DNA from: Apophysomyces variabilis
Taxonomy: Eukaryota > Mucoromycota > Mucoromycetes > Mucorales > Mucoraceae
DNA length: 64,000 nt
Assembly: GCA_002749535.1 (NCBI GenBank)
Contig: MZZL01000133.1
Coordinates: 82,921-146,920 of the forward strand
Direction of reading: 5' to 3'
Under the pieces are notes generated by a model. It ran no database searches. It worked only from the letters and a program-made list of their open reading frames with translations, and was not told where the DNA came from. Of this stretch, positions 1 to 64,000 are shown in pieces. Positions within the stretch are counted from its first letter, which is position 1; each line of letters begins with the position of its first letter. Position numbers and translations under genes: made by a program.

Positions 1-1110
1 GTTAATGGCTTTTCTGACATTGGCGCTGGCTTTTTGATGCCGTAGCCACCATGTTAGTTTTGCGGTTCCAATTGCTCTTCTCCATTTCTTGTAGCAGTAT
101 TCTCTATGTTGTACAAGGCGGTCTAACTCATCAGTCCAAAATTCATGGTGGTGGCGGAGAGAGCGTTACTGGGGGCCAACAGTTTTATCCAATGCTTGGT
201 AAATCGCGTCATTGAATTTTGCCGCTAAGGCGTCTATGCCGTCAAGAGTGAGAGCAAGGGGCGGATTGTTGAGCAGGAGCTGAAGTTGTTGCCTAAGAGG
301 CTCAATGTTGGAACGGAACTCCTGGACGTACTGGGTGCAGATATGGTCATTAGCCAGTTTGCTAAGGCGCCATAAGCGACGGGAAGATACGGTGAGGGGA
401 GGTGCTGGAGTGGTGCTGTCAAATGTAAGGTGAACTAGTTTATGGTCAGATCCAAGAGAGAGATCATCCCTAATGCTCATGGAGGGGTTGAGGAGAGGGT
501 TAGCACTAATATACCAGTCAATGATACTAGATCCATTATATCGGAGCAGGGTTGGTTGACCGAACGACAATGTAGAATTCCATAGCGTAAAGCCATTTTC
601 CTTTATCCAATTGGCAACTAGCGTTCCATGGGCATTGGAGGCATGATCGCCCAGTAAGCGCCCTACATGGGCGTTGAAATCGCCGCAAAAGATAGTATTC
701 GATGTACTGGGGTATTGGAGCACGAGGTGATTAAGAATTTCGAGGGCAAATGTGTCGGATATAGAGGGAGACAGATAAACGCAGTGGATGAGTATGTCAG
801 CTAATGTGCATGTCAGATGGTATGGGGAATAGGTCGGATCGGGATCAGGAATAAAGTTGACCGGGTAGGTACAGGAGGGATTAATAGATAGGCTTATTCC
901 CATTTGTCCGCGGAAATGGTTGTGGTTAGTATGGGTGCTGTAGACGTGATGTTCAGTCCAGTGGGTGAGGTATTGGTTAGGAGAAAGGAGCCAGGTTTCA
1001 GTGATGAAAAGAAGAGGGGAGTTCTGTGTATGAGTTAGTATAGATCCAATGGCTTGTTTGCGAAGCCCAGTAGCATTAAAAATGGTTAGAGTGATGTTAT
1101 CAATACTCAT
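1..1110 (-). mobile_element. Non-LTR retrotransposon (LINE) ORF2, endonuclease part, interrupted and cut by window edge
   Basis: The start of ORF2 of a LINE. Residues 1-230 read as an AP-like endonuclease of the exonuclease/endonuclease/phosphatase fold. Visible motifs are IFNATGLR near the N-terminus, ITETWLL (catalytic Glu), YLSPS, GDFNAHVG (Asp/Asn pair), DWYIS and LGSDHKLVHL (the SDH motif), in the family order. The enzyme would nick target DNA to prime reverse transcription. A single in-frame TAA lies at 166-168; the same frame then stays open to base 1 and continues with a Trp/Arg-rich linker typical of the region before the reverse transcriptase, so the stop is probably a nonsense mutation or base error rather than the true end. 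The reverse transcriptase lies outside the window. The start codon overlaps the stop of ORF1 by four bases. Confidence 0.85.
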
Positions 1111-2051
1111 TCAGACAGATTGTCGGAGGAGTCGTTCATTGAGGTGTCGGCATCGTCTTTAGGGAGTTGGAAAAAGTCACAGTCGTCTGCATGGTTATTC
1201 CAGCGACTGGATAGAAGCTGTTTAAGATCTTCAATTGGGATCCTACCATTCTCAGCAAAAGTTCGGGCAACTGCGTATTTAACGGGAGGACGGATATACT
1301 GGAGGGCTTTAGCCATGCGGTCGCAGTGCACCTCAAAAGCAATTTGGGATCGTTCCATAGTTGGTTTATCTTTGTATTTTGGGTCGCGGAGATTCACAGG
1401 GTCCAAAGGATCATACGTCAATGGTGTGATCCTGAAGCGGTTCAGTTGATCAAGGAGTGGCTGTTCAAAGTCGTTATGAATTAGAAGAGCAATTACCTGA
1501 CGGTCGGGGTAATGAATGTCTAAAATGCGGCTATTATCAATGCCTAGTTTGCGTAGGCGAGCCCGCATCTGGCCTGTAGGAATGCGGGCCCGGGCCGGAA
1601 GATATAGGTACTTGAAGCCATGAGTAATGGTGGGAGGTATGAAAGCGCGTGCAGCTGCTGCTTGACGACGCTGTTGCGTCTCAGGCGAGGGCTGTGGTCG
1701 TTGTTTTGGGAGTGGACGAGCCCATTGAGAGGTTAAGGACGTTTGTGTTGTAGGTGGAAGCGGTGGAAATTGGGTGTCATATTGGGAATCTACTGTAGTT
1801 GTTGTGGTGCCATTGGCCAGTTGAGCGCGAAGTTGTCTTTCAGTATGTTCCAATTCAGCAATTCTGCGCTGGGCAGTGGCAAGTTCCTTTTGAAGCTGGC
1901 AGAGCTGTTCATAGATAGTGTCATGTTCCAGCAATTTCTGCCGTTGGCTGTTCAATTCCTCCATGATCTGAGTCATGAAGCTTGGGAGACTTTCGTGGTG
2001 TTCAAAGGTAAGTGGTTGCAGTTCACGTTGAGTTTGGGTCAAGGTTGGCAT
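1107..2051 (-). CDS. LINE ORF1, coiled-coil RNA-binding protein
   Basis: First open reading frame of the same LINE. About 30-90 residues in is a heptad-rich Glu/Gln/Leu coiled coil, followed by a Pro/Gln/Arg-rich linker. The C-terminal half (beginning PPTITHGFKYLYLPARARI) has an RRM-like alternation ending with a helical tail and an acidic C-terminus. LINE ORF1 proteins of this layout bind the element RNA as multimers. The first in-frame ATG is at 2051; the frame stays open upstream past the ambiguous base at 2069 to about 2183 without another ATG, so a non-AUG start is possible. The stop overlaps the ORF2 start as ATGA (1107-1110), which suggests ORF2 is made by termination-reinitiation. I do not see a CCHC knuckle. 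Confidence 0.75.
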   Translation of the reverse strand: MPTLTQTQRELQPLTFEHHESLPSFMTQIMEELNSQRQKLLEHDTIYEQLCQLQKELATAQRRIAELEHTERQLRAQLANGTTTTTVDSQYDTQFPPLPPTTQTSLTSQWARPLPKQRPQPSPETQQRRQAAAARAFIPPTITHGFKYLYLPARARIPTGQMRARLRKLGIDNSRILDIHYPDRQVIALLIHNDFEQPLLDQLNRFRITPLTYDPLDPVNLRDPKYKDKPTMERSQIAFEVHCDRMAKALQYIRPPVKYAVARTFAENGRIPIEDLKQLLSSRWNNHADDCDFFQLPKDDADTSMNDSSDNLSE

Positions 2052-2255
2052 GTGTTGCACTGGGTTTGNATCGCTTGTGAAATACGAGCGAAAGAAGGTG
2101 GCAGTTGTGTAGTGGGAAGGAGCAGAAGTGGGGACAGTTGAGAAGGATGACGTGCGGCAGTAATTGTTTGTTTGTTTTGTTTAATGCTTTGGTGTTTTTT
2201 TTACTATGAAACTACGCTGATGGTACCCAAAAGTGTAGGATAGCGGAAAAAGGGC

Positions 2256-2345
2256 TTGGACAGGTTGGACAGGTTGGACAGGTTGGGCAGGTTGGGCAGG
2301 TTGGGCAGGTTGGGCAGGTTCGGCAGGTTCAGATAGGCAGGTTCA
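2256..2345. repeat. 9-bp minisatellite, unit TTGGRCAGG
   Basis: Eight head-to-tail 9-base units followed by degenerate copies. The first three units carry GGACAGG and the next five GGGCAGG or CGGCAGG, so the array changes type once along its length. It sits about 200 bases upstream of LINE ORF1, where the 5' UTR or promoter of the element would be. Confidence 0.9.
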
Positions 2346-2727
2346 GTAAAAATCTTTTAAGTTTTACAGTGAGTACATGCTTGTTTAAGCCTAATTGTTC
2401 TCATTCAGTCTGCAAAGAAAAAATCTGTAAAAAGCCTCTGAACAGTATAATAAGGAAAATGGGAGGAGAAACAACATAATGAAAAAGAAGAAAGTAAAAA
2501 TATAAGTACTGTTCCGCAAAAGAACTGAAGAACCACAACCGAACTGGAACCAAGGTCAGTTCTTTATAAAGGAACTGAAGAACCAAAGCCATTTTTCACT
2601 TAGACTAATTAGCACAATTCTGAATCAGATCCAGTTTATTCAAAAGAAAAGGATGACCAAGATTTTAAAAGCATTAACTGTTTTATAACATGTGGGTCTA
2701 GTCAATTACATATGTAGGGAAGTAAAA

Positions 2728-4844
2728 GGCGCGATGCTGAAAAGCATCGTTCAGATGGCGTTGACGTTGCTGGAACAGCTAAATATTGTGCCGCCATGTT
2801 AGCAAGATTTGGCCATCGATGCGACTGCATCTACCAGTATACCAATTCCAAGGCTTTGTTACCTCCGGTAGTAGGAGCGCAGATTTTCTCTGAAATGTAA
2901 TCAGCTAGCTCGTCTGACATATTCAGCATTCTGTATAAGTTATAAAGCTCCTTCATCTTTTCGTCAACCACAGCTTCGGCCTCTCCTCTTTTCGGAAAAC
3001 TGGACCAGTGTTCTTCACCATGTTCTGGCTAAGGACCTGCCATTCTTCCTCCCAACCACTTCGATACCACCACGAGAACTTCATACGTGGGTCCATTGCG
3101 GTGGCAACTGCGTAGACGTGCGTATTATCCGTTTTGCAGTAATACTTTTGCAGCTTTTTTAATCCAATCCCGGCAGCGTTTCGCAATTCCGTATAGTTTT
3201 GAGTATCAGCTGCGAAATCTTCCAGCGAGTCCATGAGCTTATTGTAAAATAAGATGCTTGTATTGATTGTCGCATGGGATTTGCTTGCAGAGAGACGTTC
3301 GGTCACGACATCAAACATATGGAGTAGATTCTTCACTTGATCAATGCATGTCCACTCGTGGTCCGTAAGTTTATAGTGATTCAGCTCTGGCAAACTGGAA
3401 CACATTGCCATGTAAGCATCCTTCAAAACTACCGCACGAGCAAGCATTTGGAACGTCGAATTCCAACGGCTACGAACGTCGATTATAAGTATGAGGTCGG
3501 GGCACTTCATTTAATTTAATACGCTTGAATGTTTCAATCCGTTGGGGTGAGGATCTGGTAAGTAGTTATTTAGCGAAGATGAAAAATGAATGCGCATTTG
3601 TACCTTATCTTGTTAATGCCTTTTCGCAGTTTAATGATGACGTTTGTCAATGGATTCGCGTTCATTATCAAGTTCATCCTCAGTTTCTGGTGCTTGTGCT
3701 GATAGGCCGATCTTCAGTATCTCTTGGACAGCCAAGTTGATAATATGACCCAAGCAAGGTATATGATGCAACTCTGCTCGGAAAGGCTAGTTTTGCAAGA
3801 GATTATAAGTATACGGGAATTATATGATTAATTTAATTACCCATCCATTTTCTATAGCGCGTGTTTCTATAACCTGTGTCATCTTTAGCATGTTTGACGC
3901 ATTATCGCTGGTTTATAGTAAAGAAATTTTCGCACAATTCAAACTCTTTAAGGATTGTTAAGAATGCTTCCGCCAGATTTTTCTCCAGTATGTGGACCGT
4001 TCAAAGGCTCAAAGCCCAACCGTAATTCTTGCATCATCCAAGTTGATGTGGAAATCCAATGACTTGTAACCGCAAGTAATTCTTGAGGAAAAGGACTTGT
4101 CCAAGAGTCAATGGTACAGGATATCATTGGTATTTTGCTCAACAAAGCGGCAACCTTGTCTTTATAACGGAAATACTGCTCTCTGGTCTATTTCTCTGTA
4201 AGTTAAACATGTATGGATAAGATGGAAATAAAAACCTATTTGGTAACTGTGTCTGCCGACGGAAGCTTTACCGAATCAACCGTTGGTGCTGACTGTGCTA
4301 TTTCAAGTAATGTGTGTAGTTCCTCGTTTTCGCTGATATTGAATGGTAGCTTAGCCTTCACAAGGAATTTGACAAATTGCTCATGAAACTGCACTTTGTC
4401 GAAAGTTTGAGGTCGTTTTGCGCCAATTAGAAACTTGTCGAGAGCACCAAGAACCCGTTTATTTTTGCCTGCATGAGGGCCATGATCCTTGGTGACATCG
4501 TGCTTGGCGCGTAAATGTTGAAGTAGTCCAGATGTGCACGACTGGTTTGCTGCAAAATGCTTGCCGACACATCCAGGGAGAAGGCATCGAATCCGGCTTT
4601 TCCCATCTTTATCGATGAACCGCTCGCCATACTTGAATTTTAAAATCCAACTACCCTTGGCCTCGTCATTATCAATGTCAGTTGAAACAGATTCTTGAGA
4701 CTGTGTATCCAGCATGAAGAATCCAGATTCCTCTAGGTCAGTGCCCGAAGCTGTAGAGTCTAGCGACATCACAGATGACACTCGTGCTATCGACATACGT
4801 TCTGTCATTGCCTGCTGACAAAGGTTAATCGAGACAGGGTACAA
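2728..4844 (-). mobile_element. hAT-family DNA transposon transposase, decayed
   Basis: Pieces of one hAT transposase in the correct order on the minus strand. (1) 4236-4844: N-terminal acidic region then a BED zinc finger, with CLLPGC and, about 25 residues later, LLQHLRAKH. (2) 3948-4145: start of the catalytic core with SCTIDSWTSP, the first Asp region. (3) About 3700-3800: a piece reading HIPCLGHIINLAVQEIL. (4) 2953-3510: RSRWNSTFQML and the ATAMDPRMKF block. (5) 2728-2870: C-terminal dimerisation signature PATSTPSERCFSASR. The pieces are in different frames, there is an in-frame TAG at about 2830, and the last block ends abruptly at about 2728, so this copy cannot make a full transposase unless unrecognised introns account for every break. 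GGTTC/GAACC-rich tracts lie outside both ends (2515-2595 and 5522-5590), in opposite orientations. Confidence 0.85.
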
Positions 4845-6329
4845 TAAACGATAGTAATTTTACCCTATCCGAGAGAGCACCTCGAGGATCTCTGGAAGAT
4901 TCACCGCGTTCGAAAACCATTATAAATGTCAGAAAATCGTATTGAAAAAGATATTGACCTTTTATTGTAGGAGACTTCTCAGTATTTATACTATTTGTCA
5001 ATTCGGCATTTTGACAATTAAGGTACTGAAAAGGTTGACAGCTTTGCTTCAAACGATAATACGGCCTGTCTTTCTAAAAGAGGAGCAAGGTCGATGATCT
5101 CATTGAACAGATCCTACAGCTATCCATTTTGGGTAACTTCTACGGCCTTTTGCTGCTACTGCGCGAAGCCAAAACAGGGATACAGTACGTGCGTCATTTC
5201 ACTTACCGTGTCCAGCGCATACCATTTGCCTGATTTACGACCATCTCCATAGAAATTCATTAATGACGAAATGCTCATTTCATCATCTGAATGAAATAGT
5301 AGAGCGCAAAACCAAGGCTCATCTTAGCCAACTGAAATGAGTGAGATGCCAAGCTAATCTCAATGTAGAACAGTTTTTGAACTACGATGACTGTATTTTC
5401 TACAGAAGATATTCTCTTTTCACAATAACCACATTATATGCAGGTTTTATACTCCTTGGCTTTCCAGTAAAAAGGTTCCTATATAGTCCTTTGCTTGTTT
5501 TCCAAGTTTTAGTTTGATTAGCTCGGTTCGGTTCCTCGGTTCCTCGGTTCTTCTCGGTTCTTCGGTGGAACCGAACCGTACGGAACCCTAATCGAATGAC
5601 CAACTCCACGTATTTCCTTCATTAATTATACACAATATTGCTCGGCTTGTTCATATATCGGGAATGCATTGCAAACGTAACAGCTATGCTCAACACCATG
5701 AACAAACTTGTCCTGGTCTGAAGAAACGTCGGATATATCAAGAATCCTTGTTCTGGATTTAACGCGAATGCATGTAATCAAGTTAAAAGCCGAAGCAATA
5801 TTTTTATTTTTTAAACAGTTACTGTTGGCGGATATCACTTAGTTCTGAATCACTGGAGAGCAGTACATCACGCTATTTATAGAGGTCGGTGTCAAACGAT
5901 TTATCCCAAATCTTGTGACAATTTGAATGCGCTTTCCGTACAGAATAAGCTTACATGGAGGGGCCAGCGCTTACAGTTTAACCAGAAGTCAAAGACAACT
6001 GACTATAAGGAAGATCTAGCTAGAGTTATAAAGAGTTATGTGCAGTATTCACACCTGGAGCTTCTGCGCCTTTTAGACCATAGATTTGAAAAATCGCTTC
6101 AAAATTTGCACCCAATAAACACCTCTTTACCTGTGCGCTCATCTGTGCAGAGCCCCCTGATGTAATGCTTGCTCGTGTCGTTCTGCTTTCTTCGATTACT
6201 TATGCGAGGCATTTCTTCCAGTTCAAGCGTGATAAAAGAAGAACAACATAATGTGTTTGAGCAAAGAGACGCAGTTTTAAAATGTGCGTCACACAGGACA
6301 TGCAAATACGCTTTCTCTCTGACATGAAC
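4845..6329. other. No gene seen; GGTTC-rich tract at 5522-5590
   Basis: No coding family recognised. A degenerate tract of GGTTCCTC/GGTTCTTC units lies at 5522-5575 and ends in GGAACCCTA at 5582-5590. The reverse complement of that end (TAGGG...) is compatible with a hAT terminal inverted repeat, but I could not find a matching partner at the other end. The remaining short reading frames have no recognisable content. Confidence 0.5.
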
Positions 6330-9300
6330 GTCAATACATGCGCCCATCAAGGGTACGTAGGAAAGCGCCCGTGTAGAACGCTCCGTGGGCTCTTATCCCA
6401 TATGAGAATTGTTAATGCTCATAACGTTGCGCAAGTACTTAACAATACAATTACTGAACCTCTCAGGAGTTCTTCAGGATCAACATCTACAGTAAGCATC
6501 AATGGCACCTTCTAGGAACCAATTGTAAACATATGATTAAACCTATTATGTAGCAGAATTCGTCTTATAATAGCCGTGCAATATTAATTGATACTACCGC
6601 AGACTTAGAATATATGCCGGACATTGAGGTCGTTTCGCCCAAAGAACTCCAGGGGAACCCGGCTCAAGAAGATGATGGAGAAAATGAGATACAGGAAAAA
6701 ATTATTGGTTCACATTAAGTGCATTTTCGTTTAAGGTGTAGAGCAGAATTGCTTGGTCAACCTGCTAGAGCGTTTGGAAAGAATAGAGCCCCTCAAGTGG
6801 CAGATAACCTGAATTCACTAGAATACCAATTGACGAAGTTTGCCATTGATGCTGAACTCTCGCAGAGGTTTTACAGGAGGTGCGGATGCCTACAAATCTA
6901 AAGGATCTAGAAGTCTCACATTAACTCGATCTGTTATGCCAGACTTGTCAGCATTGTACAAGATACACTGGATAGAATGCATCATACAGGTTAACCCACA
7001 AGCATCAAAGCTTCGACGCTTGATAACATCTGCGAGGACATGGAGCAAGACGAAGAAAATCAGTTAAATATCGTAAGCATTGATTATCAGCATTCAGTGA
7101 AATCAGATACCCTAACACTATCTTTAAATCGAGACATTTAGATTGCATACGGTTAATTTGGATTTGATAGCTGATTTTCCGCCGGGAAAAAGGAGAAATT
7201 GGAAGAGAAGTGTGGTCCTGTGCAGTTTTTGTACCGCAATGTTATTTATCTGAGCGAGCATATCTTTGGACATCTGGCCTTTTGGGAACAAACCATCCTC
7301 AAATGCAGCAAAGGTTACCAAAAAGGGGAACGAATATTCACAGATATATACAGCGGATATTGGTGCGAAAGTATCCAGGTAACAAATAGAGAGGCATACT
7401 AGCTGTTAGAAAGTGTGTTATACCGCAAGATTCCTCCAAGAGATGTTCTTCTCGCAATTATACTTTGTTCAGACCAGACAGTGGTATCGGGTGATGGGGG
7501 GCAAAGGCTTGGCCTCTTTATCTGAAACTTGGTACAATTTTGCTAAATCCTAAAGAGCACAGCTAACCGGCTCTTAGGGAATACCCCAATTCAACTCAGG
7601 AATAAAGAATCATCAGGAGCAAGTCGACTTTTAGCGTATTTTCCTGTAATAATCGCACCTGAACTTAACCTCAACACCCTGGTTCCGGCTTGCCAAGCAA
7701 GCGATAATTCATCATTATATATCTTTTATTCTTGCATCTTTTACATACAAAGACCCACTGTATGAGGAAGAGTAAGGAAGCATGTGGGAATAACTACTTA
7801 CAATTTCTCTCTAGCTGCACTGTACCCAGATCGTTTTCTTTACGAGGACCATTCACTAGTTGTTATCGGTGTGTACCGGCGCTTGCATGCTACACAGCAG
7901 ATCTCCCGGAACAGTAAGGGAAGTGATGAGGTCCATTCATTTCTCTAACGTGTAAAAATATCATTTACTGCTATAATAGCAATAGTAGGCGACTATTGAC
8001 GCTAACTAAGCATGGAAACGCAAGTAGTAGCTTTCCGCGATGCTTAATAAAGACAGTTGACTCTTGAAAACCCCCAGCCGCAACTGTGAAATTGCGCACC
8101 ACAGAAGATATGAAATCTACCTATATTGAGACAAAAAGTTCTTATTGAAAACGGTCAGCAGAGTCTGCTAAAGAACTCACACAGTTATACTCCTTAAACG
8201 TAGTCAGACTAATGTCTCCAAAGCAATACCAAAGTCTATTCCCACTTATAGTGGAAAACCTTTTTTTTAGAACGCGTTCTGGGATATACCGAACTTTGAT
8301 ATATATGTGACTATAGTCGTCGATGACCTTCACCAACTTGGTGGACTGTATAAGCATTTCTTTCCTGTGTAGAACGGTTGATGAGAACAGAACATAAAGA
8401 CGTCGCAATCAAGGAGAACGATCGAAGGTGGAGTCTAACCAGAAAAACTTAGAGAATTAATTAACATTATTGTCGCAGTGCAGGTTTTTTACCAGTTTAT
8501 CGATGTTTGAAGCACTTTCCAAACGGTATATTTCTGTCTGCTTCGCACAATTCAACTTATCGAGAATTGAAAGATAACATGACAGTAAGTGCAAACTACA
8601 ATGTTATGTATCCAACCTTGAATGATATTTTTGTTAAGATTCTCTTGCCTTGCACACACGACTTTCTGCCGTTACAGGCCGCTCTTTGTATCCGACACTT
8701 TATCTACTTCTATCATGAGGCGACTGTCAAGGAACACTCCGAGGAAACGCTGATGCAAATGGAGGAAAGCTTGCGTTGTTTCAATAATTTGATTTGTATC
8801 TTTGAGAGCTTTTTAAAGGTATTACTCACAATTTAATCAAACTTTTTGGAATGACTGATGTCTATCTTTTAGTGTAAACTGGTATTTCCAAAGAATCATA
8901 TGTTGTGGAAATATGCAGCCAATATTCGAGACAAAGGTTGTGTAAATTACCTATAGTACGCAATAATCGGAGCATCAAACATCGATCCGACGCTAAAAAA
9001 ACCCCTCCAGACAGATTAATAGACAGGGAATAGCTAGCACCATGTCTCAGGTATAGTTAAACTGTTTTGGATCAACCTATGACTTACCGAATGGTGATTG
9101 CACATGGGTCGCTTCATAGAAAAGCGAGACGTTCTTTTCCATAAATTTGCCACGGTCCCATATCCATATCTTGGTCCAACTTCCTGCATACAAGAGACAG
9201 AGTACAAACTTCAGAGTGTTGCAAACGAGAAGATACTTTTGGATTCTCTCGCGCGGGAGAAAGAAACCTTCAGAGCTTTGAGCGTTCTTATCCAAGCTTA

Positions 9301-9990
9301 CCTAGATACGAACATTGAAGGACGTAGAGCAACAAAACGTCTCAGCAACATGCCCAGTTTAGATACAAGCGAGGTCTGGTAGCAGAGCAGATAAATTAAA
9401 CATCTTTACTCACTTATTGCGTGCAGATCACAGTTTACAATACACTTGCAATAAATGATTTCGATGATGGTGGCGTCTCTGTTGACGACAAAGTCCCAGC
9501 CGATAACAGTTTCCATGGCCAACAAAGATTCGATTGCACCGTATTTGACTTAGGTGATGGTCAGGGTTTCTACGGACAAAATCTTATTGTTATTTGCGGC
9601 CCAATACAGAAAAGAAACACTCTATCAGTCTTGCTCGCCGCTTTGTTGTTGTGGATGAATCTCACGCTAGTGGCTTACGTGTCTTGAAGCCGGCAGTTGA
9701 TCACAACTTCAATGGACTTTTTGTTGAAGATATCACAAAGATCAGACGTTCAGTATACATTGTCCCGGATTTCAGCAGTCCAGTGCTAGCGACAACACAA
9801 TTGTATAGCCGTTTCCCGCTGAATCATGACACAGACCGTTATGTGATCAACTATTGAGCCATGGCTACCATATATGGATGACGACGAGTATACCCGCTGG
9901 AAAGAGGATACAGTAACAACTCAGATGGAAACGGACAATAGTAGTGATGATAAGTCTAGCTGTGATATAAGTGATAGAAATAAAGAGGCT
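6330..9990 (+). mobile_element. Plavaka-type (CACTA superfamily) transposase, heavily decayed
   Basis: Successive segments match, in order, what I remember of fungal Plavaka transposases. About 6345-6420 is a C2H2-like N-terminal remnant (TLRGLLSHMRIVNAH). About 6770-6870 reads ADNLNSLEYQLTKFAID. About 7215-7380 reads LYRNVIYLSEHIFGHLAFWE then GERIFTDIYSGYWCESIQ. About 7450-7560 is the core IILCSDQTVVSGDGGQ, continued one frame over as AWPLYLKLGTILLNP. 8507-8950 is the helical region LPLQAALCIRHFIYFYHEAT, with an intron at about 8819-8874, then FPKNHMLWKYAANIRDKG. 9421-9857 is the C-terminal beta-rich region, which changes frame at about 9600. An acidic tail follows to about 9990. Frame changes and stops separate nearly every segment, so the copy is not functional. 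Family assignment is by motif memory only. Confidence 0.6.
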
Positions 9991-10309
9991 ATTGATAGGA
10001 ATTGAATGGCTAATTCATTGTAAACAAACTATTACAAGCAATTCTCTTTCCATCCATCCTTACTAGCAAATTTGAACCTTTGCTTTGCCAACCTCTTGCC
10101 ACTCGGATTGTGCTGCTTCTATTTCCCTGCCTTCTGGTAAACACCGGTCGGCCCTTTAATAAGCACACCGTTTCTTTGGATTAACTATAATTTTCAAACT
10201 TTCTACATACTTATGCATTTTAAGCCTATCGACCCTATTTTGGATCAAACTAAAAGAGCGATTAGGCATGAAAGGTTGGACAATCCGAAAATGGCCGTTT
10301 TGAATGAAC
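9991..10309. other. Intergenic, nothing recognised
   Basis: Spacer between the plus-strand Plavaka remnant and the minus-strand gene remnant. No motif or coding signal stands out. Confidence 0.5.
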
Positions 10310-11290
10310 TTATTTTCCACATACTTCATCATCATCAATGGCGTTCTGAACACGACAAACCATCTCCTTTGCCTTCCATGCCAAGACTAAGACAGGTAGC
10401 ACGGACCTTCCACAGGATTGTACATCTTCTGAAATCATCAAGGAGTTGTGTCTGGGAGCGTTTGCCGTTGGTAAGTGAGTCAGTCTGGCACAATATCCCT
10501 TTGGAGAATCCAGGCGCAGTAAGAAAAACGAGATGCCTAAAGAGTTTATGCTATTGAAGGTTACTATATTGCGCATTTCACTCACCAAAATGTAGGTATC
10601 CGAATGTCTTAGTTCCCTCAGTTTGTTGGGGTTGTATTCCATTATGGAGTAAAGGTCGTTCCACATATCACGCATGATTTTCGGCAGCTTGAGGTTTGCC
10701 TCTTTGAGCACTTTCGTTCCGGATACTTCAAATAATGATCCAATTTCTCCGGTTCTATACTCCCTCATTCTAGAATGCTCCATCTCCGTACTCCTGATGA
10801 TAATATCGCGCTTTCCCCGGTCTTTTCCCACCGCTTCTTGAATACATTGTCTAGGTACCGCTTCTTGTTCTTCCGATTCGTGCAGGCACCGCTGGAGGCT
10901 TCACCTCTAGAAAAAGGTTAAATAACTCCAATAACTTGAATATTTCAAATTCATGCCTGACTGCTTCAACACTTTCAACACCATCGAACACAGAGTCGAT
11001 TATACGCCATACGTGGACCAGATACCATGCTTCTAGATGGCGTCGTCGCAGGTTTTCACCTTCAGATTAGTGTACAAAACTGTACACGCTGTGTATGACC
11101 CAACCATAATCGCCATGGGTTTCTATTTTGTAATTTTCTTGCCAATGTTTTCTCTTGTCAATGGCTTCTTGGAGATCCTCCTAGTTGCTTGTGTTGAAGA
11201 GATTGATATACTCTCGGCGCCTTCCGGCACTTTGCTCAGTCTGTTTTCTTTTGATGCGCATCGCTTTGAAGTGGAAAGAGAAGATTAACT
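10310..11290 (-). pseudogene. Member of a Mucorales protein family of unknown function, probably broken
   Basis: On the minus strand, 11290 to about 10860 reads a Trp/Arg-rich segment (RRRHLEAWYLVHVWRIIDSV) with one in-frame TAA upstream of it. The next block, SSGACTNRKNKKR, is in a different frame. From 10831 the text GKRDIIIRSTEMEHSR, then GEIGSLFEVSGTKVLKEANL and LKLPKIMRDM, continues to SVLPVLVLAWKAKEMV near the C-terminus at 10310. I associate this block order with a large family of hypothetical proteins in Rhizopus/Mucor-type genomes, but I know no function for it. A 60-nt intron (GTGAGT...TTTAG) is likely around 10588-10530. The stop and frame change upstream suggest a degraded copy, though missed introns could explain part of this. 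Confidence 0.45.
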
Positions 11291-12630
11291 CAAAGGATAG
11301 ATTTATATAAGCGCAAAGGACTGAATTCTCACGCTTTATCAAAATTACGTCAATCATATATCACAATTACCTCTAACTTGTTGTTATCTTGCATTTGACC
11401 GTGTGTACCGGAAGACGGAACAGAAATTCAACATAACAGGCAATACGCAAGAGTGTACGCTGTCTGATATACCTGGAGTATATGGGCACTTGTACCGCTT
11501 TCTTACATTTAGACAAACATGGGTCTAAGCAAAAGCATGCAGACTTTGTTCCTAAGAACATCCATATGTGTTTTCTGGTTCTTTTTCGGGAGTGATAAAA
11601 CGTAAAAAATTTACACAGAACAAATCATAGTAGTGAACATGGGACTGTGGTGGAGCAAATTGCCTATACAAACTAGAGAAATAATTTATACTTGACCAAT
11701 AAACTGGGCTTGTAAATCTCTGATTTTGGCCAAGATCCAACTGGGGTTCGCCGGATAGAATCGGCTAGTGAGGCGAGAATGCTTTGTCCCTTAGCAGTGT
11801 AGGCATCGCGGCGACACACTATGATAAAGTCTGCTACTTGTAAAAGAGATCGCTATATGAAAATGATTGCTAGAGCAAAAAAGAACTAAAAGTTTCGACA
11901 AGACTACGAAATTTGAGGAGACCACAACAATGAAAAGGTTCGCATTTTCTAAATAGTGCAATGACACCTATGGCTGTGTAGTACTAAACTTTCCTGTTTA
12001 AAGGTTTTACCATTTTTCTGCTTTGCATAATTGATTTAAGAAAAAGGTGAAGATTAACGATGTTTCCTACACTTCCATATTGATTGCGATATGCTTACAA
12101 ACAGCGGAGGCAGAAGCACTTACGAAAAAATCCATTACGGGACACTCCACCTGTTGATACTGGCCGGGGTGAGACATTGATTTTGCGAAAAAATTCTACA
12201 TTTACTGGGCTCTATTTCAGTGAGTCATTATTAGTATGCCAGTTCACAATCGGAACTGGTCGCAGTTTGATGCATTAACTGCACAAAATGACTCATACTC
12301 AATTGTACCTGACTAAATCAGGGCTTGTGCTCCTTCTGAATTGGGAAACAGGATGCACAGACATACATTACAATAACAGAATTAGCGTCTTATACTGTAT
12401 GTTTAGGTAACGTAGGCAAGCGTGATCCTCCGTTCATTGGATGATATTCATCTCTTGGAACATTTTTCATTGTGAGCATTTGCCAGGTGCCAAGGCCAAG
12501 CCGTCACGAAAGATTTTCAGTGTCCGGTCAGCGCACCATCCGTTGACCGACCCTGTCAAACCAGACCGACCCTTACCCCTTTGTGCAGAGCCTCGGTCCT
12601 TTTTTTTTTTTTTTTTTTACTTGAACGGTC
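11291..12630. other. Intergenic; poly-T tract before the IleRS gene
   Basis: No coding family recognised on either strand. An uninterrupted run of 18-20 T lies at 12600-12618, immediately upstream of the first possible IleRS start codon. It may be a promoter element. Confidence 0.5.
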
Positions 12631-15600
12631 ATGACAGCACAGGGCACGGTACGCATACTGCGCCTCAAAAGTATAAAACCATGCCGACAGTCAGCGTATT
12701 TTCTTCCGTCAGTATTTCGTAACAACCCCTATCGATCGTTCATGACTTCGACGACCCGTCTTGCAAAGGCCGAGGACGCAAAGAATCCCTATTCGAGCAC
12801 TGTTCTTTTGCCCAAAACAGAGTTTCCACTTCGAGCAGACGCTCCGAAACGTGAACATTTGTTTCGTGATCGAACAACAAAGGAATTGTATCCTTGGCAG
12901 GTAAACCGATCGACAGCGACACTTTCGATCGATCAACCATTGACTTACATTGCTATTTTCTTTTAAAAGCTTGAGAACAAACCAAAAGACCTATTTATTC
13001 TTCACGACGGTCCACCTTATGCCAATGGCAACGTTCATTCAGGTTAGAATTATATTACTGTGGAATTATGCAAGGCGACCCTGATTGAATAACCCGAGTG
13101 TAGGCCATGCTATGAATAAGATTCTCAAGGATATGGTGAATCGATATAAAATGTTGCAAGGTCACAAAGTGCTGTGAGTAACTCTATTATGCTCCCTGGG
13201 TTTTAACTGTCTGAGTCACCATGTGTAACCATTTCCATAGGTATCGTCCTGGTTGGGATTGCCATGGATTGCCTATTGAATTGAAGACACTTGAAAGACT
13301 CAAGGTATTTGAAGAGAAAGGATATTGAATCTGTTTTTCGGTCTGATACCCAATCTGCATTCAAATTCGTTTTAGCAACGAGGAATCAACACAGACCTGC
13401 CGCCTTCAGAAATTCGTCAATTGGCTAGAAAGCTCGCTTTGTCCGAAGTTGAGAAACAAAAAGAGGCATTTATTAGTTGGGCAGTAATCGGTGACTGGGA
13501 CAAGCCTTATAAGACGCTTGGTAAATTAAAGAGGAGGAGTTTGTTGCGGTTGCAAGCGTTGGTAACCATGTTGATTAAGACAAGGATTATGAGGTCCGTC
13601 AATTGCGTGTATTCCTGGATATGATCAAAAAGGGTAAACGGATAGATTCTGCCTGACCCCATCCTTAGCTTAACCAAACTGACTAGGGTATATCTATCGT
13701 CAGCTCAAACCCGTTTACTGGTCTCCCTCTTCCAAGTAAGCTGAAGACCTTTTTTACGCACTTTGCATGATGCTAATGGATGAAATGAATTTTTAAGATC
13801 GGCATTAGCGGAGTCGGAATTAGAGTACAATGAGGAGCATGTATCTCGATCGATCCACGTACGATTTCCTATTGTCAAACTAGGTAACACATTTACGTTG
13901 TATGCATTACATTGGCTCATACTGGCGGTGTATTTTCTTGTAGCTCCCACTATTAAAGAGAAATGGCGAGGTCTTGTTGACATTGACCATCTTTATGCTT
14001 TAATCTGGACAACTACACCTTGGACCATTCCGCAGAACAGAGTAAATAGTGAATAAGAAATAAGACAAGCCGTCTCTAATGCATTTTGACCAGGCCATTG
14101 CGATCCACCCTAAATTGAACTATTCGGTTGTCAAGGTCAAGAACGGTAACCATAGCGGGTCTTACCTTATTGGAACCGATCGTATGGAGGCCTTTAAAAC
14201 GGAATTGGGATTTGAAGATGCGCAGATCGATCAGTTAGCTGAAGCCACCGGCGAAGAGTTGATTGGCACGCAATATACACACCCGTTGATCGATCAGAGC
14301 ATGCCATTGATTGGGGCGGATCACGTTACGGCTGAGTCGGGTACCGGACTTGTGCATTCAGCTCCTGGACACGGTATGGAGGATTATGATGCCTGTCTTA
14401 AGGCTGGCATTCAACCCTTCAGTCCACGTACGTCAACATGTGGTCAACTGTGTGTGCTAATATCCGACACAATATAGTGGACGACGAAGGAAGATTTACG
14501 AGTGAAGTTGGGCTTGGGTTGGAAGGAAAAGAGGCTTTTACGGAGGGAACCATTGCTGTTATTGAGCTCTTGAAAGACAAATCGGCTTTGGTAAAGGAGA
14601 AGAAGTACGTGCACAAATACCCTTACGATTGGCGCACAAAGAAGCCTGTGATGTTACGGTAAGCATATTAAGCATTACAACTAGATTTAATTCTAATGCA
14701 TTGTCCCAAGTGCAACGGCACAGTGGTTTGCCAACGTGGAAAATCTTCAGAAAGAGGCTGTAGAGGCACTAAAAGAAGTGCGTATGGTCCCGGAAGTCTG
14801 TTTGTATCGATTGCTGGAGATGCGTTACTATGCTTACTTATACAAATATGGTTTTTAGCCATCAGACGATTAGAACAGTTTACTCTTTCTCGTAAGGAAT
14901 GGTGTATCTCACGCCAGCGATCGTGGGGTGTTCCCATCCCTGCTCTCTATGATGTGGAGACAGGAGAGGCACTGCTGACGGATAAGTCAGTGGAGCATAT
15001 CATTCGTGTCATTGATGAGCGCGGTACAGATTCGTGGTGGGAGGAAGAAGATGACAGCATCTTCGTGGCTGATGAGTACAAGAATAACGGCAAAACGTAC
15101 AAGAGAGGCTACGACACTATGGATGTATGGTTCGATAGCGGTACGTCGTGGACGATGATGAAGGATATTGCCGGCAGGTAAAACGCGATCTTAATGCTAT
15201 ACACCATCTAAAAAGCATGAAATTTATGTTATTTTCTTTCTTTCAGGGACCCATCGAAACCTGTTGCAGATATGTACCTCGAGGGAAGCGACCAACATAG
15301 AGGATGGTTTCAATCCTCCTTGTTAACTTCAAGTAAGCGTGACACATGTTGTGATAAGTTTAATCATTGAATTTTTTTTCAAGTTGCCTTGACCGGAAAA
15401 GCACCGTACAGTACTCTTGTCACGCACGGCTTTGCCTTGGATGAGCAAGGACGGAAGATGTCCAAGAGTATCGGCAATACAATTGAGCCTGATTTGATTA
15501 CCAAAGGAGGCAAGGTAAGAGAAAACGATTCCCCAGTGTTTTCCAACGTGATATTGAGAAAAAGAAAAATTGTACTAGGATAAGAAAAAAAATCCGGCTT

Positions 15601-17076
15601 ATGGTAGCGATGTGCTTCGTTTATGGGTTGCCAGCTCGGAATATACCCATGATGTGACAATTGGCCCTACAGTGATTGGTGCGTTTCCAAGGAAATTCCT
15701 GATGGACACGGGGTTTGCTCATGCGATGAAACAATAGGTCAAATATCCGACAATATGCGCAAGATCCGAACGACCGCACGTTTCCTACTTGGTAATCTTA
15801 ATGACTTTACCTACAAAGCCTGTGTGCCTTATAACCAGCTGAAAGAGGTACTCTAAGACATTGGCTAGTGGATGAATTGTACTTACTCTGATTGCTAGGT
15901 TGACCGATATATGCTTCATGAGTTGTACAGATTTAATCAACGTGTTACGGAAGCCTATGAGCAACTTTCATTTAACCGTGGTAATGTGTTGGGAACACGA
16001 CAAACCTTCGCATTTTGCTCACAACAAGTTTTTGTTGGTTAGCTGTGCAACATATCAATAATTTTACCACGAATGTCTTGTCTGCATTTTATTTCGATGT
16101 GATCAAGGACCGTTTATACAACGAGACAGTATCGGCACCTTCACGACGAATGGCCCAAACGGTGCTTTATGAGGTAAAAAGCAATATATTTACATTAAAA
16201 CGCCAGCTAAGTTAGCAATGACTTGATGCATCTTGATGTCAGGTGTTGAACGTTTACACTACTGCACTGGCACCTATTGTGTGTCATACAGCCGAAGAAA
16301 TTTACGAAAATTATCGCGCCATTACCCCTCACCCTCAATCTTCCTTCTTCAAAAACAACTGGCTACCTTTAGTACGTCAAAGGATAAGGAAAACAGGCGC
16401 ATCGATACTGATACTTGATTTTTGCATGTAGGACACACAATGGCATAATGAGAAATTAGAAGAACGATGGGCTCTTCTGAAGGAATTGAAATCCGAAGTG
16501 AACCAAGTACTCGAGGAGGCACGGCAAGAAAAGTAAGTCATTCCAGCAAAAGATGAAAGAATCCTATTACAAGACGAAGACCAACTATTTTTTTTTAAAA
16601 AAAAATAGGGTCATCCGGTCATCGCAGGAAGCATCCATTGATCTGGTTGTAAATAAAGAGTCAGTTGTTGGACAGCTGGTGCACTCAATGGAGGGTAAGA
16701 AGAGTATATCGGCATAGAAAAAGAAGACTGAATGCAGCATCTCTTTGGATTAGCTTCCGAATTGGCATCCTTTTTCCTCACTTCTCATGTGAATATTCAT
16801 AACGAGGATACGGTTTTGTCCGGATCTTTTGAAAGGAAATCTACCCTGGGCACAGGTAAAAGGAAAAAAAAAAAAGAAAAAGAATTATTTTCACCGAAGC
16901 AGCATATATCATCATTATCCACCTTGCTCACATGAAAAATGTATTTTGTAGATCAAGCTGAATGCAAGGTGATTGCACAGAGATCCAGTATGCACAAATG
17001 TCCACGTTGCCGTAACTATCTATCTGTAGAAACAGACGCATTGTGTGCTAGATGCACAACCATTCTTCAATCATAG
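12631..17076 (+). CDS. ISM1: Isoleucyl-tRNA synthetase, mitochondrial type (about 24 exons)
   Basis: Charges tRNA-Ile with isoleucine, presumably in mitochondria. It is a class Ia synthetase with [13 protein letters not shown] (HIGH motif, exon 2-3 junction), the CP1 editing region ([29 protein letters not shown]), and [11 protein letters not shown] (KMSKS, about 15457). The C-terminus is a bacterial-style Zn finger, CPRC then CARC, encoded at 16996-17061. Exons by GT-AG and phase: start-12900, 12970-13042, 13104-13173, 13241-13304, 13376-13520, 13580-13633, 13687-13735, 13798-13883, 13944-14041, 14094-14427, 14478-14658, 14711-14799, 14859-15177, 15247-15332, 15384-15514, 15579-15678, 15738-15847, 15899-15980, 16043-16173, 16243-16371, 16432-16532, 16609-16694, 16738-16855, 16952-17076. 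Two in-frame ATGs exist: 12631 gives an Arg/Ser-rich, acid-poor presequence, and 12742 gives a shorter N-terminus; a TATA-like GTATAAAAC at 12669 lies between them. The 16694/16738 junction is off by one base. Confidence 0.93.
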
Positions 17077-17764
17077 ATCTTTTCTTTTCTTCTTTGCGTC
17101 TTTAAATAAACCATAGAATATAAAATAAACGAAAGAAATTGAAGATAGCCGTTGCGATGTTACCGGAACTGATAAGTATAAAAACTTGTATACGTTTCCA
17201 TGGCGAACTGTTGCAATTGCGTTGAAAGATCTTCGAAGGTAAACCAGGGTCAAGGTGACTGCAAAGACCAGATCCATTTCTTTTTTGCTTTCGTTCGGTA
17301 CCGCTGCCTTGCTATGGGACAAATGGAAGATAAGCGACTTTATTGATATTCGAATAAGCTTTTTCTTTGGAGAAGCTAACTTGAGCTTTATTGGCATACA
17401 ATGTGCTTTAGCGAGGTTGCAACCATGGATGCAGCACACTTGCCCTTGGTCTTGGCCTTGGCCTTTTGATTGTCTTCTTCTGCAAACCTATTGTCGTCTT
17501 TCTCTAGAATTTATCATATGTGCCTCCTCATTACAGAACATACAGAGAAAACACTTTTGCATTGAATTCATGTTTTCTTTAACACTATATATGGAGTGCC
17601 TTAACAAGACACAGCATAACACGAGTTACACATGACTTGAAGCAACACAGAAAACCCAAACCTAAATACTTATCGTCATTTTTTCCCCTCTTGTTTATTT
17701 CTTTCTCTTTCCTTTTGTTTGTGTCGCTACAACTCTATTGTGCTGTTTACTTTTTGTTTGTTCA
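17077..17764. other. Spacer; possible exon of a small minus-strand gene
   Basis: Mostly AT-rich sequence. On the minus strand, 17477-17388 reads a short Lys-rich tail (KAKAKTKGKCAASMVATSLK) ending at a TAA embedded in CAATAAAG, a possible poly(A) signal, and preceded by TTTGCAG, a possible splice acceptor. I found no convincing upstream exon, so I do not call a gene. Confidence 0.3.
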
Positions 17765-19508
17765 ATGACAGCCAGTTTCTTCGATACATTAGTATCTGCA
17801 TCTGATGATCCCAAACCTCAAGCATCGCAGGATTCGACCACATCCAGTGCATCACTTGTTTTTGAATCAGCCGCTACCGATTCGCCATGTTCACCAAAAC
17901 AAGAGCAACAACATAATAAGAACAATAAAATAGGAGAAAGACCGAAGCTACCGGTCTACGAAGGTGAAGCGAGAGAAGAAGCCGGAATGCATAAATGACT
18001 AAGAGGAGTTTAGATTATTTACCCGACTGGCAAGCGTTGAAAAAGACATATGCATCCCAAAAAGATGGTAAACAAGCAATGTTTTTCTTACTTATCTCTT
18101 ATGGGCTATGGTTTTTTTTTGTCATTATTACCTAGTGCTTCATCAACAAATGATTAGTCAACTTCAGAAATTGCGTGATCTGGAAGAACGTTTCGACAAG
18201 ATGAGTGGGGATTTTCATAGTAAAGTCGAAAATGCCTATTTGCGATTATCCGATGAATTAACGGAATGGCAAACTTCACTTGATCTGGAAAAGAGCAAAT
18301 ATGAAAAAGAAAAAGAGATGATGCGAGGTAAGAGAAACAGAGATCCTAACACAGCAACGTCTTATGTTATTGTATGTAGAGGTCCGAAAAATCCAGGATG
18401 AAAAGGTGAAATTGAATGTAGGAGGTCAGCTCTTTGAAACTTCTCTTACTACCTTACGGCGAGACCCAAACTCCATGTTGGCTGCCATGTTTAACGGTAA
18501 GTAAAAAAAAAAAAATAATCATTACGCATCCAAGTCTGACAAAAAACGTTACTTTTTCTTTTGCTATTCCTCTGCTCAGGCCATCGAACTATTAAACCGG
18601 ATGCTGACGGATCTTATTTCATTGATCGAGATAGTACTTATTTCCGCCTCGTGCTAAACTATCTACGTGATCTGCGGGTAAGGATTTGCACAAAGGTTTC
18701 CCCCTTTTCCTTTTCTTCTTCTATTATGAAATGAGAGATCCAGGTTAAACAAGAAAAAAAAATAGATTCCACCCAATGTACGCAATAATCCAAAAGTGTG
18801 AGTAGATTGATTGCAAAATACGATCAGATGAGGGCTATGGTGGCTAGTGAAGGAAGGATGTCTCTAATCAAGATTTTGTAGTATGGATGAACTGATACAA
18901 GAAGCCAGATTTTACAAGATATCAGGTAAATTTGTCTCGCCTCTCTGGTTACTTTCCAGGGTTGAAAATACAACAACTATTCATCTTGCTTATCTTTCCA
19001 TTTGGAACTTGATAATAGGTTTACTCAAGTTGCGATGGCTGGATCTACCAAAAGTGACCCAAGGTAACATGGGAGTGCGATTCTTGTACTTTGGTTAGAC
19101 GGGATAATCTTAAAAAGATCTTTCAATTGGTATTAGATCAGCTATGGAAGCTTTATCCCATAAAGAAAGAGCAACAGGCAGTAACGATGCTATTACAAAA
19201 CAAGGATTTGAGCGGATTGGATTTTTCAAATTACCGAATTGATCCACGTTCACGATTTGATGGTAGCAATCTGGAAGGTGCTCATTTCGAACATGCTTGG
19301 TTCGTTTTTGATTTCGATCACAAAGTGGATTTCACCAATGCATATATGATGGGCGCACGATTCCCGGCTGCAGGGACTCCGCAGCGTGCCCCAGGTAAGT
19401 AAGATAACTACCATGAATGACGCGCTGATTGCTCTTTTGATGCGCGTTTTAGGCGTGCAATTTAAGTTAGAAGGTGCCATAACCAATGATCCGTTGATTG
19501 AGAATTGA
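17765..19508 (+). CDS. BTB/POZ (KCTD-like T1) protein with pentapeptide repeats
   Basis: A Ser/Thr/Gln-rich N-terminus is followed by a short coiled coil (LQKLRDLEERFDKMSGDF). A BTB domain of the potassium-channel-tetramerisation kind then starts at VKLNVGGQLFETSLTTLRRD and runs through MLAAMFNGH and SYFIDRDSTYFRLVLNYLRD. Near the C-terminus, LSGLDFSNYRIDPRSRFDGS followed by NLEGAHFEHAWF looks like pentapeptide repeats. KCTD proteins often act as cullin-3 adaptors; substrate unknown here. Exons: 17765-17963, 18014-18067, 18136-18327, 18380-18496, 18580-18677, 18766-18797, 18882-18925, 19019-about 19063, about 19070-19394, 19453-19508. Intron 1 (50 nt) contains TGACTAAG, a good branch site. 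Around 19063-19099 the reading frame (ending DLPKVT, resuming CDSCTLVRRDNL) does not join by any normal intron; one base appears gained or lost. Confidence 0.85.
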
Positions 19509-19636
19509 AACAAAAAAAAAGACAAAGACACCAACTCAAAAAGAAAAACTAACAATGATATTGTAAATAATTAGCTGTTTCTCGAAAAAAAAATGCCATA
19601 TGCTTCTTTCCCGATTTCTTTTTTTATTAGTTCAAA

Positions 19637-20574
19637 CTATGCTTTACGAGCTCGGCCTTGTACTGGAGCTGGGGATAGCACGAAATTAGCAGAAGATGTT
19701 TCGGATCGACCACCTTGAAGTAAACCGACATAGGGCGTGACATCCCAATGAAGGGAGAGATTCGCTTGTTGGTGGCTGCAAAAAAGAAAAAAAAAGCATC
19801 AATAATCCCGCCCTCTTTCTCTTTCTGGTCATCATTCGTGCTTTTACCTCCACTTTTGGTTCACGTCAATCAAGGCATATTTGTTGGGAACATTACGCAA
19901 TGTCAAGTTAGCGTGAGCCTTGTCGGTGATAATCTTATCCCAAAGAACAATAGCATTTCGGTTCTATATATCAATACGTCTTATATCAGCGAACGGGTGA
20001 TCGCTTTCTTTCATGAGACTTGCGTGTGATTTCGATTCATATTCTGCTACCACGGTCACAAACACTTGCTTCGTGTTCCAGTTAAACAATGGTGTGAAAT
20101 CTGGTTGATCAGCAGCAAAGTTAACGCTCTTCTTCCCAAACACTTTTATAATTTGTTACCAGCGTCCAAATCAAAGGATAAACGACCGAACTCGCCCTTT
20201 GCGCTGCCATAGTCATAGGAATCAGGCCCATAACGGCGGGACACGCTTTTTGGTAGGGAATAACATGGATCTTTTGGATAAGTATATCAAAGCCGCAAAA
20301 AAAAAGGGCAAAATATCTTCTAGGGACTCACACGCGTAGGGTATTCGAGTCCACTTTAATCCTCGAGTCAACTAAACCATATCCAGTGATGATTGAAATC
20401 ACGGCCACGATGGCCATGACGCTTGAAAGTGCTGTCAATGAAAGAGAGAAAAGCACCTAATGCAGCATAAAAACAAACCGCAATGATAAGATTCAGAATC
20501 ATTTGCTTCCTTTCTTTTCCTTGCTTTATCTCATGCCATTCGCTTACGTTGGCACGCTGCCTTAGATTGTACAT
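19637..20574 (-). CDS. SPC3: Signal peptidase complex subunit 3 (SPC22/23 type)
   Basis: A subunit of the ER signal peptidase complex: a single-pass type II membrane protein. It starts MYNLRQRAN (20574-20548). After a 91-nt intron, exon 20456-20332 encodes the membrane segment LFSLSLTALSSVMAIVAVIS. Later exons (20245-20160, 20100-about 20020, about 19963 onward) give RRYGPDSYDYGS, FGRLSFDLDADFTPLFNWN, KQVFVTVVAEYESKSH and NAIVLWDKIITDKAHANLTL, ending with HWDVTPYVGLLQGGRS. The spacing and motifs fit the family across its ~180 residues. The join near 20020/19963 is off by one base, possibly a sequence error. The gene converges on the BTB gene with 128 bases between the stops. A longer 89-aa reading frame at 20368-20637 is a shadow that reads through intron 1. 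Confidence 0.88.
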
Positions 20575-20809
20575 ATCAAAGAAGACAACGGTTATGAATG
20601 CGGTGAAAGGGGAAACCAAGCGTTCGCGAAGGCACACCGGAGTTTTCGGAACTAGCCAACCAGAGCTTGTTTAGTGGTCACTGCTGTGCTGCATACGCCA
20701 AGTGCGCTATGCAGACCTCCCGCAACGACAAAGTAGTCAATTAGCTTCGTACTCTAATGGAACAGAGTATATCAACATTATATTCTTTGCCTTTTTTTAT
20801 TAACCGGCT

Positions 20810-21988
20810 TTACTGCACTAGCTCTCTCAGAAAGTTATAGACCTTGGGTCTACGATGATCCCATTCTCTGATATCGTTGCCAAACACGATTCGGTAGTTA
20901 GCATAATCCAATGGCTCTATATCTCGTATAAAACACCGTATGCGCGATTTACCCGGGAAGTCAACGTCAGATAACATTCCTCTGGATACACGCCCGATAC
21001 GCCATATGGCCATATACCGTTGGTAAAACATCGAAATGGTTCTTCTTGCAAAATCAAGCTCTTCTGCTTCTTTGTGGATCGGTGACTTCATCTCCTTCTT
21101 GCGCGACTCTACAATATAGTAGCCCCATTCATCAGCTCGCCTCCGTAGCGCTTGTTTATCGTCTCGTTTAATATCCTTATACCATGAGTCGACACGTTTC
21201 ACGCTTTGATGCATCTTTTTGGACGAGTGGTCGGACATTAAACTCATCACCATTTTGGTAATTTCCATTCGCCCTTCTTCGGACATGACTACGTTGGAAA
21301 GGTGTAATGGAGGCAGACTATCCACTTCGATTGGAAATCCGTATTCATTTGTGATTTGCATAAAACCATAGATGGTCATGCATGTTCCATTTATACAGGC
21401 TATTCGACGTATCGATTCGATCATATCTTCGTCAAGTCGCCCGTAAAGGTTTTGATACTGCTGGATAAAGATCTCCCATGCCCTTTCGGGGGCGGTTTTT
21501 CTTCCGATGTAGCTCATCCAGAATTCATAACTTTTTTCTGACATGTGATGCTTCACATGATCAACCTTCGGCTCATTGACAACGTCCGCGAGGTGTGTAA
21601 CTTGGTTAAATCCTTCGATCTTCCTCGCCATATCTTCCGCGATTTCCTTGAAGGACCGTCTATACCGCGTCGCTAAATATACGCGACTAGAATTCCACAC
21701 AAACTTGCCAAACAAATTGCGCTCCTTCGCTTCTCGTCTGAGGAACTCTTCGACATCTGTTTGTGCTGAATCAAGAATAGCTTTCATACTAACCACAAAT
21801 TGATAATTGATCGAGTCCTCGCACGAGGCTGTGTCGATGCGCGGTAATATGGTTTTAATCATGGTACATTGATCTTTCAATTCTAGTGCTTCAGGGAACA
21901 CCTTGACCCAGTCGTCGACGCTCTCGCTTATGATCTTGTATACATCTCCAATGAGCTTTGCAAGTTCACTTGGTTCTAAGGAGAGCAT
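20810..21988 (-). CDS. Putative MLKL-like helical-bundle protein, copy A (392 aa)
   Basis: Intronless and intact. Residues 1-150 are predicted by eye to be all-helical, with spacing like the MLKL N-terminal four-helix bundle (Cbl-N/MLKL-NTD superfamily): LKDQCTMIKTILPRID, then VSMKAILDSAQTDVEEFLRR, then FVWNSSRVYLATRYRRSFKE followed by IAEDMARKIEGFNQV. A middle region (about 155-235) is helical and ends YGFMQITNEYGFPIEVD. It recalls the EF-hand-like segment that follows such bundles in some fungal proteins. The C-terminal third carries FYQRYMAIWRIGRVSRGMLS, DVDFPGKSRIRCFI and PLDYANYRIVF, function unknown. There is no kinase domain, signal peptide or membrane segment. It is paralogous to the 23913-25088 gene, with same strand and length and long conserved blocks (SNVVMSEEGRMEI, KMVMSLMSD). 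It neighbours HET-domain genes. The family resemblance is inference from pattern only. Confidence 0.7.
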   Translation of the reverse strand: MLSLEPSELAKLIGDVYKIISESVDDWVKVFPEALELKDQCTMIKTILPRIDTASCEDSINYQFVVSMKAILDSAQTDVEEFLRREAKERNLFGKFVWNSSRVYLATRYRRSFKEIAEDMARKIEGFNQVTHLADVVNEPKVDHVKHHMSEKSYEFWMSYIGRKTAPERAWEIFIQQYQNLYGRLDEDMIESIRRIACINGTCMTIYGFMQITNEYGFPIEVDSLPPLHLSNVVMSEEGRMEITKMVMSLMSDHSSKKMHQSVKRVDSWYKDIKRDDKQALRRRADEWGYYIVESRKKEMKSPIHKEAEELDFARRTISMFYQRYMAIWRIGRVSRGMLSDVDFPGKSRIRCFIRDIEPLDYANYRIVFGNDIREWDHRRPKVYNFLRELVQ

Positions 21989-23912
21989 CCGGGAAGTACA
22001 GTGCTAAATAGGCCAGATAGATGGATACGGTTGCTGCTCGGTGGGGCGATTTCTCGGTAAGGAGCACTGTATCTGGTGAACTTTATATATATATAGCTTT
22101 TGCAGTTTTTCTTTTAAACGAGTCAAACGTTTTCAAACGCATTATATGTTTGCATCCATTAGTTACTTTTCTCTTTTTGTTTCAAGGATGTTGTACAGAG
22201 AGTTTAGCTAGGTTGGTTTGAATTTAACGAGGTAGCCGACGCACTATGCAAAATCGTGTCCAATGGATTGTTATGCTTTGCCAACGAACTGTTTTGACTT
22301 GCATTCACTTACCACAAGATCCAGTATCTGTTATTGTGCCACAACTTTTAAGTTAAAAGTGTCGAGTCGTTTCGGCTTCTAGTCCGAATGGGTGATTGTC
22401 TGCTCGAGTAAGAGCTTCGTGTTAAGCATTAAATTCACAACATTATAATCCGTCTGCCTAATCTGCACAGCAAATAAAATACAATGGGTAACAGCATACG
22501 ATTCAGTAAACTAATGTGCATCAGTCATCCGCATGGACTACCAAAAGTAAGCAAGAAGTGGTGTCATCCCAATGATGCAAACTTAGCCGAGGCAAAGTAG
22601 CCCGTTACCACACAAACAAAAGTGCATGCCAAGCTACATGTGAAGTACATTCAGGTTGCATCCAAGTTTGATTAAAAAGAACTGTTCGGTTATTGATATT
22701 TTCTTTTTTTTTCTTTCGAGCATGCACCATTAGTGAACATAACTTTGACTTCTATCTGGTCCACGATATTATAGGGGAAAGAAACGTACTCACACACTTT
22801 CAATTAAGGAAATAACCAAGAAGTAGAAAAGCTTTAAAATAAGCTTTGTACTATGCAGAACGTTTTGATGGCTTTGTCACTTTTATCAATCACGTCACTG
22901 CAACGGTTGTTTTCTGCCAAGGTCCGTGCCTCTATGTACCTTAGACTAATACGAACTTTCATACTCATCGGTCTGTGCATGTGGTTCACTCGGGGATAAA
23001 TGCTAGAAAAGAAAATCAGGAACCATATCTGTTTGTGTTCATTACTAGCTATGTCAACACCAACACCACTAAGCCAGAGTTGCATGCGGTTTTGTCATCA
23101 TCCAGTAGGTCTTGCTTCTCACGGTTAATGAGCGCAACTATGCTTTGGGACATAGTTCCTTGCCTTATGAATATCAAATGCATATTAGTGCTATACGATG
23201 TACTCAACTATTGCACAGCTCGTTATTTTATGGCGTGTAGATCTCGGGTGGAAAGCGCACGGATCAAACCTGTAGCATCTACCAACTCGGTCTTTCAGAG
23301 AGAATCCAATCAAAGGATGTAAGGCATTCGAACTCATAACAGACTATCGTTTGATTGATTTTATGCCAAATAAGGTCAATGTTGACTAGCGAGACTCGTC
23401 ATGATATGGTGCTTGTTCTATAACAGCTGTTTAGCCTTATGCAGTGACTTGTGTGTCAGCAGCTCGTTGAGCGAACTGTAGTTTCTAATCATATAAAACA
23501 GCCCGGTCATGCCTTTACCAACACTACTTAATTTGTGCTCAATCGCTTCAACACAATATGGATCCACGGTTAATCATGGGCATTATGGTTCACTCTACAA
23601 AGGAATCGGAACACAATGAATCATATTATCCTGTGTAAACTGTATTTGAAGTTTACTGTCGGTGTTCTACGTATCAGAAGAATAGACATCTTGTTTACTT
23701 ATGCAGGACACCGATTTTAGGTACAATACCTTAATTACCATTATCTACCAATCGAAGGATCTACAAAGAAAGAGTCAAATAGTTTAATTAATCAGATTGT
23801 ACTTTATTAACTTGGTAAAATCGTCTGTAATGCTATCCGTGTATGAGCAGATCAAGGTTCTCTGTGTTTTCCTTCCTTCTATTTCTGATCGCTCCCACTT
23901 TCACCAACAAAT
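21989..23912. other. Intergenic region upstream of copy A; conserved block shared with copy B
   Basis: No gene recognised. TTCGGCTTCTAGTCCGAATG at 22371-22390 recurs with three changes at 25288-25307, at a similar distance upstream of copy B, and more scattered similarity surrounds it. This suggests the duplication included the 5' regulatory region. A short TA run lies at 22086-22096. Confidence 0.55.
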
Positions 23913-25088
23913 TTATAACAACTCTTTCAAAAATTTGTAGACCTTAGGGCTGCGGTGATCCCATCTAGCGGGATCTTGCCGTATCACAATTCGGTAATTA
24001 GCATAATCCAGCGGATATATGTACCGTAGGAAACTTCGGATCCGCGCTTTACCAGGAAAATCAACGTCGGATAACATTTCTCTAGATACCCGTCCGATGC
24101 GCCATATCACCATGTATCGTTGGTAGAATAATGAAATAGTCTTTCTTGAATAGTCAAGTTCTTCTGCAGTTAAGTGCAGCTCTGTCTTGTGCTCCGCATT
24201 ACGTGACGCAACGATACACTCAGCCCACTCGTCCGCCCTTTTTTGTAAAGCGTCGTTATCCTCTCTATTAACACCCTTATACCATAACTCAACACGGATA
24301 AAGCTCTGGTGCATTTCTTTTGAGGAAAAATCGGACATTAATGACATCACCATCTTGGCAATTTCCATTCGTCCTTCTTCAGACATAACTACGTTGGAAA
24401 GAGGTAATGGGGGTAGTCTGTCTACATCGATAGGAAACCCATATTCTTTTGTGATACGTATGAAGCCATAGACAGTCAGGTCCGTTCCATTCACGCAGGC
24501 TACTCGACGTATGGACTCGATCATATCTTCGCTAAGTCGACCGTAAATGATTTGATATTGCTGGATAAAGATGGCCCATGCGTTATTATCCGAAACGTTA
24601 CTTCCAACGTGCTTCATCCAAAACTCGTAGCTTGCCGGTGACAAAAGATCCTTCACATGGTCAACAGTGACCTTTCTGAAACAGTCGCCAAGATTCATAT
24701 ACATTGTAATATCACGGATGCTCTCGGCAAGCGCGTCCGACTTATTCTTGAATGATTCTCTATACCACGTTGCCAAGAAGACTCGCTTGGAATTCCAAAA
24801 CACTTTCCCCAGAAGATGACGTTCTTTAGTGTCTCGTCGGATGAACTCCTCGATCTCATCCCTTGCAGATTCAAGTATAGTTTTGATCGTAGCCATACAT
24901 CGATATTGGAGTGAGTCTTCGTCAAGGCCAGTGTCGATGTGAGGTAATATTGCATCCACCACGCTACATTGATTCTTCAGAACTAGCGCTTCGGGGATTA
25001 CGTTGACCCAATCATCGGCACGTTGCTCTATGATAATGAATATCTCTCGAAGGAGGGTGGCAACTTCACCCGTGATTAACTGTGCCAT
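23913..25088 (-). CDS. Putative MLKL-like helical-bundle protein, copy B (391 aa)
   Basis: Intact, intronless paralogue of the 20810-21988 gene in the same orientation. The N-terminal bundle pattern is conserved: LKNQCSVVDAILPHID, MATIKTILESARDEIEEFIR, WNSKRVFLATWYRESFKN. The middle block (SYEFWMKHVG, WAIFIQQYQIIYGRLSEDMI, VYGFIRITKEYGFPIDVDRL) and the C-terminal block (FYQRYMVIWRIGRVSREMLS, FPGKARIRSFLRYIYPLDYA) are strongly conserved. Differences concentrate in the N-terminal 150 residues and in the 270-310 region, as expected if the bundle diversifies faster. Both copies being open over ~390 codons, beside decayed HET copies, argues for selection to keep them. Function not established; a membrane-acting death effector is one hypothesis. 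Confidence 0.7.
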   Translation of the reverse strand: MAQLITGEVATLLREIFIIIEQRADDWVNVIPEALVLKNQCSVVDAILPHIDTGLDEDSLQYRCMATIKTILESARDEIEEFIRRDTKERHLLGKVFWNSKRVFLATWYRESFKNKSDALAESIRDITMYMNLGDCFRKVTVDHVKDLLSPASYEFWMKHVGSNVSDNNAWAIFIQQYQIIYGRLSEDMIESIRRVACVNGTDLTVYGFIRITKEYGFPIDVDRLPPLPLSNVVMSEEGRMEIAKMVMSLMSDFSSKEMHQSFIRVELWYKGVNREDNDALQKRADEWAECIVASRNAEHKTELHLTAEELDYSRKTISLFYQRYMVIWRIGRVSREMLSDVDFPGKARIRSFLRYIYPLDYANYRIVIRQDPARWDHRSPKVYKFLKELL

Positions 25089-26028
25089 AGAAAAAGTAAA
25101 AAATAAGTATATTTAAATTAGATACAGTTACGCCTAGTTAACAGCAAAGTTAAATAATTGGTTTTAAATAAAGGCCGCACCCTTCCTAGAAATGGGGCCA
25201 ATCTAGGACTATTGCTCCGACTGCACCGCACTTTTTCAGTGTGCGCCTTGTGCTACGGTCTTAGGTTCAAATTTTTTTGATTTGCTTCGGCTTCCCGTCC
25301 GAGTGGTTGTTAATCTCACAGGGCAAACTTCGGTTTTATGGACATGATTAACTGCTATCGTCCATATACCCATTGCTAGCACAACATTGACTTTCAACTG
25401 CAATGATATCTTGTTTTATAGATCCACGGCAGTCATATACACAGATTTCCCCGAAATGGTGGGGAGATGGTATTATCCATTGATGTAAACGTTGGACAAG
25501 GTGATGCAGGCCATGACCCAGGAAAATAGAAGTACATACCGTTCTATCTATGAAGTTTTGGCGATCCTTATGACACTAAGATATAATTGTATCTGAGTTT
25601 GCTAGCAGGAACAGTTCCGCGGCCCGCAGCCCTATGTATATGTCTACCTTTCTTCCTGTCTGTCTTCGTTTGATACCAGAAAGATGTTAGGAATCCAATG
25701 TAATATAATGGAAACGAGGCATCTAAGCATTTGTAAGCGGAGTAAACAAACTATGACAAGGCTGTACATGCAAAATCTTCCTGGAGCTTTGTACCTTTGT
25801 CTATTTCTCTACGAAACGAGACTTTTCTGGTCACCCTTTGGCTGTATATGTCTTGTGCTACTAGAGATTTTCATATAGAACGATGGATGCATGTCGCACA
25901 TTCGGAATAAAAGCTTAAAAAAATGGGAACCGTGTGGTTTTGTATTTTGTTACTACCAGCATCAACACCATGGCTAAGCCTGTGCTGCATGGGGATTTGC
26001 ACCACTTTTGTTTCTGTTTATCACACCA
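25089..26028. other. Divergent intergenic region between copy B and the intact HET gene
   Basis: No gene recognised. It contains the copy-B version of the conserved block (25288-25307). At about 25955-25980, ACTACCAGC...ATGGCTAAGCC matches the corresponding position upstream of the two decayed HET copies (about 28370-28400 on plus; about 32505-32490 on minus), so HET upstream sequence is also shared. Confidence 0.5.
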
Positions 26029-27294
26029 ATGAGTGAAATTGTGCTCTTAGATACGGGATCTGACTTTAACAACATCAAATGCATATCTATGATGTTCGGC
26101 CAAGATATTCCGGAATATTATGCCATTTCATATCGATGGGGACAACATCCTGTATGGAAGGCACAAACCCCAAATTATACGGCATACATTACTTCGGTAT
26201 CGCAGGGCAACTTGATTAGACTATGTGAGATACTACGTCCGAAAATACGTTATCTTTGGATTGATGTCGTATGCATCAATCAAGCAGACATATTTCACAG
26301 AAAGATGGCCATCAAAAACATGGACAAGATATATCGACGAGCAGAAAGGATTGTTGCCGTACCCGACCTTTGCTATTGTGACCGATACCCACGTATGCAA
26401 AACATTACCAAACAAGACATTGATCTGGCTGTCAAAAAAATCTCACAGTACGAAGCACACTGCAGCAAGACTAGCGGCTTGGAGGAACGCCGGCGTATTT
26501 GGCCATCAAAAGGCGTGATATTTGTTCGGGAGGTTATCCAAGAATGGGCATGTAGATGCTGGGTGATCAGCGAGCGCGTTATTGGTTTGAAGGATAACAA
26601 GTTGGATATAATCATTATACGAGCGGGTGGCACAAAGATTTCCTACGAGGAATGGCGGAGCTACCTCTTCGTTGACTGGAACATCAACTTTGACCAAGCT
26701 ACCCTCATCAATACGATCATTAATTCCAAATCAACCAAGTACATCGATAGACTTTTTGCCATACTTCCACATACCAAGTATCAGAATGCTGTGAGGAAAT
26801 TGGTAGATGAAGGCCGAACTGTCGCTAATATAATCGATCTGAAGATGACTTTGTTGGATATTCTAGACATCGAGGGTAAAATTGTACTACTGAGGCACTC
26901 TGTTTCTGAGCAGGGTGATTTTCGACGAGTGTTACCATTGTTCACGAAGAGGACGAACAATCGGTTGCCAGCAGTTAGTCTGTCCGATCAAAATCACTAT
27001 TGCAATGTCGAGCCGGCGCTACAGGACGGAAAACCTGCAATAAAAGTTTCGGGCTACTACAACATCAAGCCGGCGCCCGTCACTTATCGTAAATTGAGCA
27101 ACCTATTCGGGCTTAAGGTTAAGTCAGTGCTCGATATTGTTCTTGTGAAAGAGCATCGCGGCTATTACACTAGCCCATGGCAACGATGTCTTAGATGCAT
27201 TAAGACAAACGGTATTTGGATCGTTGACTCTATCAGAAATGAACAGGTCCCACAGAATGAACGTTACAAACGCGGAGAGTTTGTTATATTTTGA
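26029..27294 (+). CDS. HET-domain protein, intact copy (421 aa)
   Basis: A heterokaryon-incompatibility (HET) domain fills the N-terminal half. Motifs in order are YYAISYRWG (residues 30-38), YLWIDVVCINQAD (about 75-87), RKMAIKNMDKIYRRAERIVA with VPD (about 91-112), and CRCWVISERVIG (about 180). The C-terminal ~220 residues have SKSTKYIDRLFAILPHTKYQ, a block also conserved in the two broken copies, and end in GEFVIF. HET domains of Pezizomycotina trigger cell death on nonself recognition, and the fold has been linked to TIR domains. The ATG at 26029 is the first in frame. Unlike copy 2, it has no charged N-terminal extension. No introns. Its neighbours are two MLKL-like paralogues upstream and two decayed HET copies downstream. 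Confidence 0.85.
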   Translation: MSEIVLLDTGSDFNNIKCISMMFGQDIPEYYAISYRWGQHPVWKAQTPNYTAYITSVSQGNLIRLCEILRPKIRYLWIDVVCINQADIFHRKMAIKNMDKIYRRAERIVAVPDLCYCDRYPRMQNITKQDIDLAVKKISQYEAHCSKTSGLEERRRIWPSKGVIFVREVIQEWACRCWVISERVIGLKDNKLDIIIIRAGGTKISYEEWRSYLFVDWNINFDQATLINTIINSKSTKYIDRLFAILPHTKYQNAVRKLVDEGRTVANIIDLKMTLLDILDIEGKIVLLRHSVSEQGDFRRVLPLFTKRTNNRLPAVSLSDQNHYCNVEPALQDGKPAIKVSGYYNIKPAPVTYRKLSNLFGLKVKSVLDIVLVKEHRGYYTSPWQRCLRCIKTNGIWIVDSIRNEQVPQNERYKRGEFVIF

Positions 27295-28147
27295 CAAGAT
27301 TATACTCATCCTCGCAAAACCGCCCTAAACTTCGGTTGTCCGCAGCTCCATTCCAAGGGCTATGATGTAGCTATCCAATCCAATACCTTTTTATCTAAAG
27401 CTTAATGTGTAATGTAATTAAGGGGAGCAATTGCCTCGGAACAGCTCTACCCATACACTTACGATACGCGGCCCATCCGTCATATTGCTAGACCAGCAAG
27501 GTAGTATCTCTTGAAGTCAAGTTCGTGTACTTTTTTACGCGCTGCAGCTGCCATTTCCTCCAATATCCTTGACTAAATTGTATCCAGTCCACCTATTGTC
27601 TCTTTTCCATAAAGCATTTGTACTATACTTATGATGTGCTTATATCTCACGTGATCAAGAGTGAACCTTTCACTGCCACCTTTTTTCTGATGATTTAATG
27701 TCTGGAATTTGTGTTAATATGCGTTGCAGTTGGGGGGAACCAACGAAGATTGACTGATACGTATTTACTTACCTACCTGACAAGTACGGTAACGCTCATC
27801 ACACTTATGCATGAATAATTCCGTCCGGATCCAGTGCTTAGAACCCTTTCAGTTACTCTTTTCTTTGTCATCATCATGCAATACCACAGTCCCTCTTTTT
27901 GGCTCCTCAGAGAAACAGCAATCAAAAATCATCATTTTACCTCCCCTTTTCTTATCATGGATTAATCCTGCGTGGGTGAAAAAACCCAATCGAAATCAAG
28001 AGCGACAATATACTGTAAGAGTTGGTTCTTAAGGGCTTCACTCCAAACCGAGTGTAAATCACGTGTTGCCGCGGACAACAACGGCATGTCCGGTTATCTG
28101 TAGTACTACTAAATATAGTGGTACTATAGGTTTAGAGGACATTCGTT
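27295..28147. other. Intergenic, nothing recognised
   Basis: Spacer between the intact HET gene and the inverted duplication. No coding or RNA feature recognised. Confidence 0.5.
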
Positions 28148-28474
28148 TTGCTCAAAGCAACATCTTATGATCTGTACTCCGTCTGTAACCAATGTCTCCC
28201 TGCTCCTACAAATTCCTATGCTGTTGGCGTCCAGAATTGCTGCGCGATGATTCTGTCATGTATCCTTTACTATGTTCGAAGTTATTTGATAATTATCAAT
28301 ATATCTATGAGTTATACTACTCACAAAGGGAGACAAGGGGAGTTTGTCGATATGTATTCTTTTTTGTACACTACCGGTGCTAGTGTAATGGCTAAGCCAG
28401 TCCAAATTTTTATTTAAGAAAAGTGCAGGTATCCTTTTGTCCAACGTTGCTTTTACTCCTGTTTTCTACGGACG

Positions 28475-30233
28475 ATGAGCGACTTGAACGACATAAACCG
28501 CGTTTGTACACGAGCAGATGAAGATTATTTTTGGTATGCTTTCCACCGCTTAGATCCCTATCTTGAATCGGGAGGTGGAATGTCAGAATATGATACTTTC
28601 AGGGTTTGGTTATCGCAACTGGATCAAATCAAGAGCGATATTGCTTTTGTACACAAGGATTATGACTTTATCTACTTACCAAGAAAACTTTCATCATACG
28701 AAGCAGATATCTGTCGACAGCATTGCGACAAGAAGCGCAAATGCGAACATCAAATGGCTTTTCGAGATATCCGTGAAAGGCTTCGAGAAAAGCTGCGTGA
28801 AAAAGCCTGTGAAACGCTACGTGAGTTACGTGCAATTTCCTATCTGGGGGATAGCAGTTCGGAGTCGCGGAGAAATCGGATGGAGAATGAGATCGTTCTT
28901 TGCACACAAGCTCAGAAATGAACAATATCCAATGCATATCAATACGGTTCGATGAAAATATCCCGGCATACTATGCAATTTCGTATCGGTGGGGTGTACA
29001 TCCTGAATGGAAAGCACAAACCCCAAACTACATCGCCTCCATCACTTCGATTTCACAGGGCAATCTCATCAAGCTATGCAAGTACTACCGGTCCAGAATA
29101 CGCTACATGTGGATCGATGTCGTATGTATCAATCAAGCAGACAGTGCACACAGAAAGATGGCAATTAAAAACTTGGACAACATATATCGAAGAGCAAAAA
29201 GGATCATCGCAGTTCCTGATCTCTGTTATTGCTCCGAAAGTCCTTTAATGGAAGACGTTACCAAAGCAGATATTGAAGCTGCAGTTATTGACAATTGGAA
29301 AGATAATGTTTTTCAACTCTCCAATATTGACACATTAAACACGTTATTCGACGTAAATGAGCCGGGGACATACTGTGGCATTCGTTTAGACATTGGTGAC
29401 CTGGGCGAGTGGATGGAGCCATGGAACGAAGGAAGTTGGTTTCGTCCTCTTGATCATCATGTCCATAAAAAGGAACAGCTGGGCAGGAAAGTGAATGGGC
29501 AGAGAGAGCTTGGGTAGTTAGCGAACGCATCATCGGTGTGACCGGCAAAAAACTGCTTATACATATATTGAGAGCAAATGCAGTTTTATACTGGAGACTT
29601 TTCGATTATGTTAGCTGGTCGTTTGACCTCGACCAATATTCTCTTGTCAAATCCATCCTTCAATCCAAGTCAACCAAGCCCATTGACCGCTTGTTCGCTA
29701 TACTTCCTCACACCCAGTATAAGGATGCTGTGCAGAAATTGGTGGAGGAAGGAAGAACTGTCAATGATGAGGAGGATTTGAAGTGGGTTTTATTCGATAT
29801 TCTAGACGTGGAAGGGAGAAACGGTTTATTTATTTACCTCATTGAACAACCTGGAAGAATTGTCGAAGTACTGCCATTATGAGTACAGGAAAAAGAATTC
29901 TGCTATTACGAGGAAACTCTCCCGTACAATACTGCCAACGACGCGGTTGCTTTAGAGATCCAAACAACAGCAGCACAACGTGAAAAACGTGCGCTTAAAG
30001 TCTTACTTCCATTCATATATCGACACTCGCAAGTCTTGTGCGACGACAGTCAGCTATTGGATGCTGCGTACGGTTCAGAGATGAAGCTAATTTATCCATG
30101 GTGCAAGAATCCCGAGCTTTACTCCATTATTGTATGTCATATGTCAAATGACGTTTGGAAGGTCAAAAGCCGTTATCGCGTTGTTAAGCCTCCACCCATC
30201 TGCAAATACGGTGAATTTCTGATAGTTTGGTAG
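28475..30233 (+). pseudogene. HET-domain gene, copy 2 (left arm), frameshifted
   Basis: Segments 28475-28921, about 28900-29517, 29538-29882 and 30036-30233 are one HET gene broken into frames. A charged helical extension of about 135 residues (MSDLNDINRVCTRADEDYFW onward) precedes the HET domain and is absent from the intact copy. The HET motifs are present: YYAISYRWG, YMWIDVVCINQAD, RRAKRIIAVPD, WVVSERIIG. Lesions: one T appears missing in the T-run at about 28891, where copies 1 and 3 read LLDT; a deletion with frame change near 29495-29505; and a stop or frame change at 29879 onward. The C-terminus resumes at 30036 and ends KYGEFLIVW. The first lesion alone could be a base-calling error, but the others together argue for a pseudogene. 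Confidence 0.75.
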
Positions 30234-30644
30234 AAATACGACAGAGTTTTGAAGAGCCTATAGATCTCCAGTTTCCGCAATACTGTTTCGACGAATCCTT
30301 TTGCATCCGTTTCCTTATACTTAGCAGAGCCCAACGTACAGATAATCGAATGCATGAATTTACTGGAAGAGTCAATTTGTTTTTCAACACTCTTGAGATG
30401 TATCATATCAATCTCTCATTTATAAAACAGCAGAGCCAGTTGGAGATAAAGATCATAATTTTGTTGCTCTAATAGCCCCATGTTATGTTCAGTCCACGCA
30501 AGCAGTTTCTAATATCAATCTTATATAGCATCATAGCACAATAGACAAGGATTGAGGTTTGTTGCATGTATTTTCTTTTGAGATCGTACATCAATGTGGC
30601 CAGAAAGTGTAGATTTAATGGCTCTTCAAACTGTTGTTATATGC

Positions 30645-32460
30645 CTAACATAATATTTGAAACTCGCCGTATTTACCTGTGTGCGGAGCCGTATTATCGT
30701 AACATTTGCCCGTCATCTTCCAAACGTCATTTGACTTGCCACATTCGATGAAGGTGTACATCCCAAAAAATTTACTATATGGAAAAATGAGCTCCATATC
30801 TGAGCCGTTAGTAGCATCCATTCGCTGGCTGACATCCTCCGAGACCTTCATGAAAGGAAGTGCACGTTTTCCGTGTCGTGTCGTTGTTCCTTGTATATCC
30901 GACATAACCTGGCCTCCAGGAAAATATTGCGACATAGTTTTTTCATATAATCCGAATTCTATATTTCTCGCCGATAATGGCAGCACATTAATAGATTTTC
31001 TTTAATCCATAACGAGGTAACCCAATAGCTGGTTTCTCCCCTTCATGTCTAGAATATTCAATAAAATCCACTCCAAATCCTCATCATCACCGGCAATTAT
31101 TTCCTCATCCACCAGTTTCTGCACAGCATCCTTATATTTGGTGTGAGGAAGTATGGCGAACAAGCGGTCAATGGGCTTGGTGGACTTGGACTGAAGGGAT
31201 GGATTTGAAAAAAAAATCATGCCTCAAGTCAAACCAGTAGCTAAAGGTATTCAAATATCCCCAATATACAACTGCATTCGCTCTCAATATATGTACAACC
31301 AGTTTTCTGTCGTTTACACCGATAATGCGTTCGCTAATTAGCCAAGCTTTCTCTGCCCATTCTGTTGCAATCCGCAAGATAAACTCATGACCCTTCTGTT
31401 GGTTGCCCAGTCGTTCTCTCTCATAAGCAGAGTAATCATGATTACGAAACCAAGGTTCTAGGTACCGTGGCTTCATACGCTCATGAAGTTTGTCAGTGTC
31501 AATGCTTAACCGAAACCCCTTATACATTCCCGGCTCGTTTCTCTCGAATAACTTTTCCATGTCATGGCCCTCAAAACCTTCATATTCATGATCTCTCGCT
31601 ATAAACAATTTCCGCTTCGATGTCTGTCTTGGTCACGTCTCCATTAGAGGGTTTTGATCGCAATAACAGAGATCAGTGCTGCAATAATCCTTTTCGCCCT
31701 TCGATATATGCTGTCCATGTTTTTTATTGCCATCTTTCTGTGTGCTTTGTCCTCTTGATTGATACATACAACATCAATCTATATATAGCGTATTATGGCG
31801 CGTTAGTACTTGCATAGTTTGATCTGATTGTCTTGGGAAATAGAAGTGATCGATGTCACGTAATTTCAAGTTTGTGCTTTCCATTCAGGATGTACACCCC
31901 ACGGATACGAAATTGCATAGTATGCCGGGATTTCTTCATCGAACGGTATTGATATACAGTGGATGGCGTTCATCTTTGATTTTGTGTCCAAAAGAACAAT
32001 CTCGTTCTCGATCCGGTTTCTCCGAAACTCCCAAGTGGCACCCCACTGATAGGAAATTGCGCGTAACTCACGGAAACTTTTGCAAAGGTGTTTGCTGGAT
32101 CTTTGGAAAAGCTGCTCACGGATATTTATCAAGACGTCTTGGGATTCGTTTTCAGTAAGAGATTCCCAAGGTATGCGAACTTGGAAGGGAATTCATATTT
32201 CCAGTTTCAAGAACAAATATGCACAAATCATAATCCTTCTTTACAAGGGCAATATCTTTCTATAGTTATTGCCACTGCGGCATCAGAGCGATATGCACCT
32301 TATGGGGTAATGTACGCGCCTTTGGTTTGGACGAACCGATTTGAAGGACCTAACTCCTGCCAGGATTTCTTCATCAACGGTTCCCAAACTCGGTTGATGC
32401 TGTTGAGTCGCCCATCCCCCATATGCAAGGATAAATAAAAGCAACTTTGGGCAAAAGGAT
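30645..32460 (-). pseudogene. HET-domain gene, copy 3 (right arm), decayed
   Basis: On the minus strand, 32132-31866 encodes RNRIENEIVLLDTKSKMNAI and YYAISYPWG. Note Pro where the other copies have Arg in the first HET motif. From 31866 to 31608 the HET core is readable (IDVVCINQEDKAHRKMAIKN) but carries several in-frame stops. 31608-31168 gives ATEWAEKAWLISERIIGV, 31220-31002 gives STKPIDRLFAILPHTKYKDA, and 30986-30645 is the C-terminus ending KYGEFQILC. The N-terminal extension is also fragmented (32460-32132). Damage is heavier than in copy 2, so this copy was inactivated earlier or is under no constraint. Confidence 0.8.
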
Positions 32461-32725
32461 ACCTGCTTAAATAACAAAGTGCAATTGGCTTAGCCATTAC
32501 GTTTGCGTCGATGGTTGTACAAACAAGAACGACATGCATTTGAAAAACTCTCTTGTTTCTACCGTTGCGAGTCGTATAACTTACTGACACATTGACTATT
32601 ATTAAATAAATTGAATATAGTAAATGATAATATATGTCAAGTGTCACTGCGCTGAAATTCTTGACACCAAGAGCATAGGAGACTGTACTAGCAGGAAGAC
32701 CTTCTTGGTTACAGACGGAGTCCAA

Positions 32726-34850
32726 ATCATAAGATGTTTTTGCTTTGTAGGATACGTTTTTTGGGCGTTGGGCCCATACTCAATCTATTCGAGATAGCTG
32801 GAATCATATCGTTGACAAACCATACCATACTACACATTTACACAAAGAATAACAGTTTTTTTACTCCTTTGCTCGGTTCTTTATAAACATTCCCGCTAGG
32901 CACTTGAACTGATTATACACGTGCATGACTGATACCCCCATACCATATATTTTAACCACATTAATTGTGTGAATAACATCCCTGAACTCCACTATAAACA
33001 TTGTCATTCGTGCTCTGGTGCTTTCCAGGTGTTTTGCATCCTTTCAAACTCTCTCCGCTGTGTGACTATCTCAATTGGCCGCTCTTAGGATGCCGACAAG
33101 CTCTTCCTCACAGGTGCCATAGAGACTGATACGGGGCTGGTCCGTATCTATGGGTAATGATTCGCTGCATATGGAAACGAATATGCATGAGCTGCTGGCT
33201 TCCTAGCATGCACTGTCTTTATACCCAGAACGACACCCTCAGTGCTTGCTGGATGTCCCTATGGAAAACACAAGTACCTTACTCTATGATCAATTTTTGC
33301 AAGAATGCTAGGATTCGAACATAGATATCAAGGAGGAAGTATCCATGAATCTGGTTACTATCGTAAATGAGGACTACAATAAAAGATGACGCTGAAATAA
33401 ACTTATTGACGGATATGCAATAATCCGGACCACCAGGAACCAGCTTTGCTACGCGGAATTGCAGGTGCGATGCGTTGCATGCCATCAAGGGACAAGCTAA
33501 CCGTTGGTGAACAATCTATATTCACGTAACATTTTAATCTTCTACTGTGATCCATCTTCTCTGATCCCGAAAGAAAGGTATTACTTCAATGGTTCAAACG
33601 ATACAAATGATGAAAGTGGAAGCTCGCAGCTACGTGCAATCATTTCCAAGATAATCCAATTGACGTTTGAACCTAGCCTGGATTTTGGTAAACGAAAAGG
33701 CAACCCTCCCCCCAAAAAAAGGCTGGAGAAATCTAGTGCTAGTAAGCACGCTTTATGCCAGGATATTTAAGCATTGACACATTCATGGAAAACACACACT
33801 ATCATTTACATAAAAAGACACGTTTTCTATACCCAGGTATGAGAATCGCGCTGCCGAACTCGCAATCATAACTTTAAAGCGACTCATCTACACAAACTAC
33901 AACAAATTTAACGCAGATTTTGAAGCAAAACAAGAAGAAGCGATAGAAATTCCCGAGTCGATCACGAAGTTGATGAGCTAGTTCTTCGCTCCGACAGCAT
34001 GTACGGATAGGAAACGAAGAAGAACCGGAGGAGATGAACAGTGAACTTGAAACACGTATATTACAAGTACTTGCAAGCATGAACTTTTAGTGACAAAGTC
34101 AGGATGACGAAGATTGGGAGAAGTTCATCCTCGAAAAAGCAAAAGAAAAAAAAAGTCAGATTATAGCCGTAAATAAAGACAAATCTATTAGTTGAGATTG
34201 GGCGTTTCTCAAAGCTCACTCCAATGTTTATATATTATTCTGCATATTCGTTACAATATCTGTGTCGCCAGAGAACTCAACGCTTGCTTTTGTCTGTTTG
34301 TATGTACTTTCCTCTTGCAAAACATGACATCTTATCCTGTAGAAAAATTAGGCCTACATGAAAGAGGGTTGAAAAGAAATTTCACTAATAAGTTTGTAAA
34401 ACTGGCGTTTCGGGAAACGAACTACGGTAAAAGGGTAATGACTATACGCTTTATATAGGCGAAAGTGGTTAGATAGAGGCCTTTCGTGATTTCTACTATT
34501 CTCTGCAAAATGACCATTGCTGATGTCAAGAAAACGTTTCCCATTTTTTCTACCTCACACAAGAAAAGCACACATATGGGAAAAATCCTATGGCAAGTGG
34601 CCTTTTCTTTTCCCTTTTTGTCACGGTTTAACCATCCTTCACTTTCATCGTTCCGTTTTCCAACAAGTCGCATCATTTCCTCTGTGTAGATAAGTCGGTA
34701 GATAGATGTCCAGTAATTCGTGCAATATTGAAAGAAAAAGAAGATGGAAACGAAATAGAACGCCATGTATCCAAAACGTGCTTTTTTTTTCTCAACATTT
34801 TTATTCCCATTACAACATAACTGGAACGGTTTTATGCATGTTGAGTGCTT
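32726..34850. other. Mostly non-coding; decayed coding remnant at about 33504-34090
   Basis: From 33504 (plus), readable pieces SSQLRAIISKIIQLTFEPSL, a Lys-rich stretch (PPPKKRLEKSSASKH), then at about 33839 YENRAAELAIITLKRLIYTN, and ending near 34090 with NEEEPEEMNSELETRILQVL in another frame. Stops and frame changes separate them. I do not recognise the family. The rest shows no feature; a T-rich run precedes the RPL36 3' end. Confidence 0.35.
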
Positions 34851-35318
34851 TTAGTGACGACGAGCTTCGGCAATGACGTTGGTCAATTCGTCAATCTTCT
34901 TCTTGGCGCGAACAAAGGTACCGAGCTAAAAACAAAAAGAAAAAGAACAAAAACCAATCAGTTATCGAGTCTTCCATTTCCAACCTTTTTTTGAGCTTTC
35001 ACGAAATGGCATGAAAAGACTTACTCTCTTCTTGGTGAGCTTCTTGGCACGCTTGTCCTTGGAATTCTTGATCAATTCCATAACGCGGCGCTCATAAGGG
35101 GCGAAGCCAGCAACTTCACGGATGATGCTCTTCACGAAGACATTGCGCTTGGAATTAGCCTACAAAATGTATCGAATAAGAAACAAGAAACGCAATCCAT
35201 CCATCCGTATCCGATAACATACACCCTTTCTGTAGGAAACCTTGGGCTTGAGTTCACGACGGGTGGTGATGTGGCCCTTGTTGATGCCAACAGCGATGCC
35301 AGACTTTGTAGCGGCCAT
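34851..35318 (-). CDS. RPL36: 60S ribosomal protein L36 (eL36)
   Basis: Component of the large ribosomal subunit. Three exons: 35318-35223 ([20 protein letters not shown] ... SYRKG), 35159-35025 ([45 protein letters not shown]) and 34925-34851 ([24 protein letters not shown]). Total 101 aa, the usual length for the family, highly basic and conserved throughout. Introns are 63 and 99 nt with GT-AG ends. The longer minus-strand reading frames over this locus are read-through shadows. Confidence 0.97.
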
Positions 35319-37072
35319 TTGCTTAAGTGTGGGGGGAAAGGAGGGAAAGGACGCGGTGCGGATAGAAGGCATCTTTTCTCCTCCGCCCTATTCCGGAACA
35401 ATATCCGAACCGGACTTGTACGGCATCCCGGACGCCGTCTGCGAGTTTCATGAGGGCGAATTGAGCTCAGGACAAGATTCCTGTTCAATGCGCAATGCTT
35501 CCTGACGCCTTTGGTTTGCCTCCTTATCGTATAGAACATATCATGCAGGAGCACGACAAGACACTACAGTTAGAGAAAAAAAAAGGATAATCCGTCTGAT
35601 ACCTCTCATGTTTCAGATTTTCCATCTCATTGAAAAATTTTTGCACACTGCTCATTCTCTGTACTAGTGAATCTGTTTCCCGGTGCAAAACAAAAGTCCT
35701 AGAACTTATCATTTCCTGTACTCAAAAATGACGGATTTCCACATGGGCGTAAGCTACGGGTTAAAAAATAAAGACCCTAACCCCCTTAAGCTTATGTCGC
35801 TGTCGTTCAGAGTAACCCCATCGCTTCGTATTCTTCATGAACATCTTTTACTCAAGATGCTTGAATTGGCTTGATCTCTAAGATAGAATAGAGTATAAAA
35901 ACTAAAATTAAGGAGAGTCGCTATCAACACAAAACTTTAACGTAGTTGAATACTTTGGTGCTGCATACGTCCATATCTCGGCGCAAACCGTCGATGCATC
36001 TTGTTTTTTTTTCCCCAGGGCGGTTATTTATTAGAAAGTCCTTCGAGCCCCAACAGGTTAGACGCTAAATTAATTAATTTCATAAAGTTGAATGAGTCTC
36101 GGCTGCATAGGTTTTCCGCTCATGGATGTTTGTTTTACAGGAGCATATCAGTTATTATTGCAGTTTTGTTTGGCTCGTACTTTGTGACACCTGAATCCAT
36201 GCCCAAACCACTTAGATCTACCTACGTTACCCCAAAAAGTTGCTCTCTTAAATGTTCTAAACGTAATGTGCTAATTATATATCTATCTTTGTTTATCCTT
36301 CCTTTCACTCAGTAAGATGCCCTTTCACTTCGAAACCCAAAATGAAAAAATTAAAGGAACGAATGTCCAAAACAAACAGCTTAGGTTGTATGTGCATCCT
36401 ATCGTTTCCCCCCTGATAACGATGCGAAACCTTCTTTTTTTTCTTGATATCTTTACGCAATGTTATCCTGCCTTTTATAATTCGAAATGTCGATAGTGCT
36501 TCAACCGTTCGCAATGGACAGAGATGTGTTGAGGGTATGGTCATTAGGGAAGAAAGGGAGAGCGTGTTATCCGCTTTCATGGGTGCAAAGAGTTACCTAT
36601 GTTGATGTACGCTGGGCGTATTCGCTCTCAGAAACAAGAAAAAAAGAAAAAACCACTTTTCGGTACATGCAGACTGCGCATCCTAAGCCAGATACCTACA
36701 GAAAAAGATGGTAAGCTGGAGTAACGACGTCTACTTTTCAAGCGTTGCCGCGTACACCTGTGATGAAGTTTTACTGCAGCAAGGTGCAGCAAGGATTTGT
36801 AGTCCGAGTTGCGCCTTTTGTCTTGTCTATAAAAATGGAACCCATGCCCCAGCTTTAGGCTTACAACAATTTTGCAACGCTTGGACAGCCTATTGACGGC
36901 ACTAAAGATTCAAAACTTTGGCAAAAGTGTTCTCATAGGTCTCACGTATCCCGATCTGTTTTCTCAGGCTCTTTCCACTTAAAGTAAGCATACACAGTTG
37001 TTTTATGTTTCTTTTCTCTCCATCGTGTTGGATATCCTATATGAACAACTCAATATCTCTTGTCCTTAGATC
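35319..37072. other. Intergenic, no gene supported
   Basis: Includes the RPL36 promoter side and the upstream region of the secreted-protein gene, with a TATA-like TCTATAAAAATGG at about 36827. Short reading frames lack recognisable content. Confidence 0.5.
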
Positions 37073-37567
37073 ATGTTGCTAAAAGGATTTACTATTCTAC
37101 TGATTCTGTCGGCTATCACGACGCCAATTCAGGCTTTTCAACAGGGCGTTCCAGGGTTCTCCGTTCCAGGGATTGTGACCGTTGCTCCTTCTTATCGCTC
37201 CAAAGATCCGGCCATGACCTTATTAGAAGCTTGCACAACAGGAAACGTACAACTCTTCATCCATACTGCTGCTTTTTCAGGACGTGCCAGTAGCGATGGC
37301 ATATGCGATATAGACTTGAACAGTACGGCACCACAGAAGTGTCCGGTGACAGGAACAAACGGCAACTTCTTTGGTTTGGGAAAGTGTGGCGTCGCGATTG
37401 TTACCGTCAAAGACGTTGCTGGAGGGAAAGAAATTTCCACGACTATTAATGTTGCTATGTCTGGCAGTATTATTCCTCCCAAAATATCGTCATGCAGTAG
37501 AATGGCCAAGCGATGGGATATCAACAAATCAAATACTTTACCTGTTTTCTTATGCCCTACGCACTAG
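37073..37567 (+). CDS. Small secreted protein, unknown function (164 aa)
   Basis: A clear N-terminal signal peptide (MLLKGFTILLILSAITTPIQ, likely cleaved after QA) is followed by about 140 residues without further membrane segments. The mature part is rich in Gly, Ser and Thr with about six spaced cysteines (EACTTG, GICDID, KCPVTG, KCGVAI, SSCSRM, LCPTH), suitable for disulphides. I do not recognise a family. A small secreted cysteine-containing protein could be a wall or effector-like protein, but nothing specific supports this. No intron is needed; a late splice altering the C-terminus is possible at the TACCTG run near 37540. Confidence 0.55.
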   Translation: MLLKGFTILLILSAITTPIQAFQQGVPGFSVPGIVTVAPSYRSKDPAMTLLEACTTGNVQLFIHTAAFSGRASSDGICDIDLNSTAPQKCPVTGTNGNFFGLGKCGVAIVTVKDVAGGKEISTTINVAMSGSIIPPKISSCSRMAKRWDINKSNTLPVFLCPTH

Positions 37568-39345
37568 TTAGTTCCAACATTGTTATTATTTTCTTGTACC
37601 TTTGTGATTTAACGACACGGAGTATAAAACGGTTTTGTCCTTACCAAGTTTGAGGATTAATTCTATGTGTTCCTTTTCTATTCTTTGTGTTGCTTGAGAA
37701 AACGAAAGAAAAAGACCTAATGCTTTCATTGCGCTTGCTATTGCTATTGTCATAGGGGTTAATGATTAAGCGGCACTATGTTGATTTTCAGCAATCCTTG
37801 GTTCTATCCTTTCTTTGTGATAGCATTTGACCTTTCAGTCAAATAATTGCCTGTCTCACTCTGTTTGCTATTACGATCTGCCGCAAAGTCTTGTTCAGGC
37901 GAGCGCCAAAACGAAGCAGAAGAGCCTTTTTCTTTGTTAATATGACCCTCAGTGAGACGTTGGACTCGCATCATTAGATTTTTCTTTTTGCATGCTATAC
38001 AAGCATTAAATGCGTGCACATGTTTACTTGCAGACATTTGCACTTTACTAGGATTCATATAGTTTTCAGTGGCTCTGTTGGGGTTCTTCAGTTATCTGAC
38101 ACGATAACTCATTTAGTGAATGCGGCTTTTAGTAGGAAATATGTGAAACATAGAGGACTTCAAGAATGGCAGATTCGTACAAAGGCGCAACTTGCCGATA
38201 CAAACACATCTTAAAGTTTCGCTTTTTGTGATTTGCACCTGTTGATACAACACCAACGGCTGGACATATCTAGTAATAACTTTTTATAGTTCTGACTCTT
38301 TTTTCCCTTTCAGCTTTGTTCCTTTTTATCGGGTACTTGCAGGCTTACTTCACTGGTGCCGAATTCTTTCAAAACTTTTATGGTCCGTACTGACGGATCT
38401 GATAACAAGATCGTATTCCTTAACCTATCGGTTCCTCTCTGCAACCCACATAAATGGAGCCAAGCTCCTGTGCGGTGATGTTTTTCTTTTCGGCTTGAAG
38501 CACATGCCCAAGCTGGACTGCGTTGGACATACTATTTATTGAGCATTTCTTTACGCTACTCTAAATAAATTTTACGTCCATGCAAGGATCAAGTTTGCGC
38601 TAAAAGGGATATAAATATGCGTCATTAGTAAATGGATTATGCGGGAAATATATTTTACTTACCTCAACTTGGTCCTTCCGTGGACACGAAATTCGTCCGA
38701 GCAGCGTAAAAGAATGTTCATGGTTAGTAAATGGAAGGATAGCTTGACATCTTTTTCTTTTACTTACCCCCCAAGGGTAATCCTACCCAAAGATAGAGGC
38801 CGGCCCCGCACCTGTATTGGTGGGGGCGGCGAGAGAGAGGCAAGGCTTCCATGGATTGCCGGTTAGAGTGTAACGCACTGCAGAGGAGTTGAAGCGATGC
38901 AACACCTGGCGAGGACTTGGAAGCAGAAGGTAATGAATAACACTTTGCATAAACAGACAACATTTATTTTTCACTTACCTAGTGAAGTGCAGGGAGCTTA
39001 CTCACACAACTAAGGTGGTTCGGGACGTGGATAAGAAATCGATGGATGTCTTATGGATGACAACAATTCAGAGATAAGACAACAATTCTCCCAAGAGTAA
39101 AAATGGACTCAGTCCGATAGAAGGTGTGAAACATCTGTAGAGGAAATAAACCCTCTTCGTTCGTTTCTGTACGCCATTGATGATATCATATCCGTTTCTG
39201 TCAGTTATGGTATCAGAAGCTGTCAGGGCAATGATACACAATTCCGGTTCTGCTCAATTGTATTGCCTTATATTCCACTTTTATTTTCCCTGAATGTAGC
39301 TAAGCTCTCCTTTTCTCCTATTATATCTTAAACTTTGGCTATTAG
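37568..39345. other. Intergenic; GTAAGT-like motifs around 38650-38985 (minus strand)
   Basis: No gene supported. Three minus-strand GGTAAGT motifs (about 38985, 38770, 38665) flank open stretches such as SLAAPTNTGAGPASIFG, which hints at exons of an unrecognised minus-strand transcript. I could not build a consistent reading frame. Confidence 0.3.
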
Positions 39346-39672
39346 GCGATCACAAAAAGATTGGATTGCCACGGAATGAACGGTTATTATCTTGTCATTG
39401 ATAATGCACCCATCCATACACCAGTCAAGGTTAAGCAATCGGTCGAAGAAAGAGGATACAAAGGTCTCTATCTTCCTCTGTACTCTCCCTTTCTCAACCC
39501 AATAAGAGAGTTTTGGGCCAAAGTGAAAGCTGGGTAAGAAGGGAGCTCTTACGAGTTGATAATAACCTTCAAGAGCGTATTGTTCAAGCAGCGCGAAAAG
39601 TAAAGCGCTCAGACTGTCAAAGATGGATCAGTCGCTCTGAGAGCTTTTTCGTTAGATGCAAAAAAACATAGA
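39346..39672 (+). mobile_element. Tc1/mariner-like transposase, C-terminal fragment
   Basis: Reads YYLVIDNAPIHTP (second catalytic Asp with its DNAxxH context), LYLPLYSPFLNPIREFWAKV (the PYSPxLNPIE-type motif with the Glu) and then, one frame over after GCTGGG at about 39535, a C-terminal helical region ending RWISRSESFFVRCKKT. Only about 110 residues remain and there is a one-base frame change. The N-terminal helix-turn-helix and first catalytic Asp are missing, so this is a dead fragment. Confidence 0.8.
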
Positions 39673-40560
39673 ACCACTTCTTTAAATAAACTCGTCTTGC
39701 TGTGGTTTGAAATAAACTATCTCAGTAAATAGTGAACATGGACACGACTGTACACAAACAAGGGTAGTCTGACCGCAAATATCTTCATCCAATCATGCAA
39801 AAGCATTTTTTGGATTCCGCAAAAACTTGAATCCCAGTCCGCAAATAAAAAATAGAAACACGCAGAGAAATAGGAAAAGCACAGTAAATTTCACACCTCT
39901 CATTCTATGGAAATCTCCGATATCGTTGGATAAAGCCAGATTTCCTGCGATAAATGGCAAATGAAGGAAAAGGAATGTTTGAGGGAGACAATTCCTTTGC
40001 ATGTCATGTGTGTGGCGAATGTATCACAAAAGAAAGTAGATCATCAGCCACGGGGAAGACGTGATCTCTTTACTCGCCCTTGTCTTCCCAAGTTTAAAGC
40101 ACCGCACAATCATTGTCATGGTTTGGGTTTTTTTTTGATTTCGGCTGCTGCGCCGATTTAAAGGGCCTTCTTTCCCTCTTTCCCCTTTTATGGACAACGT
40201 ATGAAACATGACAACCTCCTTATTATTGTTGAAATTCAAAAAATTCCATGTGCGTTGATTTGTTTATTGTCGTTTAAATATAGAAAAGATTCAGTCTATC
40301 AAAAAAGAAATTTCATACAGCATGCAAGTCAATCTAAAAAGAAATATAGAAAAAAGAGAAAATAATACAGAAAAGAGAAGAGGTGGGGGCATACTGATAC
40401 ACAAATAGAAGAAAAATGAGTTATGAACAACAACAACACCAATAGGAGGAAGAAGGAGAAAATAAAACAAAACTTATGAACAAACGAAGGGAAGAAAGAA
40501 AAGTGAAAACATGTACAGAAGAAAAAGGAATAGGAAACCCAAAATAAGAGATGTTGTGCT
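39673..40560. other. Intergenic; A/G-rich 3' flank of the C2H2 gene
   Basis: 40320-40560 is strongly A/G-rich on the plus strand, which is the transcript 3' UTR (C/T-rich) of the minus-strand C2H2 gene. Nothing else recognised. Confidence 0.5.
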
Positions 40561-41663
40561 TTAAGCCTGACGTTTCTGTTGATGACGTTCATGCGATTTA
40601 GCATGACGCTTCATATCATGTTTACGGGCAAATCGCTTATCACAGACAGGGCAGAGGAAATTCTTGGGTCGATTGGGATCATGTGTTTGAATGTGTTCTT
40701 TCATATTGTTGGCTCGGTTGCTTGTATGTTTGCAATAAGGACAGTAATGGATACGAGCCTTGCGTTGTGAGGAAGAAGTAGTAGAAGAACATTGCGATGT
40801 ATCCACAATGCCTTTGCGAAGAGGATGAAGAGAAGATGAGGATAACTGAGGAGATGGTTGTGGTTGTGATTGCAGCATAGGTGATGCTTGTTGTTGTTGT
40901 TGTTGTTGTTGTGTTGTGGACGGGGCGATCACGAGATACTGGTCCATCAAGTGTTCAATGGAAGTGGATGCGGGTGAAACAGGGTCCATGATCGGTGATA
41001 ACCAGAAATCGCTGGTGGTGGATACAGCAGGCGAAGTCATGGTGGTGGATACACCAGCGGGAGTGGGTAACGCCATAAAGGTCTCGGCAGGTGTAACAAA
41101 GTCTTGGCCACCGGGCCCGGTACCGAGGAAGGAAGTCGTGCTGCAGTAAGAGCTCGACAAAGATGAACCCGAAAGAAGATCGCCAATACAAAAGTCGTCT
41201 TGGTGTGACAATGACATGCCAAGCATATCTTGATCGGTCACGATGGTATCCGCGACAGAAGAAAAGGAACCAAACGTAGTCGAAGAGACAGACAAGAGAT
41301 CTATAGAAAAACAACACAATGTGGTTTGTCAGTTTGGATCCTTGCCTTTTCTCACCAGATACACATCCACCCTTTTTTTTTGGTTTCAGATACGTTACCT
41401 GTACGATGATCCAAGGGACTGCCGTGGCTCCAGTCGCTTACAGAGAGAGGGGACATGGCGTTGAGGGGATAAGGTGAAAGAAAAGGTGGCATGGGAGAGG
41501 TTGTATGTTGTTGTGGTGCGGTTGGGATTGCAATGGGATCGGGATGACGCAGTTGATCTGTTGGTAAACCATGACTGGCTTGGTCGTTCAAGTCGCAAGT
41601 GGTTAGATCAGGATAGGATTTGGTGATGAACTTGTTCAGGAACGCATTGAAAGACATCGACAT
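40561..41663 (-). CDS. C2H2 zinc-finger transcription factor (334 aa)
   Basis: Two exons: 41663-41399 and 41300-40561 (98-nt intron, phase 1). The protein is mostly Ser/Thr/Pro/Gln-rich and disordered, with a run of 7 Gln. The C-terminus has two fingers: YCPYCKHTSNRANNMKEHIQTH (C-X2-C-X12-H-X3-H spacing) and FLCPVCDKRFARKHDMKRHA, followed by KSH. The second finger matches the canonical RKHDxxRH type found in fungal regulators such as Crz1/stress factors; the first is atypical. A basic tail follows. Likely nuclear DNA-binding. The target is unknown. Start chosen as the first Met of MSMSFNAFLNKF. A (GA)n tract lies about 210 bases upstream. Confidence 0.85.
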
Positions 41664-43080
41664 TCGTGGCAAAAGAAACAAAGAGAAAGAGGAGGATGAA
41701 GACAGAGAGACAGAGAAGTCAAAAAGTAAGAAGTAAAAATAGGCGGATGAAGATTTGATTTGAACCCAAGCAAAAAGTTCAAAGTAGTTTAAATAACAAG
41801 AGCAAGAAGATGGATTTGGCAGATTGACTTTAAATAGAGAAAAAAAAAAGGTAGAGCAACAGCCAGTGACAGAGAGAGAGAGAGAGAGAGACACAGAGGG
41901 AGGGAGCCAGAGAGAGAGAGAGAGGGAGCATGTGCGCAGCGCCCCCCAGTGACGGTCGACTACTGTTTTTTTTTAGATTACACAAGACGGAAAATTTGGA
42001 AGATGTGGAATTATGCGACAGAAGCATTCAGTGGAAAACGAAAACCGAAGCAAACTCATTTTTCGATTGGAAACAAACTTCTTTTCTTCTTTGTTTTAGT
42101 ACGTTAAGAACTACTGATTTATTGCCTCCCAAGACATGGATTTCTTTTTTTATTTGAATTACGTGGTAACCAAGACAATGTCACCATGGAGAAACAGGAT
42201 CCAGTTTCTATAACAGACAAGTGGTACGAAAAATAACAAAAAAGGAAACCAAGAGAATCTCCACTATAAAAAGGCTAAAATGGCGCAACCAGGTTTAGCA
42301 GATGAACGGATCTAAATTGTTCCGCGATAGTGGGTCTAGTTGATTTCCATCGCATCATACTTTCCTTATTTAGACTGGCCTCGCTTCCCTATTTGCCGAG
42401 ATATGGCTTCTAAACAGAAAAAGCACTCTCCCCTTGGGTATACTCTCTGCAGTCTATCAGTCTAAACTTTTTCAATACAGATATTCGTTCAATGAGCTGA
42501 GCGTAAAAATATGGAAATTTAACATTGGAGAGAGAGATATTATCACCAAGAGAAAAACAAGGTTTACGTCAATGGTACCCTACATTTATTCCCTTACTTC
42601 TTTTTCTTGGCTGTCCTTTTCATTGCCCTTATTGCTTTATAATTTGATTTCTTTAACTACCATTGCAATTCTGTCCATATAAATAAAAAGTAAGTTAAAA
42701 TCCAATTTTATTATGTCTTATTTTTCATGGGTTTATTTGAATGAATCGGTTGGTTGGGTGCTCTGTATTCCCAAGAAAAATAAATCAAGGAGCATTTCGC
42801 TCCGTTCGCGCGTGTCCAAATACGGTCATTATTTCCCGAGACATTTTTTTTAAGGTTTGAACACCAGCAACGTGTCGTTTTTTGTTTGTTATCTATTACT
42901 GTTTCAGGTCAAAGTAAAAAAAAAAAGTAGCGACGCGAAGTGCATGAGCTCCGCCAAAAGGAAACATCAGAACATTAAAAAGAGTAAAGCAGGGACATAA
43001 TTCGGCTATCATCCTTGTCAAAACAAAGAAACAGAAAATAGAAAAAGGATTCAATGGCAAAGCCTTATTCTTCTCAGTAT
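41664..43080. other. Intergenic; (GA)n tracts at 41871-41926
   Basis: Holds the promoter side of the C2H2 gene, with two GA-dinucleotide tracts at 41871-41890 and 41911-41926. No gene is supported between 41930 and 43080. Confidence 0.55.
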
Positions 43081-43713
43081 CTAGTATATGATGTGGAAGC
43101 AATGGAAAGGGAGATCCCGAAACCTCGGTTTGCATGGATGATCTGATTGGAGATAAAGAAATAAGAAATGCTTGGTCATTATGATTGGACATGACAGAGG
43201 GAAAATAAAGAGGGACAAGCCAAGATGACAGAAAAAAAAGTTAACAATCTCTTGGCCTACCTTGGCAAAAACCCTCATGCCACGTTGTTGTGCTGGTTGT
43301 GATGGTATAAACTGATTCATTCACCGACACCTATCACAGGGTTCTTTGATTCTTTTTTTAAGATTTTCTTTTTTGCCCTTTCGTTTTGTTACGATAAAAA
43401 AAAAGTAAATCGAAAATAGAGAAAGCCCAGGATTGGTTCGATCAAGAAGGTTTAAACAGAGAAAAGTATGTGTGTGTGTGTGTATATGTATGTGTGTTGT
43501 GTGGCAAAAGGGGAAGTGTTTGATACGAACCAACCTTCTTTTTTGTCTTTCGTAAGATCTGCATAACAACGTGGTAGGTAGTACATACGAACCCATTCTA
43601 GATCTTCCTTGTTAACCTGCACCAAGTAAGGTGTCATAAGGACGTCATAGCAAAGAAGAATACAGTTACACAACCATGCCTCCTATTGTCTTGATTGGTT
43701 CCTTGATGTGCAT
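43081..43713 (-). CDS. Possible small four-exon gene of unknown function (about 87 aa)
   Basis: Exons 43713-43672, 43616-43527, 43330-43261 and 43142-43081 join with GT-AG introns and consistent phase into an 87-codon frame: MHIKEPIKTIGGMV, VNKEDLEWVRMYYLPRCYAD, LTKDKKEGWF, VSVNESVYTITTSTTTWHEG, FCQ, then a Cys/His-containing C-terminus ending FHCFHIIY. The coding look of the second exon and the clean junctions are the support. I recognise no family. An additional upstream exon is possible because the frame stays open to a TTATTTAG acceptor at about 43748. Could be a chance assembly of exons. Confidence 0.35.
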
Positions 43714-44006
43714 TTGGCGTGTGGCACGAGCGTTACCCGCGTAGACCTAAATAAGGAAAATGGGGGGACAGTGTCACAATCCGGGATTGTTTCCCTTAGG
43801 GTAGCTAACGGCACAATGAAGACGTGAACGGTTGTCACGCTCCACATTCAAGTCATACATCGATGTCTATGCACAACATATTCACACGCAAAAGCATTTT
43901 TCTACCCAAATGGAAAATTGAACCATTGGTTCCATACCAATGCCAATTCGCTTTCTTTTTCCTTTTGCTTTAACTTGTTCTCCTTTTTGTTTTTGGCAAA
44001 CATGCA

Positions 44007-44675
44007 ATGGGCGGGACATCTAGTAAGGAAGTAAACATTCTTTGCGAATCAAATACACAGAAGCACAAACGTCAACAGCCATTGCCGCAGCAACAACAAC
44101 AACAACAGCAACGACAAGAGCAAAACCAACCATTGTACGACCCAGATTCAATCGTACCCGTACGACACCAATGGGTCTTGGCAGACCGTGTCTCGCCTGT
44201 TTCTTCTCTATCGGCCGTTATCCATTTTGCTACTGCACGACGTCGGTCATGTATTGCGCCATCTCTGAGTGACGATGATAAGAATGAACCGTCCACACCG
44301 GCTCTTTCTATGAGCTCCATTGTTTATGACGCCAGCGTGCATTCCTTGGCATCAAGTCCAAGTTGGCCAATCTCACCCATGGCTGCATCGGCAGTAGCAT
44401 CGGTTGAACAACAAATGAAGATGAAATCCACCAAAGAAAATCATCACTGGGAATACGAATTGAATGAAGAAAAAGAGCGAGAAAGGTAAGAAGAAAAAAA
44501 TTAAAGGAAGAAAAGAGGGAAAAAAAGAAGAACGAAGCAAGGAAGGAAGGAGAAAAAGGTGGCCAAGACATTTGACATTTTGTCCAATGGTAATTTAACT
44601 TGAATTATTCAATTCTCTGTATTGCCCTTGAAACGAAAATAAGACAATTACGGCAGGTAAACACACGAGTTGCCT

Positions 44676-44720
<45 letters not shown>

Positions 44721-46870
44721 ACTTCATTTTTTCCTATGGATCAGATGAATAACCTTTTTGACGTTTCCATTTCTTTCTTTTTTTTTTTTTAATCTACATA
44801 GCATTATTTTCTAAAGCTAGTATTGCATGGTAATGTCCATGTTCCATTAAATCATCCGAAAGAGATTCTGGATTGTGCCTGTGGAGCAGGTAAAGAAAAA
44901 AAAGACACAAGATGGATTCTATATTTTTAGCTATCCATCTCTCTCTAAGTTGGATGAACTCATGGAATGGCAATCTTTTTCTTATTACTTATTCCCCTCT
45001 ATTTCTATTGAAAAAACAAAAAAAGGGCTCTGGGCAATCGAGATGGCGCAATTGTTTCCGTATTGTAAAGTAACAGGCATTGACTTTGCTTTACCCAATG
45101 AATACGATCAATTCAACGGAATCCCTAATTTGCAATTTATTCATGGTGATATCCGCTTACCATTGGCTTTTGCTGATCATACCTTTGACTTGATCTATCA
45201 ACGGGATGTTGCATCCATGTTACCTTCCTCCTGTTGGCCACACCTTATATGGGAATGGAAACGGATTCTTAAACCCGGTGGCTATCTCCAATTGATCGAG
45301 TACGGTAAGGTAATAGATTGACTTGGCATCCAGTTCACTCAAGTTTCCCCCCCCCTTTTTTTTTTCCTTTTCTCTAGATTCATTTTTCAAAAATCCCGGA
45401 CCTGTTCTTTCCTTGATCAATGAATGGTGTAAACTTGCTGCATTGACTTTGGGAGTGGATCCCTATGGTGTAGACAAGTTACCGCATTTACTGAGATCGG
45501 CCGGATTTGAATCTCAAGTTCATGACATCGATATTCCTATTGGTGAATGGCCTAAAGATCCAAGTAAATAATTTTGGAAAGAATGTCCCTCTGCTGTTCC
45601 CTTATTTTCTTCTTACTTCTTTTATTTTCCTTATCTCTAATTGATCTCTCTACTATCATTCTTTTCTTTTTTTTTTAAATAGTTCAGCGACAATATGGAT
45701 TTTTACAGAGTCAACAAACGCAACTCTGGTTTAAATCGATGCGCCATTTATGGTCAGGTAAGATTCCTGGTATCTCATCGGAAGGCTATGANTATTTTCT
45801 AAAGCTAGTATTGCATGGTAATGTCCATGTTCCATTAAATCATCCGAAAGAGATTCTGGATTGTGCCTGTGGAGCAGGTAAAGAAAAAAAAGACACAAGA
45901 TGGATTCTATATTTTTAGCTATCCATCTCTCTCTAAGTTGGATGAACTCATGGAATGGCAATCTTTTTCTTATTACTTATTCCCCTCTATTTCTATTGAA
46001 AAAACAAAAAAAGGGCTCTGGGCAATCGAGATGGCGCAATTGTTTCCGTATTGTAAAGTAACAGGCATTGACTTTGCTTTACCCAATGAATACGATCAAT
46101 TCAACGGAATCCCTAATTTGCAATTTATTCATGGTGATATCCGCTTACCATTGGCTTTTGCTGATCATACCTTTGACTTGATCTATCAACGGGATGTTGC
46201 ATCCATGTTACCTTCCTCCTGTTGGCCACACCTTATATGGGAATGGAAACGGATTCTTAAACCCGGTGGCTATCTCCAATTGATCGAGTACGGTAAGGTA
46301 ATAGATTGACTTGGCATCCAGTTCACTCAAGTTTCCCCCCCCCTTTTTTTTTTCCTTTTCTCTAGATTCATTTTTCAAAAATCCCGGACCTGTTCTTTCC
46401 TTGATCAATGAATGGTGTAAACTTGCTGCATTGACTTTGGGAGTGGATCCCTATGGTGTAGACAAGTTACCGCATTTACTGAGATCGGCCGGATTTGAAT
46501 CTCAAGTTCATGACATCGATATTCCTATTGGTGAATGGCCTAAAGATCCAAGTAAATAATTTTGGAAAGAATGTCCCTCTGCTGTTCCCTTATTTTCTTC
46601 TTACTTCTTTTATTTTCCTTATCTCTAATTGATCTCTCTACTATCATTCTTTTCTTTTTTTTTTAAATAGTTCAGCGACAATATGGATTTTTACAGAGTC
46701 AACAAACGCAACTCTGGTTTAAATCGATGCGCCATTTATGGTCAGGTAAGATTCCTGGTATCTCATCGGAAGGCTATGATCGTGTTTGCGCCGAGGCACG
46801 TACTGAGTATGACGAATACCAATGTATGACCCGATGGAAAATAATTACTGCTTACATAAAGTTGTCCTAG
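44007..46870 (+). CDS. SAM-dependent methyltransferase with disordered N-terminus
   Basis: Class I methyltransferase of the kind common in Mucoromycota. Exons: 44007-44485, 44644-44656 (13 nt), 44802-44889, 45026-45304, 45378-45563, 45683 onward. The 3' end is unique sequence to 46870, reached through the second copy of a near-1-kb duplication (second-copy exons 45793-45877, 46014-46292, 46366-46551, 46671-46870). If the duplication is collapsed the product is 414 aa. Motif I is ILDCACGAGLWAIEMAQLFP, then VTGIDFA, FIHGDIRLPLAFADHTFDLI, and RILKPGGYLQLIEYG. Motif I has Ala where many relatives have Gly (CACGAG). The first ~160 residues are Gln/Ser-rich and start MGGTSSKE, a candidate N-myristoylation site. 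Substrate unknown. Confidence 0.85.
44677..44717. repeat. (CT)n microsatellite in a methyltransferase intron
   Basis: An uninterrupted CT run of about 40 bases in the intron between the 13-nt exon and the next exon. It probably extends a natural polypyrimidine tract. Confidence 0.95.
44805..46779. repeat. Direct duplication of 987 bp with an N at the junction, probably an assembly artefact
   Basis: 44805-45791 and 45793-46779 appear identical by reading, with all three reading frames in each giving the same proteins. The copies are separated by a single N at 45792. The first copy stops at GAAGGCTATGA and the second continues from the same string into unique sequence. The unit starts inside one exon and ends inside another of the same gene. 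Confidence 0.9.
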
Positions 46871-47179
46871 CTGCCATGCTTTTTCTTTTTTTATAATTTT
46901 CTTTTTTGCTACCAATTTTCATGTGGTTGAACTTCTGCCAGGAGGTCCGCTTTCCCCCAATAATTGTGATGCGGAGTTGCAATGCATAGTCCACATCCAA
47001 CCACCAAAACTTCCCTTTGGGAGCGAAAGAGAGAGAGAGTGTGTGTGTGTGCGTGTGTGAGAGAGAGTCGAAATCGCAGTAAATTAAGGTATTAATCTCA
47101 CCGAATCCATTTTGTTGCCCTTCTTTCTTTCTCTCTTTCCCTTCCCTTTAGTTTTCCCTTTTTCTTTTTTACTTCCCTT
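46871..47179. other. Intergenic; GA/GT microsatellite at 47029-47069
   Basis: Short spacer between two plus-strand genes, with a GAGAGA-GTGTGTGT-GAGAGA compound microsatellite and a T/C-rich stretch before the TLC start codon. Confidence 0.7.
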
Positions 47180-48536
47180 ATGAACTATTCCTCCTCCTCC
47201 TCCTTCTCCGTCACAGCCACCGACACCTTTGCAAAACTATGCGATAGGTTATCGCTGTCCACTTTACAACATCACTGGCAGATCGTCCTAACCTCCGCCA
47301 TCCTATGCGCCGTAATCTACCAGATCTCCTGCATCGTCTCGCCCCTCTTATTTCCAAAGACCTTTCAGTTCTTCAAAGGCGTAAGAACTAAAAGAAAAGA
47401 AAAGGCTGGCTGGGTCCACAAAAAAATGCTAATTCAATATATTGGATACATAAATTATAGTATAATGCACCCAACTGGCATATACACGTTGTCTCGACCG
47501 TGCATTGTGTGACTGTGGTGATTGGTTCGTTTTTTATCCTAGCCGATGATGAACTTGTCAAAGATCGAGTCTTTGGTTATGCTGCATGGGCAGCCGATAT
47601 CTACTCCATATCTTGCGGGTAAGTTGAAAGAAAAACAAACGGCAACAAAGGGGGGGAACAGCGAGACAAGAGAAAGGGAGAGGGAAATGGGTAGCAACCA
47701 GAGAGAAACTGACCGAGAATCGAACAATGAATTCCACCTTAGTTATTTTATATGGGATACTATTATCGCCCTTTATTTTATAAAAGATCAAGGCTTAACG
47801 ATGGTATTCCATGGTATCGCTTCGTTTTCCGTTTTCATCTTTTCTTTCGTAAGTGCTTCGGGAAACAGGGGGAGGAAGAGAACTCTGTGTGTGTGTGTGA
47901 AAGATCGATAGCCTGGAGAAACTCAAACGCAACGCTTATAAAACTAGAGACCTTTTGTGAACTATTACGGTGCCATTTTCCTCATGTATGAACTCAGCAC
48001 CATCTTCCTTAACTTCAATTGGTTCATGGTAAAGTTGGGAATTTATAGAATAAGGGCTAAGCGGGAAAGCCGGAGGATTAAATTGGTCTATTAGGATAAA
48101 CTCGGCTGGACCGGGAGCAGAATCCAATTGATCAATGGAGTAGCCCTTATTACCACCTTTTTCTGTGCACGTATTGTCTTTGGATTATACATGTCTTTTC
48201 GCATGTGGAGTAAGTTGGTTTATCTTTTTGGTTTCCGATTCAATGTGGGATAAACTCAGAAAGGCTAAAAGGGGTTAAATTTAACCTATTAGGTGATGTT
48301 TATGCCGTCAAGGAACAGGTACCATGGCGATGTAAGTAACCTAAAAAATAAGTAGTTATGTCAGAAGAAGGTGGGCTCAGTAGGATGTTGGTCATGACAT
48401 CTTTCTCTTTTCCTTAGATTGGATTGTTTATGGGTCGGCCAATTTCGTTACTTCCTGTTTAAACATTTACTGGTTCCGTTTGATGTGGCGAATGCTGCAG
48501 AAACGATTCCCCAAGCGTGCTATTAAGAAAGCATAA
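47180..48536 (+). CDS. TLC-domain membrane protein (TRAM/LAG1/CLN8 family, 272 aa)
   Basis: Seven exons: 47180-47380, 47461-47618, 47743-47848, 47948-48028, 48095-48209, 48293-48331, 48418-48536; the phases are all consistent. After a Ser-rich start, a first membrane helix (WQIVLTSAILCAVIYQIS) is followed by the TLC signature: NWHIHVVSTVHCVTVVIGSF, DRVFGYAAWAADIYSISCGY, FIWDTIIAL, VFHGIASFSVFIFSF, NYYGAIFLMYELSTIFLNFN, then further helices and a basic C-terminus KRFPKRAIKKA (ER-retention-like KKxx-type end). These resemble TMEM56/TLCD proteins, which handle lipids or membrane composition, rather than ceramide synthases, because the Lag1 double-His motif is not seen. The real second exon is short and easily missed, being read through by shadows. 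Confidence 0.85.
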
Positions 48537-48580
48537 AGAGATATACCCCTCCCTCCCTTCCCCTCCCCTTTTGTACCTTT

Positions 48581-48685
48581 CTTTTCCACATTGGCTGTTC
48601 ATATATATATATTTGCTGTTTGCTTTTCTTTTCCACATTGGCTGTTCATATATATATATTTGCTGTTTGCTTTTCTTTTCCATTC
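48581..48685. repeat. 47-bp tandem duplication after the TLC gene
   Basis: Two complete 47-base copies (starting CTTTTCCACATTGGCTGTTC and containing an ATATATATAT run) and a partial third copy, in the 3' UTR or just beyond it. Confidence 0.9.
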
Positions 48686-49271
48686 AATGCTTAAAATAAA
48701 AAGATTGAAAAAAGAAAAGGAAATTTGACGAGTTCCATGGACAACAAGGACCATCTAATTAATGGGCGGAGCAGTAACCTAGAAATAGAAAGTGGGACAT
48801 AGGAAACAGCCAACGATGATGGATGGCAATTCCATCCTAGTTGATCCAATGTAAAACCGAACATATTCTTTTTCTTTTATTGACGGTCCGCACGGTAATT
48901 GCTTTTGATACACACAGAGAGAATCTAGATTGTGAAGAACAAGTTGAAGTAAGTACCAACTTTCCTTGGTTTCTTAATAGTGTGGGAAACACACGAGAAA
49001 AAAAGGAGATAACAAAAGTTTAATGCATAGACAAGTATTTGATCACTGTAGAAAGTTCGCACAGATGGACATTTCTAGATATACCAGCAACTGCTCCTTT
49101 CTTTGAGAGAAAGTGGGGAATAAAAAGAAATCTTATTTTTTTTGGACTGTACCAAAAGGTGCGAGTTTGAGCGGAGGTTCGATCTGACCAAAATACTCCC
49201 CGACGGGCTTTCCTGCAAAACACTTTCTCTCTTCCGTCTGCTTTTTCCCAATCCGCTTATCGACATACTTC
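48686..49271. other. Intergenic, nothing recognised
   Basis: AT-rich spacer holding the upstream region of the BORCS6-like gene. No coding feature recognised. Confidence 0.5.
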
Positions 49272-49745
49272 ATGTCAAATCCCGATGCCAATGCGCCTCA
49301 TCATTTAGTCGATCTAACCATGTTGCAAAACCTGGAGGCAAGAGCCGTTGAACTATCGAACAATTTCGCTGCTGTGGTGGAGCATTTGCAACAACAAGCA
49401 CATCAAGTAAAAAGAACTGACATGACAGAAGAAAACGAACAGAAAGGAACCAACATGGACCTCTTTCTTTCAACATAGATGGCATCGGCCACGGTAGAAA
49501 CAGGCAGTGTCTATGTTTCTTCTGTTCGTCAGTTTTCGAACGAACTGGAAGCAAGTACGGCACGCACGGTCGAACTCATATCTCAATGCGATGAACTCGA
49601 CAAAGACTTGGCCCAACTCAACGATCTCGCAAAACAAATGTAAAAGATACATGATGCAAAGTGTCGACGAGGGGGGAAACTAACGTCTTTAAATAGCAAA
49701 CGCGTCGATAAGGCTTTAGATCAATTGCAGCAATGCATTGGTTAG
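49272..49745 (+). CDS. BORCS6-like BORC complex subunit (114 aa)
   Basis: Three exons: 49272-49406, 49479-49639 and 49697-49745, in phase. The product is almost wholly coiled coil: LQNLEARAVELSNNFAAVVE, HLQQQAHQMASATVETGSVY, VRQFSNELEASTARTVELIS, QCDELDKDLAQLNDLAKQIK, ending RVDKALDQLQQCIG. The pattern (long helix, Thr-Val-Glu turn, then cDELDK...LAxQIKxxxxxLxxL) resembles the C-terminal domain of BORCS6/lyspersin, a subunit of BORC, which recruits ARL8 to lysosomes; other BLOC1/BORC subunits are a possible alternative. The stop lies 35 bases from the PEX7 stop on the other strand, so the two 3' ends must overlap. Confidence 0.6.
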
Positions 49746-49780
49746 ATTGTTCCTTTTTTCTTTTTTTTATTGTTATTTAT

Positions 49781-51142
49781 CTATCGCATTAAAAGTCGTG
49801 GAGGCATAAATACATGGACACTTTCATCCCAAGCACATGTCGCTACTTGACCTTCCACATGTAAATTGAAATCAACACCAAGCACAAACTCCGTATGGGC
49901 ATCATGCATCTCCAGTAGATTGGAACCAGGAGGAGCAGCCGTATCCCAAAACCGAACTGACATATCATAGGCTGCACTGGCCAGAAGATTGGGTCGATGG
50001 GGTGACCATCGCACACGTCGGACAGCATATTCATGACCCACCAAACACACCACTTCACGATCCGGTCGACGCAGATCCCATACTTTGATGGTGCGATCGA
50101 CGGAACCGGTGACAAGCAGTTGATCTTGATACTTGTTCCAATCCGCACTGAGAATCTCGTTATTGTGAGCACGTAGTGTATGAATTGAACGAGGGCTCTT
50201 TGTATCCCAAATCTTCACTGTTTGATCACCGGATGCGGACAAGAGCATCGATGGGTTATAAGGCGACCAAGCAGTGGAATAAACGCAATGAGTATGTTCG
50301 GTATATGTTTGAAGTGATCGTGGTGCTTGAGGATTCCACTGTTCATGACGAAAAGGAAAAAAAAACCAACGCTTTAGAGATTCACCGAGACAAAAGAGAA
50401 CACAGAAGCCCTTCATCCAAATGGAGGAAAAGGAAAAATAGAAAGAGTCACTTACGATTTTGACTGTATGATCCCACGATCCACTTGAAAAGACATCTTT
50501 GGTCACTAAATTCCAATCGACCGAAAACACTTCTCGTTGATGTTCTTGCCAATTTTGAATGGGGAAATCCTAAAAGAAAGAGACCGATAGCGCATTCGCC
50601 TACCCCGTTAGTATAGGTATACACAAGAAACATATCGAGATAAAAAGAAAAAAAGAGTGTGCTCTCTTCCTCTGACTTACCGCTAACGTTGCGTCCCATA
50701 ATTTGATAGATCCATCACCACTGGAAGTAATCAGTTGATTCTCATGTACTTCACTCCATGCCACGTCGAACAGGCCATCCTGGCTATCGTATCTGCAGAA
50801 AACAAACATCCCTTCTTTCTCAGCTTTTTCCTTCCTTTTTTTTCTCTCTCTCTCCCTCCCTTTTTTAGGCCAAACTCATTTACTTACACTCGTTCCAACA
50901 CGATACCTTCTGGGCCACCGCCTGCCATACCAAGTAAAAAGAGACGTCCATTCCCTACGAGCCCAAAGTTGGAGGCTCCGGCTACGGCCAACTTGTTTTC
51001 GTAAAAGGGACTCCATTTGACCTGTCATAATGAACCCAGCTTCTTTTTTTAATGACCCGAGTCATTCAATGTCCCCCATGCACCTAAAGAAAAAACTTAC
51101 AGAATAGCCATTGAATCCTTCTGTGCGGAATTGAGTAAACAT
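49781..51142 (-). CDS. PEX7: Peroxisomal targeting signal 2 receptor PEX7
   Basis: A WD40 propeller that binds PTS2 signals in the cytosol and carries cargo to peroxisomes. Five exons: 51142-51101, 51021-50888, 50792-50681, 50569-50456, 50338-49781; the phases agree and give 319 aa, close to the family's ~320. Begins MFTQFRTEGFNGYSVKWSPF, which is typical of PEX7. WD repeats visible include DGLFDVAWSEVHENQLITSS with GDGSIKLWD; EVFSVDWN with WDHTVKI; TAWSPYNPSMLLSASGDQTV; ILSADWNKYQDQLLVTGSVD; RVRWSPHRPNLLASAAYDMS; and GVDFNLHVEGQVATCAWDES. Complete with no lesions. Confidence 0.95.
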
Positions 51143-51831
51143 AGCCTATAGTGTATATATATATGTATGTGTCTGTCTGTCTGTGTATACTGAGAGGTCA
51201 AGAAGGTCACTTTTTAAGGCGAAAAAAGACGAGTAAGCAGCTGTTTTCAGAACCCCGATCTTCACGTGTGAACGCGTTATACAACGATTAGATGAACCGT
51301 CTTTTGCCCACGACCTTAACCTGTCTCTTCTACCCCACATTCACTGTATGACTAGAGATCAACACTCAGCAGCATAAACGAACGACATTGGATCTGCAAG
51401 GACGAATAGAACTTGAATCATTTTCTGTGTTTTTTTTAATATGCAAATTTTTTGTGTGTGTGCGTGCTGTAATTGCGATATGGATGGGTAGGTTGAAAGT
51501 GTGAACTTTTTTTTTTGGCTGTGTGTGATATGGCATCTAAAAACAAAAGAAAATAAAAAGAAAGACCGTTTGATCAATAATGACTCCACTTTTTTCTTTT
51601 CGTTCTTTTTGGTATTCGTTTTTCTGTCTAGTCGCAGAAGCTTCCAAGAGGTAATTGACCAAGCGGGATTAAAAAAAAGAAAGGTTAAAAAAAAGAGTAG
51701 ATATTCACCTCTCACTCTCTCTCCACTCTCTCCTCCTCATTCACTGCCTCCACTCGCGCTCTCCCAAACTTCATTTCTTCCTCGCGCCTTCTCCTGTTAT
51801 CACCGCACCGCTCCACGCCTTGCCATATTTC
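51143..51831. other. Intergenic: PEX7 promoter and NRP1-like 3' end
   Basis: Contains a TA/TG microsatellite at 51153-51186 (read on plus) and CT-rich stretches at 51709-51760. No gene recognised. Confidence 0.55.
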
Positions 51832-54292
51832 TCAATACCCCGCTGGAGGCCCACCCTCGCCCATCGTTGGATTGACCATCCCGCACTTGCCGCAATGAGT
51901 ACGCTTTGCAAAATCTACATACATCAAACTTAGTAAAGAGGATCTCGCAACGGAGAAAAAAAAACAACACAAAGATCCTTACTGTGAAAACTGCACGATT
52001 CATTTCGGCAGATCCAATCACCAGCTAAAGAAAAACCAACCAATGCACGGTTAATCTCTTCCCTTTCTTTTTCATGCTAGCCAAAACTAATTGTACTTAC
52101 GTTTCATTCCAGGATTGCCACTAGGGACATAACCGGCTGGGGGCTGAGGAGTATTTAGAGGTTTCGCCGTGCTGCACTTTAGACAATGAAATCTGGATGC
52201 AAAGTTATGAGAGTTACACGATGGACTTTTGCAAAAGGAAAAAAAAAGTTAGAAACGATTCTTTGTCTTTCAAAAACAATTAGCTTACCAATACCAATCT
52301 CCCGGTCGAAATTGTGCACTAAGGCCACCCGGTGGACCATGGTGCCCACCACTATACCCTTGGTTTCCATAACCATAGGAACCTCCTCCAGAATTATATC
52401 CTCCTTGTCCATATCCTCCGCCTGGACCACCATAGCTGTCTCCACCATAATTGTAGTTTGGTTGAGGAGAATAGCCACCATGCTGAGGGGGCGTCGGATT
52501 AGGTGTATGGCAACGGAAACAGGTCGATCGTGAAGCAAAATTTTGAAAACCGCATGTGGGATTGGGGCAATACCAATCACCAGGACGGAAAGTGATAGGC
52601 GGACGACCATAACCTGCACCTGGTCCGGCCATAGGAGGAGCTGGCTGGGCAGAATGGCCTCCACCACCACTTGGACGATAACTTCCGCATTTCATACATT
52701 GATTTCGGGATGCGTAGTTATGAAAACTGCAGGAATGATTGGGGCAGATCCAATCTCCAGGATTGAAGGTCGGTGCAGGCATCGGCGGTGGCACAGCAGA
52801 AGGGTTGGGATTCTCAGCATTGCACTTGAAACAGTTGCGACGGGAAGCAAAATTGTGAAAAGAGCAGTTGGGACAATTCCAATCTCCAGGTCGAAGACGA
52901 CGACCTTTGGCTTGCAGAGGAAATGAAACCAACATATTGCCAGCAGCCTCGATCACTCTTTCGCTACTAGGGCACACTTCAATAGGTCGATCACCGAGAC
53001 ATCGTCCGTTCAAAGAAAGTGCCCGCATGGCATCGTCATGCTGATGGAAAATCACGAAGCCAGAGATACTTGGCTTGGAATGATCGGTAGGTTGAATCAT
53101 CCACATATTCGTTGGTCGTAATCCGTTTGATGAAAACCACGCCTCTAATTCACCCTGCGTCACCTCATACGGCAGACCTGCTAAATGTATTACAGTCGAT
53201 TCCTCCTTCTTGAATTGTTGTAGATCAGCACTGGTATCAATGGGATGAACAAATACATCAGGATGGCGGAATCCAGTCAAATAGCGTACAACATTCAATG
53301 TGGTAAGACAGGCACCTAAACCGACTGTTTCGCCTTCCACTTTTTCCAAATGAAATGTGTCGCACAAGTCTTTCAAGGAGGTTGTTCGCAAGCTCACTTC
53401 TGGATGGTGCACTTGCCAACGTTGTATTTCCTGCTTCAAATCAAACATGCGACAGTACGCCAAATACCCGGGGAGTTCAATATTCTTGTCTCTGGCTTCA
53501 CGAGGGAGCTGTATCCGTAATACCCATCCACCATGTGTCACAAAGCAAAAGCTCAAGTTCTTTCCCTCAATCTCCTTTTGAATATATTCGTCAAACTCAC
53601 GAATAGCATCTTCAAGGTAACCAGCAGACGTAAGATCACCCCATGTAATACCCGTTACTTGCTGACAGAATTGAGTGAGAGGCGTACGATCCGGCTTAAC
53701 GTAGATCTGTTGCTTGTGAAGTACTTCCATGTTTGAGGCATTGACAACGACAAATGATAACTCTATAAAAGTCCCAACAAAAAATAAATAAAGCCATGAG
53801 ATTCAAATGCATCTTTTGACTGTGTCAACTTGCCAATGATCTCAGAATTTTCCTAAAACAGTAGTCAGTTTGGCCATAAAAGTTTTTTTATTGCCTTACC
53901 TTGGTAACTTGAACAGAAGCCGGATTAGTGGGATTTTCATCACAAGTTGCTTCCACATTAAGTATGATTAAACGTTTAAATGGTACGTTGGTCTCCAGTG
54001 GGATCGGTTTCACAGACGGCCCAGACTCCTCCTCTTGAGTATTCTCTACCTTTACCTTGACAGATGAATGATCAAGCTCCAATTTGGTCTCTTCCTTGAC
54101 TGGTTCCTCCTTTTCTGCAGCGGCATGGCTGCTAGACTTGGGTTCTTCATTCTCAACCTTCACAGGCACATCTGGCTCGTTGTCTTCAATTTTAGTTTCT
54201 TCTAACAATTGCTTTTTTGATTCTTGAGGAACATCATTCTCTTCAAGCTCATCCGCTTTTCTTTTACGATCGATTGAGCCTGGTACGTCCAT
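51832..54292 (-). CDS. NRP1: NRP1-like RNA-binding protein: degenerate DEDDh exonuclease fold, RRM, five RanBP2 zinc fingers (711 aa)
   Basis: Six exons: 54292-53900, 53852-53834 (19 nt), 53762-52289, 52225-52101, 52024-51983 and 51914-51832; they sum to 712 codons in phase. An acidic/Lys-rich N-terminus (1-100) precedes a DEDDh-exonuclease-like domain (about 105-300). An RRM follows (about 326-403: STVIHLAGLPYEVTQGELEA, SGFVIFHQHDDAMRAL). Five RanBP2-type fingers come last, e.g. GDWNCPNC...NCFKC, GDWICPNHSC...CMKC, GDWYCPNPTC...CFRC, WCPSC...CLKC and GDWICRNESC...CGKC. A Gly/Tyr/Gln-rich segment lies between fingers 3 and 4. The order matches fungal Nrp1 proteins (stress-granule RNA binding). 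The nuclease motifs are altered: ILNVEATCDE (Asp to Asn), THGGWVLR (Asp to Val), and no HxxxxD motif. The intron after the 19-nt exon begins GC (GCAAGT). Confidence 0.9.
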
Positions 54293-55279
54293 TGTGTAAA
54301 ATACAGGTCAACTTGTCTTTTTTTCTCTGGCCTTTAAAATAGAAGACTCTCAACAACAAACAGAGTCACGAAATCCGCCATGAGTGCTGCTTGTTCCTAA
54401 TACCACAGTTGGCGCTGTCTCCGATTGAAATTCTGCGTTACTTGTCTCCCCGTGACATAACGGGGGCTGATCCTCCTCTGTCTATGAGAGTTCACCTTTT
54501 ATCCGTACATTTGCCAACATATTCGAAGAGAACGTACACATTAATTAGCGTTCCAACCAATTTCACATACGAAAAATGGTAATGGACATCGATTCGTTTA
54601 CGAACACTCCTCCAATTGATAGTTCATCTTACTGAGACATGATCAGATGTTCAAGCAAAGAAGCGAAAGAATAGCAACGGATACAGTGGTCTGAGGATTA
54701 TATAACTAACCTATTCTACGGAAGAAAGACTGACTATAAAAACCATTGATAGAGTCGTCGAAACTACTAGGCATTACATCAAAAAACATCCCTGGTATAC
54801 AAAGGAAAATAATAGTCAAATACTACAGTACGACATTAGAAAGACTTGGCCTGAGGCTGTCATAGCGTTATTATACCAGCCATATTTGTTCAATAAACAT
54901 CAAACTGATAAGGGTCTATAATACCAGAATTTTCCATTGCGTCACAGTCATACAGAAGGAGAGAAATGAAGTGTGTATCAGAAAATGAGCAAGATCTGCA
55001 TTTGATTAAACCTTATGTTTATATTGAAGGAGGTGGTACATTTGCAAAAGATGTGATGATTCTTCCGAATACACATCAGCGAAGAGTGCTGTAACTGAAG
55101 AATTAGTAAGAGAGACGTATATAAAATACTTCGAGACTCTTGCCGGGTGTTTATTTCAAAGTAAGAATTGATTACGATTAAGGGTCGGCAAAATATTCGT
55201 GTATTCGTATTCATTCGTGCCGATCCCTAATAACGATTAAGATGATGATATGCTGAAGACTATTGTTTTTGAATATTTG
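54293..55279. other. NRP1 promoter side, then decayed plus-strand sequence ahead of Fanzor
   Basis: From about 54650 readable plus-strand pieces occur: RVVETTRHYIKKHPWYTKEN, then ILQYDIRKTWPEAVIALLYQ, with stops on both sides, and at about 54966 MKCVSENEQDLHLIKPYVYI followed by EGGGTFAKDVMILPN and a stop. Family not recognised. They may be the start of the Fanzor-carrying element or an unrelated remnant. Confidence 0.35.
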
Positions 55280-58115
55280 TTCACACAACGTAATTGATAG
55301 GCTTGGACTCCAAAAAGCAAGAACAACGGAGGAAACGGCAAAGAGGCCAACGTCGATCAACATAGTTATTGCGATTTGATACTTATCTTACAGTATCCGC
55401 TTGCAGCCATCTGTTTCAATTGTGATGGCCGAGGGCATACATCTCGCCAAGACAAACGATGTATATTATTCAAGGGTAAGCTATATCAAATGCTGGCACT
55501 CTTAGTTTTCTAAATAACTTGAAACTAAGGGAAGAGGAAGAGGAAGGATGGTGTCGAGAAGCACCAAAAAAAACGTGCCAAAATCGAACGAAATCAAGCA
55601 AACAAGAACCCGAATGCAGCTGGTCCCTGTGCATCTTGCAATGAAACTGGTCACTTGACTTCAAGATCCTCAAGACGTAGAAACCACAAAACAAATATCA
55701 AAGAAAAGGTCAAACAACTTTTACAATCTGACAGCGAAATGTATACGCGAGTGTTGCCGTATGAATCTGTCGTACGTCAAGAACATGCAGACAGATTACG
55801 AACACGGATCGTAGAGCTCTCTGCTTTTGTTCGGGAGGTCATATGCAGAGCACAGATGTTTGTTAATGGCTATATTATCAATCACTCCCGGTCTGAGATC
55901 TCCGTCGATGTTTTCTCGCAAAATTTCTGGTATTCTGTCTGTCAATTAGTTCTCGGCAAAACAATCACCAATACGAACCCAAACTTTCCCGAATCGATCA
56001 GGCAAGAGTGGTTGGTATATCGAGCGCTTTATTCGGAGATTGTATACCCGCTTCGAGGATTTGTTGGCTACAGTCATGCTCTGTCGGCTGCCTGGCCTTC
56101 CATAGCAGAGGCCTATACAAGCCATATTGTTGACAATTTCTACGGTCGAATATCAACTTATTCTTTATACAAATTGCAAAGGCTCGTGCCAGTAAGCTCG
56201 ACTATTAATTAAATCGACTTGGACGTATTTATAAAATATGATAGGCACTTAGTACGAGCCATGCTCGACAGATTGTTTGGGACTTCATCATGGAAGTTGT
56301 CGCAAATGGTGAGCCTATATGGCCAGTCCATGCTGTGGACCTAGTTTCCGTTTATATTGTTGACTCGGTTTGGGACATCCTTGATGAATTACAAGCAGTT
56401 ATTCCTCTGCCTTATGAGCAAGCAGCATTGGCAACATCGCCTGGGAGATACATTCCTCTTCTCCGGCATATCCTTGCAAGGTACACGGAGCTACATTAGG
56501 AGGCTTAGGCCGCCTCAATTCTAATGACGCTTGCAAGCAACAACACCACTCAACATAAACAGCGCATATCATTACCAAAACTCTTTTCATTAGCTCCGCT
56601 TCCATCATTTCAATGGCGCTTTGTCACGGTCAATTCTCAAGCGTTATCGACTCTTGCGTCAATTAGTTTACCAACGAGTAATGATTATGACAGTAATCTT
56701 GCCCTGTTTAATCAATGTTTTGATCTTGATCGATATGGGTTCAACAGGTAAGCTTCAATTCGATTATCGACGAAGCCATGGTTTAGTTAAGCTATATTGG
56801 TTAGAATCGATTCAAAACAAGTATTCCGAAATCAAATTTTGACAGACGGGTTTTCTGTTCATTTTCAGTTTTCTCGCGCCAAACCAGTTAGGACAACCAT
56901 GGATGAAGGTATCCAACTTGAAGACTTGAATATCAAGGAGGTTCAGGAATACTTTCGCCCAGCAGCCTTGGATCCTGGTGTTCGTGCTTTGTTCACTGTG
57001 TCCTATGGCTATTCTGAAGAAAGCCATGAGATTCGGCGCTGCTCCACTGCGGAGTACTATGCTCTAACAGGATCTGCCCGCAGAAATAATCAACTAAACA
57101 AGGAAAAGCAGACCGCTGGAATTAAAGAAATCGAATCAAAACCCCCGAGCGCAAAGACCTGCGGCAGCGTCCAATACTCTGAGTATTTGTAGTACTTCTT
57201 TCTGCATCGCGAAGAGCTTTTTGGTTTTTACCGCTATGGTAGAAGTCGTGGCCGATTCTACAACTATCAGGGGAGACAACGCGCTAGAGACGAAATTGCA
57301 AACATACTGATCAATGGCGGCAAAGTATATGACCGAAGGCGAAGAAAGAAAACTAAGCGAAATCGGAAAGAGAGGAGAAGAAATCGGAAAAAGAAGAAGG
57401 ATAAGCGAGTACGTGGATGCCAGGAAAGATTGGCTGGCAGTCCCAAAAGGACTGAACCGTCTCACGATAGGTAAATGATGCTTTGTTTATTACAATAGGA
57501 CAAGTCGATGATAACTGATGACAATCTATAGTAATATAAGAAGACCTGAATCATCCATCAGATCAACAAACACAAACAGAAGACTTCTTCAGTGGAATAA
57601 ACAGAAAGTCAAAGTCGACAATGATGGCAAAATGCCATTGATTGCGTTTGGTAACGGGATGTTCAATCAAAGAAAAACAAAATTTAAGGGCCATCCTTCT
57701 GGGGTGGTTGGAAAGCTATGGAGTAGCCTTACAAGACCGGAGCGGCAACGGCAGGTTCTAGTTGTCACTGTAGACGAATACTTATCTTCACAGGTAAATC
57801 CATCAGGCTTATTCTTCCTTCTTATTTTTGTAATGAATAACTTTCATATTGTGCTTAGATCTGTCATTGCTGCATCAGCGAACTTTACAGAAGATGAAGA
57901 CTTTAGACGGCGTTACCCACCATGGTGTCCTTGGGTGCAAGAACTGTGGTACACTATGGGATCGTGACGTGAATGCGTCCAAAAATCTTTATGAAATTTC
58001 CTTGTCTGTGTGGTCCAACGGAAGTAGACCTGCTGTATTTCGCCGGGCAAGGGATAGTCAAAATGATGCCAATATCACCACGTCGAATGTAGGTTCCTTT
58101 TCCAGAAGGATTTAG
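55280..58115 (+). pseudogene. Fanzor (eukaryotic TnpB-like RNA-guided nuclease), decayed copy
   Basis: The N-terminal part has two zinc knuckles: CFNCDGRGHTSRQDKRC (from about 55411) and, after a 53-nt intron (55476-55528), CASCNETGHLTSRSSRRRNH (from about 55629). A long helical region follows (55655-56212; RLRTRIVELSAFVREVICRA). After an intron come LSTSHARQIVWDFIMEVVAN and QWRFVTVNSQALSTLASISL, then FNQCFDLDRYGF and NQILTDGFSVHFQFSRA. The RuvC pieces are in order: I, AALDPGVRALFTVSYG (about 56963, Asp); II, VLVVTVDEYLSSQ (about 57755, Glu); a CxxC just after the next intron; then LGCKNCGTLWDRDVNASKNL (about 57933, RuvC III Asp). Lesions: in-frame TAGs at about 56497 and 56506, a TAG at 57190-57192, and a one-base frame change in the finger at about 57880. 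All three acidic residues survive, but no full protein can be made from this copy as read. Confidence 0.8.
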
Positions 58116-58387
58116 ATTGTTACACTTGTGGTAAGTGATTATGCCAGTCTCTTCGATTATCACTAACTTCAGGAAACTGTTTTCACTGCGCGGGACCTTC
58201 TTATGCCAATTGGAAATCATGGTTTGCCCTTGCCTTTGAATTATGGGCAAGAGAAAGGCATGTAGCATCAATATCTCTCATGAATATCTGGCTGAACGGT
58301 GCAACTTGTCGTTTGTGTAACGCAAACCAAATTTCCGATTGGCGCAAAAAAGGGGTTTCGAGCAGCGTAAAAATGTTTCCGCAAAAA

Positions 58388-59070
58388 AAAAAAAGTAATA
58401 GGGAATCTATCTCACTCCATCTCCAATCCGGTTTATCTCTCGTTTCTATCTCGCGCTCTGAATTTCGCCTAGCTCAGCTACCGGCTTTTGATACTTTACA
58501 TGCCACTTACCCACGAGCCACCAAGAAAGCCTGGAACGGATTTTGGAACGCCCGCTTGCCTAACACAGCTCACACGATTCTCTGGAGACTCTATCACAAT
58601 AGTCTACCGTACCGTCAGCGCCTCCACGAACTGCTGCCTGCTCGTTTTACATCGCCATTTTGCCCTATTTGTGGGCTGGTCGAATCTCAAGAGCATCTTT
58701 TGTGGTCCTGCCCATACAAACAACCAGTTTGGCAACGTTTGGCCAATCTCTTTCTAGTCAGCCCCTCACACCTCACGTCTGCCTCTGTCTTCACAGTTGA
58801 TCCACCACCTTTGCCATTGCAGGAACATGCTTCTATCGATTTCTTAACTTTCATTGCCTGCGTCACGATGAATATCTGGCGCTCGCATTGGGCTTTTGTG
58901 TTCGATAACACTCCCTTTCACCCAGCACAAGTCATCGCCAAAACCATTCAAGACGCTTGAAAGCAGAAAAGGAATGTGTACGTTAGAATAGATCACCATT
59001 AATTTGTGACCGCTCTCAGCGGCACATAATAAACTTCATTCTACACATAAAAAAAGTAATAGGAAATCTA
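58388..59070 (+). mobile_element. 5'-truncated LINE 3' end with target-site duplication
   Basis: The C-terminal part of a LINE ORF2 ends at a stop at 58958-58960. It reads a WNGFWNARLPNTAHTILWRL block, then the zinc-binding motif CPICGLVESQEHLLWSCPY typical of the end of LINE reverse transcriptases, then a helical tail. A 3' UTR with AATAAA (about 59026) and a short A-run follows. The element is flanked by a near-perfect duplication: A-run plus GTAATAGGGAATCTA at 58388-58409 and A-run plus GTAATAGGAAATCTA at 59049-59070 (one mismatch). Such long duplications are usual for LINE insertion by target-primed reverse transcription, and the truncated 5' end is typical. The insertion lies about 270 bases after the Fanzor stop. 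Confidence 0.85.
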
Positions 59071-61478
59071 AGGGGCACCGCCAAAAACTTGAGAAAAAAA
59101 AGAAAGAGATACCACATTTTGATATAGAAACATTTACGGGACACTGTGAAAACATATTAAGCCAGGACCTTTCATTGTTGCAAACCAAATGGCGTGTGTT
59201 TAATCATAGATTTGAAGGAATTGAGCCTTCTCATAGCATTGTATGACTTGCTTCGGTGGCAAGTTGGATGGCTATCAAGCACACTTGGGAATATCAACAT
59301 GTGAACCGGATCTAACCTTGTTTCCTCCCAAAAAAGCTACTCACACCTAATATCTTCTGTGCAATGGTTTGAAGATCCGAAACCAAGAACCTATCGGGGG
59401 AAAAGGCATAAGAGGAAAAGAAGGACTTTCTAAGAAACTGTATCATACTGAAGCGGAAAATCTATTGCTGAGATAAAGCTAATATTATTTCTAATGACAT
59501 AGCTTATCTCCTTTAAAGTGCGACTCTCCAGTGTTATCTTACTGATGCATAAGGATTAAAAACGCCTATCGCTATTGCATCAACCCGTTGTAGCATTTCG
59601 ATTATAGAGTGAATGACAACATATTAAAGGCTTTGTTGACCTACTTGGTGTTTTCCTAACATCCTTGGTTAGAATTGGACAACGCATAAATCATTTCCCT
59701 ATCATTGACAAATCTCATACGTACTACTTATTGTTTGTACTTAGATCCCTTCCCCTAGATATCCTCAAGTTTATCCAAAGGATTCCTCCGGATTTACCAT
59801 AGTTGCTTGCGCCATCCCGATATTTATTGTGTCCAGGTATTGCAACAAGTATAACAACTTGATCAACGTTTCTAGCTTTCCTTCAGCTGTGCTTGACCTC
59901 AACGAGTAATATTGTAAATTTTTTTTTTGGTTCTTTTACCATTATAACACTTTTTAATAGTGATTTTACACAAGGCTAGAGTTGTACAACGATCAGGTTG
60001 GCTTGGACGGAAAACAAAAGTCAACGCCACAGACATCGTAAGAAGGTTCTCTTAGCCTAACATTACCATAAACAGATATCTACCGGTACTGCAAGATATT
60101 GAATGTATTTAAACTCGGTCGGCTTATTTGTCATGGTTGCGTTACATCTACCCTGAACCTTAGTGTAACCAATTGACATAGTGTATTAACCACATCTGCC
60201 TGTGTTTGTTTATGAAGCTCCTGTGGACTGAGCAATGTCTTCCAGGGCCCAACCCTAGCCTAAGCTGAACACATGGCTGCTGGATATACCTTGCAATAGG
60301 AGGACTATGTACATGCATATGCTGTAAGAAGCTCTTGGCCATTCAATATACTGATCATCTGCAAATCAACCGGAATATGAAACGGAAGACACCCGCTTTT
60401 TATTTGCATTGCATATGAAGCCGTCAGTTGCCGTAAACAACCGAAATGTATTACAAGCTCACCTTAAGTAAATTGAAGGCACATAACATTGGAACCTGAC
60501 AAAACGATAACCTCTTGAGGGGTTTACCAAAGTAATATTGTGATTGGTAGCTTAAATACTAGTGCGTAGCGTTAGCATAGTTCAGATGCCACAGAGATAA
60601 GATAATCGATAGATCTGATACAAAAAGCTGCTTGCTATTGACACTAACATTACAGAAGTTAATCTCTCTACTCATGCTTGCTTACTTGCATGTCCCAACT
60701 ATCCAAACGTCAAAGCTAGCCACACGTGCCCTTTCTTCTTTGATACTGTAATGTCTGACGAACATGTGGACGTATGAACCCCAGTAAATGTTGGCAGTCA
60801 GTCTATCGAAGAAAGCAGGGATGGCTAGTTCGGACATGGCGCGAATCCCCGGTATTTTAGCTCCCAATTTTCAGGAATTGGTCCGTTCCAAAAGATCGGG
60901 GTTCTGGTAAACTCATCGACGTTGCCATTTTGGATAATGACCACGCCCGAGTGTGGGTGAGAAGAACGCCATGTTCCACTTAAAAAACGTGTGTCGATAT
61001 TACAAATTATAGAATACTGTAACCATGATTGCTTATTGATGGTTACAAGCTAATCATTCCCGCCCAAGTACTTATCTAGCGACTGCTGGAACTTTCGCTA
61101 TAGTGCCTAGGCGCGTATATTGTTATTGCAGTCTAGGAACGAAACCGTTGAGGTAAGCATTCACTTGAAATGGTATGCATTAGAGGAGTGCGTTCGTACG
61201 CGCGTCTTTAGCTAATAGCTGAGTTGAGCGAAAACTACATCAGTCAACGGGAAAGGGCCCTTTTTACAGAACACAAGCTTTTTACGGTCCGTCAAGGCTC
61301 ATTGTTAGATGGTAACACAATATCTGCGAATGGAGTTTGATCAAAAAAGGAAGCGCTTTCTTAGGCCGCGTCGAAAAAATTATTTTTATAACCTTCAGGT
61401 GCACAAAGTGCAATTCTATTTTCTTTTACTTGCTGTGCTCCCCTCTCTCTCTTTATCTCTCACTTACGCCGTTCAGCT
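59071..61478. other. Long non-coding stretch; short remnant at 59110-59250
   Basis: Immediately after the LINE, plus-strand PHFDIETFTGHCENILSQDL then SLLQTKWRVFNHRFEGIEPS is readable to a stop at about 59246. This is sequence that was continuous with the Fanzor 3' flank before the LINE inserted. Beyond that to 61478 I see no gene, repeat or RNA. A T/C-rich stretch lies at 61440-61465 ahead of the next start codon. Confidence 0.45.
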
Positions 61479-63760
61479 ATGTCGGCAGATAACGTAACCT
61501 GTAGCCTATCGCGTCTGGCGCTCGCCAAAGCTATCAAGACACCAGACAGCAATGACGGTGATTCAGAACCTTGGAACAAGAGTATCATTTTCCACCAATC
61601 GCACATTCCACAACGGATGCGGGACAGTATTCAAAACCCTCAACTGTATCGACAACAACAAAGACAACGCCACTCTCAATATCCAAACAACAGAAACCCG
61701 ACAAGACCCAGAAATTATCCCAGCGAGGAACTACGACCCGTCCTCAGACAACCCCCCACTCAGAAACCCAGAAGCAACCACAGCTCTCGTTCAAGCATGT
61801 CGTCACAGGAACAGCTCGCACAGATGCAGCCGCCCGTTACTGGTATGATGATCAGGTGTATATAGAAAACCTTGGGTTAAACTAAGCAGCGTATGCTTGT
61901 CTTTTGTAGTCAATCCCTCAGGAAAGCAACGGCAATATGTTCCAAGTGATGATGAAGAGGAAGAAGAAGAAGAGGATGATGATGACGATGATTCTGATAA
62001 CTCTTCCGAAGCATCCGAAATCCCTGCGTCTCGTATGCCTGTAAAGTCAGAGCCTTTGAAGTCGGAACGTATACCATCGGCAGCTGTGCGATCTGAGCCT
62101 GTCCATCCAGAGCCTATCAGATCAGAACGTGTTCGACCACAGTCTGTACAGTTGGCTGCACAACCAAGATTACAAAAGCCTGAAATCAAGCATCTACCGC
62201 AGCCAAGTGATGATGAAGAGGAGGAGGAGGATGACGAAGAGGATGAGGACGAGGAAAAAGGTAGGACCAAAGATCCACGTGGTCTACTGGGATGTAAAAG
62301 TGGTGTGATAAGGGTCTCGGAAGCCAAGAGGTTGAACAACCTGCTTACGTGTAATGTATATGTTGTGTGTGGAAGGTTAGGATGGGAATGGGGAGTGCAT
62401 GCACTGATAGAATGGGAAAGCGCTAACGCATCAAATGCTTGTTTCTATTTTCTGACATTTATTTTTATTTGTAGAAGATGAAGAAACTGAGGCCTACCGT
62501 TCGCCCGTGCAACCTTCTTCCTCCGCACAAGTCACTGATTTAGATCACATGAATGCCCGGAGGTTATCCACCTTGCGGCAACTGGAACGTGGTCCAAGTT
62601 TACGTCAACGATCAAGGTCTACAAGTGACATAAATAATCTTATCCAACCTACTGCAGAACCATCGGTTTCATTTCTGGGTGCCCCTGTGCCAGACGAACC
62701 TATCGAACAATGGCGAAAGACTGTCTTGGAAGCGGCCGATAGAAAAAGTACTCCCTCCACAGAATCAAACGGTAGTCATGCTGCGCCCTTGACAGATAGT
62801 GAGGAAACCAGTTATGGACATCAAACGATACCCTCGGACGGATATGACCTTTCCTCAGCTCCATCCATGACGCCCCAAATTGGGCAACCGCTACAAAACC
62901 GGAGGTTAACGATGAGTGATATGGACCTTATGTATTACCAATTACAGCAACAACAGCAAATGCAGTTGCAGTTCCAACAAGCACAACAAATGGCGCAAAT
63001 ACAGCAGTATCAACAAGCGATGCAACTCGCCATGCAGCAGCAGCCCATGCTACGAACACAGCCACTTCCCCAGCAACGTAAAGCAAATTCGAACAACAAC
63101 ATCAATAACAACAATAATAGTAATAACCGCATGAGCATGTCTGGTATGGATATGTTACTTCAGCGTGAGCAAGAAAAAGCCGAATTACTGCGAAAGCCAA
63201 AGAGAGTCAATCCCTCGGATGCTCAAGTAGAAGGATTATTAGCTAAGCTACCGGAACAAGGCTTGCATAACATCAGCTTCCAGCAGATGCAGGCAGGCAT
63301 CAAGCCAACACCACGTACAATGGCTCGGGCCAGTAGGAGTGACTTTAACCTTTCTACAATGGCGAACCAACGAAGCCGCAGTCCTGGTCCTGGTAGCAGC
63401 TCGCGTTCGGCCCATATTACCTATACAGACAACCAGAAGAGCGGAGGCCAGCGCATGACAAGCACAGATGCGCGCCGGCGTGCAGAGATGTTGCGAAATG
63501 AATCAAATGGACCTTCGCCAAGTCCCAGTTCGTCAACACCTATTGTTGGTCAACAGCAGCCCATGATGGCTGCCCCCATGCAAGGTCAATACTTATCGCC
63601 TAACATGGGTATGGCTATGCCCATGATGGCTATGCCGATGATGAATCAGATGCCCATGGGTATGCCTATGATGACACCAAGTAGGAGCACCGGAGGAGGA
63701 AGGCCCATGAGCATGATGAGCATGGGTCGACAGAGTAGCAACAACTACGGCATATATTGA
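61479..63760 (+). CDS. Long disordered protein, acidic and Gln/Met-rich (666 aa), unknown function
   Basis: Three exons: 61479-61842, 61910-62260 and 62475-63760; introns are 67 and 214 nt and phases agree. Exon 1 is Arg/Gln/Ser/Pro-rich. Exon 2 has two acidic runs of Asp/Glu (starting PSDDEEEEEEDDDD, and DDEEEEEDDEEDEDEEK). Exon 3 has a short, possibly structured helix (DHMNARRLSTLRQLERGPSL), Gln-rich stretches in the middle, an Asn run, and a Met/Pro/Gly-rich C-terminus. The motifs RRLSTL and RSRSTSD look like basophilic kinase sites. No domain is recognised. Such composition suits a scaffold or a nuclear/cytoplasmic condensate protein, which is inference only. Coding status is supported by the length of exon 3 and clean splice sites. 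Confidence 0.75.
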
Positions 63761-64000
63761 TAGAAAGCTTCATTCAAACATTTTTTTTCTTTATACATTT
63801 GCATTTAGCTATAACAATTGGAGCCGTCAGTTATTAATATTCATTTCTTTTCTTATTGTACGCTTTGTTTTGTTTTTCCTTTTTACATATCCATCCACTT
63901 TGAAGAATAACATAACAAATTCCTTCAACTCAGTTTTCGTCCCTTTTTTTTCTTGATGTGCCTGTGTACCATTTCTCGGTTGCCCTATTTGGCAGGTACT

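Follow-up and report, generated by a model that had tools for sequence, protein, structure and literature searches.

An EP-Like Domain Joined to a Four-Helix Bundle Next to a Fungal HET-Domain Gene May Mark a Plant-Like Death-Signalling Pathway in Fungi

Introduction

In plants, the products of TIR domains bind to the EP cavities of EDS1 dimers, which then recruit helper NLRs that are calcium channels (PMC12856790). The basic residues of the EDS1 cavity are K440/441, K478, and R493 (PMC6377607). The fungal HET domain is related to TIR (PMC4986451, PMC9153377), and large HET families, or an expansion of HET genes, have already been published for Lichtheimia (PMC4133162) and Apophysomyces (PMC5604411), with the function of the Mucorales HET genes being called unclear in both papers. 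The accessible text of these two papers makes no mention of linked four-helix/EP proteins. According to PMC8778642, the only early-diverging fungi with MLKL-family proteins are Glomeromycotina.

Here we describe a locus of Apophysomyces variabilis in which two paralogous proteins that combine an EP-like domain with a four-helix bundle are encoded beside a HET gene, an arrangement that may represent a plant-like death-signalling pathway in fungi. We tentatively favour, while regarding it as open to considerable doubt, the reading of the paralogues as single-chain equivalents of the EDS1/helper-NLR step of plants, with HET acting upstream. The joining of an EP-like domain with a killer-type bundle, in the neighbourhood of TIR-like genes, provides a lead on the origin of EDS1 signalling, and the paralogues are a candidate effector for the Mucorales HET genes; both questions, the origin of EDS1 and the function of Mucorales HET, become testable in a two-gene system.

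Gene Content of the Window

The window, as we call the whole stretch of 64,000 nucleotides that was analysed (contig MZZL01000133.1), lies in a genome of 38.7 Mb in 126 contigs. As claimed in the preliminary description of this DNA, it contains three intact frames: two paralogues of about 390 codons on one strand and a HET gene facing away from them. Paralogue A (20810-21988, minus strand) is an uninterrupted frame of 392 residues, as is paralogue B (23913-25088, minus strand) with 391 residues. The uninterrupted HET-domain gene (26008-27294, plus strand) encodes 428 residues from a TTG codon, its first ATG being at 26029, and its assignment is confirmed by a match to Pfam PF06985 with an E-value of 6.4e-15 and 56.2 bits, above the cut-off of 22.5.

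Two broken HET copies, which that description passed over, are also present, one of the long (about 600-residue) type at ~28475-30233 on the plus strand and the other at ~30645-32192 on the minus strand, with outer limits that are approximate and were set by eye. Among the left-hand neighbours of the paralogues are a non-LTR element and, scoring under its Pfam cut-off, a hAT-like piece, and a short frame with pentapeptide repeats (19091-19402) lies just to their left. The genes further out are ordinary and encode a C2H2 zinc-finger protein, a WD40 protein, and an RRM/RanBP-type zinc-finger protein. Pieces of non-LTR retroelements were noted at 166-2060 (an endonuclease frame and its neighbour) and at 58280-58960 (an RT-linked zinc-binding frame). 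Neither Rfam nor a tRNA scan gave a match in the window.

An Apparently Small Protein Family in Mucorales

Paralogue B is without any Pfam family match, and paralogue A has only three weak ones, all below their cut-offs. A search of 5.8 billion proteins identified at least 20 relatives at E-values up to 1, which makes the family look small. Thirteen of these relatives belong to Apophysomyces, Fennellomyces, Zychaea, Circinella, Phascolomyces, Absidia, and Cunninghamella, all of which we take to be Mucorales, and the closest named relatives of the window proteins are Apophysomyces proteins. The two paralogues are 60% identical to one another in alignment, with an NG86 dN/dS of 0.26 (dS about 1.1, near saturation), and A. 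ossiformis keeps the same pair under consecutive locus tags, EC973_001193/001194. Because of these database relatives, the dN/dS and the retained pair, we conclude that the paralogues are not chance frames. Seven relatives, including forms from Fennellomyces, Zychaea, Circinella, and Phascolomyces, have a long insertion between bundle helices 2 and 3.

Three family members were found in this genome, A, B, and a third paralogue on the same contig, 13 kb past the right end of the window. As each of the three pairs with its own A. ossiformis counterpart in a tree with support of 100/100, the three copies predate the split of the two species. Paralogue B is identical to EC973_001194 at 387 of 391 residues (99%), and the third paralogue to its counterpart at 356 of 399 (89%), with its differences evenly spread. 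Paralogue A is 70% identical to its counterpart over residues 1-210 and 96% over residues 211-392; the break is sharp at residue 215, where the EF-hand unit described below ends, with differences at 64 of the 215 residues up to this point and at 6 of the 177 beyond it. The picture resembles that of alleles recombined where the EF-hand meets the EP part: old, divergent N-terminal alleles linked to one shared EP part would produce it, as would conversion from an unsampled copy, and this protein-level pattern fits a conserved receiver with a diversifying executor.

The N-Terminal Four-Helix Bundle

Paralogue B was chosen for modelling. Its residues 2-131 form a four-helix bundle in the structure model (domain residues 1-131, 24696-25088, minus strand), with helices at residues 2-23, 33-50, 60-93, and 95-131. 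The first ~150 residues had been proposed to match the helix spacing of the MLKL bundle, and a check of the structure against bundle folds suggested; the model supports the bundle but not MLKL specifically, which is one of several such bundles. Rx-CC, NRC2, NRG1, and Cbl are among the structure matches listed, with unrelated helical bundles scoring equally high, and MLKL is absent from the 50 matches listed, although it may match further down. By sequence, the bundle matches NRC2a with a profile E-value of 0.032 when a 23-row profile is used, and the Cbl and NRC2a matches of that profile are lost with a nine-row N-terminal profile.

The fungal proteins share an N-terminal four-helix bundle with plant helper and CC NLRs (NRG1, NRC2, Rx). 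ADR1 is a further helper NLR with such a bundle. Unlike plant NLRs, the paralogues have no NB-ARC or LRR match, and six-frame searches of the genome, with introns ignored, found neither NB-ARC nor NACHT above cut-off and no match to TIR_2 or HeLo. The bundle is likewise a feature in common with MLKL and fungal HeLo/HELL proteins, as is a possible role as membrane executor; however, the Pfam scan found no kinase (or pseudokinase) domain in the paralogues, the EF-hand and EP-like domain standing in its place, and the HeLo profile PF14479 gave no match in the scan of the paralogue family (best 25 of 27 families). The maximal 19-residue hydropathy over the first 140-odd residues is 0.61 in A and 1.46 in B, below the level of a membrane helix, for which 1.6 is the usual threshold.

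The Cbl-Type EF-Hand

The middle of the paralogues had been called EF-hand-like, which our analyses bear out and narrow to the Cbl type. In paralogue B this domain covers residues 151-216 (24441-24638, minus strand). It matches Cbl/Cbl-b with profile E-values of 0.02-0.05, has an hhalign score of 35.0 against Cbl compared with 20.6 for the best of 200 shuffles, and in Foldseek its ranks 1-13 among the 50 matches listed are all Cbl (best E 0.021). A search of the genome for Cbl_N2 gave no match, but its control gave no match anywhere either.

A four-helix bundle followed by an EF-hand is the order of the Cbl TKB module, and it is feasible, though in our judgement unlikely, that the paralogues are Cbl-like scaffolds or adaptors, in which bundle and EF-hand together would make up a rigid unit for protein binding, the EP-like domain would engage a partner, and membranes would not be attacked. 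The lack of a strongly hydrophobic helix in the bundle is consistent with such a role. On the other hand, the paralogues contain neither an SH2-like domain, their C-terminal part being all-helical and EP-like where Cbl has SH2, nor a RING match in the Pfam scan, and the bundle has a further likeness to killer CC domains, as in the NRC2a match.

The EP-Like C-Terminal Domain

The C-terminal block had been described as novel, but it is EP-like. When residues 226-391 of paralogue B were modelled (pLDDT 90.9) and compared with known structures, the best nine entries were all EDS1, PAD4, or SAG101. The EP-like domain (residues 237-391, 23916-24380, minus strand) is recognized by model, profile comparison, and signature residues. 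The likeness was first seen by structure, and the support from sequence by profile comparison then held against shuffles and decoys, so that the resemblance of the modelled domain to EP is supported by both. A DUF4760-like reading of the block was set aside when the EP match appeared. That the resemblance is a chance likeness among helical bundles we consider very improbable: there is a drop from 9.7 to 5.6 below the nine EDS1-family entries, the evidence from sequence is independent, and the registers agree, since, counted from the PLD motif, the structural alignment runs for another 32 residues in the fungal protein and for another 34 in EDS1 and PAD4. The paralogues very probably comprise a four-helix bundle, a Cbl-type EF-hand, and an EP-like domain, as predicted from the model of B and, for paralogue A, from its alignment to B.

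Within the family, the PLDxAN signature is retained as an EPLDIA-type motif (PLD in 21/21 sequences, A in 20/21, N in 20/21), with the E ahead of PLD not invariant. The position of EDS1 K440 is arginine in all 23 family sequences and that of K441 is hydrophobic or threonine. The domain resembles EDS1/PAD4/SAG101 in its fold and in the signature. For the basic cavity residues the picture is mixed: two basic positions are kept, but the position of K478 is variable and that of R493 is valine in 21/21 sequences. In the model, the likeness ends near EDS1 residue 501 or PAD4 residue 428, where the fungal copy stops. The plant EP domain continues past this point. A further difference is that there is no lipase-like N-terminal domain, its place being taken by the four-helix bundle, followed by the EF-hand.

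Several other routes did not identify the domain. Pfam EDS1_EP (PF18117) gave no match in the family scan (best 25 of 27 families) or in a Pfam search with the C-terminal part; sequence-only searches of PDB and Pfam with this part and an NCBIfam search with whole proteins returned nothing useful; and none of the 50 Foldseek matches listed was EDS1. An EDS1_EP search of the genome had no match, and the control of the same search also matched nowhere. No relatives of the domain were found in prokaryote and viral contigs (two short patterns each), and a viral structure search gave none below E 0.7. No fungal EP domain is reported in the mainly open-access literature that we searched.

HET Genes and Their Linkage to the Paralogues

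Like Lichtheimia and the Apophysomyces described previously, this genome has a large HET family, with 47 HET places, 19 of them on the window contig and 17 on one other contig. The window HET gene is head-to-head with paralogue B, with 940 bp between their ATG codons. The distance to a HET domain match is 1028 bp for paralogue B and 1016 bp for the third paralogue, and both are divergent from it, so that head-to-head linkage occurs at both family loci. Sites where a 1.2-kb gene would come to lie 1.5 kb or less from a HET match account for 0.46% of the whole genome and for 18% of the window contig; judged against the genome the linkage is therefore striking, but against the contig it is modest.

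It is quite possible, if doubtful, that the paralogues are executors or regulators with an EP-like sensor and no functional relation to the neighbouring HET, in a region that simply gathers HET copies. The crowding of HET on this contig is in keeping with that, as are the facts that just 2 of the 47 HET places have a family member 1.5 kb or less away, that the HET at the third-paralogue locus is a relic, and that the intergenic stretches of the two loci do not align. An orthologue of the window HET was also not found among 38 A. ossiformis proteins compared, none of which has a locus tag neighbouring EC973_001193/001194; its best match there (57.7%) is to a protein whose own counterpart in this genome, at 86.7%, is a different HET. 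That comparison covered 23 of 30 HET rows, with seven minus-strand places left out, and 10 of the 23 had a counterpart at 82% or above, so turnover of the window HET is plausible; it is also possible that its orthologue is unannotated or was not retrieved. Against an unlinked function stands the divergent HET at both family loci at nearly equal distance. One apparent linkage in that species, EC973_007626/007627, was rejected, as the two are on contigs of different length (2768 and 2765) and the HET member pairs at 96% with a gene from another contig of the present genome.

Of the suggested new type of nonself/cell-death locus, the place in a HET-rich region is borne out. HET families in Mucorales were already known (PMC4133162, PMC5604411), and the label "incompatibility" is doubtful because somatic fusion, according to the accessible text of PMC4133162, does not give rise to heterokaryons in Mucorales.

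A Possible Order of Signalling

In our preferred reading, the single-chain one, TIR-like HET proteins would act upstream, and the C-terminal EP-like domain would be the receiver, the likeliest signals being a nucleotide-type messenger and a partner EP domain. The Cbl-type EF-hand would connect this receiver to the N-terminal bundle of the plant CC/MLKL class, which on release may oligomerise at the membrane and kill or arrest the hyphal compartment. The role would be in immunity against viruses, bacteria, or transposons and not in vegetative incompatibility. A bolder form of this, which we regard as rather unlikely, is that Mucorales have, as seed plants do, a death pathway running from TIR to EP to four-helix bundle, but in only two genes and without NLRs, HET making or passing on a nucleotide-type signal and receiver and executor being one protein. 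If so, EDS1-type signalling would not be a plant invention, and the one-chain receiver-executor may be its simplest form.

With regard to the HET step, the window HET gene has a histidine at the conserved glutamate of INQxDxxE, which we take to be the HET consensus and whose glutamate presumably corresponds to the catalytic glutamate of TIR. Among 26 distinct motif strings in the fetched HET loci, this position is histidine in 22, glutamine in two, and glutamate in one, with one motif broken; an ascomycete sequence among the HET matches retains the glutamate. If this residue is catalytic, either the window HET may act as a partner lacking enzymatic activity, with other copies being the enzymes, or the chemistry may differ. 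In three Absidia repens HETs the motif glutamate appears by eye to be shifted one place.

Within 1.5 kb of 37 HET loci, the only recurrent neighbours seen by eye were HET shadow frames and an upstream HET exon, with no recurrent non-HET gene. One 816-codon open frame at 70919-73012 of contig C33 contains three tandem HET-domain matches. Lastly, the window has two identical 156-residue frames, methyltransferase-like by eye, at 44851-45321 and 45839-46309, 988 bp apart, reflecting either a duplication in tandem that is very recent or an artefact of the assembly.
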